Origin: an uncultured Granulosicoccaceae bacterium
Lineage (GTDB): Bacteria; Pseudomonadota; Gammaproteobacteria; Granulosicoccales; Granulosicoccaceae
DNA: 64,000 bases
Assembly: GCA_937922675.1 (NCBI GenBank)
Contig: CALAJN010000008.1
Location: forward strand, 1-64,000
Direction: 5' to 3'
In this document: positions 1 through 64,000 of the stretch, one piece after another
Numbering within the stretch: the stretch's first letter is position 1
Layout: the number at the start of each line of letters is the position of its first letter
The notes under the pieces: model-generated
Database searches by the model: none
Told to the model about the DNA's origin: nothing
The model's input: the letters and a program-made list of their open reading frames with translations, nothing else
Position numbers and translations under genes: made by a program

Positions 1-2759
<2,759 letters not shown>

Positions 2760-3265
2760 GGTTAGTTACCGATTTTGACAGCCTGATTCCGCATTGATCG
2801 ACAGCCCGCAAGATCAAAACGCATAGTTGACGAGAATCACTATTTGAGCAGCCGACTATACCGCTTTGGTAGCCGGATTTAACCGCGCTTCAACTAAGGT
2901 ACAGTCGAAACGCTTCCGCTCCTTATTTTACCCCATTCTGCCGGATCGAGCCTGGTCACAGCTGTGACGACGTCTGGGAAATTCGTGAACCATTCGGCCT
3001 GGCACTCATAGGCACGCCTCGACGTTCAACAACGCCAACTTACGTAGGTACGCCGGTAAGAGATCAGTGCGTACGTTACCAGTTCGGCAGAGACGGACAA
3101 TGGCAATGACGCGCATTTCGTGGAAAGCGCCTCATGACTTTCTCGAGAGTGTGTCCAAGAGTGTGCGTTCCTGCGTCATTGCCATTGAATACTTCATTCA
3201 GTTTGTGGGGGGTGTATTCCCATTACCTCTTTGGCCGAATGCATGATCGTCGTCCGCTTTTTTAT
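2760..3265. other. Intergenic region upstream of the GH26-S41 gene
   Basis: About 500 bp without a convincing gene, between the ends of two minus-strand GH26 genes. It should hold the promoter of the GH26-S41 gene. The one clear element is the 14-bp palindrome at 2955-2968, listed separately. An open frame on + from 3134 only shadows the neighbouring gene. Confidence 0.5.
2955..2968. promoter_or_regulatory. Perfect 14-bp palindrome GTCACAG/CTGTGAC, possible operator
   Basis: GTCACAGCTGTGAC is a perfect inverted repeat about 200 bp upstream of the GH26-S41 start. The arms share the TCACA/TGTGA core with inverted repeats at 10918, 19939 and 27209 in other intergenic regions of the locus. The arm order (TCACA then TGTGA) is the reverse of a CRP site. 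The binding protein is unknown. Confidence 0.4.
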
Positions 3266-4738
3266 CTACCCGCGAGTACAGGCGTAGTCGGTAATTTTTC
3301 CGCCGTTTCGCTTTCGGGCAATGTAGTTAGCGCCGGCATTCCCAGCTCGGTCAGTATAGGTTTTACTGGCGGTAGCAAGCCATTTGCCGTTTTTGCGAAG
3401 TTGGATGGTGCCAGGAACACCGAAGACGAAGTTCGCTTCGTTTGCGTTGAACGTGACTACGCATGGATCTACTGGTGCGTTTCGATCGAATTCGCAGCGT
3501 ACGTCAACTTTGCCGCCCGGTCGCCATTCACGGATGTGGTAGGCCGCGTTGGCTGGTGCGTCGATGTCGGTGAATGAAGAAGTGCCATTGGGTACGGTGG
3601 AGAGCCAGTTACCGTTACGACGGATCACGTAGCCCTTCGACTTCCATTTGAGGTTTACGGTTGATCTTCCGGTGCGGACTGCCGTGCATGCACCTGTTGC
3701 CGGCAGAACGGCTGTAGCCGGCGAAATGGGTGCTCTTGCTACGCCAGTTCCTTTGTAGTACGGATCAGCAGCAAGAGCGGCGAATGCCTCGGTGGCTGGC
3801 CTCGACGTGCCGACTCGCCAGTCGCAATTATACTTGCCACCTTTGTGGTGCAGGTTGAAGTAGGCGAGGTGGGTGAATTGAGAGTACGCGGGCTCCTTGA
3901 ACAAGTTTCTTACGTCGTTGATCCACTTGGCCTTGCGGTTGCGATCCCTGGGGTCTTCGACTGACCCGAATTCACCGATCATCAATTGTTCGTTCGGGTG
4001 CTTGCGGCCAAAGTCGCGAAAGGGCTCGAAGATCTGTCGAGGGGACTTCCATGCGTTGTTGGTGCCGGTTCGGCATTGGTACCAGTTGAAGGCGTCCGCC
4101 GCGATGGCTTCGACCCATGCATCGCCTGGGTACCACCGGTCGGGGTGGCGTCGATCGCTCGCACGTAGCTCGAAGGATTGGGTCGCTATCCACACACGAC
4201 CGGCCAGTTTTACCCCCTCTTTGTTAAAGACTGACATGAAGTTGCGCCATGCAGCGATATAGTCCTTGGCGTTGCCGTATGAAATGTTGGTGCGGGCTTC
4301 GGGTTCGTGGTGGAACGACAGCCAGATGTTCGATTGATAGGGCCTGATGGCGTTGGCCCAGTTGACCATGTCTTGATAGAGCGGATCGCCTGGTCGGGCT
4401 GCAGCAATTTTGGCCCAACGAATTGGGCTGCCATTTCGCTCTGGCTTTATCGAGAGGATCAGGTCGCGGTCGTTAAGAAGATTTATTTCGTGGTTCGATG
4501 GAAAACGGTCGTTCCATCTTCTGTAGCGTCGAACGGCACCAACGTTTCGCCCAATGGACGCTTCGAATTGGTTGAGCGTGGGTGACTTGTTGGGCACTGC
4601 CACACCAAGCTGGATTCCTTGTTGCTGTGCACCGAGTTGGGCGCTTGGAATAATAAAGGCGAGAGTTGCGAGGACAAGTGTCGTCGCCATAGAAGCAGAA
4701 ATTTTCATATCGTTTTGTATCGTTAACAGCGTGTTCAC
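3266..4738 (-). CDS. Secreted GH26-like glycoside hydrolase with two C-terminal beta domains
   Basis: The protein has a signal peptide (ATTLVLATLAFIIPSAQLGAQ) and a GH26-type domain at about residues 45-335. Acid/base Glu lies in WLSFHHEPE and nucleophile Glu in LMIGEFGSVED. Two short beta repeats follow, each with an RRNGNWL/RKNGKWL core and a final Cys (about 345-415 and 420-490). It is closely similar over the whole catalytic domain to the gene downstream, so the pair looks like a tandem duplication in which one copy gained the linkers and protease. The frame opens at a GTG (4738). An in-frame ATG at 4708 gives a more typical signal peptide and may be the real start. Predicted to act in the periplasm or outside on a mannan-like or self-made polysaccharide. 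Substrate unknown. Confidence 0.85.
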   Translation of the reverse strand: MNTLLTIQNDMKISASMATTLVLATLAFIIPSAQLGAQQQGIQLGVAVPNKSPTLNQFEASIGRNVGAVRRYRRWNDRFPSNHEINLLNDRDLILSIKPERNGSPIRWAKIAAARPGDPLYQDMVNWANAIRPYQSNIWLSFHHEPEARTNISYGNAKDYIAAWRNFMSVFNKEGVKLAGRVWIATQSFELRASDRRHPDRWYPGDAWVEAIAADAFNWYQCRTGTNNAWKSPRQIFEPFRDFGRKHPNEQLMIGEFGSVEDPRDRNRKAKWINDVRNLFKEPAYSQFTHLAYFNLHHKGGKYNCDWRVGTSRPATEAFAALAADPYYKGTGVARAPISPATAVLPATGACTAVRTGRSTVNLKWKSKGYVIRRNGNWLSTVPNGTSSFTDIDAPANAAYHIREWRPGGKVDVRCEFDRNAPVDPCVVTFNANEANFVFGVPGTIQLRKNGKWLATASKTYTDRAGNAGANYIARKRNGGKITDYACTRG

Positions 4739-6676
4739 TTAACGGTCAATTCATGTTGCGCGAAAAAACCGTGTGTTGACTATTTCTAATGGTTGGTAAA
4801 GCGTTCTGGAAAAGCATCAAAACGTACTACCTCCTTGCAAGCACGCCGCTCTTGTTTCATTCCGTTGTAATTGTTCAGCAAGGCTTATTTTTCAGCGATC
4901 AAATACTAGAGGATTTAAAATTCTGTGTTTGCTGGTGGAGCCTTTGTAATACTCATAAGCGTTGGTGTGACGGGTAGCTTGAGATCAGCAACACGGGTCC
5001 TTGGCTTGTTGTCTGTGCTGTGCCTTTGTACAACTTGGCTGTCAAAGCTAGTAAACAGGATCCTCGTTGCGGTCCCGCAATGAATCGAACACTAGCTATA
5101 GAGATGCAATCAGTAGAGGTGAATGACTGACGACGACAAACTTTGATGACGCACAGTTGCATAGCGTTTGTGCAAGGCGCTACGAACCTCCTAACTCAAG
5201 TGGGTAGAGGACGGGTAGCGTGTTGACGATTGTCGTGAGATATGCAGGCAAGCACGTGTGTTTCGTTGCAACTTCTGGTCATGTGTCGGCGAACATACAG
5301 GAGAGCTGTTGGTCAATGATGCCGGTACATGCTCTGTGTTCTGAATTGTAATCCTCGCGAAATAGCTGATTGATACAAAAGTACAGACCTACGAGGGCTG
5401 AGTAAAAAGTGGTTTGCAGGGGCCCAGTTCGATTCACAGGCAGCTAGACTCTGGACACAAGCGACGAGTATGTTGTGTCTCTGGCATGCCTATGGACGAT
5501 GCGGATCTCGCGACGCGGAACTTACGAACGTGTCATGCTGGAAGGCTATTATCGTTTGTTGATATTGTCCTGAGGCGAAGCGCGCTGCGGGTGCGTTGCT
5601 GTACGGTCTTGTATCGCATTCGCTGTTCGACATTCTCGACCCTGCGCGGCCTGGATCCAGAGCGCTCTGCCAGCAACGTCATCGTTCACTGTGCCTTTAC
5701 CTCTGTGCTCGGTGAGTCTGATGTGTTGATGGCTCTGCGCGCCAACTAGGCCCGGCATCGGCCATGAAGCGTACGTCTGTTGCTGCAGAACCGAATCGTC
5801 GATAGCGAACACACCATCTCGCGTATCACTGACAACCGTTTGGCGGAGAGCTTGGTGTGCGACTTCATGCGACGCTACCGCTGCGTTGGCTTTAACGCGT
5901 TGAAGCCCAGGAGGCGCTCGAATCGAGGTTTGCCACGGGCTGAAAATGCTCAATACTGAGCGCACGGATCGTGGCATTGATCGAGTTCTTCTGCGTGGTT
6001 TGAGGCCACCGCATAGGTCTTTACGGTCCAGATAAACGGAGCACTGCAAGCACCTGATTCGAATATCACGCTGATCGCCGCATCCGGGTCCGCAAAAGAC
6101 CCAGCCATTCTGACTCCAAGACGCTTGAAGAATCGATGGGCTTGGTGCAAGAGCTCGCCGATAAGTGCTGAGAGCCAATCACTTCGCTACGAGGTCGAGC
6201 AGCTGGGCGAGCGAGACTGCCCCAGCTCTCGCAACTCCTGCGATCACCGTCAAGCGATTCGGACGCTGCTTGACGCAAGTGCAAACCTCGCAGCCGCTCT
6301 GGTCGATCACGATGTGCGCACCCCGGACACAAGAAGCGCACGTGCGCGATGCTCGATCAGGAGGCCTTGTCTGCACCGCCGCAATCCGATTCGGCAACAG
6401 GCCACTGTGGCCACGGTGGCGCCATCGAAGTTGATGAGGAACCGAGCTGTCGCCATCAGGTGTTCGAGCTCCCCGAGTTGCGCCGCTGTTGCATGAGTAC
6501 AGGCTGTACGCCGGCACCTGGGTTTTGAGCCGTATCAGGCGATCGGTCGACATCTGCAGCGACAGAACATCGTGCGTGCTGATGAAACAAGACATGTTCG
6601 TGGCACACAGTGGTTTTTGCTCTGGACAATGGCGCTCGAGCAAGCGGCGTTGTTCATTGTGCATCTCTCCTGCAAA

Positions 6677-6847
6677 CGCGCACTGCGTCCCTACGTGATT
6701 TGGCGAAAACTCAGCTATCCCGCAAAGTGCAATCGTGGGGATATATTGGGCCCGATGCTGCTGTCTCTGGTTCCAGCAGCACAAGCGCTGGGCGTGTCAC
6801 CCGTTGAATTTCTGACCAACATAGCCGCCGAGTGTCAGCAGACAGGA
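6677..6847 (+). pseudogene. IS66-family transposase C-terminal remnant
   Basis: The translation contains RALRPYVIWRKLSY followed by GPMLLSLVPAAQALGVSPVEFLTNI. This matches the end of IS66-type transposases, where an AERALRP.VI.RK motif is followed by a hydrophobic helix and a YL or FL motif. The preceding DDE domain cannot be read in any single frame. No terminal inverted repeats could be assigned. The fragment is embedded in a longer open frame whose remainder is not transposase-like. Confidence 0.6.
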
Positions 6848-7035
6848 CAAGTGACAACGCGACTGTCGTACAGAATCCGGCGATACTGTCTGCGCCCTAA
6901 AACGGGCGGTAACTGTGGTGCGCTCTGGTCACTAATGGTTGGCTTACATTCGGTGAACACGTACAGCAAAGACAGCGTTGCCGGAGAAATTTTCCATATT
7001 CGATCTGCTGGAGGGGCATCGTCGCAGAGGCCCAA

Positions 7036-7206
7036 ATGAACAAGGTGCTCGAGCGGCTGTACAACGAGGCCAAGCGGCGAGCGACAGTTGCCGTTTCATT
7101 TCCAAATGAGGATTCTTGGCTGCGCCTGGTCAGCGCGATGCTGATGGAGATATCCGAGAAATGGCAAGCGGGCCGTGTACGCATCACCCTGCAACCAGCC
7201 GCATGA
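7036..7206 (+). pseudogene. IS256-family transposase C-terminal remnant
   Basis: A 56-residue frame reads ERLYNEAKRRATVAVSFPNE...AMLMEISEKWQAGR. This is the usual C-terminus of IS256/Mutator-type transposases (LN.E.KRRTRVV.IFPNE..LRLV.A.L.E..E.W..GR). The DDE core that should precede it is missing. The 'V' positions in place of the normal RTRVVGIFPNE pattern suggest decay. It directly follows the IS66-like remnant, so different elements have been nested or eroded here. Confidence 0.65.
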
Positions 7207-7450
7207 AGGGTAGACCAAGACAACAGAAAAGATGATGCATTTGTCAATGCAGGGGAGTGGGCAGTCACGGGTACAATGTACAATGACGAACTCCTACAGC
7301 TCCGTCGGCGTTATCGCGCCGCTCGAATGCCTGGCCCTCAATCGCAAGAGTGTGTACCGATGCCGCTGCTGAGATTGACGGGAAGATGAAAAAAATAATC
7401 TATAAAGCGCCAGGTTGTATTTATCCTAATGTTTGAGAGTTCGTGAATAT

Positions 7451-8260
7451 ATGAAAGACTCACCAATTAAAATTTCGGTGATTATTATTACCTGGAATGA
7501 GTTGGATCTAGTTGATCGCTGTTTGCATTCCTTCTATAGCGATTTTGACTTCAATTCCCACGAGATAGTTCTAGTGGACAATGGCTCTTCTGATGGTACA
7601 GATGAGCTGATATTGAAAAAATACCCGTCAGTCACCTACCTTAAATTGAGCAAGAATATTGGCGTGGGTCCAGCTCGAAATCGCGCGATAATCGCCAGTC
7701 GTGGTGAATTTATAATGACACTGGACAACGATGCACTTCTAGAGTGTGACTTTTCTACTGTTGCAGCGAGTATTGAGAGTTCTTTCAAGAGTGAAGAACG
7801 GCTCGGTGTAATGGGCTTCCGATTATGCTATCCGGATGGTACTTATCAATACAATGGAAGGACTTTCCCCGGTTTGCTGCAGCCTCTCGTAAGCCGTGTC
7901 GCTGTTCTTCAAAAAGTCAGCATTTTGCGTAGGTTGATAGATAATCATTTGCGCAAAGACCTCGGCAACGAGTCAAGCGGTTTGCACGAAGTTGATTATG
8001 TCTTGGGGGCTAATCAAATATTTAGAAAGAAAGACGTAGTCCATGTCGGCATGTACGATGATGCTATTTTCTTTGGCCCCGAGGATCTTGAATTCTGTTG
8101 GCGTCTAAAGGAATATTTGGGGCGTGTAAACATGATCAACTTGTCGCTCAGCATCGTGCACGATTATCAGCGTAGGACAACAAAGCTCAATCTGATTTTG
8201 TTGAAACACTTGTTCTCGTATTACAGAACGTGGGCGAAAATGAGGTTTGCCCGGTTTTGA
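7451..8260 (+). CDS. Glycosyltransferase family 2
   Basis: GT-A fold glycosyltransferase, 269 residues from the ATG at 7451 (the frame extends to a TTG at 7433). It shows the nucleotide-binding start ISVIIITWNELDLVDRC, the VDNGSSDGTDELI strand, NIGVGPARNRAI, the DND metal-binding motif (MTLDNDA) and an acceptor-side FFGPEDLEFCWRLK, as in rhamnosyl- and similar O-antigen transferases. It would add a sugar to a lipid-linked polysaccharide unit at the cytoplasmic face. The DNA is noticeably richer in A and T than the right half of the window, and the gene lies just after transposase remnants, both suggesting acquisition. It stands alone on + between minus-strand genes. Donor sugar unknown. Confidence 0.9.
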   Translation: MKDSPIKISVIIITWNELDLVDRCLHSFYSDFDFNSHEIVLVDNGSSDGTDELILKKYPSVTYLKLSKNIGVGPARNRAIIASRGEFIMTLDNDALLECDFSTVAASIESSFKSEERLGVMGFRLCYPDGTYQYNGRTFPGLLQPLVSRVAVLQKVSILRRLIDNHLRKDLGNESSGLHEVDYVLGANQIFRKKDVVHVGMYDDAIFFGPEDLEFCWRLKEYLGRVNMINLSLSIVHDYQRRTTKLNLILLKHLFSYYRTWAKMRFARF

Positions 8261-8568
8261 GATTGCGCGTTGTTCGCCAGTGCGAAAAACGATAGTCAGG
8301 GTTATTTTCGTGCAAGAGCTTTTCAAGTTTTCTTGCCGACGATAAATTCCTGCTCGACCGAGCAGGGGGGGTGGGGCGATCGTTAACGATCGCCGCGGCC
8401 AGGCGACATGCACCCGCGACGATCTCTACTTCTCTGGCAGCAAGTGTTTATCGGGAGGGCTATATTTAATCAACGGCCCACAAGGCTACGATCCATATTT
8501 TTAAAGGCGACTGACTCATTGCGCCGCATTTTTAGAGATGATTGGTAGCGCCGTAGGTCATTATGTAT
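8261..8568. other. Convergent intergenic region
   Basis: About 300 bp between the ends of the + strand GT2 gene and the minus-strand GH26 lipoprotein gene. It contains an inverted repeat TGCTCG/CGAGCA (8351-8364), a G-run and the perfect 20-bp palindrome at 8375-8394. No gene is supported. Confidence 0.5.
8375..8394. repeat. Perfect 20-bp palindrome
   Basis: GGCGATCG, TTAA and CGATCGCC form a perfect self-complementary 20-mer. A 6-bp inverted repeat lies just before it (8351-8364). Without a loop or T-run it is a poor intrinsic terminator. It could be a protein-binding site, or a cruciform-prone boundary between two convergent genes. Confidence 0.7.
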
Positions 8569-9771
8569 TCACTCGCCCTTTATAAAGTATGGATCGTTTA
8601 TCAAATCCCTGTAGCCGTCAAGCTCGATGTTTCCACCGGTGTCGATTCTCCAATCGCAACCCAGGTGATCTCGGTCGAAATATGTTATCGCTTTGATATT
8701 GGTCCAACTTTTCAGTGTCTCACTGGCATTGCGAAGCCACTGCGCCTTGCGCCCGTCGACCAGTTTGTCATCGAAAGTGCCCCATTCAGCCAGAGCAAGA
8801 GGCTTGCTGAATTGCGATGCCCAGTCGTACCAGCCTTGCCCTTCCACACCCAGCTCTCTCCAGCGACTATTGATTTCTCGCGCTGTCAAGCTGCAATTAC
8901 CGGCCATGTTGTACAAATCGGCGGACATCCAGTCGACATAGTCAACACCGGGAAACATCGATTCAATGTGATTTCGAACAGTATCGTTACCACCGGGACC
9001 CCACTGCCACCCCATGATGATCCAGTTCCAGCTGACATTGTCTACCTGAAGCGCGGCGAAGCGATTATGAATGTAGCGCCACATATCGACATAGTCCTGC
9101 GCTGTTTGTCCTTCCCCGCAATTCGGTGTGTTGTTGGAGCATGCATCATCTTCTGGTTCATGATGAAACGTCAGGAGCATCGGGATGCCTGAGTCCTTGA
9201 TGAGACCAGCTAGCTTGTCAATGATCGCGTCCGATCTTCCTGACGTTATGTTTTTCCAAGCGCCCACTTTGTAGGACACCATTGGAATCCTGCCATTGAC
9301 GTAGCTGTTGACAATCTGGTTGATGTTTATTCGATCAAGCGTCCAGTTTCTATTGGGGTAGAAAACTCGTTCGATAGCCATTTTATGCCCAAGCAAATTT
9401 TCTCGACCTGCCAAGGTAACCCCATTAGCTTCATCGCCAGAGTTCATGCCGATGTAAGCGCCAAAATCTGGTATTGCAACCTTGTTGTTGCTGTTGGCAG
9501 CGCCAATTACTGGGGCGCTGATTGCCGAACTGTTAGTTGATCCATTGGGGCCGTCGATAGTGGTGGATGCGCCCGTTGGTCCTACTCCGACCGAGCCGCT
9601 TACTTTAGACGAGTCCTGGCCGGCGGAATCGCTCTTTTCTGCCTGGTCTGGAGCCTCAACCGCCAAGGGCGATTGGCCACAGGCGGCCAGGAATGCTGAA
9701 AAAACCACCACCTTGAGGATCTGGACCATCTGCTGAAGAGTGCTCTCAAAACCAACCTGGTTCAAACTCAT
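8569..9771 (-). CDS. Lipoprotein GH26-like glycoside hydrolase
   Basis: The 400-residue protein has a lipobox (FSAFLAACGQS), so it should be a lipoprotein on the outer or inner membrane. A low-complexity Ser/Gly/Thr/Ala linker (about 35-90) leads to a GH26-type domain (95-395). Acid/base Glu is in LLTFHHEPEDD and nucleophile Glu in LALAEWGTFDD. The C-terminal DHLGCDWRID segment resembles the NCDWRV segment of the GH26 genes at 1-4738, but the overall sequence is more diverged. The frame begins at 9771. An internal ATG at 9729, closer to the signal, is a possible start. It probably trims the polysaccharide made by this locus; the actual linkage cut is unknown. Confidence 0.85.
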   Translation of the reverse strand: MSLNQVGFESTLQQMVQILKVVVFSAFLAACGQSPLAVEAPDQAEKSDSAGQDSSKVSGSVGVGPTGASTTIDGPNGSTNSSAISAPVIGAANSNNKVAIPDFGAYIGMNSGDEANGVTLAGRENLLGHKMAIERVFYPNRNWTLDRININQIVNSYVNGRIPMVSYKVGAWKNITSGRSDAIIDKLAGLIKDSGIPMLLTFHHEPEDDACSNNTPNCGEGQTAQDYVDMWRYIHNRFAALQVDNVSWNWIIMGWQWGPGGNDTVRNHIESMFPGVDYVDWMSADLYNMAGNCSLTAREINSRWRELGVEGQGWYDWASQFSKPLALAEWGTFDDKLVDGRKAQWLRNASETLKSWTNIKAITYFDRDHLGCDWRIDTGGNIELDGYRDLINDPYFIKGE

Positions 9772-9946
9772 GTGTCACCCGCGTGTCGAAGAAGTACCTC
9801 TATGTCTTCTCGTAGCGGCAGAGCGTCTGTGAATATTAGCGAAAGTGACGGAGAGGTAACGCTTTATGTCTACGAAACACTGCTGCTCACTGTACGTGCT
9901 CCCAAATCGGTAAAACGAGAACTCATCGAGTTGCGTCAAAATACTG

Positions 9947-10795
9947 TCAGTTTCGCGCAACCTCTGACCCGTCACGGGGCATTTTAGCCTCGACTGCACA
10001 GTACTGATCAAACCGTCGGCACAGTTCGAGCCAGAAAAGGAGCCCGATACCTACAAGAAACGATTCGATGTTACGCAAAAGCCACAGGCCGATATGTCCG
10101 ATCATCCCCCCACTGGCCTCTACTGCTGCAGGGTCAACTACCCCAGTCGGAAACACACCCTCTGGGTAGATCACGCCGAGAGCCAGAGCGCCGGCACCGA
10201 GCGCAACAGCTAGCATCAAACGCTGATCAAGCGGCATAGCCGACTCTGGATCGGATGGCGTATCAGCCCAGGAGGTTATGGCAACAAATACCATGACCAG
10301 CCCTGCGGCCTCAGCGTTCCTGTTCATGAATAGATTAAAAGCGCTTTGCGGTGCCAGGATTTGTGGGGCAACAACGATCACTAAAATTGCAAGAATAAAG
10401 AGCGCAGGCCGACGTTGAGATGGTGGTACAAACAACCACACCGCGATGACTACACCGGCCAGAAAGGACTCCGAATGCGTACCTATCGACGCCGGTAAAC
10501 CCGGATAACCGGTAGTAAACAGAAGGCCAGCTGAGAGTAGAATAAATGCCAGGCCAAGCCGAGGGCGGCTGCTGCATTGCAGCAGCGCGATGGAAAAGGC
10601 AAGAAATGAAACAGCCTCAGAATTGTTAGAAGACTGCTGTGCAATAAAATCTGGAAAATGATTCATTGCTGGCGATACAATTGTCACGGCAAGCAAAGCG
10701 AGCGCGCTGATTGCGAGCCAGGGTAGGGAACGGGACACAAATAGCCCCAGGCGATGTTTCCGATTAAAAATTGAGCGAAGTCTCATTATCGTCAT
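9947..10795 (-). CDS. Multi-pass membrane protein of unknown function
   Basis: I do not recognise a family. The 282-residue protein (from ATG 10795; the frame opens at a TTG at 10843) has about seven or eight hydrophobic segments, including LPWLAISALALLAVTIV, LFILAILVIVVAPQIL and LMLAVALGAGALALGVIY. Charged loops carry few conserved-looking residues. It lies between the GH26 lipoprotein and the flippase on the same strand and may belong to polysaccharide assembly or modification, but this rests on position only. An inverted repeat shared with other promoters of the locus lies about 125 bp upstream of the start. Confidence 0.65.
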   Translation of the reverse strand: MTIMRLRSIFNRKHRLGLFVSRSLPWLAISALALLAVTIVSPAMNHFPDFIAQQSSNNSEAVSFLAFSIALLQCSSRPRLGLAFILLSAGLLFTTGYPGLPASIGTHSESFLAGVVIAVWLFVPPSQRRPALFILAILVIVVAPQILAPQSAFNLFMNRNAEAAGLVMVFVAITSWADTPSDPESAMPLDQRLMLAVALGAGALALGVIYPEGVFPTGVVDPAAVEASGGMIGHIGLWLLRNIESFLVGIGLLFWLELCRRFDQYCAVEAKMPRDGSEVARN

Positions 10796-10917
10796 GTGTT
10801 CGAATGCGTACTGCAAGGGTCGTCGTGAAGCCGAATAGAGCAAAAGCCTCAGATTCCCGTCTGCAACGCGTCTGTGAATTTCTGTGTTACATGAATAATT
10901 TGAATTGCCGTAATATT

Positions 10918-10931
10918 TGTCACATCTGACA
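10918..10931. promoter_or_regulatory. TGTCA-N4-TGACA inverted repeat, possible operator
   Basis: TGTCACATCTGACA lies upstream of the membrane protein gene, in the 190-bp gap after the flippase gene. Its TGTCA and TGACA arms match the half-sites at 19939-19959. Taken alone it could be chance. The case rests on the recurrence. Confidence 0.3.
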
Positions 10932-11032
10932 TTTTACCGTACTTCCTGTTGTGCCACTTCGCAAACCCGTGTATCGCTGAAGAGTTACCACGTACTATCA
11001 AACTTGTAATAGCAGTTGCGAAGCAAGCTTTT

Positions 11033-12325
11033 CTAGCTAGGTCTTATCGGCTCGGCGCGACCGTAGTAGAAAACGACCACAAAAACGACTGCCAACCCAA
11101 CTAAAAAAACGGATGAACCCATGAATGAGACAGTCTCGATCATGTTCAGATTGAGAATGCTTGGTCCGACCACAAGGGGAAGCAATGTGGCGACCAGCAG
11201 TACAAATTGAATAAAAAGTACAGCCAGAACTTTTCGATTTGCCGATAGTGCACCCAAAATCGGCTGCATCACCTGTACCACGAAAATTCGCAGCGCTATC
11301 TTACTCGCGAGCAGGCCACTTACCGCCCACGCCGCGCCGAATATGAACGAAAAAAGAGCCTTTGAAAAGAGCGCAAGAGGCGCCAGGATCAGCGTTACTA
11401 TCAGCGCAATGAGTCCAATTTTACGCATTGGCAATCTGAATGTTTCGCTGCTTTTCTCAGACGCGGAAATACCTACATAGGTTCTGAGAACGGTGGTTGC
11501 CGCAGCGACAATCGTTCCAACAGGCCGGTTCATGACCAATAGAGCAAGGGCATATTGTCCAGCCGCTGCCGCCCCAAAGAAAAACCCCATGATAAGAACC
11601 GGTAGCCTGTCAGCGAGTACACCAAACAGCATGCCTCCGCCTTCATTCATCGGATATTCTTTATATTTACGCAATGTCGTACCTATCGCCCAATCGAAAG
11701 CTTGCGTAGATCCGCTCTTAAATAGTCTGATGGTTTTCAAGATCAAGTTGTGCAAACCGAATACGCTGCCGAGTACCGCCGCAAGTAACAAACCAAGCAC
11801 TCCTCCTTCCACAACGCCTAGCACAACCCGTGATGATGCCAAAGCAAGGGATCTGCCGAATTCTGACTTCGCAACGTCAACAAAGTGGCTTTTACTGTTC
11901 AGATAAGCTGCCAGTACGAAGTACATATTCCTTCCCAGAAATATAAACAGCAAAAGTATCGCGAGCACCGCGTTGGGTAGCGCCGCGACATAAGTTGATT
12001 GTTCACCCGAGGTCAGCACCACGTAGGTAGCCGTAGCTCCAACCATCGCAGTCGATGTTGCGATGATTAGTGACAAAACAAGAAGCCTATTGCGATCTTG
12101 TTCATTGTCACTGACAACGAAGGCACGGTCATAGGCCAATGCGCAGATGACCATCACAATTTGCGCAATAGCATCGATTGACTGGACTGCGCCAAATACC
12201 GCCGGAGAGTAGAGCCTCGTTACGATGGGCAGCACCAAAAGCAGCACAACTTGTCCACCGATAGCGCCCGATAGTAATATCGTCACATGGCCAATGAAAT
12301 TATTGTTCTTATTATTGCTCTGCAC
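11033..12325 (-). CDS. Wzx-like polysaccharide flippase
   Basis: This 430-residue membrane protein has about 12-14 hydrophobic segments. It starts with FIGHVTILLSGAIGGQVVLLLVLPIVTRLYSP, which fits the first helices of the MOP/PST flippase family (LPIVTRLYSPAVFG is typical). GGMLFGVLADRLPVLIMGFFFG corresponds to the usual mid-protein helix pair. It would flip undecaprenyl-linked repeat units across the inner membrane. It is the last of the co-directional minus-strand run beginning at 19759. A second, unrelated-looking flippase is encoded at 24602. Few base positions separate it from the GT2 gene, consistent with an operon. Confidence 0.9.
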   Translation of the reverse strand: MQSNNKNNNFIGHVTILLSGAIGGQVVLLLVLPIVTRLYSPAVFGAVQSIDAIAQIVMVICALAYDRAFVVSDNEQDRNRLLVLSLIIATSTAMVGATATYVVLTSGEQSTYVAALPNAVLAILLLFIFLGRNMYFVLAAYLNSKSHFVDVAKSEFGRSLALASSRVVLGVVEGGVLGLLLAAVLGSVFGLHNLILKTIRLFKSGSTQAFDWAIGTTLRKYKEYPMNEGGGMLFGVLADRLPVLIMGFFFGAAAAGQYALALLVMNRPVGTIVAAATTVLRTYVGISASEKSSETFRLPMRKIGLIALIVTLILAPLALFSKALFSFIFGAAWAVSGLLASKIALRIFVVQVMQPILGALSANRKVLAVLFIQFVLLVATLLPLVVGPSILNLNMIETVSFMGSSVFLVGLAVVFVVVFYYGRAEPIRPS

Positions 12326-12410
12326 AATGTTTCTCGTTATTTTTTCTTGTGGCTTAACCGTGCTTTGCCATTGACTTTCGCGTACAAGGCCATGGTTTCA
12401 ACCCTGGTCG

Positions 12411-13352
12411 CTATATTGAAGTCGAAGATTTGGTCTTATTAATGATTTTTTTTGACGATAGCCACAGAAACGCCATGACAAGGCGCCCATACACAGTTGG
12501 TGCATAGGCCCTGAGTGATCGCCTGAGAAGCAATTTGGCCGACACACCTCCTTTCCTGTAGCCCAGGTAAATATCTTTGAGCACGGTGAATGGTTGTTTT
12601 TTTGCCAGGTATTTTGACAGATAAGTAGCTCTGAATCCGTGATAGCCTTTGTTGGTGAACGATGATCTGTTGTTTTCAATCCATTTATTTAAAATATGCC
12701 CGTGGTCGTACCGAGATAATCTGCCTTCTGATTCAGAATCATCGTAGACAACCAGCACATCAGGAATCATTCGGACTGTGCGCCCACTGCCGGCAAAACG
12801 AATAATAAAATCGAGATCGTCTGCCACTACTAGTGAATCGTCAAAGCGTATTTCGTTAGTGCACGTTTTTTTAATGACAAAGGTTGATGTGGGCACGACC
12901 TGGTAGTGACAGAACATGAATTCCGAAACATCTGAATCGCCTAAATCCAATTCAGGGGTTGTCCACTGTCTGTTGTCGCCCTTGAATATCGATGCCCTGC
13001 TGACATACATGTCAGCCTCGTTAATTCGGATTTCGCGCTCCATGACCTCAAGCTTTGTAGGAAGGAAGTGGTCGTCTGAATCGAGCAGGGCGATATATGA
13101 ACCACGCGCTTTGGAAAAACCATTATTACGAGCGGCGCTTGCACCGCTATTCTCTTGTCTCACATACTTGAAGCGGGGGTCAGACATCCCTGTTACAACA
13201 CTCTCTATATCTTCGGTGGAGCCATCATCAACGACAATAACCTCGAAATTTGTGTAAGTTTGCATCACACAAGACTCTAGAGCCCGGCGCAAGATATTCG
13301 ACCTGTTGAAGCAAGGAATGACTACGGTGAAAAGTACATCGGATTCAGTCAC
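12411..13352 (-). CDS. Glycosyltransferase family 2
   Basis: The 313-residue GT-A protein begins FTVVIPCFNRSNILRRALES, followed by VDDGSTEDIESVV, NSGASAARNNGFSKARG and the metal-binding LLDSDDHF. The C-terminal third contains VADDLDFIIRFAGSG, a usual acceptor-loop acidic motif. It transfers a sugar to the growing lipid-linked oligosaccharide. It lies between the polymerase-like and flippase genes on the same strand. The sequence gives no clue to the donor sugar. Confidence 0.92.
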   Translation of the reverse strand: MTESDVLFTVVIPCFNRSNILRRALESCVMQTYTNFEVIVVDDGSTEDIESVVTGMSDPRFKYVRQENSGASAARNNGFSKARGSYIALLDSDDHFLPTKLEVMEREIRINEADMYVSRASIFKGDNRQWTTPELDLGDSDVSEFMFCHYQVVPTSTFVIKKTCTNEIRFDDSLVVADDLDFIIRFAGSGRTVRMIPDVLVVYDDSESEGRLSRYDHGHILNKWIENNRSSFTNKGYHGFRATYLSKYLAKKQPFTVLKDIYLGYRKGGVSAKLLLRRSLRAYAPTVYGRLVMAFLWLSSKKIINKTKSSTSI

Positions 13353-13445
13353 ACTGAATGCTCCATCAATACTGGGAAAAATAGAAAACCATCGTTCATC
13401 GTGATGCAGCCCAAGCTTGAGCTCTCACACACTTGAACCTGGTAC

Positions 13446-14804
13446 TTAGAAAGGTATGTTGGCCCGAGCCCGTCTGGGGCTTGAAGCAGCCTGAGACGAC
13501 CGAGTTTGCCTCTGGTTTAGTCGTGACCTGAACTGGACTCCAAGGTACATAGTTGGAGCAACCCATAAATAAAAGGAAGTTAGGTCACCGCCACCAAGGA
13601 TCGCGCAGACCACGAACATGAAAAACGTGAAACGTGCTCTTCCATTGTCTGGGGAATTGCCACGGCGGACGGATCTCGAGTTGGTCGCCCTGTAGCCAAT
13701 TACTAAAAGAACGATGAGAGACGGTATGCCAACATACATTCCAAGTCTGAAAGCAAGATTCCTGGAGGTAAGGGAGCTCCCCTCAGCCAGATTTTGGTTA
13801 ATTTCCCAGACGTCGGTTGAATTGACAAGCCTTTCAGGAAAAATAAAAATTTCGTTGGACCAGCCAATACCGAACAGAGGATAATCCAAGATTATTTGCA
13901 AGGCCACCAGGTTGTATTGTGTTCTGACTGCCGTAGATTGATCTTCGTCAAGATTGGCTAATCTATCTGTAACTTCCGCAAAAAGGCCAGAGAAGTGAGC
14001 GAACAATACAACTGCTATAACGACCGTCAAGCAAGCGATGAGTTGCGTCAAGGACAATAGTCTAAGCACAATTGCCACGTACAGCAGGGCTATAGCTCCT
14101 ATTAACACTCCGGTGAGCGAAAGTGATGAAACAAGCAGGACAATGGCAAGCAATATCAGATAATTATTTCGCTTTCCCACCAAAGGGAAAATAATCCACG
14201 GCAGAAATAACAACACGATTAATCGTGCTAGATCAGAGGGTTCTTGGGTTGGTCCCGATACCCGACCGCCACGACTGATATATGATGTGTCCGCCGGTCG
14301 AGCGCCTTCCAGAAAAGGCCAAATTTGTTCGTATATCGGGATATTGACGAGTACTGAAGCTACCTGCAAAACTGCGTAAGCACACGTGCAATAGAAAGCG
14401 ATATGCATCGCTTTGTTTAAAGTCGCACGCGGAACTTGAGCGCCAATCATAAATGCTGCTACAACGAGAAAGATCAAAAACACGGGCACAAACACAGCTT
14501 GCGATGCTTTTTCCAATGGTTGAATGCCGTAATCGCCTAGCCCTGCGGATTCAAAGATAATTGCATTGCCGAAAGTAGTGAAGCAGCAATATATCATTAC
14601 ATACATGAACCCTCGGATGAATTCAGTTTCCGAGCCGTTTTTGCTGAGTACGGTTGAATAGGTGGTTTTTGAAAAAGCCAGCAGCGGCAGTAAAAGCAAA
14701 AGCGGGAATAACGCTAGATTGGCATCGAAATTACCAAGCAAACCCACTTTAGATATCGCGCTAAAGGGTATTGCAATGATGAACAGTGTTGCAACAAAGT
14801 TCAT
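13446..14804 (-). CDS. Wzy/O-antigen-ligase-like membrane protein
   Basis: The 452-residue protein has about twelve hydrophobic segments. A large periplasmic loop carries SRGGRVSGPTQEPSDLARL and, later, YPLFGIGWSNEIF. These are characteristic of the Wzy_C/O-antigen polymerase and ligase superfamily, which shares a G.G....P..........P..G.G signature. It should polymerise or transfer lipid-linked repeat units on the periplasmic side. It sits in the middle of the minus-strand run with a flippase and GT2. A second such protein is encoded at 23070, so the locus may contain two polymerisation systems or a polymerase and a ligase. Start at ATG 14804. Confidence 0.85.
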   Translation of the reverse strand: MNFVATLFIIAIPFSAISKVGLLGNFDANLALFPLLLLLPLLAFSKTTYSTVLSKNGSETEFIRGFMYVMIYCCFTTFGNAIIFESAGLGDYGIQPLEKASQAVFVPVFLIFLVVAAFMIGAQVPRATLNKAMHIAFYCTCAYAVLQVASVLVNIPIYEQIWPFLEGARPADTSYISRGGRVSGPTQEPSDLARLIVLLFLPWIIFPLVGKRNNYLILLAIVLLVSSLSLTGVLIGAIALLYVAIVLRLLSLTQLIACLTVVIAVVLFAHFSGLFAEVTDRLANLDEDQSTAVRTQYNLVALQIILDYPLFGIGWSNEIFIFPERLVNSTDVWEINQNLAEGSSLTSRNLAFRLGMYVGIPSLIVLLVIGYRATNSRSVRRGNSPDNGRARFTFFMFVVCAILGGGDLTSFYLWVAPTMYLGVQFRSRLNQRQTRSSQAASSPRRARANIPF

Positions 14805-14931
14805 TTTTAAGACTTCATCATGGTTTTGGCGACATCATACCAATAGCCGCTATGCAAGCAGGCACTCATGTGGCGCATCTTGTGAGGTAGGGCCGTATGA
14901 TAGTGTGCGCGGTGCACCATTATCGGTGTTT

Positions 14932-15996
14932 TCATTTTTTTGCCTGACGGGTGTCTCCAACCCATTCTTCAGACGATTCGTATCCCAAGTCCAGAAGAGC
15001 TTTTTGGGCTATTTTTGCAAATCGTTTCTTTTTCCGATGATCCCAGCTTGTCCATTTGCTCGATGTTGAAAAGTCTTTGGGTTTTTGAATCGGGACCCAG
15101 CTTGCACGCCCATCCACTTTTATTGATGACGCCCCCCGAACTGGCAAATCAATAGCAACCTGGACAGCATTGTCATCGATGTCCAGCTCAAGAAAACTAA
15201 ATAGACTTCTGACAGACTCGTGTGGGCGCGAGATATAGTCTTCATATCTAAATACATAGATATTTGGATTGTTCTCAGCTCCGTGCTGCGATAGGCACTC
15301 CTCAATAACTACAGCCGCAGCCGCGTACTCTCTGGCGATAGCTACGTCGTTTCTTAAAAACCGACGTGCCCCCTTCCAGGTATCCGTAGTCGATTGAACA
15401 ATATCTCTTCCGTCTCTGATCACTACAACCAGCTTATCTCGTGGAAACAACGTTGGGAAAAGATCCAGGTGTTGAACACTCGGCATTTTAAGAAGCGCAG
15501 TCCGATCGTTTCCAATTCTTGTCTGCAAGTCACGCATCCAGCCAGAAACCAGGAAGCTCATCATCTCGATACCTGTGACGTTGTCAGCGACTTCACGATG
15601 ACGAGCTACAATAGAAGCAAAAAACGCATCCATAGACCGGGAATTACACAGCAATGGAAACTCACTCAGGCCTATTGACCGGCCGACAACATCAGGATGA
15701 GTTTCGATAATGTCGTGAACAATATTTGAGCCGCACCTGGGCAGAATGCCATGAACGCAAATAGCCGGGGTATAGTTATCGCCCCGTATGTTCGACGCAA
15801 CTTCCTTCGCGCGAGGAATGCTCTCATGCCATAAGTCTGGGGTCTTGTAGTAGCTATCTACTACGTGATTAGCACCGAATATGCGACGGGTGATCCAGGA
15901 TAATTCTTCAACCCTGGCTCGAGCTAAGCGCCACATCCAGTATTCGTTCCCCGATAAGGGCGGCTTGCTTGCCTCCGGGACGTTACTGTATCTCAT
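14932..15996 (-). CDS. Sulfotransferase family protein
   Basis: The 354-residue protein shows the two PAPS-binding signatures of carbohydrate sulfotransferases: a 5'-phosphosulfate loop in ICVHGILPRCGSNIVHDII, and the 3'-phosphate motif VVVIRDGRDIVQSTTDTW followed by a Ser/Asn-rich helix. Its C-terminal part (VRSLFSFLELDIDD) fits the usual FLGL segment. No signal peptide is present, so it would act in the cytoplasm on a lipid-linked sugar or nucleotide sugar, making the polymer sulfated. The loop reads PRCGSN where GTxRSGST is more common, so the substitution at the Lys/Arg-Ser position deserves attention. It is preceded by a small P-loop protein on the same strand. Confidence 0.8.
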   Translation of the reverse strand: MRYSNVPEASKPPLSGNEYWMWRLARARVEELSWITRRIFGANHVVDSYYKTPDLWHESIPRAKEVASNIRGDNYTPAICVHGILPRCGSNIVHDIIETHPDVVGRSIGLSEFPLLCNSRSMDAFFASIVARHREVADNVTGIEMMSFLVSGWMRDLQTRIGNDRTALLKMPSVQHLDLFPTLFPRDKLVVVIRDGRDIVQSTTDTWKGARRFLRNDVAIAREYAAAAVVIEECLSQHGAENNPNIYVFRYEDYISRPHESVRSLFSFLELDIDDNAVQVAIDLPVRGASSIKVDGRASWVPIQKPKDFSTSSKWTSWDHRKKKRFAKIAQKALLDLGYESSEEWVGDTRQAKK

Positions 15997-16067
15997 GCGA
16001 AAAATAGTCTCTGGCTCTTGGCATCTGACTTTGATTGTTGGAGGCGCTGTACATTGAATTGATCAGC

Positions 16068-16697
16068 TCAGCCCCGTCGATCGTTGTTTAATATGTCTCT
16101 CAGCTTTTCAACAAAAATATCTTCTCCTTTTCCTTGAAGGTTGTTCTCCACAATATGGTCAAAATCACTACTGTTTGAGATCAGGCTGTTCCTTTCAGTT
16201 CTGGCTCTGGTCACGTAAAACACGTTCCAAATGCGCAGTCTTCTCAGAAAATTTAAAAGCAATCTTGCGTTGCTCGGAATAAGAGCAACTCGAACTATTC
16301 TAATGGGAAATATTTCCTCGAGCAGTTCTATAAAGCGACCGCCAGAGTTGCTGTGCCTCAATATCTGAGGCAGCACAGTTACAAAATTGTTTTCACACAG
16401 TGCTAGCTCGACGAATTTTATTTTTATTAACTGCGCGTCAGGCGGGCTGCTTTCAATGTTATGACGGAATTCTTGTATTAGGCCGTTCTCATCTTGATTT
16501 GAAAGCCAATCTGAAAGAAACTCTTTTGCTTTCGGCAGTCGCTTGTTTAACACTATCGTGTGGTAATAGCGCAATGAGTCCATCTCAAATACGCATAGTG
16601 TGTTGTCAAAGTCAGCAGAGCTAGCGGCTCTCAGCATGTAACTTTTGCCAGAACAATTCGATGCTGAAATCAATATTCCTTTTGTATTTGCATTCAT
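16068..16697 (-). CDS. Small P-loop NTPase/kinase-like protein
   Basis: The 209-residue protein begins with GILISASNCSGKSYMLR, a Walker A-like loop with GKS but an Asn-Cys where Gly is usual. Nothing after it identifies a specific family. The size, the C-terminal helical part (NVFYVTRARTERNSLISN) and the absence of membrane segments fit a nucleotide or small-molecule kinase, or a guanylate-kinase-like or sulfotransferase-like fold. It lies directly upstream of the sulfotransferase gene. A PAPS-supplying or sugar-phosphorylating role is possible but unproven. The A/T content is high. Confidence 0.7.
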   Translation of the reverse strand: MNANTKGILISASNCSGKSYMLRAASSADFDNTLCVFEMDSLRYYHTIVLNKRLPKAKEFLSDWLSNQDENGLIQEFRHNIESSPPDAQLIKIKFVELALCENNFVTVLPQILRHSNSGGRFIELLEEIFPIRIVRVALIPSNARLLLNFLRRLRIWNVFYVTRARTERNSLISNSSDFDHIVENNLQGKGEDIFVEKLRDILNNDRRG

Positions 16698-16875
16698 TTT
16701 TGATCAACTAACTTGAAACGTGGTGCAGCCTGCCGCTATTGCAGACCGCCTTGCCAAGTCTCTGGGTTGGAGTGCCGCGGTTTTTGGTGTCGCCGATTCG
16801 CATGCAGACAATACGACAAAATGGGTAATATTTTCTCTTGACAGATACAGACATTTCGCTGTCTTGTCTGCCTTT

Positions 16876-17631
16876 CTAGCCGTGTTCAATTCTGCTCTTG
16901 ATCGCCGCATCTTGTGCCGCCTCCAGGCTGGCCACGTCGTTCAGGTTAATATAGTCACCGGTCATATCAAACGCGCCAATGGTGTGGCCTGACCGGATCA
17001 GGTCATCCACGAAGGTCACAAAATCCAGACTAGTACGGCCGCTATCGAATGCAGCCTCCAGCTCGGTCATGACATCAGCTCTGACAAGAAAGCTAGCCAT
17101 GCCTAGTAGGTCGTTGGGAAGAGATACAGGGTTTTCGACAAGCCGAACAACGCGTGTGCCATTTCGTTCAACAGAGAAATTCTTTTTGATGAGTGTTGGA
17201 TCGTCGACTGATTTGACGGGAAACACTGCACTGTATTTTTCAAGATCAAACGCGCTGAAATCACCCATGTTGGTGTTGAGGTAGAACTCGTCGGCAAGCA
17301 TGATGCAGGCATTGCGCCCTGCCAAAAACGGCTTTGCGAGTAGTACTGACCAGGCCCAGCCCTTGTCCAGGTGCTGATTCTCTACATAGTTGATACGTAC
17401 GCCATGTTTGGCTCCGTCCTCAAAGAAAGACTGGATGGTGTCACCCATGTAGCCAAGTATGATTACGATTTCGTCTATGCCCATCTCATCGCGCATCAAG
17501 TCCAGGTGGCGCTGGATATTGGGTTTACCGTCGATGAGAAACATGCCCTTGTGCAGCTCGTAGGTGTACGGGCGTGCACGAATGCCGCTACCTGCTGCAG
17601 GGATGACGCCAACCAGTGGTGAGGACACCAT
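16876..17631 (-). CDS. Sugar-phosphate nucleotidyltransferase (LicC/RmlA-like)
   Basis: The 251-residue protein starts GVIPAAGSGIRARPYTYELHK, the nucleotide-binding loop of NTP_transferase enzymes with its Lys. LADEFY supplies the first metal-binding Asp, and GDYINLNDVASL matches the terminal GDW.DVNTPED motif. There is no C-terminal hexapeptide domain, as in LicC and the shorter thymidylyltransferases. It would activate a sugar-1-phosphate (or phosphocholine-like alcohol phosphate) to an NDP form. The start at 17631 is preceded by AGGAG, and the gene follows the MtnK-like gene with a 5-bp gap, so the two are cotranslated. Together with that kinase and the IMPase-like phosphatase it forms a three-gene cassette. 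Confidence 0.85.
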   Translation of the reverse strand: MVSSPLVGVIPAAGSGIRARPYTYELHKGMFLIDGKPNIQRHLDLMRDEMGIDEIVIILGYMGDTIQSFFEDGAKHGVRINYVENQHLDKGWAWSVLLAKPFLAGRNACIMLADEFYLNTNMGDFSAFDLEKYSAVFPVKSVDDPTLIKKNFSVERNGTRVVRLVENPVSLPNDLLGMASFLVRADVMTELEAAFDSGRTSLDFVTFVDDLIRSGHTIGAFDMTGDYINLNDVASLEAAQDAAIKSRIEHG

Positions 17632-17636
17632 ATCTC

Positions 17637-18905
17637 CTAGAGAATGGGGGATGAGTAGAAGTTTTTGATCAGCGCAAGTAGGTCGTCAATTGAATTGAGT
17701 GACTTGCGTCCAGTCATCAAGCGTTTGCTCAACTTGAGATTGGCGATCTCAAGCTTTGAGCGAATATCTGCGTCTTCTATGTCACGGATATCTGCAACAC
17801 CAGCGATGCCGAGCGTTCTGCGTGTCATCGAGCATGCGGCAAAGCCGACAGCATCCTGAAGTAAGGTATGCATGTAGGTCTGACGGTACTGCGCCTGCTC
17901 GTCGTTACTGAGAAATCCGTTGGTGAGTAAGGTGGATTCACCGGCCTGTGTCCAACGTTCAACAAAATGACTGCCAAAAGTATTCCAGATGACTTCGATT
18001 TGTTGTAGTAACCACTGCCGGTACTCAGTACCTCCTGAGCGATAGTAGTGGGACGTGCAACACAGCAAGAAATTACCGATTATTTTTCCTACATCGAAGG
18101 CAATCGGCCCAAAGAACGCAAACTCCATATCGATGACATAGCTATCTGCCTGATTCACCATCATGGAGCCGCTGTGAAGATCGCCATGTAGCAACGCTTC
18201 GGTCTTGGATACAAACAGGTTTTTGAACGCCAGCACATCCAGCTTGTATTGAGAATCGGTGTGGATATTCTCTCTTGCCCAAACATCTGTTGCTGGATTT
18301 GAGTAGTTTGACCCGTGCTCCATGTAAGGGAATGTAAAGATGAAATCTTCGCTGAGTTTGCAGAGCTCAGCGTTCATCGTGAACTGTTCCATCAGTTGAC
18401 GTCGCTCAGTGCTTCCCATGGACCAGGCACTGGTTGCAAACAGGGTCTCTGCCATGAAGTAACCGATGTGCTCGGCTACTTTTGGATATTGGATGCCATC
18501 GATCATGCCGAGGCGCAGAATGATGTGGTCACCCAAGTACTCCATAATGAGCGTGCTCATCTGTTCGTCAGTATGGTAGGCCTTGGGTACCAGGCCCGGT
18601 ACCAGTTGGTTGTACAAGGACAAGGCTCGGATTTCATAGGTCATCCGATCTCGGCCAAGTGGCCAATCCTCTCCCGCCAAACGAAGATAGGGCACGGCTT
18701 GCTTGACGATGACAGCCTTGCTTGCATCGGCTGCATTGCTGACGTGGAATACAAAATTCAGATTGCCATCACCAATTTCCCGGACATTCAGGTCGGCACC
18801 GGGGCCGAGTACCTCTACTACTGCAGGGATGCCTGCCAGGTATTCGGGCAAAGAATCTCTATCAAGTATTCGGTAGTCTGCGGTGGTGTTGTTGGCACCG
18901 CTCAC
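17637..18905 (-). CDS. mtnK: Methylthioribose kinase (MtnK) family protein
   Basis: The 422-residue protein matches MtnK along its length: IGDGNLNFVFHVS, VIVKQAVPYLRLAGEDWPL, MSTLIMEYLGDHIILR, ALLHGDLHSGSMMV with the catalytic Asp, and VIDMEFAFFGPIAFDVGK with the metal-binding residues. MtnK (EC 2.7.1.100) phosphorylates the anomeric hydroxyl of 5-methylthioribose in methionine salvage. No mtnA, mtnB or other salvage gene is present here. Instead the gene overlaps the IMPase gene by 4 bp (GTGA, with a GTG start) and is followed 5 bp later by a nucleotidyltransferase. This suggests the enzyme, or a paralogue with changed specificity, makes a furanose-1-phosphate for nucleotide activation. Alternatively it is ordinary salvage placed here by chance. 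Confidence 0.85.
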   Translation of the reverse strand: MSGANNTTADYRILDRDSLPEYLAGIPAVVEVLGPGADLNVREIGDGNLNFVFHVSNAADASKAVIVKQAVPYLRLAGEDWPLGRDRMTYEIRALSLYNQLVPGLVPKAYHTDEQMSTLIMEYLGDHIILRLGMIDGIQYPKVAEHIGYFMAETLFATSAWSMGSTERRQLMEQFTMNAELCKLSEDFIFTFPYMEHGSNYSNPATDVWARENIHTDSQYKLDVLAFKNLFVSKTEALLHGDLHSGSMMVNQADSYVIDMEFAFFGPIAFDVGKIIGNFLLCCTSHYYRSGGTEYRQWLLQQIEVIWNTFGSHFVERWTQAGESTLLTNGFLSNDEQAQYRQTYMHTLLQDAVGFAACSMTRRTLGIAGVADIRDIEDADIRSKLEIANLKLSKRLMTGRKSLNSIDDLLALIKNFYSSPIL

Positions 18906-19759
18906 CCCGCAAGTTCCTCAACCTGAGCGCTTGTTCGCTTGACGACACCTGCCTTGTCTAGCTCACGCAATATGTCGTCGTGAATTAGCCCGTTGGAGAC
19001 GAGCAGATCTGTCTTGTCGAGACGCCACGGGCGACCGTTGAAGTCAGTGACTTTGCCGCCGGCTTCTTGCGCAGCTAATACGCCTGCTGCAACATCCCAC
19101 GAGTCGATATTCAGGGTAGTGAAACCATCGACACGGCCAGCTGCAACCATGTAGCACTCGACTGCTGCCGATCCAATTTTGCGAAAGTCTTTGATCTGCT
19201 GGTGCAGTGCGTACTCCATCTCGGCAAATCGTACGTTGTTTTTCTCTCCTCCCGGGCAACCGACTACGTAGGTGCGGGAGAGATTTTTTGTAGAAGAAAC
19301 CATAACCGGGCGACCATTTAAAGTGCAACCTTGGCCTTTGCGAGCTACAACCATCTCTTCGATAAAGGGAGATAGGATGACACCTGTTATTGGCTCGTCG
19401 TTGTAGGCCAGGCAGATTGACACCGCAAAGAAGGGGTTATGGTTCAAAAAATTGCTGCTGCCATCCAGTGGGTCGATGATCCAGGTATAAGGGCTGCCAT
19501 TGTCGATCAAGCCCGTCTCTTCGGTGAGCAGGTTGTGCGAAGGGCAATGCTCGCGCAGCAAGTCAATGATGATCTTGTCGGCCTCGTGATCGTTCGACGA
19601 GGTCACTTCTTTTGAAAGGCTGCGATTTCCAACGGATAACACCTCGTTTCCGTAGACAGAAGCGTGGTGCTTGCGAAAATTCCTGACAAGCGCCTGTCCA
19701 GCGAGTGTTGCTGCCTTGACGGCGGTATCAGCGAAATAGTGCACAGGTTCTCCAAACAT
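18902..19759 (-). CDS. Inositol monophosphatase family phosphatase
   Basis: The 285-residue protein (from ATG 19759) carries the IMPase signatures: LTEETG with metal-binding Glu, IIDPLDGSSNFLNHNPFFAVSI with the catalytic Asps, and SWDVAAGVLAAQEAGG. Relatives hydrolyse phosphate from inositol phosphates, 3'-phosphoadenosine 5'-phosphate (CysQ) or sugar phosphates. The frame stays open to a GTG at 19945, but that start would lie inside an inverted repeat, and the family's usual length of 260-290 supports the shorter one. It is the first gene of the minus-strand run and overlaps the MtnK-like gene by 4 bp. It could dephosphorylate the sugar used by that kinase. Alternatively it could remove PAP produced by the sulfotransferase. 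Confidence 0.85.
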   Translation of the reverse strand: MFGEPVHYFADTAVKAATLAGQALVRNFRKHHASVYGNEVLSVGNRSLSKEVTSSNDHEADKIIIDLLREHCPSHNLLTEETGLIDNGSPYTWIIDPLDGSSNFLNHNPFFAVSICLAYNDEPITGVILSPFIEEMVVARKGQGCTLNGRPVMVSSTKNLSRTYVVGCPGGEKNNVRFAEMEYALHQQIKDFRKIGSAAVECYMVAAGRVDGFTTLNIDSWDVAAGVLAAQEAGGKVTDFNGRPWRLDKTDLLVSNGLIHDDILRELDKAGVVKRTSAQVEELAG

Positions 19760-20175
19760 CTCAGGGCTCGATACCCGATCTACAATTCTACTTGCCTTCC
19801 GAGAGATCGAGTACGGCAGACACTGTAATTCTAATGAAATAAGGGGCCTGTCACAGTATCCATTCGTTCTTGCGAAGACCGGACGGTACTTTGCCGGTGT
19901 GACGTGGTAACGCTTCGCAGTGCGAACTCTCATGACTGCTGTCACATCATATGTGACAGATATTTGTCAAAGCCATTTAAGGGTTAGAGAGGTGCCTGGT
20001 ACCTCCTTTCCAATATGACAGGTTTCTCGTTTAACGGGACACAGCACTCAGCTCGTGTGAAAGGAAGTAAACACCCGTTACAGGACGCCGATAGGTTTGG
20101 TAGCCGCGCCGAGAGGCCGCACCATTGTGGGTGCCTGAAAGGGCGCGAGGCTTCCGACAACTCTGAGGCTATGAG
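19760..20175. promoter_or_regulatory. Divergent intergenic region
   Basis: About 415 bp between the IMPase gene (minus) and the lyase lipoprotein gene (plus). It contains the 21-bp inverted repeat at 19939-19959 and an inverted repeat GAGGT/ACCTC near 19990-20006. A short hairpin GCACC/GGTGC lies near 20119-20134. I see no gene here. Confidence 0.5.
19939..19959. promoter_or_regulatory. 21-bp inverted repeat with 9-bp arms, probable operator
   Basis: The arms CTGTCACAT and ATGTGACAG are perfectly complementary and are separated by 3 bp. A further half-site TGTCA follows at 19965-19969. The element lies in the divergent region between the minus-strand run that starts at 19759 and the + strand genes from 20176, where a shared operator would be expected. 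Confidence 0.55.
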
Positions 20176-21951
20176 ATGAATACACGGAACGGTGTGATTC
20201 CTGTCCTGTTCCTGGCAACGCTCTCGGCGTGCTCCGATGGCGACAGTCCCGTTGACCAGCAATCAGAATCTCGCGAGCCCCTTGCCGCGGTATCAACAAC
20301 TTCGAGCCCCAGCGCGCTTGTCGTTCCTACGTCCAGTGCATCCACAATAGTCGATGCCGAGGGTTCGAGCCCACAACCGGCCAACGGAGCAGCTTTGCCG
20401 CAACCCGGCGACACTACGACTCCTGCCGAACCGGAGCCAGAATCGGCGCCCAAGGCAGCGCCGGAACCTGCACCGGAGCCTGCACCGGAACCTGCACCGG
20501 AGCCTGCACCGGAGCCTGCACCGGAGCCTGCTGCCTCACCAGACAGCAAAAAAATTATGGTCGGCACTGGCCCGGGCGACGCACGGTGCCTGGCTATTCC
20601 AGCAGAGCAGCGCAATTTTGGATCTATCAGCAAGTCCGACTGGTCGCGTTGGGTCGGCGATGTACGCTTTGTCAATGGTCCAGAGTTCCTTGAACTGCCT
20701 GGAGAGACTAACGGGCGCCGTACCCTGCGCCAGAGATTTATACCGGCAAGTAACGGTTCACCTCGGGTGATTACCGGCGCCAACCTGCCAGAAGCGCGGA
20801 CATATCGTCTTGTTCAGTCAGTGCTGTTGGAGGACGGATGGGATTGGGGTGGTACGTACGAAAGTGGAAAACTCGGCTTCGGGCTATCGGGAGGGACGTC
20901 CCCCACCGGTGGTGCTCTTGATACCGCTGGATTTTCTGCAAGGTTCAACTGGCGCGGCAACAACGATGGTACGGGCCGGATCAATATCTACTCCTACGCT
21001 TCTGACCGGCCAGAGAGGTATGGTGAAGAAATTAGTATTGGCAATTTTGTGGCACCGATCGGCCAGTGGTTTGATCTCGCTATGGAAGTTAAGTTGAATT
21101 CTTCTACAAACGCGGCGGATGGTGGCATCCGAGCCTGGGTAAATGGACAGCTTTTGCTTGACCGAGGCGGTATCGCCTGGCAAACCTCTGGAGGTACTCC
21201 CGTCGTAGACAACTTGTATTACTCGACATTTTATGGAGGAGGCTCCTCAGAGTGGTCACCTGACCACACCACGTATTCGCAGTTCAGGGATGTCTGCTGG
21301 GCTGCGGTAGTCGATGGTTATTCCGGCATTGACCCGGACAGTGGTCGTATTACCGCGCCGACTGCTGCTGAGTTGGACAACGTGCTTTTTAATGACGGTG
21401 CTCAGACTACTATTTCCGAGCCCTTCGAAGGTTTTCGGAAGAACATTCGCACAAGACTGGAATCTATCCATTTCGAACTGTCCTCGCTGCTTGACGTCGA
21501 GTTGCCCGTCATTGGCTACTCATTGGCGGTTGCAGAGTCCTACGTGCGTGCGGCAAAAAAGGAGTCTCACTGGATCTCTGACACCGAGATCAATCCTCGT
21601 ACACAGGCTTTGATGCATCTGGACTCCGCTATCCTGGCTTTACTTGACACCACTGACGTGCGTGCCTCGCTTGGGGAGTCCGCTGCGCTTGAGCATGCAC
21701 GCACCGCTGAGCTTCTCGTGTTGATGAACGAAGTCCTGGATAGAGTCATTGCACAGGCAGGCAGGGCAGTCGCTATATCGGCGTGTTCGGTAAACGACAG
21801 TGAAACCTGCAGGGCAGCTGAGCAAGCGCTTGAGGTCGCGTTGGACAGTCGTGAGCAAATGGACGCGTTGAGCGATGACGTTCGGCAGGTTCTGACTGTC
21901 GCAAGGCGCGCCTGGGCAGGCGCTGTTAACGTGCTCAACTCCCTCCGCTAG
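20176..21951 (+). CDS. Lipoprotein with polysaccharide-lyase-14-like domain
   Basis: The 591-residue protein has a lipoprotein signal (VIPVLFLATLSACSDGD) and a Pro/Glu/Ala linker at about residues 75-120. The polysaccharide-lyase-14-like beta-jelly-roll domain (about 125-395) shows GWDWGGTYESGKLGFGLSGG, GFSARFNWRG, IRAWVNGQLLLDRGG and NLYYSTFYGGGSSEW. This matches the alginate/glucuronan lyase fold of that family, in which GG..G.GLSGG and the YYSTF...G strands are typical. A helical C-terminal region (about 400-591) has no recognised family. It is likely anchored to a membrane and cleaves a uronate-containing polymer. The gene downstream is a shorter paralogue. The Glu-Ala-Pro linker is encoded by a 12-bp repeat. 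Confidence 0.7.
   Translation: MNTRNGVIPVLFLATLSACSDGDSPVDQQSESREPLAAVSTTSSPSALVVPTSSASTIVDAEGSSPQPANGAALPQPGDTTTPAEPEPESAPKAAPEPAPEPAPEPAPEPAPEPAPEPAASPDSKKIMVGTGPGDARCLAIPAEQRNFGSISKSDWSRWVGDVRFVNGPEFLELPGETNGRRTLRQRFIPASNGSPRVITGANLPEARTYRLVQSVLLEDGWDWGGTYESGKLGFGLSGGTSPTGGALDTAGFSARFNWRGNNDGTGRINIYSYASDRPERYGEEISIGNFVAPIGQWFDLAMEVKLNSSTNAADGGIRAWVNGQLLLDRGGIAWQTSGGTPVVDNLYYSTFYGGGSSEWSPDHTTYSQFRDVCWAAVVDGYSGIDPDSGRITAPTAAELDNVLFNDGAQTTISEPFEGFRKNIRTRLESIHFELSSLLDVELPVIGYSLAVAESYVRAAKKESHWISDTEINPRTQALMHLDSAILALLDTTDVRASLGESAALEHARTAELLVLMNEVLDRVIAQAGRAVAISACSVNDSETCRAAEQALEVALDSREQMDALSDDVRQVLTVARRAWAGAVNVLNSLR
20461..20532. repeat. 12-bp tandem repeat, 6 units, encoding Pro-Glu-Pro-Ala linker
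   Basis: Six units of ccggaRcctgca (the last ending in t) encode a Pro-Glu-Pro-Ala repeat before the lyase-like domain. As with the Glu-Pro arrays near the left edge, the unit is a multiple of three, so length changes leave the frame intact. Confidence 0.9.
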
Positions 21952-22016
21952 CGGTAGGGCTGGGCGGCACGAATTTCCGAAGCTAGTGCAGGCTTTTGAT
22001 AGAATCCGGGTCAGCA

Positions 22017-23030
22017 ATGCTGCCCGGCGATACAATGAGTCCGCTGTTCTCCTCGAATCTGAGTCTTGAAGACATACGAAGTGCGGCGTCGTCGCTGTTA
22101 GTGGGTTTGGGTCTGAGCGTTTACGGTGAAGTAGACGCTCAATCGCAGGGCGGCAGTGTACGTCCTGACGACATTCTGGATCGATCACGCATCACGGTGG
22201 GCTCCTCCCCGGGCGATGCGCAATGTCTGAAATTGCCCGCGGAAAAGCGTCGCTTCGGTTCAATCACCAAAGCCGATTGGTCCAGCTGGATCGCCGATGT
22301 TCGATTTGCCGACGGTACCAGGCACCTGGAGTTGCCGGGAGAAATTGATGGGCACCGCACCCTGCGACAACAATTCGTGCCCGCAAGTAACGGCACAGAC
22401 AGAGTCATTACAGGTGCTGATATTCCAAAGGCCGTGACGTACCGTATGGTTCAGTCAATCCTGTTCGAGCGAGGTTGGGATTGGGGCGGAAAGCACGAAG
22501 GGGGCAAGATCGGCTTCGGGCTGTCTGGAGGCACCTCCCCCACGGGCAACGTTGTAGACACCGCAGGATTTTCGGCACGTTTGATGTGGCAAGGAAACAA
22601 GGATGGATCCGCTCGCATGGGAATGTACACCTACAATGCAGACCGCCCCAAAGCTCGTGGCGCGTACTTTTTGTTTGAGGATTTCGTGGCCCCCGTTGGG
22701 GGCTGGTTTGAGATTGCTTTTGAAATCCAGTTGAACTCGAGTATTCGCACATCCGATGGCCGAATGCGTGCGTGGGTCGACGGCAAACTTGTGCTTGACC
22801 ACGAAGATATCGGCTGGCAGACCTCAGGCGACATACCCATGGTCGACAATCTCTACTACGCATCATTTTTTGGTGGAGGCACCAATGAATGGTCGCCACA
22901 AAACACAACCTACGCCCAGATTCGAGATGTGTGCTGGGCTGCCGTTGTTGACGGTCACTCCGGTATCGACCCCGACAATGGAAAGCTCCTCGCGCCCGAG
23001 ATTGCAAAGCCAGACAATGCTGGACTCTGA
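22017..23030 (+). CDS. Secreted polysaccharide-lyase-14-like protein
   Basis: The protein has about 337 residues from ATG 22017 (the frame opens at a TTG at 21996; ATG 22035 is also possible). It begins with a hydrophobic stretch (SLLVGLGLSVYGEVDAQ) that may be a signal peptide. The lyase-like domain closely repeats that of the gene upstream: WDWGGKHEGGKIGFGLSGG, GFSARLMWQGNK, MRAWVDGKLVLDHED and NLYYASFFGGGTNEW. It lacks both the Pro-rich linker and the helical C-terminal region, so the pair arose by duplication followed by domain loss or gain. It probably degrades or trims a uronate polymer in the periplasm or outside. Substrate unknown. The polymerase-like gene follows after about 40 bp. 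Confidence 0.7.
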   Translation: MLPGDTMSPLFSSNLSLEDIRSAASSLLVGLGLSVYGEVDAQSQGGSVRPDDILDRSRITVGSSPGDAQCLKLPAEKRRFGSITKADWSSWIADVRFADGTRHLELPGEIDGHRTLRQQFVPASNGTDRVITGADIPKAVTYRMVQSILFERGWDWGGKHEGGKIGFGLSGGTSPTGNVVDTAGFSARLMWQGNKDGSARMGMYTYNADRPKARGAYFLFEDFVAPVGGWFEIAFEIQLNSSIRTSDGRMRAWVDGKLVLDHEDIGWQTSGDIPMVDNLYYASFFGGGTNEWSPQNTTYAQIRDVCWAAVVDGHSGIDPDNGKLLAPEIAKPDNAGL

Positions 23031-23069
23031 TTCAATGCGGTTGCGCACAATGACTTGCATCGGAAGAAC

Positions 23070-24560
23070 ATGACGACACAGGTGGCAGCCCGCAATTCGA
23101 GCAGGCGTCGTGGGCGCAAGAAGCACTGGCGGATTTCGGTGCCGAAAGTTGTGACCATGGCAGGACGCTTGTTGCGTCGCATCAGTTCTTCGCTGTATCT
23201 CAATTGTGCCCCGCTGGTGATAAACCTGTTTGCTGCCTCTCTGTGGTGGACGGGTATCCCTCAGCTTTTTGAAGGCCCGGACCAATTTAGTCTTTACTGG
23301 GCTGAATCTCGTGATTTGAATGTTGAGTTGACGCTGACTTACGAGTTGTACAAGCAGAAGCTGCAATTTTTCGGGTACTTCCTTGTAGTGATGCTCTTGC
23401 TTGGAAGAATGCGTGAATTGCTTGCTTTTGTTCGCTGGGAAAAATCGCTGCCTTTGCTGCTTGTGGTCTTGCTGTTGTCATCGCTGGTAAGCGATTACCC
23501 GGATAGAGTATTCATCGATAGTTTTCATCTGTCGTTTGGTTTTTTGGCGATATGGCTGTTTTGTCGTCACCCAACAGTCAGGCGCTCACCGGCACAGGCG
23601 ACTTTTTACGTGCTTTTGGTACCGATTCTGTTGATCCAGTTTGGAACATTTTTGCTGTGGATGATCAACCCGTTAAGTAGCATCAGCGATCTGCTTGCTG
23701 GTAAGCGTATGGGAGGACTCGGTGGCAATCCTAATACCCTGGGCGCGCTCTGCACAATTGCTGTCTGGGCATTGCTTGGCTTGATGTGCAGGCTGACACC
23801 CAAGGTAGTGGCATGGTGGTTGGCGTTGGTGTCGCTCGGTATCGTCTTGTTCAACTTGTTTGGAACCGGTAGCGCAACCGCACAGGTTATGTCGGCGATA
23901 ATTGGCGTTGCTTACGCTGCGCAAGTCAGCTTTGGATTTCTTGGCACGAGGAGCCGTGCTGTAGTGATTTTTTTGGGCGCAGTAGTCGTGCTGTCTACCG
24001 TGTTCTATTTGCTGGCGCTCCAAGAAGTGTCAAATTTTGCTGCTGCTTCAGTTACCGCGGTTGGCAAGGACCTGACGTTGACTGGTCGTCTGGACATTTG
24101 GGAAGTGGGGGCGGGCGCGTTTCTCGAGAGGCCATTCTTTGGGTGGGGGTACGATGGACATCAAACCGTGTTTGAAGATCCACGTTTTTCTGTTGGGTAT
24201 AACCAGTACCACAGTGGCTTCATTGACACCTTGATCAACGTGGGCCTGACAGGGTTTGTCGCCTATTTGTTTGTTTTAAAAACATTCTTTACCCGGTGTT
24301 TCTCGCTGCTGCGAGGGCGTCGTGACGTGTTTCCAATGCTTGTCTTTGGATTCATTGGAATAGTTCACAATCTCACTGAATATTCGATATTCAGACCGAA
24401 TGTAAGCTTTTGGTTTGCGTGGACCATTGTGTTCATGACTGTTGCGGTAGCGTCAATGCCTGCGTCCTCTGCCAGAAAATCAGGATCCCTGCAGCCTGCC
24501 GGGATTCACCGATCAAACTCTCGTCGGGCTACTCGTGGCAGGACCAGACTCCGGTGGTAG
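23070..24560 (+). CDS. Second Wzy/O-antigen-ligase-like membrane protein
   Basis: The frame has about ten hydrophobic segments. The O-antigen ligase/polymerase signature appears as KRMGGLGGNPNTLGAL (periplasmic loop) and RPFFGWGYDGHQTVF, the P..G.G loop of the Wzy_C family. LTGRLDIWEVG is also typical. ATG 23070 is preceded by GGAAG and is preferred over the TTG at 23055. The basic N-terminus (NSSRRRGRKKH) is cytoplasmic. It is followed by a flippase, so this + strand unit holds its own Wzy-Wzx pair, in addition to the pair at 11033-14804. It could polymerise a second polymer or act as ligase. Confidence 0.85.
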   Translation: MTTQVAARNSSRRRGRKKHWRISVPKVVTMAGRLLRRISSSLYLNCAPLVINLFAASLWWTGIPQLFEGPDQFSLYWAESRDLNVELTLTYELYKQKLQFFGYFLVVMLLLGRMRELLAFVRWEKSLPLLLVVLLLSSLVSDYPDRVFIDSFHLSFGFLAIWLFCRHPTVRRSPAQATFYVLLVPILLIQFGTFLLWMINPLSSISDLLAGKRMGGLGGNPNTLGALCTIAVWALLGLMCRLTPKVVAWWLALVSLGIVLFNLFGTGSATAQVMSAIIGVAYAAQVSFGFLGTRSRAVVIFLGAVVVLSTVFYLLALQEVSNFAAASVTAVGKDLTLTGRLDIWEVGAGAFLERPFFGWGYDGHQTVFEDPRFSVGYNQYHSGFIDTLINVGLTGFVAYLFVLKTFFTRCFSLLRGRRDVFPMLVFGFIGIVHNLTEYSIFRPNVSFWFAWTIVFMTVAVASMPASSARKSGSLQPAGIHRSNSRRATRGRTRLRW

Positions 24561-24601
24561 CGGCCAGGCAGGCGGGGTGGCTCAGGCTGCTGTCTGCCTG
24601 G

Positions 24602-25858
24602 ATGAGCAAACGCCATAACCGCTGGTTTGCGTCTGCGGAGCAAGGAGGGCTCAGTGCCTGTAATTTTCTGGTGTCCTTGCTGGTGCTCAATTACTCGGGT
24701 ATCGCTGTTCTCGGGGAATATGGTTTTTGGTTTTCGCTCTCGCAACTGTCTTCCTTGCTGGCGGCAGGCTTTGCTATCAATCAGATGGTCCTGCATGTCG
24801 CGGACTCATCGGTGAGGCGTCAGCGGGAAGCACTCGCCGTAACTGCCTCGGTCATTCTATGTTTGCAGCTTCTGCCCGGCTTGTTGTTGGCCTTGGGGGT
24901 GTTTCTTCGCTACAACGATAGCGCAACTGGATCGCTCGCGTTTGCCGTTGTGGTCTACACGCTGACATTTAGTTTCTCGGAACTGGCGCGTCAGTTCTTG
25001 TACATGCGCGGACGTCAGCGCCTATCGCTTTTTTACGCGGCAACGGCTATCTGCGTGGCGATGCTGATATTTGTTGTGGTTATCTTTGTACTGAAACCGC
25101 CAGACGCGCTGGCATCGGCATTCTGGTGTCTGGCAATTGCTCAGGGAGGGTATGTGCTTATTGCGGCCCTTGTCATGCGGGCGTGGCGCTTCGCAAAAAG
25201 ACCGAGCCGTTCAATGATTGCTGAAACAGTGGGGTTCTACTGGAGCCATGGACGACTAGCAGCCGCCGGGATGATAGTGACTTGGGGGCAAAACAAGAGT
25301 GTAGCGCCCCTCCTGGTGATCATGATGGATAACGTCACAGCAGGCGTGTTTCAAATTGCAAGGATGATATTCGCTCCTATCAACATGATTACTACGGGCC
25401 TTGCTAGAAGCGCTTTGTCACAAGTTCGCAGAGCCTGGGGTGACGGCGATGAGTCCGCATTGCGAGTTGCCGTCAACGATCACTTGAGGTCGTCGATGAA
25501 AGTTGTCGTTACATTCATCGTTTTAGCATCCGTCAGTTTGTATCTGATCGATGCTTTTGGATTAAAACAAGTGCCGCCGCAATTCCCTTACATATTCATG
25601 GCTACTACCGCAGTTGTGCTTTTGACCAACTATCGATTTTGGATATCGTGTCGCTTCTCTGTCAAATTGCAGTACGCCTTCCTGCTGATCAACGGCTGCA
25701 TTGCAACCAGCGTTGCGCTGTTGTGGATGCTTGCCGGGGGGCTGTGGGTAAAGAGCGCGCCCATGGTGGTGTTGGGCTCGGCGATAGGAGAAATCTATAT
25801 GCTGCACGTGCTGCACCGGCGCTTGGCTTCAACTAATCAAGCCAGAGTGCTCGATTGA
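24602..25858 (+). CDS. Second Wzx-like polysaccharide flippase
   Basis: The 418-residue membrane protein (from ATG 24602) has about twelve hydrophobic segments and the MOP-family pattern: an N-terminal SAEQGGLSACNFLVSLLVL helix, QFLYMRGRQR before a long helix pair, and WGQNKSVAPLLVIMMDNVTAGVFQIARMIFAP in the middle. The frame stays open upstream to 24410 because it overlaps the previous gene. The position of the first helix decides the start. It would flip undecaprenyl-linked units. Its end converges on the WecA-like gene with a 45-bp gap. Confidence 0.85.
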   Translation: MSKRHNRWFASAEQGGLSACNFLVSLLVLNYSGIAVLGEYGFWFSLSQLSSLLAAGFAINQMVLHVADSSVRRQREALAVTASVILCLQLLPGLLLALGVFLRYNDSATGSLAFAVVVYTLTFSFSELARQFLYMRGRQRLSLFYAATAICVAMLIFVVVIFVLKPPDALASAFWCLAIAQGGYVLIAALVMRAWRFAKRPSRSMIAETVGFYWSHGRLAAAGMIVTWGQNKSVAPLLVIMMDNVTAGVFQIARMIFAPINMITTGLARSALSQVRRAWGDGDESALRVAVNDHLRSSMKVVVTFIVLASVSLYLIDAFGLKQVPPQFPYIFMATTAVVLLTNYRFWISCRFSVKLQYAFLLINGCIATSVALLWMLAGGLWVKSAPMVVLGSAIGEIYMLHVLHRRLASTNQARVLD

Positions 25859-25903
25859 ATCCTGTTGTGTGGTCACAGGCTGCCTTGCCACAGCAAAAGC
25901 CTG

Positions 25904-27115
25904 CTATTCGATTTCCTCGGGGATTGCACTAACGCTGCCAGCATTGGCGAGTGTGGTCTTTGCGGCACGATCGCTGTGTGACGCCGAATCCGTTGACTGT
26001 AATCCCGCCGTGGCAGTTGCCGCCGGGGGGGGCGTTGGTGCTACCAGTTCTGATGCTTGATGCAGGTGCTCAATGACTGTAAGCAGGGTGAGGTGATAAA
26101 CAAAAACGATCACCACAAAGCCAATGAACAACAGCGGCTCCAAAGAGGGGTAGGGGTTGGCGAGTACACCAGTGCCAACGAGTAGAACCTGCATGCAGCA
26201 CATGATGATCACCGCCCGGTTGATCGGCAGCCCCGCATCTACCAGTCTGTGATGCAGGTGGTCACGCCCGGCGGTCATCGGTGATTTGCCATTGCTGACA
26301 CGGCGAACCATCACCGATACCGTATCCACCAGTGGAAGACCAAACAGCCAGCCAGCGACCACAGGTGAGATTGCGTTGCTATCCGACTGCGTCAGGCTGA
26401 TAAAGAACCAGGCAAGAGAGAATCCGATTAGCGTACTACCGGAGTCACCGAGAAAGACCTGCGCCCTGGGGGAGAAAACCCGAGCGTTAAGACACAGGAA
26501 GGCAAGCAGCCCGCCGGCAAAGATCATGGCGAGCTTTGCGCCAATGTCGTGGTCGCCGAGCGCACACAAGATTCCGATGCCAGTGAAACTAAGTAGTGCC
26601 AGCCCTCCGGAGAGCCCGTCAAGACCGTCGATCATGTTGTAGGCGTTGATGACACCGACTATGCAGATCATCGAGAAGCCGATAGCAATCAGGCCTTCCA
26701 GCTCGAAGATGCCAAATCCGATCAGGTTGCCGACGCGGTGAATCTCCACACCACCATAGGCGACGGTAAGCCAGGCGATGGTCAGTTGGGCCGTAATGCG
26801 AAACCCGGCGGGCAAGTCATAACGATCGTCCAGCAGGCCAAGAACCAGGACCACAAAGGCAATAGCGACGTACACCGCGGTGATCGAGTGTGGAACGAAT
26901 ACAGCAATAGACAATGCAACGGATGCGAACAAGGCGGGGCCGCCCACCAGTGGAACCAGTGAGTCATGCTGCTTGCGTGCGTCGGGTCGGTCCAGCAGCC
27001 CAAATCTGGGTGCCAAACCGCGGAGCAATAGCAGGCAACTCAGACAAACGAAAAACGCATGCGTTGCGTACGGCAGCCTGGTCGCGATTTCGCGTAGGGT
27101 TGTTAGGAGATCCAT
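25904..27115 (-). CDS. WecA-like undecaprenyl-phosphate sugar-1-phosphate transferase
   Basis: The 403-residue protein has about eleven hydrophobic segments. It carries the MraY/WecA family motifs: LLDRPDARKQHDSLVPLVGG, GLLDDRYDL, VINAYNMIDGLDGLSGG with its two Asps, VFLGDSGSTLIGF, and the cytoplasmic HH motif DHLHHRLVDAG. Such enzymes transfer GlcNAc-1-phosphate (or a related sugar-1-phosphate) from UDP-sugar to undecaprenyl phosphate. This makes it the probable initiating enzyme of the locus. The C-terminal tail (residues 370-403) is Ala/Pro-rich and not conserved in the family. It is transcribed away from the PssD-like gene, across a 200-bp region that carries an inverted repeat. Confidence 0.9.
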   Translation of the reverse strand: MDLLTTLREIATRLPYATHAFFVCLSCLLLLRGLAPRFGLLDRPDARKQHDSLVPLVGGPALFASVALSIAVFVPHSITAVYVAIAFVVLVLGLLDDRYDLPAGFRITAQLTIAWLTVAYGGVEIHRVGNLIGFGIFELEGLIAIGFSMICIVGVINAYNMIDGLDGLSGGLALLSFTGIGILCALGDHDIGAKLAMIFAGGLLAFLCLNARVFSPRAQVFLGDSGSTLIGFSLAWFFISLTQSDSNAISPVVAGWLFGLPLVDTVSVMVRRVSNGKSPMTAGRDHLHHRLVDAGLPINRAVIIMCCMQVLLVGTGVLANPYPSLEPLLFIGFVVIVFVYHLTLLTVIEHLHQASELVAPTPPPAATATAGLQSTDSASHSDRAAKTTLANAGSVSAIPEEIE

Positions 27116-27208
27116 GATCTACGGCTGGGAGCTTTGCTCGGGAGGCTATCACTTGCACTAATCCTTATGTGCGGTCTTAGGGCCATATCAGAGCCAAGTC
27201 ACCTTTCC

Positions 27209-27223
27209 ACTTGTGTCACAAGT
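27209..27223. promoter_or_regulatory. 15-bp inverted repeat ACTTGTG/CACAAGT, possible operator
   Basis: Perfect arms of 7 bp around a central T lie in the divergent region between the WecA-like and PssD-like genes. The element includes TGTCACA and is followed by AGTGTCA, a second copy of the half-site seen at 19939 and 10918. Confidence 0.4.
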
Positions 27224-27317
27224 GTCAAGCACCCGCGAGCCGTGACGTGGGTTTTGCGAACGTGTGTGACGCGATCGTCGTCAGGCAGTTACATCCTGAG
27301 AGATTTGGTCGTACGAT

Positions 27318-27863
27318 GTGACGGGGGGCGGGAGATTGTTTCAGAGAGTGAATATTGCCAAAAACGCGCGAGTTGAGAAAGTCAATGCTGTTGTTTTTCT
27401 CGCAGGTGAGGGCGGTCATCTCGAGCAGGCCAGGCGAATTCAACACAGACTAGCGCCGGATGTCGTAGAAAATGTCGTGAGCGTGTTGATCACTGACAGC
27501 ACACCAGAGCGCGTCTCGGCGTTCCATAGCGTGCATACGGTATGCAACCCATCCCCAAAAGACCGAAGTCCTCGATTACAGGATGTATTCCGTTTCGGTT
27601 TGGATCTATTTCGAACGCTATTTGCACTTGGAAAGCAGTACCGTGTCGCAGCCGTTGTAGTTACAGGCCCTGGATTTACTGCTGTGCCCGCCTTGTATTG
27701 GCGCCTGTTGGGTGCCCGTCTACTTGTTTTTGAATCCTGGTCGCGCTTTGAGAAGCGCGCCAAGTGCAGTCGCCTGTTGTATCGTTTTTCACACCGGTTC
27801 TTTATTCAGCACAAGGAACTGCAACCGCTTTACCCCAAAGCGACATGGGTCGGTTTGCTGTGA
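27318..27863 (+). CDS. PssD/Alg14-like glycosyltransferase subunit
   Basis: The protein contains VVFLAGEGGHLEQARRI, the nucleotide-sugar-binding GGH loop of PssD and Alg14, and VVVTGPGFTAVPALYWRLLGARLLVFESWSR, the typical membrane-associated and acceptor segment. In rhizobial exopolysaccharide synthesis PssD and PssE together add glucuronate to a lipid-linked glucose. The frame opens at a GTG (27318), and a GTG at 27348 is an alternative. The stop overlaps the presumed GTG of the next gene (GTGA), so the two subunits are coupled, as is normal for this pair. The UDP-glucuronate needed could come from the UDP-glucose dehydrogenase at 39082. Confidence 0.85.
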   Translation: MTGGGRLFQRVNIAKNARVEKVNAVVFLAGEGGHLEQARRIQHRLAPDVVENVVSVLITDSTPERVSAFHSVHTVCNPSPKDRSPRLQDVFRFGLDLFRTLFALGKQYRVAAVVVTGPGFTAVPALYWRLLGARLLVFESWSRFEKRAKCSRLLYRFSHRFFIQHKELQPLYPKATWVGLL

Positions 27864-28321
27864 ATATTCTGGTGACGGTTGGTACAACACCGTATGACGA
27901 GCTGATCGAAGCCGTTGACACGGGACAGCACGCAAGCAATGCACGATTGCAAATCGCCAATGGTACCTATATTCCCTTGGTGGCTCAGTGGGATCGCTTC
28001 ATCGATGACTTTCAGATCCGATGCGCCGAGGCTGACGTTGTTGTGTGTCATGCCGGGGCGGGTTCTGTGTTCGGGCTGCTTCAGTCCGGTGTGTGCCCTG
28101 TCGTTGTTCCCAATCTGGCTCGTCGTGATGTTCACCAGGCTGAGCTAGCGCGTTGGTTGGAGCGAAAGCGTTTCGCGCCGATAGCGTGGCAGCTTGATGA
28201 TGTCAATCTCCTGATTGCAAAACACACCGAGTTCGCTGCAGATTGTCGATCCTTTGATGTGGAGAGGTTTTTCCTGGACGACGAACTCAACGATGAATTG
28301 AGGCTCGCTATTTCAAAGTGA
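27860..28321 (+). CDS. PssE/Alg13-like glycosyltransferase subunit
   Basis: Starting at the GTG overlapping the previous stop, the protein reads MNILVTVGTTPYDELIEAVD, the usual beginning of PssE/Alg13. It then has VVVCHAGAGSVFGLLQSGVCPVVVPN, the GT28 donor-binding motif, and RDVHQAELARWLE. About 153 residues, the normal length of the C-terminal half of MurG-like enzymes. It forms the catalytic partner of the PssD-like membrane subunit at the cytoplasmic face. An ATG at 27845 is possible but would add five residues not seen in relatives. Confidence 0.88.
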   Translation: MNILVTVGTTPYDELIEAVDTGQHASNARLQIANGTYIPLVAQWDRFIDDFQIRCAEADVVVCHAGAGSVFGLLQSGVCPVVVPNLARRDVHQAELARWLERKRFAPIAWQLDDVNLLIAKHTEFAADCRSFDVERFFLDDELNDELRLAISK

Positions 28322-28345
28322 GGTTGAGTTTTGGTCGCCCGATCG

Positions 28346-28386
28346 GGACAGTCACGTAAGACTGTCCGAGCGCAAGTCGCTCGGAC
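28346..28386. promoter_or_regulatory. Two overlapping, mutually exclusive hairpins
   Basis: GGACAGTC/GACTGTCC (28346-28367, 6-nt loop) and GTCCGAGCG/CGCTCGGAC (28364-28386, 5-nt loop) share the bases GTCC, so only one can form at a time. They lie at the junction of two convergent genes, and the second is inside the 3' end of the minus-strand gene. No T-run follows on either strand. Confidence 0.6.
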
Positions 28387-29362
28387 CACGTCGTGACAAG
28401 ACACGGCCCTTGCCAAGAGCCAGCAGTCGTTTGAGCAAGCTTTTTTTGCCCGGGATATCAGTTTGGACAAGCATGCTTGCATGCAAATCGTATAAACCCA
28501 ACTGCTCGGTGGATACATCACCGGATTCGACACGTTCGATAAGACCGGTAACCCCTGTTACGAATTGAGGTGTCTTGTAGACGGGGTGAAGATTCCACAA
28601 GTTTCCAGAGCCATTCATGTCAACCCGGAATTGCTTGTGGGCAAGCATGTTCTCCTGACAAAGGATCTCCAGATGATCCACCATCGGATATCCAGCCAAG
28701 CGTGTGAAGATTCGGTCATTTCTCCGCTTTGGTCGTAATTCCGGCAAGCCGCTCATCGTCTTGTAAAACCGTTCAAGCTTGACCAGATGCGAGCGTGAGG
28801 TGAAACCTTGCACCTTGAAGCCTTCACCAGTTGCGGTTGAATACGGTATGCCGTCGCTATGATACGGGCCTGAATGCCTTGGGCCTGCCAGCGGGTTGAC
28901 AGCAAGCACGTCCTGGTCAGATTCTATGACGTCAATAGCTTCCTTGAACCACGGGCCGGATCCGCCGAACATCAGATCGCAGGCGCAGTGAAACAAGTGA
29001 GGATGGCGAGATTGCCGCAACTGCTCAAGAAAGGCATGAATCGGGATTCCCTTGAAGTCATACATCGGATATCCAGCACCGCCAAAGAAGGTGTTGCTGA
29101 CCCAGCGCCGCGCATTTGCGCTGTAGTCAACTTCAACAACCCGAACGTTGTCGAACTGAGTGCTCAGGCTGTCGAGCAGCGCGTCGAGTAGTTCGGGGTT
29201 ATCCGGTTTTTCAAATCGATTGACCGAAAAGACGACGTCATCTGCGTGTTTTCCGACGACCTTCATTTGGTGGGGTAGCACGTGCTGTGCGTATCCAAAG
29301 TCTCTGTCAGAAACTGGGATTTGCATTGTGCATGGCGCAGTGGACGTGTCCGTTATCGCCAT
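28352..29362 (-). CDS. Putative glycosyltransferase, family unclear
   Basis: The 336-residue protein starts at ATG 29362, preceded by GGGAG at a good distance (the frame opens earlier, at 29413). DDVVFSVNRFEKPDNPELL and FHCACDLMFGGSGPWFKEAID resemble the donor-binding and DxD regions of GT-A enzymes. LAVNPLAGPRHSGPYHSDG and NLWNLHPVYKTPQFVT could be acceptor loops. There is no signal peptide or membrane helix. I cannot place it in a named family. Its neighbourhood (PssDE, VanZ-like, GT2, GT4) makes a transferase role likely. The C-terminus overlaps a pair of overlapping hairpins. Confidence 0.6.
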   Translation of the reverse strand: MAITDTSTAPCTMQIPVSDRDFGYAQHVLPHQMKVVGKHADDVVFSVNRFEKPDNPELLDALLDSLSTQFDNVRVVEVDYSANARRWVSNTFFGGAGYPMYDFKGIPIHAFLEQLRQSRHPHLFHCACDLMFGGSGPWFKEAIDVIESDQDVLAVNPLAGPRHSGPYHSDGIPYSTATGEGFKVQGFTSRSHLVKLERFYKTMSGLPELRPKRRNDRIFTRLAGYPMVDHLEILCQENMLAHKQFRVDMNGSGNLWNLHPVYKTPQFVTGVTGLIERVESGDVSTEQLGLYDLHASMLVQTDIPGKKSLLKRLLALGKGRVLSRRGPSDLRSDSLT

Positions 29363-29449
29363 CGGTTGGCTCCCTGATTCGACCTGTCTACTGGTAGTGC
29401 GTGTGCGGCACAAGCCTTGTCAGGCATTGGCAGGAGTTCAGGCCCCGCT

Positions 29450-30568
29450 TTAGCTGGTCTCTGCTTTGTTGCGCGATACCACCCACGCAAACAACCCTGC
29501 AAGCACGAAGTACCCAATGCTACCCGGAAGCGTGCCAACGGTGTTGAGAAGCAGATCGTGAGCGTGCGAGTTGCGCCCGGGTATTTGCGTTTGCGTCACC
29601 TCGATGAGCAAACTGAAGATGAAACCTACGAGCAGCGCATCGAATACCGTTTTGAGCATGGATCGGTTGGCCGGCTTGCGAAAACGTCGGAACACACCTG
29701 CCAAAGCGAAGCCAAACGGTGCAAAGCCTGCAAAGTTGATGACGACATCACGCAGGTTTTGATCAAGCAGTTGATCAAGTTCCATCGTGCCGATCCATGC
29801 CTTGTCAGGGAATTTCCCGATTCCTGGTACTACAAGTGAATGCTCGGATTGCGTGAGGTTTTCTATGTTTGGCAAAGCATTCGTGCTCAAGTCAAACGAG
29901 CTGACAGAAGTGTCGTCCGACATTCTTGCTATGGAAAAACTTGCCAGGCCTCCGACCCAGCCGTGCTTTCCATCGGGCGAGTTTCCAATGCTGATTCTGG
30001 TCAAGGGCTCTGTAAAAGCGAAGGGCTCACCGGAGGCGGCAAAGCGACCATTGACATCGATTCGGGACTCTTCTGAGCTGAAGGTAATCAGCAAGTCTGC
30101 TGATGCACCCATGTGCTCCTCGAGATTAGCGGAGACACGCGGCAGTCCGAACTGGTTTCGATAGTCTCTGCTATTGATGACAATGATGCTGTTCTTCCAT
30201 TGACCGATGATCATCGGGTCTGTGCTGCCCGGCGAATCGAGCTGAGCGAGAATACGGAAGCTCGAGTGATCCGGATAACGCAAATTCACGGTGAATTTGA
30301 TACTCAGATCCTGACTCATCGACGCATTGCTGATGTCTTCGGTGAGGTCACCGTGCGCGAGGCCAAAACCCTTGAATCGCGTAACGCCGGACGCAGCGTC
30401 AAACTCTACCCAGTTGTCTGAATAACTGGCGTAGGGACGCAGCCCGGCAAACAGCATGATGGCGCTAACGATTGCAAGCAGAGCGAGCCACAGCAAGCGC
30501 TGACTTGACCCAACGTCCCGGATTGACTCCGGGGTTGAATCGTCAATTGAATCCGATATGATGTTCAA
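29450..30568 (-). CDS. VanZ-like membrane protein with inserted LamG/concanavalin-like domain
   Basis: The 372-residue protein has one N-terminal helix (LLWLALLAIVSAIMLFAG), a roughly 190-residue beta-rich periplasmic part and then three or four helices. The beta part shows the repeating pattern of a concanavalin-like lectin (FTVNLRYPDHSSFRILAQL, DLLITFSSEESRIDVNGR, ISIGNSPDGKHGWVGGLASFSIA). The C-terminal part is VanZ-like: VVINFAGFAPFGFALAGVF, FIFSLLIEVTQTQIPGRNSHAHDLLLNTVG. Ordinary VanZ proteins are only about 150-200 residues and have no such insertion. It may recognise a polysaccharide at the periplasmic face. It precedes the GT-like gene on the same strand and is divergent from the GT2 at 30657. 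Confidence 0.75.
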   Translation of the reverse strand: MNIISDSIDDSTPESIRDVGSSQRLLWLALLAIVSAIMLFAGLRPYASYSDNWVEFDAASGVTRFKGFGLAHGDLTEDISNASMSQDLSIKFTVNLRYPDHSSFRILAQLDSPGSTDPMIIGQWKNSIIVINSRDYRNQFGLPRVSANLEEHMGASADLLITFSSEESRIDVNGRFAASGEPFAFTEPLTRISIGNSPDGKHGWVGGLASFSIARMSDDTSVSSFDLSTNALPNIENLTQSEHSLVVPGIGKFPDKAWIGTMELDQLLDQNLRDVVINFAGFAPFGFALAGVFRRFRKPANRSMLKTVFDALLVGFIFSLLIEVTQTQIPGRNSHAHDLLLNTVGTLPGSIGYFVLAGLFAWVVSRNKAETS

Positions 30569-30656
30569 GAGCGTAATCTGCCGTAACTACGGATTGTCGG
30601 GATGAACATGAGTCTGCCTCCGATTACAGCATGCAGCTACTGATCGAGGAATAGTG

Positions 30657-31553
30657 ATGACGGTGGAGGTAACGGTAGGCGTGGTGACTCATGATCGCTC
30701 TGTGTTATTCGCGAACATGCTAGAGCACTTGAAGGCAACAATACGCGCATGCCGTCACAGTGTTGTCGTGCTGATCGTAAACAATTCTGGCTCCGACTCT
30801 CACAGAACAGTGTCTGATCTTGTAGAGCAATCAGGCCTGAGCGAGCTGTGTCCGACAACAGTGGTTGATTCGCCGGAAAACAATATCGCTACGGGGAGGA
30901 ACGTCGTCATCGACCACTGCAAGACACGGTTGCTGGCGTTCATTGACGATGACGAATATCCGCGCGTCAACTGGCTCACGAAACTGATTGATCAACATCT
31001 GCTTGGCCTGGGGGACATGGTCGCCGGGCCAACGCTTCCTGTGTACCCTGAAGGTGCAGCCGCCTGGATCAAGGAAATTGATTTGCACAACGTTCGTGGG
31101 CGAAAGACGGGCGATGTGGTACGGCGATCCGGTTCTGGTAATTGTTTGCTTGATCTTGAGGCCATCGGTGAGGCCCGGTTTGACCGAGCTTTTGGGCTAA
31201 CGGGCGGTGAAGACGCCAAATTTTTTGAGTCCTTGGCACGTCGCGGGCACAAGCTTGTGTGGTGCGCGGAGGCAGTTGTAGACGAATCCATAAACGAGGA
31301 CCGATCCACCGCGCGCCACGTTGTGTTCCGCTTTGTCAAGCAAGGCAATAATTTCAGCCGCGTGATGCTTGTGGATGCCAGCCTGGGAGAGCGAGTCTGG
31401 TTTCGTGCCAGAGGGGCGATGCTCGCGCTGGTGGGCATTGTCTGCGGAGCCCTGCTGTTACCTTTCAGCCCGCGCGGCTGTGCGCGGTGCTGGAAAGGTG
31501 GATTTACCAACCTGGGCAAATTCGTCTCGTTGCGTGATGGTCTCTATGGTTGA
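30657..31553 (+). CDS. Glycosyltransferase family 2 with C-terminal membrane helix
   Basis: The protein (299 residues from GTG 30654; ATG 30657 has the better-spaced GAGGA ribosome binding site) has EVTVGVVTHDRSVLFANMLEHL, IVNNSGSDSHRT, ENNIATGRNVVIDHC, the metal-binding FIDDDEYP and FGLTGGEDAKFFESLARRGH. A hydrophobic segment (MLALVGIVCGALLLPFSP) near the C-terminus attaches it to the inner membrane, as in ExoM/ExoO-type transferases. It adds a sugar to the lipid-linked repeat. Its last 10 bp overlap the end of the convergent GT4 gene. Confidence 0.9.
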   Translation: MTVEVTVGVVTHDRSVLFANMLEHLKATIRACRHSVVVLIVNNSGSDSHRTVSDLVEQSGLSELCPTTVVDSPENNIATGRNVVIDHCKTRLLAFIDDDEYPRVNWLTKLIDQHLLGLGDMVAGPTLPVYPEGAAAWIKEIDLHNVRGRKTGDVVRRSGSGNCLLDLEAIGEARFDRAFGLTGGEDAKFFESLARRGHKLVWCAEAVVDESINEDRSTARHVVFRFVKQGNNFSRVMLVDASLGERVWFRARGAMLALVGIVCGALLLPFSPRGCARCWKGGFTNLGKFVSLRDGLYG

Positions 31554-32713
31554 GGTGGTGCGATATCCAGCACGTCAGCCGCATAGCGCCGAGCCAACAT
31601 CTCCCAGCTGAGTCTGGCAACAGGGTTCTGTTGGAAAGGTCCGAGTGCACCGCCGGTTCGCTCGATCACCGTAACGATCGCATCGGACACCGCATCCACT
31701 GTTTGCGAGCTGCAAGGCGCGCCTACACAACAGTCTTCAAATAGACCATCGATTGCGTGATCCTGAAGGTACACCACGGGGGTACACTGACTGATAGCTT
31801 CCAGAAAGGAAATACCGAAGGTTTCCTTGCTGGGTAGCACGAATGCCGAGCTCGCCTGCATCAGATCAAGCACCGCGCGAGGGTCCTTGATGTGACCCAA
31901 AAATTCGACGTGATTGTTTAGCAGGAGTGGCGATAGTGAGGCGCGAAAAGTGGTTTTGTATTGCGCATAGCTTATGCCCAGAACCTTGAGCGACCAATTG
32001 TCTTGTTTGAGTCTGCGTGCGGCCTCCTCACAACTCTTGATGGTCAATGGCAGTTTTTTGTACGGATACCCCGCCTTGCCCATGCTGAGAAAAGCCAGAT
32101 GGGTTGCGGGTGCCCGGTCCTTGTGAAGACGGGCATTGTCAATATAGAAATCACTGACCCCGCTACCAAGATGGTAGATGCGTGCAGAGTCCACGCCCAA
32201 ACGTTCAGCGGTACGGCTGGCGTCTCCGTAAGAGATGACCATCAAGCGGTCTGCATCGCGAACAATGCGCTTCATGAAATGACTGGCATACGGCCTGTAG
32301 CGAAAGCAGAACTGAACATCCGTTGCCCTGAAGCTGATCGCATGTCTGCTTCCGAGCGCTTGTGCGAGATATTGGCTGGCAAACGCATCTGCATACGCCG
32401 AGTGGGAGTGAATCAGCTCGATTTCACATTTTTCAAGCAGGTCAAGCACGCCGCCCCTTAGCAGCATCTTGAAGATTTTTTTGCCGCGGTGCACCGCTGA
32501 CAAGCTGGTTGCATGATCGAGGCAGGGAACTTCAATCATCGTCCCGAGCGCCGTGTTATTGACAATGACGGTTGTCCCCCGATTTTTGGTGGGAACGATA
32601 ATGATCTGGTGGTAGCCAGTCTGCGCTCGCAGCTGATCAAACAGACTTTTGTGAACATGGCTCGTATGAAAAAACGAGCACATGTGTATCAGAGTCTTGC
32701 CGGCAGGCGTCAC
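31544..32713 (-). CDS. Glycosyltransferase family 4
   Basis: The 389-residue GT-B enzyme starts at a GTG (32713); ATG 32683 is an alternative. It shows an N-terminal Rossmann half with LIHSHSAYADAFASQYLA, then ADRLMVISYGDASR. The C-terminal half carries KVLGISYAQYK, VEFLGHIKDPRAVLDLMQAS and FVLPSKETFGISFLEAISQCTPVVY, in which the Glu-x7-Glu of retaining GT4 enzymes is seen. It transfers a sugar from a nucleotide donor to the polysaccharide intermediate in the cytoplasm. Its 3' end overlaps the GT2 gene at 30657 by 10 bp in convergent orientation. Confidence 0.9.
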   Translation of the reverse strand: MTPAGKTLIHMCSFFHTSHVHKSLFDQLRAQTGYHQIIIVPTKNRGTTVIVNNTALGTMIEVPCLDHATSLSAVHRGKKIFKMLLRGGVLDLLEKCEIELIHSHSAYADAFASQYLAQALGSRHAISFRATDVQFCFRYRPYASHFMKRIVRDADRLMVISYGDASRTAERLGVDSARIYHLGSGVSDFYIDNARLHKDRAPATHLAFLSMGKAGYPYKKLPLTIKSCEEAARRLKQDNWSLKVLGISYAQYKTTFRASLSPLLLNNHVEFLGHIKDPRAVLDLMQASSAFVLPSKETFGISFLEAISQCTPVVYLQDHAIDGLFEDCCVGAPCSSQTVDAVSDAIVTVIERTGGALGPFQQNPVARLSWEMLARRYAADVLDIAPPQP

Positions 32714-32820
32714 TTGAAAAACCCTTCTTCGGGTGTGGGCTGGAACGCGGCCCGCCGGGCCGCGTCGGGAAGTCTAGCTGTTGCCAAAAAGCAATTGGAG
32801 ATGCTTTCGCGAGCCGCTGG

Positions 32821-32826
32821 TACAAT
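32821..32826 (+). promoter_or_regulatory. Possible -10 element before the beta-barrel gene
   Basis: TACAAT lies 39 bp before the ATG at 32865 and is followed by a purine-rich stretch. A TTGGAG at 32795-32800 could be a -35 but the 20-bp spacing is too long, so only the -10 is offered. This would start the barrel-wza-wzc transcript. Confidence 0.3.
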
Positions 32827-32864
32827 GGGAAATTAGATTAGTGTCACCCGAGACCTCAGCGCCG

Positions 32865-34100
32865 ATGCCCCGATTTCGCAAGTCTACGATGGCCTTTCAA
32901 GCTGTGCTTTGGGCGTTTGGCGTGTTGTCGGTCGCAACGCCTGCTGCAGCACAGGACCTGGACCGCCAGCAAAGCATCCAGGTTGGCCAAGGAGATCTCT
33001 ACCCGGCGGTCAGGGTGGACGTCGAATCCAACAGCAATATCGGATTGCTGCCCGAAAATGAAGTCGACGGGGTATCCACCGTCGTTCGCCCCGAACTGAT
33101 CTATGTGGCTGACCGCAGCGGGCTCGAGTTCAAAGCGGAGTACATCGGAGCTATCAGCATCAGCTCCGAAGATGCGCTCCAATGGACCGATTCTGCACTG
33201 TCCACGAGCCTGGAAGCCGAATTTGATCGCCGCCGTAGAGCCAATGTTTCGGTCGGATTCTCGCGTGAGCATGAAGACCTGGGCCGCAACCTCACGCGTG
33301 GCGCGGGCGATCGGTTTGATGAGCCGGTCGAGTTCAACCGCTTCGATGTGGCCGCGTCAGTTGGTTACGGCGTGACAGACGCGCGCGGCAATGTCCGCGC
33401 CGGGTTCAGTTTCATAACGCGGGACTACACCAACCTGGACTCAGTGACCGACGGACTGGGGTTCACCTCCTTCAGGCCTTTTGGCGAGTTCAGCGTACGT
33501 GCTGGCGGTAGTAGCCGCGCCTTTTTCCAGCTTCGGGGCAATTTCACAAGTTTTGATAACAGCCTCAGAGATCGGGACCAGATCGGCGTGTTTCTGGGAC
33601 TACGCTTCAACGCGACCGGGCGCTTGTCCGGCTCCATCGGCCTGGGTCTGGACAACGTCACTTTCGCCAGTGATGCCCAGGAAGACGACACTCTCTTTGT
33701 CGTCGAGTCCAATCTGCGCTTTCAGCCGACATCCTTTGCCGCGTTTACTCTTGATATCAACCGGGAAATCAACAATCAGGGTTTTGGCTTCGCTGCTGAC
33801 GGTCAAGGGGACTCCATCGAGACGCTGGTGCGCCTGGGCTGGGACCACGAGTGGTCGTCCCGGGTTTCATCCAGGGGCTTTGTTTCAGCGGATATCGATG
33901 ACGAGGTGTGCCCGACCATCGCGGATTCCACCGTGACCGCTGGTTTCGAGCTCAATTTGGCCTTGCGGCGCTGGTTGGAAGTGGGTGCCGCGTATACGGG
34001 CGAGTCTCGCAGTACGTCTTCCTGTGGGCCCGGAGACGGGGCGGGGGCCCTTGAATACGACCGTCAGCTGGTCGGTGTCCATGTTCGAGCCACCTTGTAG
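32865..34100 (+). CDS. Outer-membrane beta-barrel protein of the export locus
   Basis: The 411-residue protein has a clear signal peptide (MAFQAVLWAFGVLSVATPAAAQ) when started at ATG 32865; the open frame extends upstream to 32781 without signal character. After it come alternating amphipathic strands (VRVDVESNSNIGLLPE, LEFKAEYIGAISI, ANVSVGFSREHEDLG, GNVRAGFSFITRDYTN) ending with an aromatic-poor VGVHVRATL. This pattern fits the outer-membrane beta-barrels encoded beside wza/wzc in several exopolysaccharide clusters. It may form the outer channel or a surface adhesin. No enzyme motif is seen. Transcribed with wza and wzc. Confidence 0.8.
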   Translation: MPRFRKSTMAFQAVLWAFGVLSVATPAAAQDLDRQQSIQVGQGDLYPAVRVDVESNSNIGLLPENEVDGVSTVVRPELIYVADRSGLEFKAEYIGAISISSEDALQWTDSALSTSLEAEFDRRRRANVSVGFSREHEDLGRNLTRGAGDRFDEPVEFNRFDVAASVGYGVTDARGNVRAGFSFITRDYTNLDSVTDGLGFTSFRPFGEFSVRAGGSSRAFFQLRGNFTSFDNSLRDRDQIGVFLGLRFNATGRLSGSIGLGLDNVTFASDAQEDDTLFVVESNLRFQPTSFAAFTLDINREINNQGFGFAADGQGDSIETLVRLGWDHEWSSRVSSRGFVSADIDDEVCPTIADSTVTAGFELNLALRRWLEVGAAYTGESRSTSSCGPGDGAGALEYDRQLVGVHVRATL

Positions 34101-34362
34101 GATTCCGTGGGTACCTCAATCGTCACGTAGATTTTGGCGAGGACTGGCTGCACGGCAGCTTTCTTGAGTGTTATTACCTGCATATATCAGTTTGTCGCGA
34201 TACAATTCCCCCGCGCATGGCGGCGTGAATCGGAACAGCCGGCTATTGATATCCAAATGATTGGCCTGTTTCACATGCGATTTGAGACGTCCTTCCATGG
34301 TGCAGGCAATCGCTCAAGTAGGCTATTTGCTTCGAGTTTCACTCAATCAAGGCCCTTAAACC
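34101..34362. other. Intergenic region between barrel and wza-like genes
   Basis: About 260 bp without an identifiable gene. No clear terminator or operator was found. A promoter for wza-wzc may lie here. Confidence 0.4.
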
Positions 34363-34959
34363 ATGAAGCTGATGTTTAGGCGTGCGCTCCAGCCGATCGC
34401 CGCGCTCTCCTGTGTCATATTGCTCGGCGCTTGCGCCACCCCGCCCCAGGCGCCGTCGTCGGACCAAATTGACTCAGGTGGGACTGCTCCGGCAGTAAGT
34501 GCCGACAGTTACCTCCTTGAGCAGGGGGACCAAATCAGTATCCAGGTGTTCGATGAGCCGGATCTGACGATGGATCAACGCGTGGGTGCCAGCGGCACCA
34601 TCAATTACTCCTACCTGGGGGACCTGCGAGTAGCCGGCAAGACGGCTCAGCAACTCGAGCAGGAAATCACCGGAATGTTGCAGAATGGCTTTCTGGTCAA
34701 TCCTGCCGTCAACGTGACGGTGGTTGAATATCGACCGTTCTTCATCAACGGCGAGGTCCGCAACCCCGGCAGCTACCCCTATCAGCCCGGGTTGACTCTG
34801 GACAAGGCCATCGCGCTGGCAGGCGGGCTCACTGACCGCGCCTCCACTCGCAAGATGTTTGTTCAAAAGGCGTCGAATTCAGACGGACAAGCAAGAGCGT
34901 CGTTGTCGACTCCCATTGCGCCCGGCGACATCATTTCTATAAACGAAGGGTTCTTCTGA
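34363..34959 (+). CDS. wza: Wza-like polysaccharide export lipoprotein
   Basis: The 198-residue protein has a lipobox (VILLGACATP), then the Poly_export domain (LLEQGDQISIQVFDEPDLTMDQRVGASGTINYSYLGDLRVAGKTAQQ is its usual pattern) and one SLBB-type domain (FFINGEVRNPGSYPYQPG, TLDKAIALAGG). It is the shorter, GumB-like form without the C-terminal helical barrel of E. coli Wza. It should form the outer-membrane-side export channel with the periplasmic domain of the Wzc-like protein. The stop codon overlaps the next start (TGATG), giving translational coupling. Confidence 0.9.
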   Translation: MKLMFRRALQPIAALSCVILLGACATPPQAPSSDQIDSGGTAPAVSADSYLLEQGDQISIQVFDEPDLTMDQRVGASGTINYSYLGDLRVAGKTAQQLEQEITGMLQNGFLVNPAVNVTVVEYRPFFINGEVRNPGSYPYQPGLTLDKAIALAGGLTDRASTRKMFVQKASNSDGQARASLSTPIAPGDIISINEGFF

Positions 34960-37727
34960 TGAACTATACAAACACCCAGGTCAGGGACGAATACGCTGAC
35001 GAGTACGATTCTGGTGCTGTGGGCGAAGCCTTTGATTTGCAGCACTACCTGCGGATCTTGCGCAAGCACAAGTGGTTGATCGTGCTCTTTTCGTCGGCTG
35101 TTACCGCACTTGCGGCGTACTACGCATTTACGGCAACGCCGATTTACCGCGCCTCTTCCACGCTGCTCATCGAGCAACAAAAGGCCAATATGGTCTCTAT
35201 CGAAGAGCTCTACGGCGTCGATACCGAAAATGCGGATTACTACGAAACGCAGTATCAGTTGCTCCGCTCGCGTGGTCTGGCGCAGCGGATCGTAGAGCGC
35301 CTGAATCTCTGGGAACACCCCGAGTTGTCCAATGGTGCAACAGGTGCAGTTCAGCAACAGGAAATGTCTGGAGACCAGGCACTGGCTGGAGACAGCATGG
35401 AAACCCTTCCGGTGTCCGAGGATTCAGAGTCTTCGGCTCGCACTAGCTCTGGTTTTTCGCAAACCGTCCTTGGATTGCTTGACCAAGTGGGTCTTGGTGG
35501 TGCGGCTGGGTCCCGGAACGACGCTGATGCCAGCGAGGTTACCGAAGGCCTGTCTGCGAATGAGGCGGCCATGAGAGAACTGGCTTTGTCGTCGGATAAC
35601 CTCGCACAATCGTCAATTCCGGGCATCACTGCGTCCGATATTGAAGGCCAGGGACCCGCGCTCACGCCAAAACAGGAACGCACGATTTCCAGGTTCATGA
35701 GTCGTTTGTCAATTTCGCCTGTTCGCAATACCAAGCTTGTCAATATCAGTTTTGACTCTGAGGATCCTGTGTTTGCTGCTCGCGTAGCCAATGTGGTCGG
35801 GGACGAATACATCCAGAGTTTTCTGGATGCCAAGCTTGAATTGACAACCACCGCGTCTACCTGGTTGAACGAGCGCCTGGGCGAACTCAAGGCAGACCTT
35901 GATGCCGCTGAGGATCGTCTGATCTCCTTTCAACAGGCCAACGATCTGGTCGATGTGCAGGGCAGCGTAGGTCGATTGAACGAGCAACAGCTGCTGCTGG
36001 ACACGGCAGAACTGACACAGGCGCGCAGCGAACTTGCCTCTGCCAGAGACGTATACAACGACGTGCGGGCATTGGAAAACAACCCGGAACTTCTGGAGAC
36101 GATTCCAGCCGTACAAGCTGACCCACTGGTGCAACGTACCAAGATCGAGCAGGGCGCGGTTCAGCGCGAGTTGGATGAGCTGCTTAATCGATACGGTGAG
36201 CGTCACCCGCGTGTACTTGATGTGAAGTCGGAGCTGGCCTCCCTGGAGGGAGCGTTGGCCGGTCACATCCGACGGATTTCCGGCACTCTTGCCAAGGACT
36301 TTCAGCTCGCACAGCAGCGTGTGGCGTCCATCAATGCAAAGCTTGCCAGCGGCCGTAGCGAGATTCAGCTGATTGGCAACAAAAAGTTTGAGCTTGACGC
36401 GTTGCAGCGTGAGGTCGAGACCAAGCGTGGAATCTACGACCAGTATTTCAGTCGCATGACCGAGGCCGCTTCGGCCGATGGCCTGGAGACCGCCAATGCG
36501 CGCATCAGTGATTTTGCTCGCGTACCGGTTGAGCCGGTCAAGCCCAAGAAGCAGTTGATCATTGCGCTGGCCGGGCTGGCGTCACTGGTGCTCTCCATGC
36601 TGATGGCCTTCCTGTACGAGACCATGGATGACACGGTCAAGGGCACGCGCGATGTCGAGGTCAAGCTTGGGCAGAAACTGCTGGGGCTCTTGCCTATGGT
36701 GAAGGCGGGCCTGTTCCAGACGGTCAAAACGCTGCCACTGAACCCCGATGACATTCCCGACAAGAACGGCACCTTCTTTGAAGCTGTCAATACGGTCCGT
36801 ACCGCATTGACGCTCGATGATGGCGATAAACCGGCCAAGATCATTTTGGTGACGTCTTCTGTTCCCGGTGAAGGCAAGTCCACAGCGTCCATAAATCTTG
36901 CTTACTCCCTCGGCCAGCTTGAGCGTGTGCTGCTCATAGACTGCGACATGCGCAAGCCCACCGTCGCCAAGGCGGCTGGCCTGGACAAGAATGTTGACGG
37001 TCTGAGCAGCTTGATTGCTCAAACCGCCAGTGCACAAGCGTGTATCCATCGTGGTGCCTTCGGCGGCAAGGTCGACATTCTGCCGTCTGGTCCCATTCCG
37101 CAGCAACCGCTCGAGCTGCTGTCCTCCAAGCGCTTTGAGCGCATCCTCGGTGAGCTCAGTCGGCACTACGATCGTATCGTGATCGACAGCGCACCGACTC
37201 AGGCGGTGTCTGACGCACTGGTGCTTGGCAAGCTGGCCGATGGTGTTGTCTATGTCGTCAAGGCCCATGCAACCTCCATGGACCTTGTCAGTCGTGGTCT
37301 ACAAAGACTGCAGGAAGCCAGGGCCCCGCTGTCTGGCATCCTGGTATCTCAGGTAGATATCGAAAAGATCTCATCCTACGGAGGCGACTATTTCTTCCAG
37401 GGCTATTACGATTACTACGGCTACAGAGACAAGACCGATAGCAAAAGGCGCCAGGGCAAGATCAACCTGACGCAGGAAGAGCTGCTTGCCATCAGAAACG
37501 ATGACAGTGACGTCAGGTTCGATCTGGATACGAACTACAACGGCAATTCCACCGTCGCGTACGAGAATGGATTTGAGCCGGCACCCGATGCTCGCAGGGT
37601 CAATGGCGCAGGCGCTCCTGCTCATTACCGAGACCGGGCAGAGCCGCGCCGGTCGGAGCCGGCTCGCCAGCCGCGTCAAGCGCGGGCCAAACGCCCTCGT
37701 TTTGAAGACGATCTCGACATCATGTAA
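34959..37727 (+). CDS. wzc: Wzc-like polysaccharide co-polymerase and tyrosine autokinase
   Basis: The 922-residue protein has a cytoplasmic start, a first membrane helix (LIVLFSSAVTALAAYYAF), a Wzz-type periplasmic domain with long coiled-coil parts (about 60-520, including a GNVR-like segment), a second helix (LIIALAGLASLVLSMLMAFL) and a BY-kinase domain. Walker A is SSVPGEGKSTASINLAYSLG, Walker A' VLLIDCDMRKP and Walker B YDRIVIDSAP. A Tyr cluster follows (DYFFQGYYDYYGYRD), the usual autophosphorylation region. A further 90-residue basic tail (RRSEPARQPRQARAKRPR) is less typical. Controls chain length and export with the Wza-like protein. A strong terminator follows. Confidence 0.93.
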   Translation: MNYTNTQVRDEYADEYDSGAVGEAFDLQHYLRILRKHKWLIVLFSSAVTALAAYYAFTATPIYRASSTLLIEQQKANMVSIEELYGVDTENADYYETQYQLLRSRGLAQRIVERLNLWEHPELSNGATGAVQQQEMSGDQALAGDSMETLPVSEDSESSARTSSGFSQTVLGLLDQVGLGGAAGSRNDADASEVTEGLSANEAAMRELALSSDNLAQSSIPGITASDIEGQGPALTPKQERTISRFMSRLSISPVRNTKLVNISFDSEDPVFAARVANVVGDEYIQSFLDAKLELTTTASTWLNERLGELKADLDAAEDRLISFQQANDLVDVQGSVGRLNEQQLLLDTAELTQARSELASARDVYNDVRALENNPELLETIPAVQADPLVQRTKIEQGAVQRELDELLNRYGERHPRVLDVKSELASLEGALAGHIRRISGTLAKDFQLAQQRVASINAKLASGRSEIQLIGNKKFELDALQREVETKRGIYDQYFSRMTEAASADGLETANARISDFARVPVEPVKPKKQLIIALAGLASLVLSMLMAFLYETMDDTVKGTRDVEVKLGQKLLGLLPMVKAGLFQTVKTLPLNPDDIPDKNGTFFEAVNTVRTALTLDDGDKPAKIILVTSSVPGEGKSTASINLAYSLGQLERVLLIDCDMRKPTVAKAAGLDKNVDGLSSLIAQTASAQACIHRGAFGGKVDILPSGPIPQQPLELLSSKRFERILGELSRHYDRIVIDSAPTQAVSDALVLGKLADGVVYVVKAHATSMDLVSRGLQRLQEARAPLSGILVSQVDIEKISSYGGDYFFQGYYDYYGYRDKTDSKRRQGKINLTQEELLAIRNDDSDVRFDLDTNYNGNSTVAYENGFEPAPDARRVNGAGAPAHYRDRAEPRRSEPARQPRQARAKRPRFEDDLDIM

Positions 37728-37799
37728 AGCAGCACCATCCCCGCACCGGCAAAACAACTGTCGGTGCGGAGACACTCTCCCGTAAGGGGGGGCTGGAAG

Positions 37800-37824
37800 A
37801 GGGCCGCTACCTGCGGCCCTTTTT
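37800..37824 (+). terminator. Intrinsic terminator after wzc
   Basis: AGGGCCGC and GCGGCCCT form an 8-bp stem around TACCT, followed by TTTT. It ends the barrel-wza-wzc transcript 73 bp after the stop and just before the end of the convergent murB gene. Confidence 0.85.
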
Positions 37825-37835
37825 GCGTATGGCGC

Positions 37836-38882
37836 TCAAACAATCAGCGGCTCTACCGTCAACTCCACGCCATAAGCCTCCCGCACTGCCAGACGTATCT
37901 CCTCAACCAGCGCGAGTAGCTCCACACCCGTCCCACCGCCGTGGTTGACCAGCACCAGTGCTTGCCTTTCGTGCACACCGATAGCACCGCGGCGGACCCC
38001 TTTGAAGCCGAGGCTATCGATCAGCCACCCTGCGGCGAGTTTGAAGCGTCCATCTGGCAGCGGATAGCTGACCAAGCCGCTGTTAACAGCGGAGATTCGG
38101 GCATGTTCACTCCCCGATACGATCGGGTTGTGAAAGAAGCTGCCGGCATTGCCGATGACGGCTGGATCAGGCAGGCGCGTACTGCGGACCGAGATTACCG
38201 CCTGGCTCACCGAACGGGCCGTGGCGTTGTCGCTAGTGCCTGCCGCCAGATGCTCGGCCAGGCTGGGATACTCCAGAACCAACGGGGTGTCACCACCGAC
38301 CACCAGGGTCAAGGACATCACTACCCAGTCACCCTGTTCGCGTTTGAAGCGACTGTTGCGATAAGTGAACTCGCAGTCTTCACGGCCCAGTGTCAGGAAA
38401 CGCCGGGATGGCCGATGCCATGCGCGCAGGCTGCAAAATCGGTCGACGAGTTCGACTCCATATGCGCCAATGTTCTGCACCGGAGCTGCGCCGACGGTGC
38501 CGGGAATCAGGCTCAGATTCTCGAGTCCTTGATGTCCGTGCTCCAGAGTGTTCATGACCAGATCGTGCCAATTGACACCGGCATCTGCTGTCACCTGCAT
38601 CTGGCCATCAGGCGCGGGAGTGTAACGAATGTCGCGATTGCCGAGGCGCACGGTAATGCCTGGAATGTCGCGGGTTAAAACGATATTGCTACCACCCCCA
38701 AGGAGGAATACAGGCAGGTTTTGATCTGTTGCCAGATCAAGTAGTGCAACCAGATGGTCTTCATCATTGGCCGTCACAAAATACTCGGCTTGAGCGTTGA
38801 AGCCGAAGGTGTTGTATTCAACCATCGGCACACCGCGTTGGACACCCAATCGTTGCAATTCTTGCTCGGCGCTACTGTGCAT
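37836..38882 (-). CDS. murB: UDP-N-acetylenolpyruvoylglucosamine reductase
   Basis: The 348-residue protein has the FAD-binding motif PVFLLGGGSNIVLTRD, LSLIPGTVGAAPVQNIGAYG, TYRNSRFKR and GNAGSFFHNPIVS, with the catalytic Ser in the last. MurB reduces the enolpyruvyl group of UDP-GlcNAc-enolpyruvate in the cytoplasm to give UDP-MurNAc for peptidoglycan. The length is that of the type I enzyme of Enterobacteria. It is the sole gene of its kind here and has no obvious functional link to its neighbours. A start at 38882 is supported by the N-terminal match. Confidence 0.96.
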   Translation of the reverse strand: MHSSAEQELQRLGVQRGVPMVEYNTFGFNAQAEYFVTANDEDHLVALLDLATDQNLPVFLLGGGSNIVLTRDIPGITVRLGNRDIRYTPAPDGQMQVTADAGVNWHDLVMNTLEHGHQGLENLSLIPGTVGAAPVQNIGAYGVELVDRFCSLRAWHRPSRRFLTLGREDCEFTYRNSRFKREQGDWVVMSLTLVVGGDTPLVLEYPSLAEHLAAGTSDNATARSVSQAVISVRSTRLPDPAVIGNAGSFFHNPIVSGSEHARISAVNSGLVSYPLPDGRFKLAAGWLIDSLGFKGVRRGAIGVHERQALVLVNHGGGTGVELLALVEEIRLAVREAYGVELTVEPLIV

Positions 38883-39023
38883 ACGTCACGATACTAGTAG
38901 AGCGGCCAATGTACACACACGTTGGCCTGCACACTTTCCTGGGGTCTGTAGAGTCGCAATGGAAGCGACGTTGCTCTTGTCGGCGCTGTCGAACATCAGC
39001 GGCGGTGCGAACAGGTGTACGCC

Positions 39024-39049
39024 AAAAAAAACGGCGCCCTGGGGCGCCG
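39024..39049 (-). terminator. Intrinsic terminator downstream of ugd
   Basis: On the minus strand CGGCGCC and GGCGCCG form a 7-bp GC-rich stem with a 4-nt loop, followed by about eight T. It lies 33 bp after the ugd stop codon. Confidence 0.85.
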
Positions 39050-39081
39050 CATTGTCACGAAGATGTGAAGGTGCGTCAGGT

Positions 39082-40452
39082 TCAGCCGTAGGATACAACT
39101 TTCAAATCCGGGGCTTGTCCAGACATGTCGGGTCGGCCGATGCAGTCGTAAACAAAGCCTGCTTCACGCATTTGCTCAGGGTCATACAGGTTACGTCCGT
39201 CGAGCACCACAGCTTGCTTGAGCCCGGCCTTGAGATGCGCGAAATTCGGTGAGCGGAACTCTCGCCACTCGGTATTGATCAGCAGAGCATCACATCCCTC
39301 GATGGTGTCCATCGCGGTGCCCACAAGCTCCAGGCGTTTCTCGTTGGGGTAGAAGTGACGCATCTCTTTCATGGCAACCGGGTCGTAAGCGCGCACCTTT
39401 CCGCCAGCGGCAAAGATAGCCTCGATCAGCACACGGCTGGGTGCTTCTCGAAGGTCGTCGGTATTGGGCTTGAACGAGAGCCCCCAGACCGCGAAGGTCT
39501 TACCGGTAAGATCTTCACCAAACTGGTTGGTGAGCTTGGCAAACAGTACGTGCTTCTGGCGCTCGTTGACACTCTCGACAGACTCGAGTAACTCTGCCTT
39601 GTAGCCGTTGTCACGACTGGTGGCGATCAAGGCTTTCACATCTTTGGGGAAACAGCTGCCGCCGTAGCCACAGCCTGGGTAGATGAAGTGGTATCCGATA
39701 CGCGGATCAGAGCCGATACCGACTCGCACGTCCTCGATGTCGGCACCGAGCTTGTCAGCAATATTGGACAGCTCGTTCATGAAGCTGATCTTGGTAGCGA
39801 GCAGTGAGTTGGCAGCGTACTTGGTCAGCTCGGAGGACTTTCGGCTCATGAAGATCAAACGATCTCGACGGTTACGGCAGAAGGGTGCATAGAGCTCGCG
39901 CATGACTTCCGTGGCGTATTCATCATCGGTACCGATGACAATCCGATCCGGCTTCATGAAGTCCTCGATGGCCGCGCCTTCTTTCAGGAACTCAGGGTTG
40001 GAGATGACGGCGTAATCCGTCTTTTCGCCACGGGTCTTGAGAGACTCCGCGATCACGTTCTCGACCATGTCGCCCGTGCCCACAGGAACGGTGGACTTGT
40101 TGACGACAATCTTCTTGTCGGTCATCCGATCCCCTATGGTCTTGGCGACAGCACCGACGTATTGCATGTCGGCCGAGCCGTCCTCTCCCGGGGGCGTGCC
40201 GACTGCGATGAACTGCACTTCGCTGTGAGCGACAGCGCGGTCCATGTCGGTGGTGAAGTCGAGCCGTTCGGCCTCGACGTTGCGCTTGATCACATCATCA
40301 AGCCCTGGCTCGAAGATCGGGATGACACCCTTTTTGAGGTTAGCGACTTTGACTTCGTCGACATCGACGCACAGCACATCGTTGCCGACATCCGCGATGA
40401 GCGCGCCTGTGACAAGACCAACGTACCCGGAGCCGTAAATCGTTACTTTCAT
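39082..40452 (-). CDS. ugd: UDP-glucose 6-dehydrogenase
   Basis: The 456-residue protein begins MKVTIYGSGYVGLVTGALIADVG, the NAD-binding GxGYVGL motif. It also shows DRIVIGTDDEYA, FMNELSNIADKLGAD, the catalytic Cys in YPGCGYGGSCFPKDV and AVWGLSFKPNTDDLREAPS. It oxidises UDP-glucose to UDP-glucuronate in the cytoplasm. This precursor would feed the PssDE-type glucuronosyl step and explain uronate-directed lyases in the same locus. The gene is monocistronic by its own terminator, 1.4 kb from the end of wzc with murB between. Confidence 0.96.
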   Translation of the reverse strand: MKVTIYGSGYVGLVTGALIADVGNDVLCVDVDEVKVANLKKGVIPIFEPGLDDVIKRNVEAERLDFTTDMDRAVAHSEVQFIAVGTPPGEDGSADMQYVGAVAKTIGDRMTDKKIVVNKSTVPVGTGDMVENVIAESLKTRGEKTDYAVISNPEFLKEGAAIEDFMKPDRIVIGTDDEYATEVMRELYAPFCRNRRDRLIFMSRKSSELTKYAANSLLATKISFMNELSNIADKLGADIEDVRVGIGSDPRIGYHFIYPGCGYGGSCFPKDVKALIATSRDNGYKAELLESVESVNERQKHVLFAKLTNQFGEDLTGKTFAVWGLSFKPNTDDLREAPSRVLIEAIFAAGGKVRAYDPVAMKEMRHFYPNEKRLELVGTAMDTIEGCDALLINTEWREFRSPNFAHLKAGLKQAVVLDGRNLYDPEQMREAGFVYDCIGRPDMSGQAPDLKVVSYG

Positions 40453-40760
40453 GTGTCTCTCGTGTTACACCTGACAGCCTTGTCGGTGCGTAAAAATGGG
40501 GCGGTTGCGGTTCTCTTGGACAAGTCAAGAGGATTCACTTCAATATTGAGGCAACCCAGCGAAATACGTGCCATGCCACTATTGCGGTGCAGAGTACAGA
40601 AATAGCTCACTGGACTCTACTGTGCCTATGTCAATACTCTGCCGGTAATACATCACAATTGTGGTGCAATAGTTCCGGTCTATCAATGGCTACATCGCCC
40701 GTCACGCCAACTCACCAAGAACAGGATCTTGAGCATCTTTTGCAGTCGCAAGTCTGGCGC
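40453..40760. other. Intergenic region upstream of ugd
   Basis: About 310 bp containing the ugd promoter region. A 32-codon frame at 40686-40784 (+) overlaps the end of the next gene. It is not supported as a gene. Confidence 0.4.
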
Positions 40761-41468
40761 TTATCCCGCTCTACGCGCCCGTAGAGTCTCACGCTTGCCT
40801 GCAGGCCCAATCAGCCGCTCCACGTCGAATCCCACACCCCTGAGATCGCGCTGCAACTGCCCTCGGCTTGAGTAGGTGACCAGGGAGCCGCCGGGCACCA
40901 GCGCATCTCGAAGCCTTGCGAGCACCGGCACAGACCAGGGCTCCGGATTGCAGGCGTGACTGAATCCATCCAGGTAGACCGCATCGAAGTGGTCAGTGGG
41001 TAGAGCGACGTGACAAACATCCTCGAAGCGCAGTTCTACCTGTATGGCTGGGCTCTCGGACAACTTCAGCATGACCCGTGATACGGGCTCAGTCGGCCAT
41101 TGCTGAATCAGGTTTTCCAATAGCGGACTGTGCTCAATCCACCCTCCGTGTTGGCACTCGCCAAGCTGCGACACGCTCACAGGATCATTTTCGATGCTTA
41201 CCAGTTCAAGAGCGGTGCCCGCGCTGCAGGCCACATCAGCTGTGACCAGAGCTGTGGTACCCACGCCAAAGCCGATCTCCAGCACCCGGCACGCCAGGCC
41301 CGCCTGTAGGCGGGCGCCAATGCCACTTGCCTCCAGAAAGACCTGGCGTGCCTCGCCGACAGCGCCCCGGTCGGACCGATAGGTCTCACCGTAGCGGGTC
41401 GAGCGCAGCGTCAGTGATCCGTCGCCTGTTGTGACGATCGACGTTATAGGCGGCTCGGCGATCATCAA
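40761..41468 (-). CDS. mnmD: Stand-alone MnmD-type tRNA methyltransferase
   Basis: The 235-residue protein resembles the N-terminal methyltransferase domain of MnmC. It has the SAM-binding loop VLEIGFGVGTTALV and the characteristic FDAVYLDGFSHACNPEPW, in which the Asp-Gly-Phe and N-P-x-x-W pattern is family-specific. It methylates 5-aminomethyl-2-thiouridine at tRNA position 34 to the mnm5s2U end product. E. coli fuses this to an FAD-dependent MnmC1 domain, which is absent here. Its 5' end is 27 bp from the next minus-strand gene. Confidence is moderate for the precise substrate. Confidence 0.8.
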   Translation of the reverse strand: MMIAEPPITSIVTTGDGSLTLRSTRYGETYRSDRGAVGEARQVFLEASGIGARLQAGLACRVLEIGFGVGTTALVTADVACSAGTALELVSIENDPVSVSQLGECQHGGWIEHSPLLENLIQQWPTEPVSRVMLKLSESPAIQVELRFEDVCHVALPTDHFDAVYLDGFSHACNPEPWSVPVLARLRDALVPGGSLVTYSSRGQLQRDLRGVGFDVERLIGPAGKRETLRARRAG

Positions 41469-41494
41469 CGCGGCGGATCAGTCCAACAGCCGTG

Positions 41495-42565
41495 TCAACA
41501 GCTCGCTAGACGCTCACCCAGCGCCTCACACCGAGCGTGAAATTTTTCGGTGCTACGCGGCATCGGCACGCGCGCGCGAGCGATCCAGTTAATCAGATCT
41601 CGACCTGCGGTAATCGTGCGCAGAGCCTCTTCGAAAACGTACTCGCACTTCTGCGAGCGGGTAACGTCTGTTGCGGGGGTGTAGTTGCCGAGCGCCTCGC
41701 AGGCGGCAACAAAGCGCGGCCAGATCTCGAAGATGCAAGCATCCGACTTCATGGTCTCGCATTCATGGCGGGCGGCCTCTGCCAACGAGTCCACCAGCGG
41801 CACAAGCCCTGCAAACCCGGATTGGCCTTGAAAGCGCAGCTTCAGACCTGTGGCAACTTCATCGATGTTTGCCATGGACTGGGCGACCTTGATAAGCCGA
41901 GTCTCGTAGTAGGCGGCGATGGGCAAGGTGAATGCTCTGAACGGCTCTCCCCAGAGCTCATCAATCCCTTCTTCGCCGCTGTGGTGGCGTACCGACTTGC
42001 CAAGCTCGAGCGCTTCCTTGAAGCAATCTCCGCACGCCTTCATCAATTCATTGCTGCGACTGATGCGCACGCCTTTCTCCTCTAGCTCCACGATCGCTGT
42101 GAAGATGTCCGTAGCGCGATTGAACAGGGCGCCTGCAAGCATCGCAGCATTGACGCGCTTGAGCGCCGGGTCGTTTTCGTTATGCCAGGCGGTACGTGCT
42201 GCCTCCAGGCGCTCGCCCGGGGTATTGATACCGGGCTCTGTATGATGAAACGCGCGCCGCGTCAGGTTGTCTATCAGGCGCTTTCGCGAGGCAAGTGAAT
42301 CGTCCAGTGGGCGGTAGTAGCGGATCCAGTAACCGTCGTAATAGACGTACTCAGCACCGTCAGTACTGCGCCGCGTACCGTTAGCTGGGGAGCCTGCCGC
42401 TGTTCTTGCGGTATCACCCCTGACCACGCTTGGGATTTGGCGCGCCGCCGCGCTCTTCAAGCCGGTACCGCCGCCACGGGAGAACACGCGCTCGGGCCGC
42501 CTACGGTCTGCGGTCTGGCCGTGCTCGGTAATGGGAGGTGTAGCTGGTAATTCTGCAATGGCCAT
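41495..42565 (-). CDS. Hypothetical alpha-helical protein
   Basis: I do not recognise this 356-residue protein. A basic, Pro/Arg-rich N-terminal stretch (about 1-75) is followed by EYVYYDGYWIRYYRP and then by long helices (TAWHNENDPALKRVNAAMLAGALFNRATDIF, MKACGDCFKEALELGKSVRHH, RLIKVAQSMANIDEVATG) without signal peptide or membrane segments. Six Cys are scattered through it, with no CxxC pair. It lies between the mnmD-type gene and cmoB on the same strand, 200 bp from the latter, so a translation-related role is possible but not shown. Confidence 0.75.
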   Translation of the reverse strand: MAIAELPATPPITEHGQTADRRRPERVFSRGGGTGLKSAAARQIPSVVRGDTARTAAGSPANGTRRSTDGAEYVYYDGYWIRYYRPLDDSLASRKRLIDNLTRRAFHHTEPGINTPGERLEAARTAWHNENDPALKRVNAAMLAGALFNRATDIFTAIVELEEKGVRISRSNELMKACGDCFKEALELGKSVRHHSGEEGIDELWGEPFRAFTLPIAAYYETRLIKVAQSMANIDEVATGLKLRFQGQSGFAGLVPLVDSLAEAARHECETMKSDACIFEIWPRFVAACEALGNYTPATDVTRSQKCEYVFEEALRTITAGRDLINWIARARVPMPRSTEKFHARCEALGERLASC

Positions 42566-42768
42566 ACACGCCGTGACAGGCTTCGATAGCGCCGGAGTAT
42601 ATCCATCAAGTGGGTAAAAACTGGCGAATAGGACGCGCTTTTCATGCGCGTGTCATGCTGGATGCGTACCAGGCTTTAAGCTTGGCACTGAGCAACAGAT
42701 GCCAGGTGTTTGATTTGGCAATGAATACAGGCTCGATGTGACCCATGCACGCTGGGTTACACAAATGA
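42566..42768. other. Intergenic region between the hypothetical gene and cmoB
   Basis: About 200 bp with no recognisable gene, terminator or operator. Confidence 0.3.
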
Positions 42769-43800
42769 TTACCGTTTTTTGGCAACGAACACCGCACGAC
42801 AAGGTGCTGGTAAACCTTCTACTGTGAGCGTCCTGTCGTTCGGGTCAAGTGCTTGCTCGAGAGACTCATAGGGCATCCATTCTGTGCGCCTTTGTTCTGT
42901 GCACCTTGTGGTTTCTATTGATACTGCAGTTGGTGACAAAAAACCGGCATCACGCATCCATCTCAGTACACGCTCAACGCTGGGCAGTAGCTTGATGTTG
43001 CGCATACGTGCATAACGCCCTGTTAGTGTGAGCTCGGTGTCACTTGCGTTGATATCGTTCAGCACCAGGGTTTCAAGTACGCACTCACCGTTTGCGCGTA
43101 AGCGTGCGTGGAGTGCTTCAAGGTGTGCGTGAGGATCGGCTGCGTGATAAAGCACGCCCATTGAAAAAATGGTGTCGCAAGCTAGCAGGGTATCTGGTAG
43201 CTGTTCCAATGTTAGTGGTACGCAGTGAACAACGGGGTCTTGTGTATAGGCTTGCACCACATCGAACTGATACTTGTACAACAGCATCGGCTCTACACCC
43301 AGCGCACTTGCAGCGCCCGCCTCGCGCATCCGCCACAGATGGTAACCACTGCCGCAGCCGATATCAATGACGTGCCTGCCTTGTAGTGATGAAAGGCTCG
43401 GTAGAACACGATCCCACTTCAAATCCGATCGCCATTCGGTATCGATAAACACATCACCGATCTGAAAGGGTCCCTTCCGCCAGGGACAGAATTGCAATAA
43501 TGCTTTGCGTAGTTGCTCTTGCTCGTCACTTCCTGAAGCCTTGCTGGAACTCGTGCCCATCCCTGCGTTGCCTACACACACGCGCCCATCGCGCACGTGC
43601 ACAGGCCCTGCATCGCGGGGCGGCAACGATTCAAGAGCAGCCCGCCATCGCGGCAAGTCTCCGTGACGGATCTTTCGCTTGTTGATCGCCGCGACCAGCG
43701 CCTCAACAGCGCCGGCGACAGGGGAGCCGTCCAGGGCTGTACAGAATTCGTCGACCCCCGCGACATAGTCACGCGGGTCCTGAGAGCCCAACAAGCTCAA
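42769..43800 (-). CDS. cmoB: tRNA U34 carboxymethyltransferase
   Basis: The 343-residue protein matches CmoB in WRKGPFQIGDVFIDTEWRSD, GRHVIDIGCGSGYHLWRM, LEQLPDTLLACDTIFSMGVLYH and TEWMPYESLEQALDPND. It transfers the carboxymethyl group of carboxy-SAM to 5-hydroxyuridine 34 of certain tRNAs, giving cmo5U. No cmoA, which makes carboxy-SAM, is in the window. The frame can only begin at a TTG (43800), because a stop lies shortly upstream. A second TTG at 43794 is also possible. Twenty-five base pairs separate it from the end of the DAHP synthase gene on the same strand. Confidence 0.93.
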   Translation of the reverse strand: MSLLGSQDPRDYVAGVDEFCTALDGSPVAGAVEALVAAINKRKIRHGDLPRWRAALESLPPRDAGPVHVRDGRVCVGNAGMGTSSSKASGSDEQEQLRKALLQFCPWRKGPFQIGDVFIDTEWRSDLKWDRVLPSLSSLQGRHVIDIGCGSGYHLWRMREAGAASALGVEPMLLYKYQFDVVQAYTQDPVVHCVPLTLEQLPDTLLACDTIFSMGVLYHAADPHAHLEALHARLRANGECVLETLVLNDINASDTELTLTGRYARMRNIKLLPSVERVLRWMRDAGFLSPTAVSIETTRCTEQRRTEWMPYESLEQALDPNDRTLTVEGLPAPCRAVFVAKKR

Positions 43801-43825
43801 GCTCTGTCTCTACGCCCGGTTGTTG

Positions 43826-44911
43826 CTAGGGCGTGTTGCGCCTTTTAATGACAGCCTCGCCGAGTTCTTCGAGTACCGAAGCTGTCGTGCCGATGTCAAT
43901 ACAGGCATCAGTGATCGACACCCCATATTCAAGATCCTTGGGGTCATCGAGCTTTTGGGCACCGGCCGCGATATTGGATTCAAGCATCACACCGACAATG
44001 GAACGATTGCCACTGGCGAGTTGGGATGCGACATCGCGTGCCACCAGCGGTTGCCTGTTGTGGTCCTTGGCAGAGTTGGCGTGAGAGCAGTCAACCATGA
44101 TACGAGGTGCCAGGCCTGCTTTTTCGAGGGCCTGTTCAGCCATTGCCACATTGACCGAATCATAATTGGGCTCGCGTCCGCCGCGCAGGATGACGTGCCC
44201 GTGTGCATTGCCACGAGTCTCGAGCACGGTGGCGCGACCGTCACTATCAATACCGAGAAAGGCGTGTGGGGAGGCCGCTGAGCGCATGGCATTGATAGCG
44301 ACTTCCAGATTGCCGTCCGTACCGTTCTTGAATCCAACCGCCGTGGAGAGTCCGGAGGACATTTCTCTATGCGTCTGGGATTCTGTAGTGCGGGCACCGA
44401 TGGCGGCCCATGAAAAAAGATCAGCGAGATACTGAGGGCTTATGGGGTCGAGTGCTTCGGTGCCTGTGGGCATACCCGCTTCGGCCAGCCAGACAAGAAG
44501 TTCACGGGCACGCGATAGCCCGGTCTCGATATCAAAACTGTCGTCAAAATGCGGGTCGTTGATAAGACCTTTCCAGCCGACCGTGGTGCGCGGCTTTTCA
44601 AAGTAGACGCGCATCACGATATCGAGCGTCGCGGTATGTTGCGCTCGCAGTTCGAGCAGTCGCTCTGCGTAGTCACGGGCAAGCGTCACGTCGTGTATCG
44701 AGCAGGGACCGACGACTACCAAAAGGCGATCATCGCGATGTTCGAGGATGGCTTCGACCTCCGCGCGGCCAGCCTCGACCGTGTCTGTTGCAGCACTTGA
44801 GCGCGGATAGCGTTCGCGCAGCTCCTGCGGTGAGACCAGTGTTCGTTCCCTGAGGATATTGGTATTGGACAGCGGGCGGTTCATTTGCGCTGCAACACTG
44901 CTGGCGGTCAT
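43826..44911 (-). CDS. 3-deoxy-7-phosphoheptulonate (DAHP) synthase, class I
   Basis: The 361-residue protein has the AroF/G/H motifs VVVGPCSIHDVTLARDYAERL, RVYFEKPRTTVGWKGLINDP, GARTTESQTHREMSSGLS, VGFKNGTDGNL, IMVDCSHANSAKDH and VMLESNIAAGAQ. It condenses phosphoenolpyruvate with erythrose-4-phosphate, the first step of the shikimate pathway. Which of the three Escherichia isozymes it corresponds to, and thus its feedback inhibitor, cannot be told from what I see. The start at 44911 is taken from the frame. An internal ATG at 44884 gives a similar N-terminus. Confidence 0.93.
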   Translation of the reverse strand: MTASSVAAQMNRPLSNTNILRERTLVSPQELRERYPRSSAATDTVEAGRAEVEAILEHRDDRLLVVVGPCSIHDVTLARDYAERLLELRAQHTATLDIVMRVYFEKPRTTVGWKGLINDPHFDDSFDIETGLSRARELLVWLAEAGMPTGTEALDPISPQYLADLFSWAAIGARTTESQTHREMSSGLSTAVGFKNGTDGNLEVAINAMRSAASPHAFLGIDSDGRATVLETRGNAHGHVILRGGREPNYDSVNVAMAEQALEKAGLAPRIMVDCSHANSAKDHNRQPLVARDVASQLASGNRSIVGVMLESNIAAGAQKLDDPKDLEYGVSITDACIDIGTTASVLEELGEAVIKRRNTP

Positions 44912-45038
44912 GCGGGTACGTATCCGGTACGGGTAGTCGGGGCCGTGAGATTACGCGATACGGGGGTATTTAGTCGAGTGGCGAGTACACACTTGCGCGT
45001 GGTGCGATCCGGGCCAGGCTACCCGATGGAGCCCTTTA

Positions 45039-46193
45039 TCAAGGCTCTGACAGCGCAAGTCCTGATCGGGTAGCGCGCAAGCTGGCCTCGCCGCTGATCA
45101 GCTTTGACAAAGCCTCTCCAATCAATGCATCTCGCCAACCTGGCAGTGCCTCCTGTCCATCGCCTGCCACAAATTGTTCCAGCAAGGCGGGTGGGGCGAG
45201 CAGTCCGGGGGCGATATCGAGCTCTGCGGCGCGGTGATGTACCCACGCGTCAAGCAGCTGAATCCGCGCTTGTGTGGCCGGACTGGTCTTGAGCTTCTTG
45301 CGAAAGGGCGGCAGGGGTTCGGGGTCGCGCTGGCGAGCCTCTGCAATCAAGCTGACGAGCTCCTCTGCGTAGCGTTCGCGTGTGCGCCGGTCGAGGCCGC
45401 GGATATGCGCCAGCTCTTCTACATCGGTCGGTTGTTGCTGCGCGAGCAAGGTCAGTACCTCATCCTTCATCAGCCAGTTGCGCGGCTGATTGGTCTCGCG
45501 CGCCTTGAGCTCGCGCCATTCGGCAAGTGCTTGAATGCAGGCAAGTGCTGCTCCCTTGTAGCGGGTGACCTGACGGACCTTCTTCCAGCGCTCACGCGCA
45601 GGCTGATCGTACTTCTCGACCGATTCGATGGCGCGAAACTCGGGCTCCAACCAGGCGATACGCCCCAGCGATTCAAGTTCCTGCCTCATGTGAAGGTACA
45701 GGGTCTCCAGATGAATGACATCGTCGAGCGCGTACTGAATCTGTTTGTCGGGCAGTGGACGGCGGGTCCAGTCGGCGCGCGTTTGAGATTTATCGATATC
45801 AAGATCCAGCACAGCCTTGCAGAGATTGGCGTAGCCGATCTGTTCGGGATGACCCAGTAGAGGTGCTGCAAGCTGGGTGTCGAATACGGGTGAAGGTACG
45901 CGCCGCGCGATCATCCAGAAGATCTCGAGATCCTGGGATGCTGCGTGCAAGACCTTGAGGGTAGAGGGGTCTAGCAGGCGTTGGACCAGAGGCGAGAGAT
46001 CGGTGATTGTTTGTGCATCAACGATAGCCAGGGTGTCCTGATACTTGATCTGTATCAGGCAGAGATCCGGACGATAGGTACGCTCGCGCAGAAACTCTGT
46101 ATCCAGCACCAGGTAGGGCGCGCTTTCAAGCTGCTTGCATAGCGCCACCAGCGCCTCGTTGTCTGCTACGTAGTCGTAGGTAATGTCGCTCAT
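45039..46193 (-). CDS. rnd: Ribonuclease D
   Basis: The 384-residue protein has a DEDDy exonuclease domain: YLVLDTEFLRERTYRPDLCLIQI, LKVLHAASQDLEIF, FDTQLAAPLLGHPEQIGYA and QIQYALDDVIHLETLY supply the four acidic residues and Tyr. A following HRDC domain (about 210-290) is visible in LKARETNQPRNWLMKDEVL. RNase D trims 3' ends of tRNA and other stable RNA. It is preceded by tamB on the same strand, 33 bp away. Confidence 0.95.
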   Translation of the reverse strand: MSDITYDYVADNEALVALCKQLESAPYLVLDTEFLRERTYRPDLCLIQIKYQDTLAIVDAQTITDLSPLVQRLLDPSTLKVLHAASQDLEIFWMIARRVPSPVFDTQLAAPLLGHPEQIGYANLCKAVLDLDIDKSQTRADWTRRPLPDKQIQYALDDVIHLETLYLHMRQELESLGRIAWLEPEFRAIESVEKYDQPARERWKKVRQVTRYKGAALACIQALAEWRELKARETNQPRNWLMKDEVLTLLAQQQPTDVEELAHIRGLDRRTRERYAEELVSLIAEARQRDPEPLPPFRKKLKTSPATQARIQLLDAWVHHRAAELDIAPGLLAPPALLEQFVAGDGQEALPGWRDALIGEALSKLISGEASLRATRSGLALSEP

Positions 46194-46226
46194 GCAATGA
46201 GCATACGCCTACCGAGCTGCGGACGG

Positions 46227-49200
46227 TCAGAACGAGAACTCGTAGAACAGATCCACAGCGCGTTCAACGCCTTCAGCCGCCTCCACATAGAGCTTTTTAG
46301 TCAGGTCGTAACGCAGATACAGGTTGCTTTCGACATCGAACACGCTGCGTCCGTATTTGACCAGCAGCTTGTCATTCAGCCGTCCACTGACCACCAATTC
46401 AGTGTCGTCACCGGTGCCTCGAGTCTCCAGGCCAAAATCCTCAATGCCGAGTACGTCGGACACCTTTTCGCCGACAAAGGAGCCGCCCTTCACACCCAGA
46501 GCCAGAGCGGCAGTAGTCAGCAGATTGGTCTCCTCATCAGAGGCCTCGTTGATGTCCCGACCCAGCACAATGTAAGACAGGATTGAGTCATCGCTCTTGT
46601 CAGCAGGGTCACTGAAGAGGCTGACTTCAGGGTCCTCAACCCGACCTTCGATCAGTAGTCCCGCCAGGCGATTCTCCAGCTCGATGTCGCGCACCGCCTG
46701 TAGTTCGAGCCGGGTCGCGGCGACCGGGCCAACGAAGAAAATCTCGCCACTGGCCTCAAGGTCCTGACCGTATTGTTTGTAAATCCCGTCCACTACCGTG
46801 ATCGATCCGGATAGGTTGACAGGATCCGGTGAACGCATTGATACACCGATGTCGCCGGTCAGATTGGCGGTGAGTCCATAGGCATCGACTTCCACATCAT
46901 CACCGAGAGTGACATCTAGTTCGATCCGCAGGTCGGTGCTGCCCGCTGTATCAAGGTCCTTCGAGCTGGACCCTTGAGGCGGCAGATCCTCGACAATGAC
47001 AATGTCATCCGACAAGGTGGTCGCCCCTTCGGGCAGCTCTGCTACATCAATTAGCGCACTCGGGATGTCGATGCTGCCTTCGATTCGCACGGTCCCTGGT
47101 CGTGCGGATATCGTGATGGAGGGATACACGTCGGATTCGAGCAAGGGCTCGCTCACAACATCAAGCTGCTGGCCGTCGATGGCGACATCCGCCTGCCAGC
47201 TGCCATCGCTCCAGCTGGCGGTGCCGTCGATGTCGATAGAGCCATCACCTGCGATCAAGTTGCCACCGATTTGCGCACGCTGTCCGATGATGCGGGCATC
47301 AATGCGTCCGTTGTCGATATCCAGCGGCAATAGCTCACCGCGTGCGAGCAGTTGCTCGAGCACCACGTTACCGTCGAAGCGCGGTTCGGTGAGAGTCCCG
47401 GAAAGAGCGCCCATGGCATTGATGGTGCCACCAAATTCGTCAAAGTCGGGTAGGAAGGCCTCGGCGACGGCGATATCGAAGCCACCCAGCGTGATCGTGC
47501 CGTTGACAGGCTTTTGCTCGTTGGCGGGGTCGAGCTGCACATTGATGTTTGCCGTACCAAGTCGCCGCGAGACGATATCAAGCTGTGCTGTAACGTCGGT
47601 AGGATCCAGGCTTGTTGTGAGCTCCACACTGTCATAGCTGAAGGTGACCGGGTCGTCGTAGGCGTCCGCCACCGTTACGCCACCCTCGTCAAGCCGGCTA
47701 TTGATGTCTGCCCGAAAGCCACCGTCAATATCGGGCCCCCAAGCAATATCGCTGGTCAGCCCCAGGGTGCCATCGAGTGTAGTCTCGGCAGGCATGAAGG
47801 GGTTGAGGCGCATGAGCGGATAGGCGGTGAGCGACACGGTCGCTGTACCTTGAGGTGCTGCGAGCACCTTGTTTTCAAGACAGAGTCGGGTGTCCTCTGT
47901 TTGCCAGCAATGCGCGTCGACACCAAACAGGGCGTCTTGCTGCTGCCATTCGAGTGCAGTCGGCGACGCTAGCGTCAAGGTATGTGCAGGTACGTCAACC
48001 ACGGCAGAGCGCAGCTCGCCTTGCCAGTCAAATTGTTCTGAAAGACCACCTGCCAGGGCGATGTCCAGGGCTGTCGCCTCGGGCCCGTCTGCGAACAGAG
48101 TGAGTTGGTGATCGGCTCGGGTGCCAGTGGCGTTGAGGCGCAGGTTGCGCACTTGCTGCTCGCCAGCGTTGATCTGCCGCACAGTGAATTGCAGGGCACT
48201 GTCGTCAAGAGCAGCCTTGCCAATGTCTGCGATGATACGAACACCTCGTACCTGATAGTCCTGGTAGCTGAGTCGATCAGTACGCGCCTCCAAGGTGATA
48301 TCGGGCTCTTTGAGCTGACCTGCGACACTCAGATCGGCGGTGATATTGCCGTCCAGTTCAGGCACCAGGTTCTGCAACTCCGGTAACACAGCGGATATCT
48401 TCAGATCAGAGAATCCGGTGTCAGCCAGAGCAACGATGCCGCCGCCGCGTATCTGGTTAGCTCCGTTGTCGAGCACCAACTCATCGACAACGAGCGAGTC
48501 TGGATCGCTCTTGTGCGCGCGCACAGCAAGATCAAACGGGTAGTTGTTCAGCTCGCCGGTGATGTCGGCACCATCGAGAACCAAGGTCCAGTCACCGCTT
48601 GCAACAGTACCTGCGACATCTATGGTGCCACCGAGCACGCCATCGAGTCCCTCAAACTGCAGCCCGGGTTGTATACCTTCAAATCCGATGGCTGCGAGCC
48701 AGTCAATGCCATCGGTCCAATCAACGGAAGTGGTGCCCTGCAGAGCGCCGCCCAGTGTCCCGATATTGAGTTCAGGCACGAGCATCCGCTCGGTGTTGAT
48801 GCGCCCATCGATGGCGAGCGAGGTGTCGGGCACTTGTGCACCAGTGACATCCGCCGTCACATCCAGCAGGTAATCTTCGAGCGTGCCATCGATACCCAGT
48901 TGTAAATCAGTAATCGCCGCGATGGCCTTGGTGTCCAGCGGCCAGCCTAGCAACTCACTGTTGAGTGTCGCCTGAAGTGGCAGTGTGCTATCCAGAGGCT
49001 GCACGCGCCCGGCCAGATGTGCATCAGCGAGTCCGGTGAGTACTACGTCGAAGTCGAGATCTTGCACGGTGTTGTCAAGCTGAACGGCAAGCCCGGCATC
49101 GTAGGAATCAATCACATCCGATGCGTTGAGCGCAAGGTCAAGATCGAGTGGGTAGTCCCCCTCAAGCTGCACGCTTCCGGTGATCGCTGCGGTGTAGTTT

Positions 49201-49745
49201 TGGTAGGCAGCAGAGAGATCCTCGATGTTCAAGCTGTCACCGGCTGCTGTCGCTGCGAGGTGTATGTTCTCGACAGTGTGTGCGGGCGCCTCTCCGACGG
49301 GTTGAAAAACGAAGCGTTTGATACGCAGCTCGCTGATGGCTACATCGATGGGCAATGAAACAGCGGGTAGTTCGATTGGCCCGGTCTTCTCTGGCGCTAT
49401 TGTCTCTACAGGCTTTTGCGTAAACGTAAGCTCGTCAATAGTCAGGCTGTCGAGACAGAATTCGCGCGCAAGCAGGCATCGAGTACGCCAGGCTGAATCA
49501 AGTCCCGCGATATCGACACGCATGGCATCGTTCTCAAAGGCAAGCGTCTCGCCGTTGATGCCGCTGATCAGATTGCCGCCAACGGCATCGATCTCAAGCC
49601 CGGGCAGGCGCTTGTGCGCCTCGGCGACGGCTATCGCGAATCCCTTGTTTGTGCCTGCGAACCAGGCGAGGGTGCACAGAGCGATGACGACAAGTAGCAG
49701 GGGCAGGCCAACTAGCCAGGCGGTGATTTTGAGAAATCGCTTCAT
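46227..49745 (-). CDS. tamB: Translocation and assembly module subunit TamB
   Basis: The 1172-residue protein starts with a single membrane anchor (ITAWLVGLPLLLVVIALCTLAWF) followed by a long, repetitive beta-rich periplasmic part. It ends in the DUF490/TamB C-terminal domain with DNDILSYIVLGRDINE-like KSDDSILSYIVLGRDI and a final aromatic residue (YEFSF). TamB is the inner-membrane, periplasm-spanning partner of TamA in outer-membrane protein assembly and lipid transport. Its start overlaps the tamA stop (TAATG), giving coupling. The length is close to that of E. coli TamB (about 1250). Confidence 0.95.
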   Translation of the reverse strand: MKRFLKITAWLVGLPLLLVVIALCTLAWFAGTNKGFAIAVAEAHKRLPGLEIDAVGGNLISGINGETLAFENDAMRVDIAGLDSAWRTRCLLAREFCLDSLTIDELTFTQKPVETIAPEKTGPIELPAVSLPIDVAISELRIKRFVFQPVGEAPAHTVENIHLAATAAGDSLNIEDLSAAYQNYTAAITGSVQLEGDYPLDLDLALNASDVIDSYDAGLAVQLDNTVQDLDFDVVLTGLADAHLAGRVQPLDSTLPLQATLNSELLGWPLDTKAIAAITDLQLGIDGTLEDYLLDVTADVTGAQVPDTSLAIDGRINTERMLVPELNIGTLGGALQGTTSVDWTDGIDWLAAIGFEGIQPGLQFEGLDGVLGGTIDVAGTVASGDWTLVLDGADITGELNNYPFDLAVRAHKSDPDSLVVDELVLDNGANQIRGGGIVALADTGFSDLKISAVLPELQNLVPELDGNITADLSVAGQLKEPDITLEARTDRLSYQDYQVRGVRIIADIGKAALDDSALQFTVRQINAGEQQVRNLRLNATGTRADHQLTLFADGPEATALDIALAGGLSEQFDWQGELRSAVVDVPAHTLTLASPTALEWQQQDALFGVDAHCWQTEDTRLCLENKVLAAPQGTATVSLTAYPLMRLNPFMPAETTLDGTLGLTSDIAWGPDIDGGFRADINSRLDEGGVTVADAYDDPVTFSYDSVELTTSLDPTDVTAQLDIVSRRLGTANINVQLDPANEQKPVNGTITLGGFDIAVAEAFLPDFDEFGGTINAMGALSGTLTEPRFDGNVVLEQLLARGELLPLDIDNGRIDARIIGQRAQIGGNLIAGDGSIDIDGTASWSDGSWQADVAIDGQQLDVVSEPLLESDVYPSITISARPGTVRIEGSIDIPSALIDVAELPEGATTLSDDIVIVEDLPPQGSSSKDLDTAGSTDLRIELDVTLGDDVEVDAYGLTANLTGDIGVSMRSPDPVNLSGSITVVDGIYKQYGQDLEASGEIFFVGPVAATRLELQAVRDIELENRLAGLLIEGRVEDPEVSLFSDPADKSDDSILSYIVLGRDINEASDEETNLLTTAALALGVKGGSFVGEKVSDVLGIEDFGLETRGTGDDTELVVSGRLNDKLLVKYGRSVFDVESNLYLRYDLTKKLYVEAAEGVERAVDLFYEFSF

Positions 49746-51547
49746 TACAGGTCTGGACCCAGCGAGATATGAAAACGAACCGCGCCGCCGTCGTTGTCAC
49801 TGATGGGTGTTGCTACATCCAGTCTGAACGGTCCCACAGGGGAATCCCAGCGAACACCCACACCGGCACCCGCACTGTAGGCTTCGTCGTATGTGTTGAA
49901 CGCGCGACCGACATCGACAAAGGCCGCCCAACGAAACTGATCCCGAAAGCGGCGATTGTATTCAATAGAGAATTCCTCAAGGTATCGCCCACCGTTCGGG
50001 ATGCCAGCGGCGTTGATGGGGGAGACATCCCGGTAGCGGAATCCACGCACACTACGATCGCCACCGGCGAAAAAACGCTGTGATGCCGGGACGCGCTCAA
50101 AGTCATTGGATGCAATCCAACCCAGTCCTATGGAGCCGATGAAATAGTTCTTTTCAGAGAACTCGCGCAGATATCGAAAACTGAAGGTCGTCTTGAAAAA
50201 ATCAATCGTTGAGAACGCATCGTCCGAACCGCCGTAGATCGCGAAGGATTCAGCTTGCCCCCAACGGGTGTGCGGATCCCCTTTACTTCGCGATCGCGAA
50301 TAGGAGACGCCGGGCAACAGGAGGTCGACTCTGTCCTCGACATCGCCAAAGGTGGAGATTTCGTTCTCCCAGCGCAGAAACAGTGATTGCTGGAAGTCGT
50401 GGGTGGTACGTGACACTCTCTCAACCGCCAGCGTGGACCTGAATGAAGATGGTGTATCGTCACCAAAGTCCTCGTTCAAGAATCCGGTCTCAAGACCCCA
50501 GTAGTTCGTTAGTGGCTGTTTTTTGCGTGGAATACGGTAGTTGAAGCTTGCACTCTGCCGCGGCTCGGATACTTCAAGATCGACCACCGCCGAATGTCCG
50601 TAGCGATTGATCAGCGGCTTCTCCCACGACAGGCTGACGCGTGGACCGATGTCGGTCTGAAAGCCAATACCCACACCGACGAGGTTGTTGTCCTTTTCCT
50701 CAAGTGTCACTTGCACAGGCACAACCTTGCCGTAACGCGCGTCACGTTGGGGTATGACGCGCACGCTCTTGAAGTAGCCACTGTTACGCAGGTTGTCAGT
50801 GCTCTCGGCAACCTTGTCCATCTCAAACGGCTCTTCCGGCTCAAACGTCAGCCAACGGCTGAGGAATTCGTTTGAAAAGGCCTCGCCATCAAAGAGCACG
50901 TTGCCAAAGGTGTAGCGCTCGCCACTGGCGACCATGATGTCAACATCAGCGGTGAGGTTTTGGCGGCTGACGGTGACTTCGCTGAGCGGTAGCCTCAGGT
51001 CGAAGTAGCCGAGATCCTGTGCGACACCGAGTATCAGGTTCTTGATCGATTCATATTCGGCTGACAGAAATACCTCCCCTTCGATCAGAGGCAACTCCGG
51101 GATAGCTGACATGAAACGCTCATCTTCAAGAGCGGGGCCTGTGATGGTCAGGTTCACGGTGTTCACGCGTACAGGGTCATTGGGCGCCGCGTTGATCGTG
51201 ATCACCACGTCCCGCCCGTCCGGGTTGGCATCGGTCGCGCCGGAACTGGAAATCACATCGTCGGTGTCGATATTGATATCCGCTGCGTAGTAGCCGAGCG
51301 CCGAGAGTGCTGAGCGAGTATTGCCTTCAAGATCTCGCACAAATCGCCTGACCGAGCGTGACTCGTCCTTGGGCAGCGTACCGACCACGGCGCGCACGTT
51401 CTCTTCAAGCTCCTCGGTCAGGCCGGTGATTTCAAGACGGACTTCAGCGTCGACAGTCTGTGAGCCGAACAGGATCGTCAGGCACAGCGCACCTGCGGCG
51501 AGGGGCCGGGGGCAGCAGGTACTCAGTTGATCCAGAACAGGTGACAT
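49745..51547 (-). CDS. tamA: Translocation and assembly module subunit TamA
   Basis: An Omp85-family protein, about 600 residues from ATG 51547, which gives a proper signal peptide (LAAGALCLTILFGSQTVDAE). The frame continues upstream to 51634. Three POTRA-like domains (about 25-260, e.g. VRVNTVNLTITGPALED) precede the barrel. Barrel features include DRSVRGFRYRDVSP, the conserved VRGF motif, and a C-terminal RFHISLGPDL. It assembles or inserts outer-membrane proteins together with TamB, encoded directly after it. The barrel ends in Leu instead of Phe, which is common in TamA. Confidence 0.93.
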   Translation of the reverse strand: MSPVLDQLSTCCPRPLAAGALCLTILFGSQTVDAEVRLEITGLTEELEENVRAVVGTLPKDESRSVRRFVRDLEGNTRSALSALGYYAADINIDTDDVISSSGATDANPDGRDVVITINAAPNDPVRVNTVNLTITGPALEDERFMSAIPELPLIEGEVFLSAEYESIKNLILGVAQDLGYFDLRLPLSEVTVSRQNLTADVDIMVASGERYTFGNVLFDGEAFSNEFLSRWLTFEPEEPFEMDKVAESTDNLRNSGYFKSVRVIPQRDARYGKVVPVQVTLEEKDNNLVGVGIGFQTDIGPRVSLSWEKPLINRYGHSAVVDLEVSEPRQSASFNYRIPRKKQPLTNYWGLETGFLNEDFGDDTPSSFRSTLAVERVSRTTHDFQQSLFLRWENEISTFGDVEDRVDLLLPGVSYSRSRSKGDPHTRWGQAESFAIYGGSDDAFSTIDFFKTTFSFRYLREFSEKNYFIGSIGLGWIASNDFERVPASQRFFAGGDRSVRGFRYRDVSPINAAGIPNGGRYLEEFSIEYNRRFRDQFRWAAFVDVGRAFNTYDEAYSAGAGVGVRWDSPVGPFRLDVATPISDNDGGAVRFHISLGPDL

Positions 51548-51808
51548 CACATCCGAGAAGTCAGTCGACACGGGAATAACACCTGGAACCATGCAAGCCA
51601 CGTACGAAAACAGAGATACTGCGGCTGCGAGCACTCAAGAGTGTGAACGAGTCGATCTTATCAGTCGCTGAACAGCAGCAACCTGCACACGTGGCCGGCC
51701 ACTGCCGACGCGTGGGCGACGGACAGCTGAGAGTGCAGTGTCAGCCAATAGTCGTCTGACAGGCGCCCAGGGGTCGAGCGTGGCGGTTGTTGTGAGCCTG
51801 CCAGGCGT

Positions 51809-52144
51809 CTATTCGGGTAAGGCCAGGCGACCCGCAGCATCAGAGCCGGACGCAGCCCACTCCTGGTACCCACCGTCGAGGCTGTAGACTTCCTCAAACC
51901 CTTCCTGGGCAAACCAGGCTGCGGCTTGCTGGCTCGAATTGCCGTGATAGCAGCACACGATGATCGGTGCTTCGAGGTCGGCATGGTTGCTGATGTGTGC
52001 TGCAAGCTCCTGATTGAGCAAATGCGCGCCTGTGATGTGGCCCGCAGCAAAACTGTCCGGATCACGAATGTCGAGTACCAGCACTTCCCGCTCCTGCATC
52101 AGTGTTGCAGCATCTGCAACAGACAGTCGGACAAATTCGGTCAT
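51809..52144 (-). CDS. glpE: Thiosulfate sulfurtransferase (rhodanese)
   Basis: The 111-residue single-domain rhodanese resembles E. coli GlpE: VLVLDIRDPDSFAAGHITGAH, IIVCCYHGNSSQQAA with the active-site Cys in the CYHGNS loop, and VYSLDGGYQEWAAS. It transfers sulfur from thiosulfate to cyanide or thioredoxin in vitro; the physiological acceptor is uncertain. It stands alone, divergent from truD, not beside glycerol genes as in E. coli. Start at 52144. Confidence 0.93.
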   Translation of the reverse strand: MTEFVRLSVADAATLMQEREVLVLDIRDPDSFAAGHITGAHLLNQELAAHISNHADLEAPIIVCCYHGNSSQQAAAWFAQEGFEEVYSLDGGYQEWAASGSDAAGRLALPE

Positions 52145-52165
52145 GGTGAGTAACGGTAGTCAGCA

Positions 52166-53323
52166 GTGGTTGTGTTCACGGTGAGCGATGGTAGCAAGAG
52201 AGCATCGTTGCCGGCCGGTCATGAGCCGCTGATCACAGCGACTCTGCGTACACGACCAGAAGACTTTGTAGTGCAGGAACTGCTTGACCTGCCGAGCGAT
52301 GAGTCGACAACGGCTGCACACCTGTGGGTTTGTATTGAGAAGCGTGAGCGCAACACCCAGGATGTGGTGAACGCTCTTGCCAAGGTGCTGGACTGCCCAC
52401 CGCGTGACATCGGGTTTGCCGGACTCAAGGACCGTCGCGCGGTGACACAACAATGGTTCAGCCTGCCAGCCGCCTGCACGCAATACCTGGGCTCAGACGT
52501 GGCGGTTCAGTTGCAACAGCGCTTGCCTGAGGATGCGTGCGCACGAGTGCTCGACGTTGCATGGCGCTCGCGCAAACTGCGCCGGGGTGCGCATGCAGGC
52601 AATCGCTTCGAGATCACGCTGCGCGAGGTGCGCTCGATCCATACGCCTGATGCTCTTGAGAGGCGTATGGCCGAGCGTATTGGCGAGCTTGGCCACAGCG
52701 GATTTCCCAATGCGTTTGGCCCACAGCGATTCGGTGCTGGCGGGCGTAACCTGACTAGCGCAAGACGCTTGCTGGCGCGAGCGATAGAGTCACCGGATGC
52801 TCGGTCAGGGCGTTCGCTGCCACGCCCCAAGGGGCAAAGGCAGCGCCAGGAGCGTGGCCTGTTGCTCTCCGCTGCCCGCTCGCATCTTTTCAATCAGGTA
52901 CTCGAGGCACGTGTTGCCAATGGCACATGGCAACAAGCTCAGCCCGGGGAGCCTCTGATACTCGTGGGTTCAAACAGCCGATTTGTCCCGGAGCAGATAG
53001 ACGACATGATTCATCAGCGCCTGCGAGAGGGTGACCTCTCCACCAGTGGCCCTATGCCCGGACGCGGTGACGATGGGGCGGCAGAAGCATGGGTGGCATG
53101 GGAGGCGTCGGTGCTACAGGATGAGGCAGGGCTTGTAGCAGGACTAACGGCTGCAGGTGTGGAAGCAGGGCGTCGTGCCTTGTGCGCTCAAGCACGAGAT
53201 CTTGCGTGCCGGCAGCTTGATCAGAGCACGTGGTGTGTCACGGTGACACTCGATAGCGGGGTGTTCGCTACCAGTCTGTTGGCCCAGCTGGGCATATGTC
53301 AGGATGCCACGACCGCGGGCTGA
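52166..53323 (+). CDS. truD: tRNA pseudouridine(13) synthase
   Basis: The 385-residue protein has the TruD core: LRTRPEDFVVQELLD, NTQDVVNALAKVL, GFAGLKDRRAVTQQWFS with the catalytic Asp, and NAFGPQRFGAGGRNL, with the FG..RFG motif. LLLSAARSHLFNQVLEARV follows in the usual place. It makes pseudouridine at position 13 in tRNA-Glu. The first codon is GTG at 52166, and a GTG at 52181 is also in frame. The gene ends two bases before the end of the convergent moaB gene, with no terminator between. Confidence 0.93.
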   Translation: MVVFTVSDGSKRASLPAGHEPLITATLRTRPEDFVVQELLDLPSDESTTAAHLWVCIEKRERNTQDVVNALAKVLDCPPRDIGFAGLKDRRAVTQQWFSLPAACTQYLGSDVAVQLQQRLPEDACARVLDVAWRSRKLRRGAHAGNRFEITLREVRSIHTPDALERRMAERIGELGHSGFPNAFGPQRFGAGGRNLTSARRLLARAIESPDARSGRSLPRPKGQRQRQERGLLLSAARSHLFNQVLEARVANGTWQQAQPGEPLILVGSNSRFVPEQIDDMIHQRLREGDLSTSGPMPGRGDDGAAEAWVAWEASVLQDEAGLVAGLTAAGVEAGRRALCAQARDLACRQLDQSTWCVTVTLDSGVFATSLLAQLGICQDATTAG

Positions 53324-53325
53324 GC

Positions 53326-53874
53326 TCAGCTCTCGTTCAGTCTCGGCATCAGCATCACCAGATTGCAGGGGCGAGTGCGATTGTCCAGCTGCTGTGAGAC
53401 CAGCTTTTCCCACGCGAGGCGACAGGCGCCGCTGGAGCCGGGCAGAACAAAGACAAAAGTGGCATTGGCAACGCCTGCCAGCGCGCGTGATTGCAAGGAC
53501 GAGGTGCCAATTTCCTCGTAGGAGAGCATCCGGAACAGTTCTCCAAAGCCATCAATCACCTTGTCCAACAGGGGCTCGATTGCCTCAGGCGTGCCGTCTC
53601 TACCGGTAATTCCGGTGCCGCCGGTGGTCAATACCGCATCGACATCCTGGGCCGCTATCCAGCGCGAGACCACGGCTCGAATCTGGTAGGCGTCGTCGCG
53701 CACGATAGTCTTCTCGGCACAGCTGTGGCCAGCCCCTTCCAAGGCCTCAACCAAGCGTTTACCCGATACATCCTCAGCCTCGCTACGGGTATCGGATACG
53801 GTCAATACGCCAATACGCAAACTGATGAAGCCATCGGCATCAGTGGCGGGCGAAGGTGTAGTGGTGGTGCTCAT
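53326..53874 (-). CDS. moaB: Molybdenum cofactor biosynthesis protein MoaB/MogA family
   Basis: The 182-residue protein contains RIGVLTVSDTRSEAEDVSGKRLVEALEGAGH and VLTTGGTGITGRDGTPEAIEPLLDKVIDGFGELFRMLSYEEIGTS, which are the molybdopterin-binding motifs of the family (TGGTG and DxTPE). MoaB/MogA adenylate molybdopterin before molybdate insertion. Here it is the only molybdenum cofactor gene. MoaB versus MogA cannot be decided with certainty. Position-independent motif order and length fit MoaB. Confidence 0.9.
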   Translation of the reverse strand: MSTTTTPSPATDADGFISLRIGVLTVSDTRSEAEDVSGKRLVEALEGAGHSCAEKTIVRDDAYQIRAVVSRWIAAQDVDAVLTTGGTGITGRDGTPEAIEPLLDKVIDGFGELFRMLSYEEIGTSSLQSRALAGVANATFVFVLPGSSGACRLAWEKLVSQQLDNRTRPCNLVMLMPRLNES

Positions 53875-54010
53875 CGCACAATCCTACCAGTGTCTTGAAT
53901 GACGCTCTGGCGCCAGTTGGGCAGGCCGCCGCCGGGCTGCGAAGGCGTGTCTACCCCTATCCCGAACCTTGATGCCCCTTCCCACCGCGATCCGCACTAG
54001 ACTGGCGCGC

Positions 54011-54826
54011 ATGGCAGAACGGCTTCAGAAAATCCTTGCAAACAGTGGTCTCGGCTCGCGGCGTGAGCTGGAGCGCTGGATCGAGGCGGGCGAGATCAAG
54101 GTCAACGGGCGTGTGGCAAGCCTGGGTGATCGCGCGGCGCTCGACGATGATCTTTCGGTGCGTGGTACGTTCTACAAGGTCGTCCCGGATGACCGCTTGA
54201 CCCGGCGTGTGCTGATCTATCACAAGCCTCTCGGGGAGGTGACTACACGCGATGACCCGGAAGGCAGACCAACGGTGTTTGATCGATTGCCGCGCCTACA
54301 TCACGGTCGTTGGATAGCCGTTGGGCGCCTGGACATCAACACTTTGGGTCTGTTGTTGTTGACCAACGACGGTGAGTTGGCTAACGCGTTGATGCACCCG
54401 TCGAGCGGCTTCGAGCGTCACTATGCGGTTCGGGTCAACGGGCAGGTCAGCGATGAGATGCTCAAGACCTTGCAGGATGGGGTGGAGCTGGACGATGGGC
54501 CTGCGCGTTTTGATCGCGTAGTCGCCGAACCTCTCGATGGAGAGGGAAGCAATCACTGGTTTCGTGTGGTTCTTCGTGAGGGGCGTAACCGAATGGTTCG
54601 CAGACTTTGGGAGTCGCAGGACCGCGCGGTAAGCCGGCTGATTCGCACCCGCTTTGGTCCGGTCGCGATGCCTCGTTGGTTGACGCGTGGCAAAGTGCAC
54701 GAGATGGCGGCTGGCGAGATCGCCGATTTGTCAAAGGCGGCAGGTCTGGATCCAGCGCCTGCCAATAAATTACGCATCGTTGCTGTTCACCCGAGGCACA
54801 GACGCAAGGCGCGACGCCAACACTGA
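54011..54826 (+). CDS. rluB: 23S rRNA pseudouridine(2605) synthase
   Basis: The protein starts at ATG 54011 (the frame extends to 53969). It has an S4 RNA-binding domain (RLQKILANSGLGSRRELERWIEAG) and a RsuA-type catalytic domain with the Asp in GRLDINTLGLLLLTNDGELAN. NRMVRRLWESQDRAVSRLIRTRFG is typical of RluB. The RluB-specific sequence DPEGRPTVFDRLP is present. It modifies U2605 in 23S rRNA. A basic tail (HRRKARRQH) ends the protein. The gene is transcribed away from the moaB gene across a 136-bp gap. Confidence 0.93.
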   Translation: MAERLQKILANSGLGSRRELERWIEAGEIKVNGRVASLGDRAALDDDLSVRGTFYKVVPDDRLTRRVLIYHKPLGEVTTRDDPEGRPTVFDRLPRLHHGRWIAVGRLDINTLGLLLLTNDGELANALMHPSSGFERHYAVRVNGQVSDEMLKTLQDGVELDDGPARFDRVVAEPLDGEGSNHWFRVVLREGRNRMVRRLWESQDRAVSRLIRTRFGPVAMPRWLTRGKVHEMAAGEIADLSKAAGLDPAPANKLRIVAVHPRHRRKARRQH

Positions 54827-54852
54827 TTCTCAAGCCCGACCCAAGGTGCGAC

Positions 54853-55422
54853 TTAGAGCACGATATCGAGCTGCTTCAGATCAACAACGCCTGCGATAGA
54901 GCGCCACGCGGTGTCTTCGCGCCCGGCGTTTCGGCTCCCCGACGACGAGGGCTCGAGATCCGGGCTTGACGCGGACTTCGATGAGATTTGGGCGGACAGG
55001 GGGTATCTGCTTGGCTTGTTGGCGTAGTGGCCGACGTGTTTGGCGAGCACTTGGCTGACGCCTTCTATTGCGCCGGTGTCCGTGCGCGAGTGTGTGTGCC
55101 TGCGCTTGCGCCGAGCAGTTGCCACCACAGCCAACGCGGCGAACCCGGCTGCACAGGTTGCAATTGCCAGTCGCACGTCTAGTTTGAGCCGTATCAATAC
55201 GAGGCAGATCAAGCTGCTGCAAACCGCCGCTGCCGCGATATACAGCCAGTGTTTGCGTCGTCTGGCGGCCCGGCGCGATGCGTGTGTCTTCGGGTGTCGA
55301 AGATTGCCATCGGAAAATGCGACGGCCAAAAACAGTGTGACAATGATCGCAAAGAACGCCGGAGCAAAAAAGCCGCTCTCGAACCCGTCCAACACAAACA
55401 AGAGAAAGTTGTAAGCGTCCAT
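54853..55422 (-). CDS. Hypothetical membrane protein
   Basis: The 189-residue protein starts at ATG 55422; the frame opens earlier, at 55587, without a plausible start. It has three hydrophobic segments (FFAPAFFAIIVTLFLAVAF, WLYIAAAAVCSSLICLVLI and LAIATCAAGFAALAVVAT) and a hydrophilic, Arg-rich C-terminal half (RRKRRHTHSRTD). I do not recognise a family. It is convergent with rluB and shows no ribosome binding site, so its reality is uncertain. Confidence 0.4.
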   Translation of the reverse strand: MDAYNFLLFVLDGFESGFFAPAFFAIIVTLFLAVAFSDGNLRHPKTHASRRAARRRKHWLYIAAAAVCSSLICLVLIRLKLDVRLAIATCAAGFAALAVVATARRKRRHTHSRTDTGAIEGVSQVLAKHVGHYANKPSRYPLSAQISSKSASSPDLEPSSSGSRNAGREDTAWRSIAGVVDLKQLDIVL

Positions 55423-55640
55423 AGGGATAATGGTGCCACACTCTATTGGCCGTTGAGCGAGTGTTTCCCTTATCGTTGACAGTGTTTTTCGATGAAGCTG
55501 GCGGTCTTCAAGTAGAGGTTGCGGTCTAGTAATACGGCGGAAGGTCTGGCCGACGCACCAGGCAGTGTCTGGAAACAGACTGCACATCGCTCACCAATCA
55601 ACCACCTGCTTGCCGTCAAATTGGCTAGACTTGCGCGCAC

Positions 55641-55732
55641 GGAGAGGTGGCCGAGTGGTCGAAGGCGCCAGCCTGGAAAGTTGGTATACGGGGTAACTCG
55701 TATCGAGGGTTCGAATCCCTCTCTCTCCGCCA
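55641..55732 (+). tRNA. tRNA-Ser (anticodon GGA)
   Basis: A full cloverleaf can be drawn. The acceptor stem GGAGAGG pairs with CCTCTCC, the D-arm is GGCCGAGTGGTCGAAGGC, and the anticodon stem CCAGC/GTTGG encloses CTGGAAA, so the anticodon is GGA. A long class II variable arm (TATACGGGGTAACTCGTATC) and the T-arm GAGGGTTCGAATCCCTC follow. CCA is encoded. It reads UCC and UCU codons. Confidence 0.95.
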
Positions 55733-55888
55733 AATTGCCCGTCTGCTGCCAGCGAGCCGGGCCGGTGCGATGTGACCGGCAGCGCGTATCGCCGTCTGAA
55801 ACCTGACAAGTCCGGTGGGGACGTCACAGCGCAGCGGAACAGTGTGCAGGGAACGTCTGAACAGGCCGCTAGTCATAGCGAGGCGCAG

Positions 55889-57022
55889 ATGGCCACGGAC
55901 ATGAATCGATCAACTATCGCCGGCAATGTGATAAACGAGACCAGGGTTACACGCAGGAGCCTGGGAGTCGTGGCACTTGTGCTCGCCTGTCTGGGGCACA
56001 CAGGCGTGCTTGCCCAGGATGTGTCGCCGCTGGATCTGTCCGTCATCGACATCACGCAGCGAGTCATCGGTGGCAATGACGCCGTCGCTGGCCAATACCC
56101 TTCCATCGTGGCCTTGGTGGATACCGACGTGTCCGGCTTCTTTACGGCTCTCGCGCGCCAATTTTGCGGTGGCACCGTCATCGACGATCAATGGGTGATG
56201 ACGGCAGCTCATTGCGTGCACAATGATTCTGGAAGCGTTGTTGATGCTGCGAGCTTGCGCATCGTCGAGGGCTCCTTGACCTTGCGCGAGAGTACGCTCG
56301 AGGAGCTGATCGTGACCAATATCATCGTTCACCCCGGCTATGACCATAACAGTCTGGACACACGCAATGACATCGCCTTGTTGGAGATGGCAACGCCCCT
56401 CGTGTCCCAACCGGTCGCATTGTTTCAGGGAGAGCCGGATGATCTTGCAGGTGTCTCGGCTGCAATCGCTGGATGGGGTGCGACTGAATTCGTCGATGAT
56501 CGAGTGCGCGCCTCGGCAACCACCTTGCAACAGGCCTCACTGCCGATTGTGTCGCTCGACACCTGCAATGCACCGACGTCCTATGACGGTTTGATTCAAC
56601 CGGGACAGATGTGCGCAGGCTTCATCGAGGGCGGTGTGGACGGTTGCGTTGGCGACAGCGGCGGTCCTTTGTACATCGAGTCCGACGGTGGTCAACAGCA
56701 GGTCGGCATTACCAGTTTTGGTGTCGGTTGTGCTGAGCCCAACTTCTATGGGGTGTACACCAGTGTGGCAAACTTTGTCGACTGGATCGACGGATTTACC
56801 GGCATCGGAATGACGAGCTCAGCTGGCAGCACGTCGCGAAATGTTGGCAGTAGCGGAGGGCAGACCACTGACGGCCAGGAGGCTGAAAACATCTTCAGCG
56901 AGGGCTCCAATGGCGCTGCCAATGGTCCGTTAGGGCTTTTGGGAATGACAGCTGCCTTGGCAGGCGGCGCTGTCGTGCGACGCCGCGAGCGAGCGCGGCG
57001 TCTTATGAAAACTCCTTCATGA
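55889..57022 (+). CDS. Secreted trypsin-like serine protease with C-terminal sorting tail
   Basis: From ATG 55889 (preceded by GAGG) the protein has a signal peptide (SLGVVALVLACLGHTGVLAQ), an activation site (RVIGGNDAVAGQYPSIV) and an S1 chymotrypsin fold. His is in WVMTAAHCV, Asp in NDIALLEM and Ser in DGCVGDSGGPLYI. The specificity-pocket Asp six residues before the Ser region (DGCVGDS) indicates trypsin-like cleavage after Lys/Arg. After a Ser/Gly linker the tail is GSNGAANGPLGLLGMTAALAGGAVVRRRERARR: small residues, one membrane helix, then an Arg cluster, as in GlyGly-CTERM proteins processed by rhombosortase. The 3' end overlaps the convergent phoU gene by 20 bp. Confidence 0.9.
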   Translation: MATDMNRSTIAGNVINETRVTRRSLGVVALVLACLGHTGVLAQDVSPLDLSVIDITQRVIGGNDAVAGQYPSIVALVDTDVSGFFTALARQFCGGTVIDDQWVMTAAHCVHNDSGSVVDAASLRIVEGSLTLRESTLEELIVTNIIVHPGYDHNSLDTRNDIALLEMATPLVSQPVALFQGEPDDLAGVSAAIAGWGATEFVDDRVRASATTLQQASLPIVSLDTCNAPTSYDGLIQPGQMCAGFIEGGVDGCVGDSGGPLYIESDGGQQQVGITSFGVGCAEPNFYGVYTSVANFVDWIDGFTGIGMTSSAGSTSRNVGSSGGQTTDGQEAENIFSEGSNGAANGPLGLLGMTAALAGGAVVRRRERARRLMKTPS

Positions 57023-57713
57023 TCTGGTCAAAGCTGGTGTGTCGGATATCTCGACCCTTGACCAGATAGACCACGTACTCACAGATGTTTACCGAGTGAT
57101 CGCCAATGCGCTCGAGAGCTCGTGCGCACCAGGTAATCTTGAACAACTTGGATACCTGCCGAGGATCCTCAACCAGATGGGTTGCCAGCAGGCGCTCAAG
57201 AGAGCTGTACTCACGGTTGACATCCCCATCTCGTGCAGCCACCTTGAGCGCGGCATCAACATCCATGCGAGCAAAGGCATCCAGAGCCTCTCGCAGCATG
57301 TCGTTAACGAGCTCTCCGAGATGCCGAAGCTCCTTTCTGTACTTGCCTGTCTCATCCGGGTTGGCAAGCTCTACCGAGAAGCGCCCAAGCTTTTCCGCTT
57401 CATCGCCAATGCGTTCAAGATCGGTGATGACCTTGATCACTGTGACGATCAGGCGTAAGTCGCTTGCTGCGGGTTGTCGTCGAGCGAGCACCTGAGTGCA
57501 TTCTTCGTCGATCTCGACCTCCAGCGCATTGACCTGGTAATCAGACTGGCTGACCGACTGACCGAGATCTCGGTCACCTTCCAGCAGTGCGATAAGACCG
57601 TTGGTGACCTGTTGCTCAACCAGGCCTCCCATGGAGAGGACCTTGTTGCGGATCTCTTCGAGCTCAAGATTGAACTGCTGCGAGATGTGTTGGTCCAGAT
57701 GGAGCTTGTCCAT
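57003..57713 (-). CDS. phoU: Phosphate-specific transport system accessory protein PhoU
   Basis: The 236-residue, all-helical protein has two PhoU repeats with the metal-binding patterns: LEVEIDEECTQVLARRQPAASDLR with ITDLERIGDEAEKLGR, and, in the second, WCARALERIGDHSVNICEYVVY. PhoU mediates repression of the Pho regulon through PstSCAB and PhoR. It is the last gene of the phosphate operon, after pstB with a 29-bp gap. Its end overlaps the end of the serine protease gene by 20 bp in convergent orientation. Confidence 0.96.
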   Translation of the reverse strand: MDKLHLDQHISQQFNLELEEIRNKVLSMGGLVEQQVTNGLIALLEGDRDLGQSVSQSDYQVNALEVEIDEECTQVLARRQPAASDLRLIVTVIKVITDLERIGDEAEKLGRFSVELANPDETGKYRKELRHLGELVNDMLREALDAFARMDVDAALKVAARDGDVNREYSSLERLLATHLVEDPRQVSKLFKITWCARALERIGDHSVNICEYVVYLVKGRDIRHTSFDQIMKEFS

Positions 57714-57742
57714 GAGCGGGTGCCTGTGATGATCGTTCGTGA

Positions 57743-58636
57743 TCAGCCGAAGCGACCAGTGATGTAGTTTTCGGTGAGCTCGTGCTGCGGGTTGGTGAAC
57801 ACCGAGTTGGTGTCGTCCACTTCAACAAGCTTGCCGAGATGAAAGTACGCGGTGCGCTGCGAGACCCGTGCGGCCTGTTGCATCGAGTGCGTGACAATAG
57901 CGATAGCATAGTTCTGTCGCAATTCGTCGATCAGTTCTTCGATGCGGGCGGTGGCAATCGGGTCCAGAGCCGAGCAGGGCTCGTCCATCAGGATCACTTC
58001 CGGGCTGACCGCGATGGTGCGAGCGATGCAGAGGCGCTGCTGCTGGCCGCCAGAGAGTCCGGTGCCGGGTGAGTCGAGCCGATCCTTGACCTCATCAAAG
58101 AGCCCCGCGCGTTTGAGGCTCTCGGTGACGATATCATCAAGTTCTGCGCGATTGCCGGCAAGCCCATGAATGCGTGGGCCGTAAGCAACGTTGTCGTAGA
58201 TGCTCTTGGCAAAGGGGTTGGGCTTCTGGAAGACCATGCCGACCCGTGCACGCAGCAACACAGGATCAAGGCTGGGGTCGTAGAGATCCTGGCCATCGAG
58301 CGACATACTGCCGCTGACGCGACACGTGGGGATGGTGTCGTTCATACGGTTCAGGCAGCGCAAGAAGGTTGACTTGCCGCAACCGGACGGGCCGATCATG
58401 GCGATGACCTCGTTATTTCCGATATCCAGACTGACATCGAAGATGGCTTGCTTGTCGCCATAGAAGACGTCCACGCCATGCGCGCTCATCTTCGGGTCGT
58501 CGACGGTTTGGGTACCTACCGTGCCCTTGATGTCGTCAAACGCGGTATCCATCTGTTCCTCACCATTAAGCCCAGTCGGATGAACGGGCGGCGTGAGTAT
58601 ATCGCTGATGGTCGTGGTGCTCATCGAATGTATCAT
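57743..58636 (-). CDS. pstB: Phosphate ABC transporter ATP-binding protein PstB
   Basis: The 297-residue ATPase has Walker A in [21 protein letters not shown], the Q-loop in [19 protein letters not shown], signature [16 protein letters not shown] and Walker [16 protein letters not shown], with the switch His in [13 protein letters not shown]. An N-terminal extension of about 45 residues is longer than in E. coli PstB. It drives phosphate uptake with PstA and PstC. ATG 58636 is preceded by GGAAA; an internal ATG (58624) is possible. Confidence 0.96.
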
Positions 58637-58669
58637 CAGTTTTCCGGGTTAGGCTGCGGCGAGCACGCA

Positions 58670-60034
58670 CTACCAGCGTCTTTCAAAACGTTTGCGCAGC
58701 ATCACGGCGAGCGCGTTCATGGCGATCAGAAAGGCCAGTAGCACCATGATTGCGGCCGAGGTCTTCTCGGTGAACGCCCTTTCGGGGCTATCGGCCCAGA
58801 GATACACCTGTACCGGCAGAACGGTGGCCGAATCGGTCACCCCTTGCGGTATATCGACGATGAAGGCGACCATGCCGATCATCAACAGGGGCGCGGTTTC
58901 ACCCAGGGCTTGAGCAAGCCCGATGATGGTTCCGGTCAGGATGCCCGGCATTGCGAGGGGCAACACGTGGTGGAAGACCACCTGCAAATCGGATGCGCCG
59001 AGACCTCGTGCGGCTTCGCGGATCGAGGGCGGTACGGATTTGAGCGCCGCGCGGCTTGAAATGATGATGGTGGGCAAGGTCATCAAGGACAGCACAATAC
59101 CTCCCACCACAGGGGCCGACCGCGGCAAGTGAAAGAAGTTGATGAATACTGCAAGCCCAAGTAGTCCGAAGACAATCGAGGGCACGGCGGCCAGGTTGTT
59201 GATGTTGACTTCAACAAGGTCGGTCCAGCGGTTCTTGGGAGCAAACTCCTCGAGATAAATGGCCGCGGCGACGGCGATCGGGAAGGACAAGACGAAGGTG
59301 ATCAGCAAGGTGTACGCCGAGCCCACAAGAGCTGCACGTATGCCGGCAAGTTCCGGCTCGCGTGAATCACCATTTTTGAAAAACGTAGTATTGAAACGCA
59401 CGTCAAAGTCACCCGCGTCTTTAAGCTCTGCGCCCCAGGCAATCGCTTGATCATCCAGGCGCGTCACCAGAGTATCTGGCGCGGATAGATCAGCTCGTTG
59501 CTTGACGAGCGCTCCGATCTCATCATCAGAGGGTAACCACAGGGTCAACCTGTTGCCGAGCACTGAAGGGTCGTCCATGACACGTGCGGCCAGATCAAAT
59601 TCGGCTCCGGAACTGACAAGCTTGTACAAGGCACGTGTAGCCGAGCGCCCCTCAACCTCGGGGAAGCGCTCGCGCATTCCCTGCCGGATGGCGCCGTTGA
59701 AGTTGGCTCGACGGATGGCCTGAGTAGAGATCGACCCGTCGAGCAGACCATCAACGGTTTGCTGATCAATACCGAGAGTCTCAAGCTCCAGGGGTACATC
59801 GAGCTGCATGTAGGTTTGTGTGAACGCGGGCAAACCTTTGCTGACGATACTGATCAGCAGCAATGCCAGAAAAGCCAGGGAAGCGGCGATGGCGAACATG
59901 CCGTAGAGGCGAAAGCGTTTTTCGGCTGCGTAACGGCGTGCGAGCCCAGCGGTGACCTGCCGAGTCGTGGGCGACATGTCGGATGCAGTCCTCTCAGGTG
60001 CACCCTTGGCAGGTTGGGATAGTTGATCGCTCAT
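58670..60034 (-). CDS. pstA: Phosphate ABC transporter permease PstA
   Basis: The 454-residue permease has an N-terminal helix and a roughly 170-residue periplasmic insertion (about 80-215). The ABC permease core of about five helices follows (GSAYTLLITFVLSFPIAVAAAIYLEEFAP, VPSIVFGLLGLAVFINFF, IIISSRAALKSVPPSIREAARGLGAS with the EAA loop). The insertion makes it much longer than E. coli PstA (296 residues). This form occurs in pseudomonads and related gammaproteobacteria. Its start overlaps the end of pstC by 4 bp. Confidence 0.94.
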   Translation of the reverse strand: MSDQLSQPAKGAPERTASDMSPTTRQVTAGLARRYAAEKRFRLYGMFAIAASLAFLALLLISIVSKGLPAFTQTYMQLDVPLELETLGIDQQTVDGLLDGSISTQAIRRANFNGAIRQGMRERFPEVEGRSATRALYKLVSSGAEFDLAARVMDDPSVLGNRLTLWLPSDDEIGALVKQRADLSAPDTLVTRLDDQAIAWGAELKDAGDFDVRFNTTFFKNGDSREPELAGIRAALVGSAYTLLITFVLSFPIAVAAAIYLEEFAPKNRWTDLVEVNINNLAAVPSIVFGLLGLAVFINFFHLPRSAPVVGGIVLSLMTLPTIIISSRAALKSVPPSIREAARGLGASDLQVVFHHVLPLAMPGILTGTIIGLAQALGETAPLLMIGMVAFIVDIPQGVTDSATVLPVQVYLWADSPERAFTEKTSAAIMVLLAFLIAMNALAVMLRKRFERRW

Positions 60035-61419
60035 TCGTATTGCTCCCGGTAGCGCCTTACCACATACAGCGCGACGACGTTCAACACGAGTGTCACCACA
60101 AATAGCATCAGGCCAAGCGCGAAGGCGGCCAGAGTCTTGGCGCTGTCAAACTCCTGGTCACCAGTCAACAAGGTCACGATCTGGACCGTGACGGTAGTTA
60201 CCGCCTCAAGCGGGTTGGCAGTGAGATTGGCTGCAAGTCCTGCTGCCATGACCACGATCATGGTCTCTCCGATTGCGCGCGAAGCGGCGAGTAATACGCC
60301 ACCAACAATACCTGGCAAGGCCGCTGGTATCACGACCTTGCGCACCGTCTCTGACTGTGTTGAACCCAGTGCGTAGGAACCATCCCGCATGGCCTGCGGG
60401 ACCGCTGTGATGACGTCGTCGGAGAGCGAAGAGACAAAGGGAATAATCATGATGCCCATGACCATGCCGGCAGCGAGCGCGCTCTCGGAGCTGACAGACA
60501 AGCCGATCATTTGGCCAAAATCACGCATGGCCGGTGCAACCGTGAGGGCTGCAAAAAAGCCATAGACGACCGTCGGGATGCCCGCCAGGATTTCAAGCAG
60601 GGGTTTTGCAATGTTTCGCACGCGGGGACTTGCGTACTCGGCAAGATAGATCGCGCTCATCAGGCCAAAGGGTACGGCTACCAACAATGCGATCGCTGAG
60701 ATCAGCAGCGTGCCTGTAAACAGGGGAATGGCGCCGAAGGAGCCGGAGCTTCCGATCTGGTCGGCACGGATGGCGGTTTGAGGACTCCAGCTGGTGCCGG
60801 TCACAAACTCGACAAAATTAACCTGCTGAAAAAAGCGCATCGACTCGAACAGCACCGACAACACGATGCCTAGCGTGGTCAGGATGGCAATCGAGGCGCT
60901 GGATACGAGGAGAAAGCGCACCGCGCCCTCAACCGAATGGCGCGCTCGCATCGGGACGGCGATCTTTCGATACGCGAAGGCTGCGCCACCGAGTGCGATG
61001 GCAATCACCAGCAGTGACAACGCAATCCTTGAACTGGATCTCTGGGCAATCAAGCGCTCACCCAGCAGTCTCTTACCTTCGTCGGTCACGTCTGACACAT
61101 CGCCGTCAGCTGCGAGATTCTCTACCTCATTGCGATAAAGGGACACATTTTGACGCCCTTTGGCTGACACTTCGGCCGGCACGGTGTCGGCGACCACCGC
61201 ACTGATGTAGGCCGGTTCAATCAATTTCCAGCCTACGATCACAACCAGAGCTGGCAACAGGCACCAGAGCGCAACCATGGCGCCATGGTGAATTGGCAAG
61301 GAGTGCAGCGACCGGATGCCGCCGCTCTCTCCTGCTACCGCCCAGGCACGTGCCCGACCGGCAAAGAACGCCAAGGCAGCAAGCACCAACGCGATGATCA
61401 GTAGTTGACTTGTCGACAC
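60031..61419 (-). CDS. pstC: Phosphate ABC transporter permease PstC
   Basis: The 462-residue permease is again longer than the E. coli form (319 residues), with an N-terminal helix pair and a periplasmic insertion (about 65-145) before the core. Recognisable parts are LLISAIALLVAVPFGLMSAIYLAEYASPR, EILAGIPTVVYGFFAALTVAPAM and IMIIPFVSSLSDDVITAVPQAMRDGSYALGSTQSE with its EAA-like loop. It forms the membrane channel with PstA. The stop overlaps the pstA start (ATGA). It starts 37 bp after the end of pstS. Confidence 0.94.
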   Translation of the reverse strand: MSTSQLLIIALVLAALAFFAGRARAWAVAGESGGIRSLHSLPIHHGAMVALWCLLPALVVIVGWKLIEPAYISAVVADTVPAEVSAKGRQNVSLYRNEVENLAADGDVSDVTDEGKRLLGERLIAQRSSSRIALSLLVIAIALGGAAFAYRKIAVPMRARHSVEGAVRFLLVSSASIAILTTLGIVLSVLFESMRFFQQVNFVEFVTGTSWSPQTAIRADQIGSSGSFGAIPLFTGTLLISAIALLVAVPFGLMSAIYLAEYASPRVRNIAKPLLEILAGIPTVVYGFFAALTVAPAMRDFGQMIGLSVSSESALAAGMVMGIMIIPFVSSLSDDVITAVPQAMRDGSYALGSTQSETVRKVVIPAALPGIVGGVLLAASRAIGETMIVVMAAGLAANLTANPLEAVTTVTVQIVTLLTGDQEFDSAKTLAAFALGLMLFVVTLVLNVVALYVVRRYREQYE

Positions 61420-61456
61420 GCCGGTACCTGCGCCTTGTCCGAGATCCTGCGAGGGA

Positions 61457-62488
61457 TCAGTTCAGCTGTACGCTTTGTAGCTCTGTTGCAGCCGCAGCAA
61501 CTTCAGCACGTGCATCAGCGGGGAGCGGAATCATACCTTTATCAGCCAGGTAGCCGTCTTCTCCAATCGAGCCTTCACTGGTAAATTCAGCCAGGTACTC
61601 GGCGATGCCGGGAACGGTGCCCACGTGCTGGCCCTTGACGTAGAAGTAGAGCGGACGAGATACCGGGTAGCTACCGTCGGCGATAGTGTCAAAGTCAGCG
61701 GCAACGCCGTCGATCATCGAGCTGTGTACCTTGTCGCTGTTTTGATCGAGGAAACTGTAGCCGAAAATGCCAAGGGCATTCGGGTTGGCCTCAAGCTTCT
61801 GGACGATCAGATTGTCGTTCTCTCCAGCTTCGACATAACGCCCGTCTTCACGCATCGTGGCGCAAGCGGCGTCCTTGGCATCGTCTTCGAGTGCTTCAAT
61901 GGCTTCGAAGCTTGCGCAGCCTTCTTCCATGACCAGCTCGACAAATGCGTCGCGGGTGCCGGAGGTCGGAGGCGGTCCGAGTACCTCAATGCTGGCCTCA
62001 GGCAGGTTGGCGTCGATTTGTGACCACGTGGTGTAGGGGTTGGGAACAAGACCTTCGCCGTCCGGATTCGGGACATTCTTGGCAAGTGCCAGGAAGAGGT
62101 TTTCGCGAGAAAGCTCGAGCGGATTTGCTTCAACCGAATTGGCGATGGCGATACCGTCGTAGCCAATCAGTACCTCAACGACATTGGTGACACCGTTGTC
62201 TTCACACATCTGCAGCTCGCTTGCCTTGATGCGGCGCGATGCGTTGGTGATGTCAGGGGTATCGACACCAATACCGGAGCAAAATAGCTTCAGGCCGCCA
62301 CCCGAGCCGGTTGACTCAATTTTCGGGGTGGGGAAATCGGTGGTTCGCCCGAAGCGCTCGGCAACGACTGTAGCGAAGGGGAAAACCGTGGAAGAGCCGA
62401 CGATGCTGATGCCGTCACGAGCGAAGGCCGGGGTGGTCAGCGTCAGGGAGGCTAGCGAGGTGCCGATCAGCAGAGAGGTCTTGTTCAT
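61457..62488 (-). CDS. pstS: Periplasmic phosphate-binding protein PstS
   Basis: The 343-residue protein has a signal peptide (TSLLIGTSLASLTLTTPAFA), then ISIVGSSTVFPFATVVAERF and ESTGSGGGLKLFCSGIG, where the Ser/Thr and Gly residues bind phosphate. SSRRIKASE-like NASRRIKASEL and PPTSGTRDAFVELVM follow the usual order. Four Cys residues suggest two disulfides. It delivers phosphate to PstC/PstA. The gene is the first of pstSCAB-phoU and carries a Pho box 52 bp upstream. Confidence 0.96.
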   Translation of the reverse strand: MNKTSLLIGTSLASLTLTTPAFARDGISIVGSSTVFPFATVVAERFGRTTDFPTPKIESTGSGGGLKLFCSGIGVDTPDITNASRRIKASELQMCEDNGVTNVVEVLIGYDGIAIANSVEANPLELSRENLFLALAKNVPNPDGEGLVPNPYTTWSQIDANLPEASIEVLGPPPTSGTRDAFVELVMEEGCASFEAIEALEDDAKDAACATMREDGRYVEAGENDNLIVQKLEANPNALGIFGYSFLDQNSDKVHSSMIDGVAADFDTIADGSYPVSRPLYFYVKGQHVGTVPGIAEYLAEFTSEGSIGEDGYLADKGMIPLPADARAEVAAAATELQSVQLN

Positions 62489-62539
62489 GTGAATTCAAAC
62501 AATACGATTTAGTTGAGTTGCGGATTGTCGGCTCTGAAT

Positions 62540-62557
62540 ATGACGCTCATGTGACAC
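62540..62557 (-). promoter_or_regulatory. Pho box upstream of pstS
   Basis: Read on the minus strand, GTGTCAC-ATGA-GCGTCAT has the 7-4-7 direct-repeat layout of a PhoB site (consensus CTGTCAT repeated). It lies 52 bp before the pstS start, between phoR and pstS. Phosphate limitation should therefore induce the operon through PhoB. phoB itself is outside the window. Confidence 0.75.
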
Positions 62558-62583
62558 GCCTGAAAACTGCCGGGCAGTTCACA

Positions 62584-63999
62584 CTAACCGGTCGAGGCAC
62601 TGGGCAATGCCGCGTTTCGTGAGTCAATCATTTGGTGACAGCGGGCTGCGGGCAACCTCACCGAGAAGCTGGATCCGGTACCCGGTGTACTGTCGATGCT
62701 GAGCTCGCCGCCATGGCGCTGAGCGACGTGCTTGACGATGGCAAGACCAAGGCCTGTGCCCCCACTATCACGCGAGCGACCTCGGTCCACCCGATAAAAG
62801 CGCTCGCTAAGTCGGGGCAGGTGATGAGGTTCGATGCCAGGGCCATTGTCGCTGACCTCGAAGACGGCGTCCCCATCGGCTTGTAGCGTCCAGCTGACAT
62901 TGATTTCGGTACCCGCGTTGGTATAGCGCGTCGCATTGGTCATCAGGTTCTGGCACAGACTGAATAGCTCTGCCGGATTGCCGTATATGGACAAGAGCGG
63001 ATCTGCAGATATATGAAATCTGTGCTGTGGAGAGGTGCGCCCGAGATCTTTATGAATGGCTGCGATGGTGTCAGCAAGCAGAACGGGCTCACCTTCGTTG
63101 TCTTTCAGCAGATTGCCCTCGAGCTTTGACAGCTCTAAAAGGTGTTCGACCAGGTGCTGCATGCGAGTGGATTGCTGGTCCACCTGAAGCAGCGCCTTTT
63201 GAACAGATGGGGTCAAGCTGCTGTCGTCAAGCAGCACCTCGAGATACCCGTTGATAACGGTCAGGGGAGTCCTGAGCTCGTGAGAGACATCCGCCACAAA
63301 GCCCTTGCGCATCTCTCGTATCCGCACGCGCTGGGTGACGTCGCGGGCAACCAGCAGAAACATGTCGCGCCCGGATGCCGTCATGCTCAATGCAAGCGTC
63401 TTGTCAGGTGCTCGCGGGGCGGCTACCTCGGCCTCGACGGTGCCGGGAGGTTCCGAGAGGAAGGCCTGGATGGCCGGATCGCGTAGCAGGTTGTCGATGC
63501 GGTTGCCGCGATCACGTTCCGGATGAACGCCAAGCAAGTTCAGTGCGGAGGCATTGGCCCAACGGATTTGACGTTGCTCGTTGAGCACGACTGTCGCGTC
63601 AGGAAGCTCTGATGCGAGTGCGTTGAACTGCCCAAGAGCACGCTTGTAGCGGTCCTTGTGTTTGGCATTGTTACGCTTTTCGCGGTGCACGCCCGAGATA
63701 AGGGCGTCGCCGAGGCCAGCGGATTGCGGGGCACGCTTGGCTTTGGTGCCTGTATTCAGCCAGGCGACGACGTCGCTGATTCGCCAGATCAACCATACCG
63801 CGTAGGCGCTCACAGCCAGAAGCGGTGCCAGCATCAGCGGCAAGCCGCTTAAGCCGCCAACCAAAAAGCCGAAAGCGATGGCACCAAGTAGCCACCGGAT
63901 CTCTTGATGGGCCCCGAGCACCAACGGCTGGCTAGTGGCCGCTTGCGACTTGTCGCTCTGCAGCTTGGTCCGGGCATTGGCTGACATGCGCCGCATCAT
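62584..63999 (-). CDS. phoR: Phosphate regulon sensor histidine kinase PhoR
   Basis: The 471-residue protein has two membrane helices near the N-terminus (LLGAIAFGFLVGGLSGLPLMLAPLLAVSAYAVWLIW), a PAS domain (LASELPDATVVLNEQRQIRWANASALNLLGV), the HisKA motif FVADVSHELRTPLTVINGY with the phospho-accepting His, and a HATPase domain with NLMTNATRYT, VSDNGPGI and GGTGLGLAI. It phosphorylates PhoB when phosphate is low and is restrained by PstSCAB-PhoU. The frame begins at the window edge (ATG at 63999, further ATG at 63987), so the N-terminus could extend beyond it. It lies upstream of pstS on the same strand. Confidence 0.93.
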   Translation of the reverse strand: MMRRMSANARTKLQSDKSQAATSQPLVLGAHQEIRWLLGAIAFGFLVGGLSGLPLMLAPLLAVSAYAVWLIWRISDVVAWLNTGTKAKRAPQSAGLGDALISGVHREKRNNAKHKDRYKRALGQFNALASELPDATVVLNEQRQIRWANASALNLLGVHPERDRGNRIDNLLRDPAIQAFLSEPPGTVEAEVAAPRAPDKTLALSMTASGRDMFLLVARDVTQRVRIREMRKGFVADVSHELRTPLTVINGYLEVLLDDSSLTPSVQKALLQVDQQSTRMQHLVEHLLELSKLEGNLLKDNEGEPVLLADTIAAIHKDLGRTSPQHRFHISADPLLSIYGNPAELFSLCQNLMTNATRYTNAGTEINVSWTLQADGDAVFEVSDNGPGIEPHHLPRLSERFYRVDRGRSRDSGGTGLGLAIVKHVAQRHGGELSIDSTPGTGSSFSVRLPAARCHQMIDSRNAALPSASTG

Positions 64000-64000
64000 A

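What the first reader, a model, noticed from the sequence alone, without database searches (positions are those of the whole stretch)
16876..19759. IMPase, MtnK-like kinase and nucleotidyltransferase form a coupled cassette: possible pathway to an NDP-activated furanose
Seen: three genes on one strand, joined by a 4-bp GTGA overlap and a 5-bp gap. The kinase is MtnK-like along its length, yet no methionine-salvage genes are nearby. Known: MtnK phosphorylates the anomeric carbon of 5-methylthioribose. Sugar-1-phosphates are the substrates of NTP_transferase enzymes. Methylthio-pentose caps exist on mycobacterial lipoarabinomannan. Inference: the phosphatase frees a pentose, the kinase makes the 1-phosphate and the nucleotidyltransferase activates it, putting a ribofuranose or methylthio-pentose in the polymer.
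Basis: partly seen in the sequence, partly recalled or inferred. Interest (0 to 1): 0.75.

Follow-up and report, generated by a model that had tools for sequence, protein, structure and literature searches.

The report
Sugar-activation gene trio for surface polysaccharide
Three side-by-side genes, kept together in unrelated environmental bacteria, appear to turn a five-membered-ring sugar into an activated building block for a surface polysaccharide, using an enzyme borrowed from methionine recycling; the exact sugar is still unknown.

Summary
On the minus strand an inositol-monophosphatase-family phosphatase, a methylthioribose-kinase (MtnK)-type kinase and an NTP_transferase lie at 19759-16876, joined by a GTGA overlap and a 5-bp gap. 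The same order occurs at 17 distinct loci in Gamma- and Alphaproteobacteria, Acidimicrobiales and Nitrospirales. The kinases fall in one fully supported clade. All 17 carry Ser three residues before the substrate-binding RR motif, where 55 of 57 other MtnK-type kinases have Lys or Glu; the catalytic and ribofuranose-binding residues are kept. Methionine salvage does not explain the kinase: the window's genome (100% complete) has no MtnA and no nucleosidase that frees methylthioribose. Of 17 cassette genomes, 11 lack MtnA, 2 have a second MtnK beside MtnA, and 4 have an MTA-phosphorylase-like gene that can feed MtnA. Polysaccharide or sugar-nucleotide genes were found beside 14 of 17 cassettes. 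Best reading: sugar phosphate -> free furanose -> furanose-1-phosphate -> NDP-furanose, the logic of MupP-AmgK-MurU built from other enzymes. Papers read describe pentofuranose donors as PRPP or polyprenyl-phosphate-linked, so an NDP route would be new if confirmed.

The parts
18902..19759 (-). Inositol-monophosphatase-family phosphatase, 285 aa; proposed to remove phosphate from a sugar phosphate
   Evidence: PF00459 192.8 bits; no NCBIfam equivalog reached its cut-off; 63-89% identical in 16 other cassettes; metal-site motifs EETG, DPLDGSSN, WD invariant; Thr215 in 17/17 at the site where solved IMPases shown have Glu
17637..18905 (-). MtnK-type (APH-fold) kinase, 422 aa; proposed anomeric furanose kinase
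   Evidence: TIGR01767 462.4 bits vs cut-off 275; AF2 model pLDDT 87.2, Z 50.4 (rmsd 1.6, 375 aligned) to MTR kinase 2pun, next family Z 29.4; HGD, DXEF, RR and W-loop Trp invariant, Ser at RR-3 in 17/17 cassettes
16876..17631 (-). NTP_transferase-family nucleotidyltransferase, 251 aa; proposed sugar-1-phosphate nucleotidyltransferase
   Evidence: PF00483 48.8 bits; below every NCBIfam equivalog cut-off (best RmlA-long 93 vs 320); AF2 model pLDDT 85.8, best folds RmlA/GalU, Z 27.1 (rmsd 2.4, 235 aligned) to 3hl3
18902..18905 (-). GTGA overlap of phosphatase stop and kinase start (likely translational coupling)
   Evidence: read from sequence
17632..17636 (-). 5-bp gap between kinase stop and NTase start, within a Shine-Dalgarno-like AGGAG
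   Evidence: read from sequence
12411..13352 (-). GT2 glycosyltransferase, downstream in the same direction (context)
   Evidence: PF00535 119.2 bits
13446..14804 (-). Wzy/O-antigen-ligase-like polymerase (context)
   Evidence: PF04932 35.1 bits
14932..15996 (-). Sulfotransferase (context)
   Evidence: PF13469 53.3 bits

Best explanation
The three genes are a co-inherited, probably horizontally spread module that makes a nucleotide-activated furanose sugar for an extracellular polysaccharide. Proposed steps: (1) the IMPase-family enzyme removes phosphate from a sugar phosphate to give the free sugar (inferred); (2) the MtnK-type kinase phosphorylates the anomeric OH of that sugar in its alpha-furanose form (inferred from the intact MTR-kinase active site); (3) the nucleotidyltransferase joins the sugar-1-phosphate to a nucleotide to give an NDP-furanose (inferred from family, fold and exclusive co-occurrence); (4) neighbouring glycosyltransferases add it to the polymer (inferred from linkage). 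Shown: gene order, co-inheritance, absence of salvage partners, conserved active sites, linkage to polysaccharide genes. Not shown: any activity, the sugar, the base. The kept W-loop and hydrophobic cap favour a ribofuranose with an apolar C5 (5-deoxy or 5-methylthio), then plain ribose with altered selectivity, but only weakly.
For: Same order IMP-MtnK-NTP in 17 distinct loci across Pseudomonadota (two classes), Actinomycetota and Nitrospirota. The three protein trees agree (distance correlations 0.86-0.89). The kinases form one 100/100 branch with one extra member. Ser at RR-3 in 17/17, Lys/Glu in 55/57 others; a 2007 alignment found only Lys/Glu there (PMC2194712). HGD Asp, DXEF, RR and W-loop Trp are invariant; in solved MTR kinases these bind ribofuranose O1, O2, O3 and cap C5. 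Not salvage: no MtnA or any IF-2B protein in the own genome; no MTA nucleosidase over cut-off in any of 17 cassette genomes; 11/17 lack MtnA; G022 and G044 have a second MtnK beside MtnA. Among 29 relatives the NTase was found only in cassette genomes. Glycosyltransferase, Wzx, Wzz, ManC, UDP-sugar dehydrogenase, dehydratase or CDP-glucose synthase genes were found beside 14/17 cassettes.
Against: No biochemical data. The NTase family also includes phosphocholine and phosphonate cytidylyltransferases (1jyk E 9e-9; 6pd2 Z 24.3), so step 3 need not use a sugar. The characterised MtnK-type enzyme DrdK does not accept ribose (PMC6079011), while free MTR or 5-deoxyribose has no obvious source here without a nucleosidase. 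Phosphatase specificity is unknown. Most cassette genomes are draft MAGs, so absence of a gene and bin labels are weaker evidence there.
Confidence: 0.6

Rival explanations
1. Methylthioribose or 5-deoxyribose capture: the module turns the SAM by-product sugar into an NDP-methylthio(or 5-deoxy)pentose, because these cells make MTR-1-phosphate by phosphorolysis but have no isomerase to recycle it. A special case of the best explanation.
For: Own genome has an MTIP-type phosphorylase (NF006599 318.6 bits vs 223) and no MtnA; 9 of the 11 MtnA-less cassette genomes have an MTAP-like gene. Kinase pocket keeps the methylthio cap: Trp81 plus hydrophobic 188 and 367 (PMC2194712).
Against: MTR-1-P made by phosphorolysis would not need a kinase, and a phosphatase plus a kinase on the same sugar would be futile. 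Four cassette genomes have both MtnA and an MTAP-like gene without a second MtnK, so MTR-1-P there has a normal fate. Ser replaces Lys/Glu next to the substrate site.
Confidence: 0.2
2. A CDP-alcohol or CDP-alditol decoration pathway like LicA/LicC (choline kinase plus phosphocholine cytidylyltransferase): the kinase phosphorylates a small alcohol and the NTase makes its CDP derivative.
For: The NTase is about as similar to phosphocholine cytidylyltransferase (1jyk, E 9e-9) as to sugar enzymes; PntC also matches in fold; choline kinases share the kinase fold at Z about 17-20.
Against: The kinase is an MTR kinase by sequence and fold (Z 50 vs 17-20 for choline kinases) with all ribofuranose-contact residues invariant. 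Best fold matches of the NTase are RmlA and GalU.
Confidence: 0.12
3. The kinase serves ordinary methionine salvage or the 5-deoxyribose/DHAP shunt and merely sits beside two polysaccharide genes.
For: Scores far above the MTRK equivalog cut-off; 6 of 17 cassette genomes do contain MtnA.
Against: Own genome has no MtnA-family protein and no MTA nucleosidase; two genomes keep a separate salvage MtnK beside MtnA; the kinase stays beside the same phosphatase and NTase across phyla; the substrate-site Ser is fixed.
Confidence: 0.05
4. The phosphatase is a housekeeping enzyme (for example PAP or inositol-phosphate phosphatase), not part of the pathway; only kinase and NTase form the activating pair.
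For: IMPase-family enzymes are diverse and a sulfotransferase lies nearby in the window.
Against: The phosphatase is present in all 17 cassettes, evolves with the other two and overlaps the kinase gene here; no sulfotransferase was seen in the other cassette neighbours scanned; the fixed Thr215 departs from IMPases.
Confidence: 0.1

Closest known systems
MupP-AmgK-MurU (Pseudomonas cell-wall recycling to UDP-MurNAc)
   Same: Same logic and enzyme classes: phosphatase frees the sugar, an anomeric kinase makes the alpha-1-phosphate, a nucleotidyltransferase makes the NDP-sugar (PMC5371407); amgK and murU are adjacent.
   Different: Here the phosphatase is IMPase-family rather than HAD, the kinase is MtnK-type, and the linkage is to polysaccharide synthesis. 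The NTase scores only 53.6 bits against MurU (cut-off 250).
MtnK, S-methyl-5-thioribose kinase (TIGR01767), including DrdK
   Same: Whole-length family match (462 bits), fold Z 50, all catalytic and ribofuranose-contact residues kept. DrdK shows that MtnK-type kinases can serve other 5-deoxypentoses (PMC6079011).
   Different: No MtnA partner in this genome, fixed Ser instead of Lys/Glu at RR-3, constant partnership with a phosphatase and an NTase.
PRPP-dependent and undP-dependent ribofuranose addition to bacterial glycans (gPRT-PRP; PPPRS-MATE-GT-C)
   Same: Would deliver a pentofuranose to a polysaccharide; includes a phosphatase step (PMC11127046).
   Different: Those use PRPP or undecaprenyl-P-ribose and remove the 5-phosphate after transfer. 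The cassette would build a soluble NDP-furanose through a sugar-1-phosphate.
Methylthioxylose cap of mycobacterial lipoarabinomannan (MtxS/MtxT)
   Same: A methylthiopentofuranose in a surface polymer.
   Different: MtxS (Rv0539) forms a C50-phosphate-linked donor and MtxT transfers it (PMC8780516). No MtnK/IMPase/NTase trio is described in the text read; the primary paper (PMC5357196) was not held.
RmlA/GalU sugar-1-phosphate nucleotidyltransferases
   Same: Fold and core motifs (Z 24-27). Enzymatic synthesis of furanosyl nucleotides has been reported (Timmons 2008, seen only as a reference title).
   Different: About 17-22% identity, shorter (251 aa), far below all equivalog cut-offs, own conserved signatures such as HKGxFxIDG, LDxGWxWSV and NLNDV.

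Membership tests
MtnK / S-methyl-5-thioribose kinase (TIGR01767) | Whole-length score above the curated equivalog cut-off | tested here: met
   462.4 bits vs 275, residues 11-413
MtnK / S-methyl-5-thioribose kinase (TIGR01767) | HGD catalytic Asp, DXEF, twin-Arg RR, W-loop Trp | tested here: met
   invariant in 17/17 cassette kinases; roles from PMC2194712
MtnK / S-methyl-5-thioribose kinase (TIGR01767) | Lys or Glu three residues before RR (found in every MTR kinase known in 2007) | tested here: not met
   Ser359, 17/17 cassettes; Lys/Glu in 55/57 other kinases
MtnK / S-methyl-5-thioribose kinase (TIGR01767) | Methionine-salvage or DHAP-shunt context (MtnA in the genome) | tested here: not met
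   no TIGR00512 or PF01008 match in the own genome
MtnK / S-methyl-5-thioribose kinase (TIGR01767) | Phosphorylates methylthioribose | not testable with these tools
   needs an enzyme assay
MupP-AmgK-MurU-type pathway | Phosphatase, anomeric kinase and nucleotidyltransferase acting in series | tested here: inconclusive
   genes present and coupled; activities unknown
MupP-AmgK-MurU-type pathway | NTase is a MurU | tested here: not met
   53.6 bits vs cut-off 250
Inositol monophosphatase | IMPase family match and metal-site motifs | tested here: met
   PF00459 192.8 bits; EETG, DPLDGSSN, WD invariant
Inositol monophosphatase | Glu at the inositol-contact position six residues before the WD motif (its role is from memory) | tested here: not met
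   Thr215 in 17/17; Glu in SuhB and 5zhh in the printed alignments
LicC / PntC cytidylyltransferase | Partner kinase of the choline-kinase type | tested here: not met
   partner is MTR-kinase type, Z 50 vs 17-20 for choline kinases
RmlA / GalU | Score above an equivalog cut-off | tested here: not met
   best 93 bits vs 320

The most novel reading that the evidence does not exclude
The module makes a previously unknown NDP-5-deoxy-5-methylthio(or 5-deoxy)-ribofuranose from a SAM by-product, so that a metabolic waste sugar becomes a monomer of a surface polysaccharide.
Probability: 0.2. Interest if true: 0.85.

Novelty: new variant of a known kind. Interest (0 to 1): 0.6.

Why it matters
The papers read describe pentofuranose donors for bacterial glycans as PRPP or polyprenyl-phosphate-linked sugars. 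A kinase-plus-nucleotidyltransferase route to an NDP-furanose would be a new way to supply them, would show a methionine-salvage kinase recruited to polysaccharide synthesis, and would give a three-gene marker for finding unusual furanose-bearing polymers. It would also correct automatic annotation, which calls these kinases methionine-salvage enzymes.

Tried and rejected
Methionine salvage as the role of the kinase: rejected for this genome. Chance adjacency: rejected (17 loci). Naming the NTase from curated families: failed, all far below cut-off. Plasmid records as a source of annotated cassettes: the best-listed MtnK matches were about 40% identical and the NTase matches at most about 33%, and the listed records of the two searches did not overlap. 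Literature for mtnK with nucleotidyltransferase and inositol monophosphatase: no paper; methylthioribose kinase with glycosyltransferase and exopolysaccharide: nothing relevant by title and abstract. Misbinning or recent import as the cause of the wide spread: cassette G+C follows its own flanks within about 6 points at every locus, from 41% to 66%, so the loci look settled in different genomes; bin labels of short contigs (L052) remain unsure. The primary paper on methylthioxylose synthesis was not held. The Fisher value for the RR-3 site ignores relatedness and leaves out the two odd kinases, so it is not used. L065, in the kinase clade but without the two partners nearby, has Phe at the site.
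Full report
OBSERVATION. The window lies in a Granulosicoccaceae-like gammaproteobacterial genome (G000, 3.63 Mb, 20 contigs, completeness 100; same-genus contigs L038 and L040 appear as 'uncultured Granulosicoccaceae'). On the minus strand three ORFs follow each other: phosphatase 19759-18902, kinase 18905-17637, nucleotidyltransferase 17631-16876. The first junction is a GTGA overlap, the second a 5-bp gap within AGGAG. Pfam: Inositol_P, APH, NTP_transferase. NCBIfam: only the kinase passes an equivalog cut-off, S-methyl-5-thioribose kinase, 462 vs 275 bits. Its model superposes on MTR kinases at Z about 50 and on the next family (PsiK) at 29. The NTase model is an RmlA/GalU-type fold.

CONSERVATION. 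A scan of GTDB species genomes with the kinase gave 68 relatives. Adding relatives from the same genus and class, 17 distinct loci, window included, have phosphatase-kinase-NTase in that order and strand, nearly all overlapping or within 30 bp (one 165-bp gap in L062); L053 and L054 duplicate L040 and L038. They come from Granulosicoccaceae, other Gammaproteobacteria, Erythrobacter, Roseovarius, Hyphomonas, Hirschia, Acidimicrobiales and Nitrospirales. Window proteins are up to 89% (phosphatase), 83% (NTase) and 73% (kinase) identical to these relatives; the closest phosphatase and NTase are on a contig binned as Acidimicrobiales (L052), which points to horizontal transfer, with the caution that L052 is a short MAG contig. 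Cassette G+C follows the flanks at each locus, from 41% to 62%. Pairwise tree distances of the three proteins correlate at 0.86-0.89. In a 74-kinase tree all cassette kinases plus one other (L065) form a branch with 100/100 support; its sister group is Campylobacterales kinases. The NTase is rare: one genome in 398 of the phylum besides the window has a match at E below 1e-30, and that one is 35% identical. Among 29 relatives it was found only in genomes that have the cassette.

NOT SALVAGE. The window genome has this one MtnK, no MtnA, no IF-2B-family protein at all and no MTA nucleosidase. It has an MTIP-type phosphorylase, which would make MTR-1-phosphate without a kinase. Across the 17 cassette genomes, 11 have no MtnA. 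G022 and G044 have a second MtnK directly beside MtnA. The other four with MtnA (G032, G041, G046, G047) have an MTAP-like gene that could feed it. In the window's own genus, salvage-type MtnK genes in nine genomes lie within 70 bp of MtnA, a direct contrast. Most of these genomes are drafts; Hirschia maritima is an isolate and also lacks MtnA.

SUBSTRATE SITE. In solved MTR kinases the HGD Asp and the first Arg of RR hold O1, O2 and O3 of alpha-ribofuranose, the Phe after DXE packs on the ring, and the W-loop Trp with two hydrophobic residues caps the 5-methylthio group (PMC2194712). All of these are invariant in the cassette kinases or stay hydrophobic. The residue three before RR was Lys or Glu in every MTR kinase known in 2007; it is Lys or Glu in 55 of 57 non-cassette relatives here and Ser in all 17 cassette kinases. 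These sequences are related, so the count is not a set of independent events. The pattern suggests a furanose kinase with altered selectivity. DrdK, an MtnK-type enzyme, takes 5-deoxyribose and MTR but not ribose (PMC6079011), which weakly favours an apolar C5. The phosphatase keeps the metal-binding motifs but has Thr where the IMPases in the printed alignments have Glu; that this Glu contacts inositol is from memory.

CONTEXT. Glycosyltransferases directly follow or flank the cassette in several lineages (GT61 in L038, L040, L056; GT2 in L055, L056, L058; GT1 in L058, L060, L066), and Wzx, Wzz-kinase, BBP2_2 porin, ManC, UDP-sugar dehydrogenase, GDP-mannose-dehydratase-like and CDP-glucose synthase genes occur beside others: 14 of 17 loci in all (L052 by similarity of its downstream gene, and its epimerase). 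The three exceptions are a 4.6-kb contig (L045), a contig ending just after the cassette with a transposase upstream (L061), and L062, where only one neighbour was scanned. No background rate was computed. The window itself is a polysaccharide locus: GT2, Wzy-like, sulfotransferase, PL14-like lyases, a PF00953 transferase, BBP2_2 porin and Wzz-kinase.

MECHANISM. The best-supported reading is a sugar-activation module: the phosphatase frees a sugar, the MtnK-type kinase phosphorylates its anomeric OH in furanose form, the NTase makes an NDP-furanose, and neighbouring transferases use it. This is the logic of MupP-AmgK-MurU (PMC5371407) with different families. Every catalytic step is inferred. 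The sugar could be ribose, 5-deoxyribose, a methylthiopentose or another furanose; the base is unknown. The need for a phosphatase argues that the precursor is a sugar phosphate other than the 1-phosphate itself.

KNOWN VERSUS NEW. Ribofuranose in bacterial glycans is described as coming from PRPP or undecaprenyl-P-ribose (PMC11127046; PMC12096443), and mycobacterial methylthioxylose from a C50-P donor (PMC8780516). No paper joining mtnK, a nucleotidyltransferase and an inositol monophosphatase was found in the library. I file the module as a new variant of a known kind of pathway.

Noticed in passing
window 20176-23030: Two tandem polysaccharide-lyase-14-like genes, divergent from the cassette, followed by a second Wzy-like gene at 23055-24560.
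   Followed up: no
window 14932-15996: Sulfotransferase in the same run of genes, suggesting a sulfated polymer.
   Followed up: no
L064 3077-9996 (Hirschia maritima) and window 32781-37727: BBP2_2 porin followed by a Wzz/tyrosine-kinase gene lies directly upstream of the cassette in Hirschia and in the same locus in the window.
   Followed up: partly
L130 (G000:C5:134200-135400): MTIP-type phosphorylase in a genome without MtnA: the fate of MTR-1-phosphate is unclear.
   Followed up: partly
L065 8001-9218 (Puniceicoccaceae K14): Kinase of the cassette clade with Phe instead of Ser at RR-3 and no phosphatase or NTase homologue nearby.
   Followed up: partly
L057 9258-9982: NTase gene interrupted by a masked N run in the record.
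   Followed up: no
L038 3923-4786: Gene with a PycTM (Pycsar effector) domain just upstream of the cassette in a Granulosicoccaceae relative.
   Followed up: no
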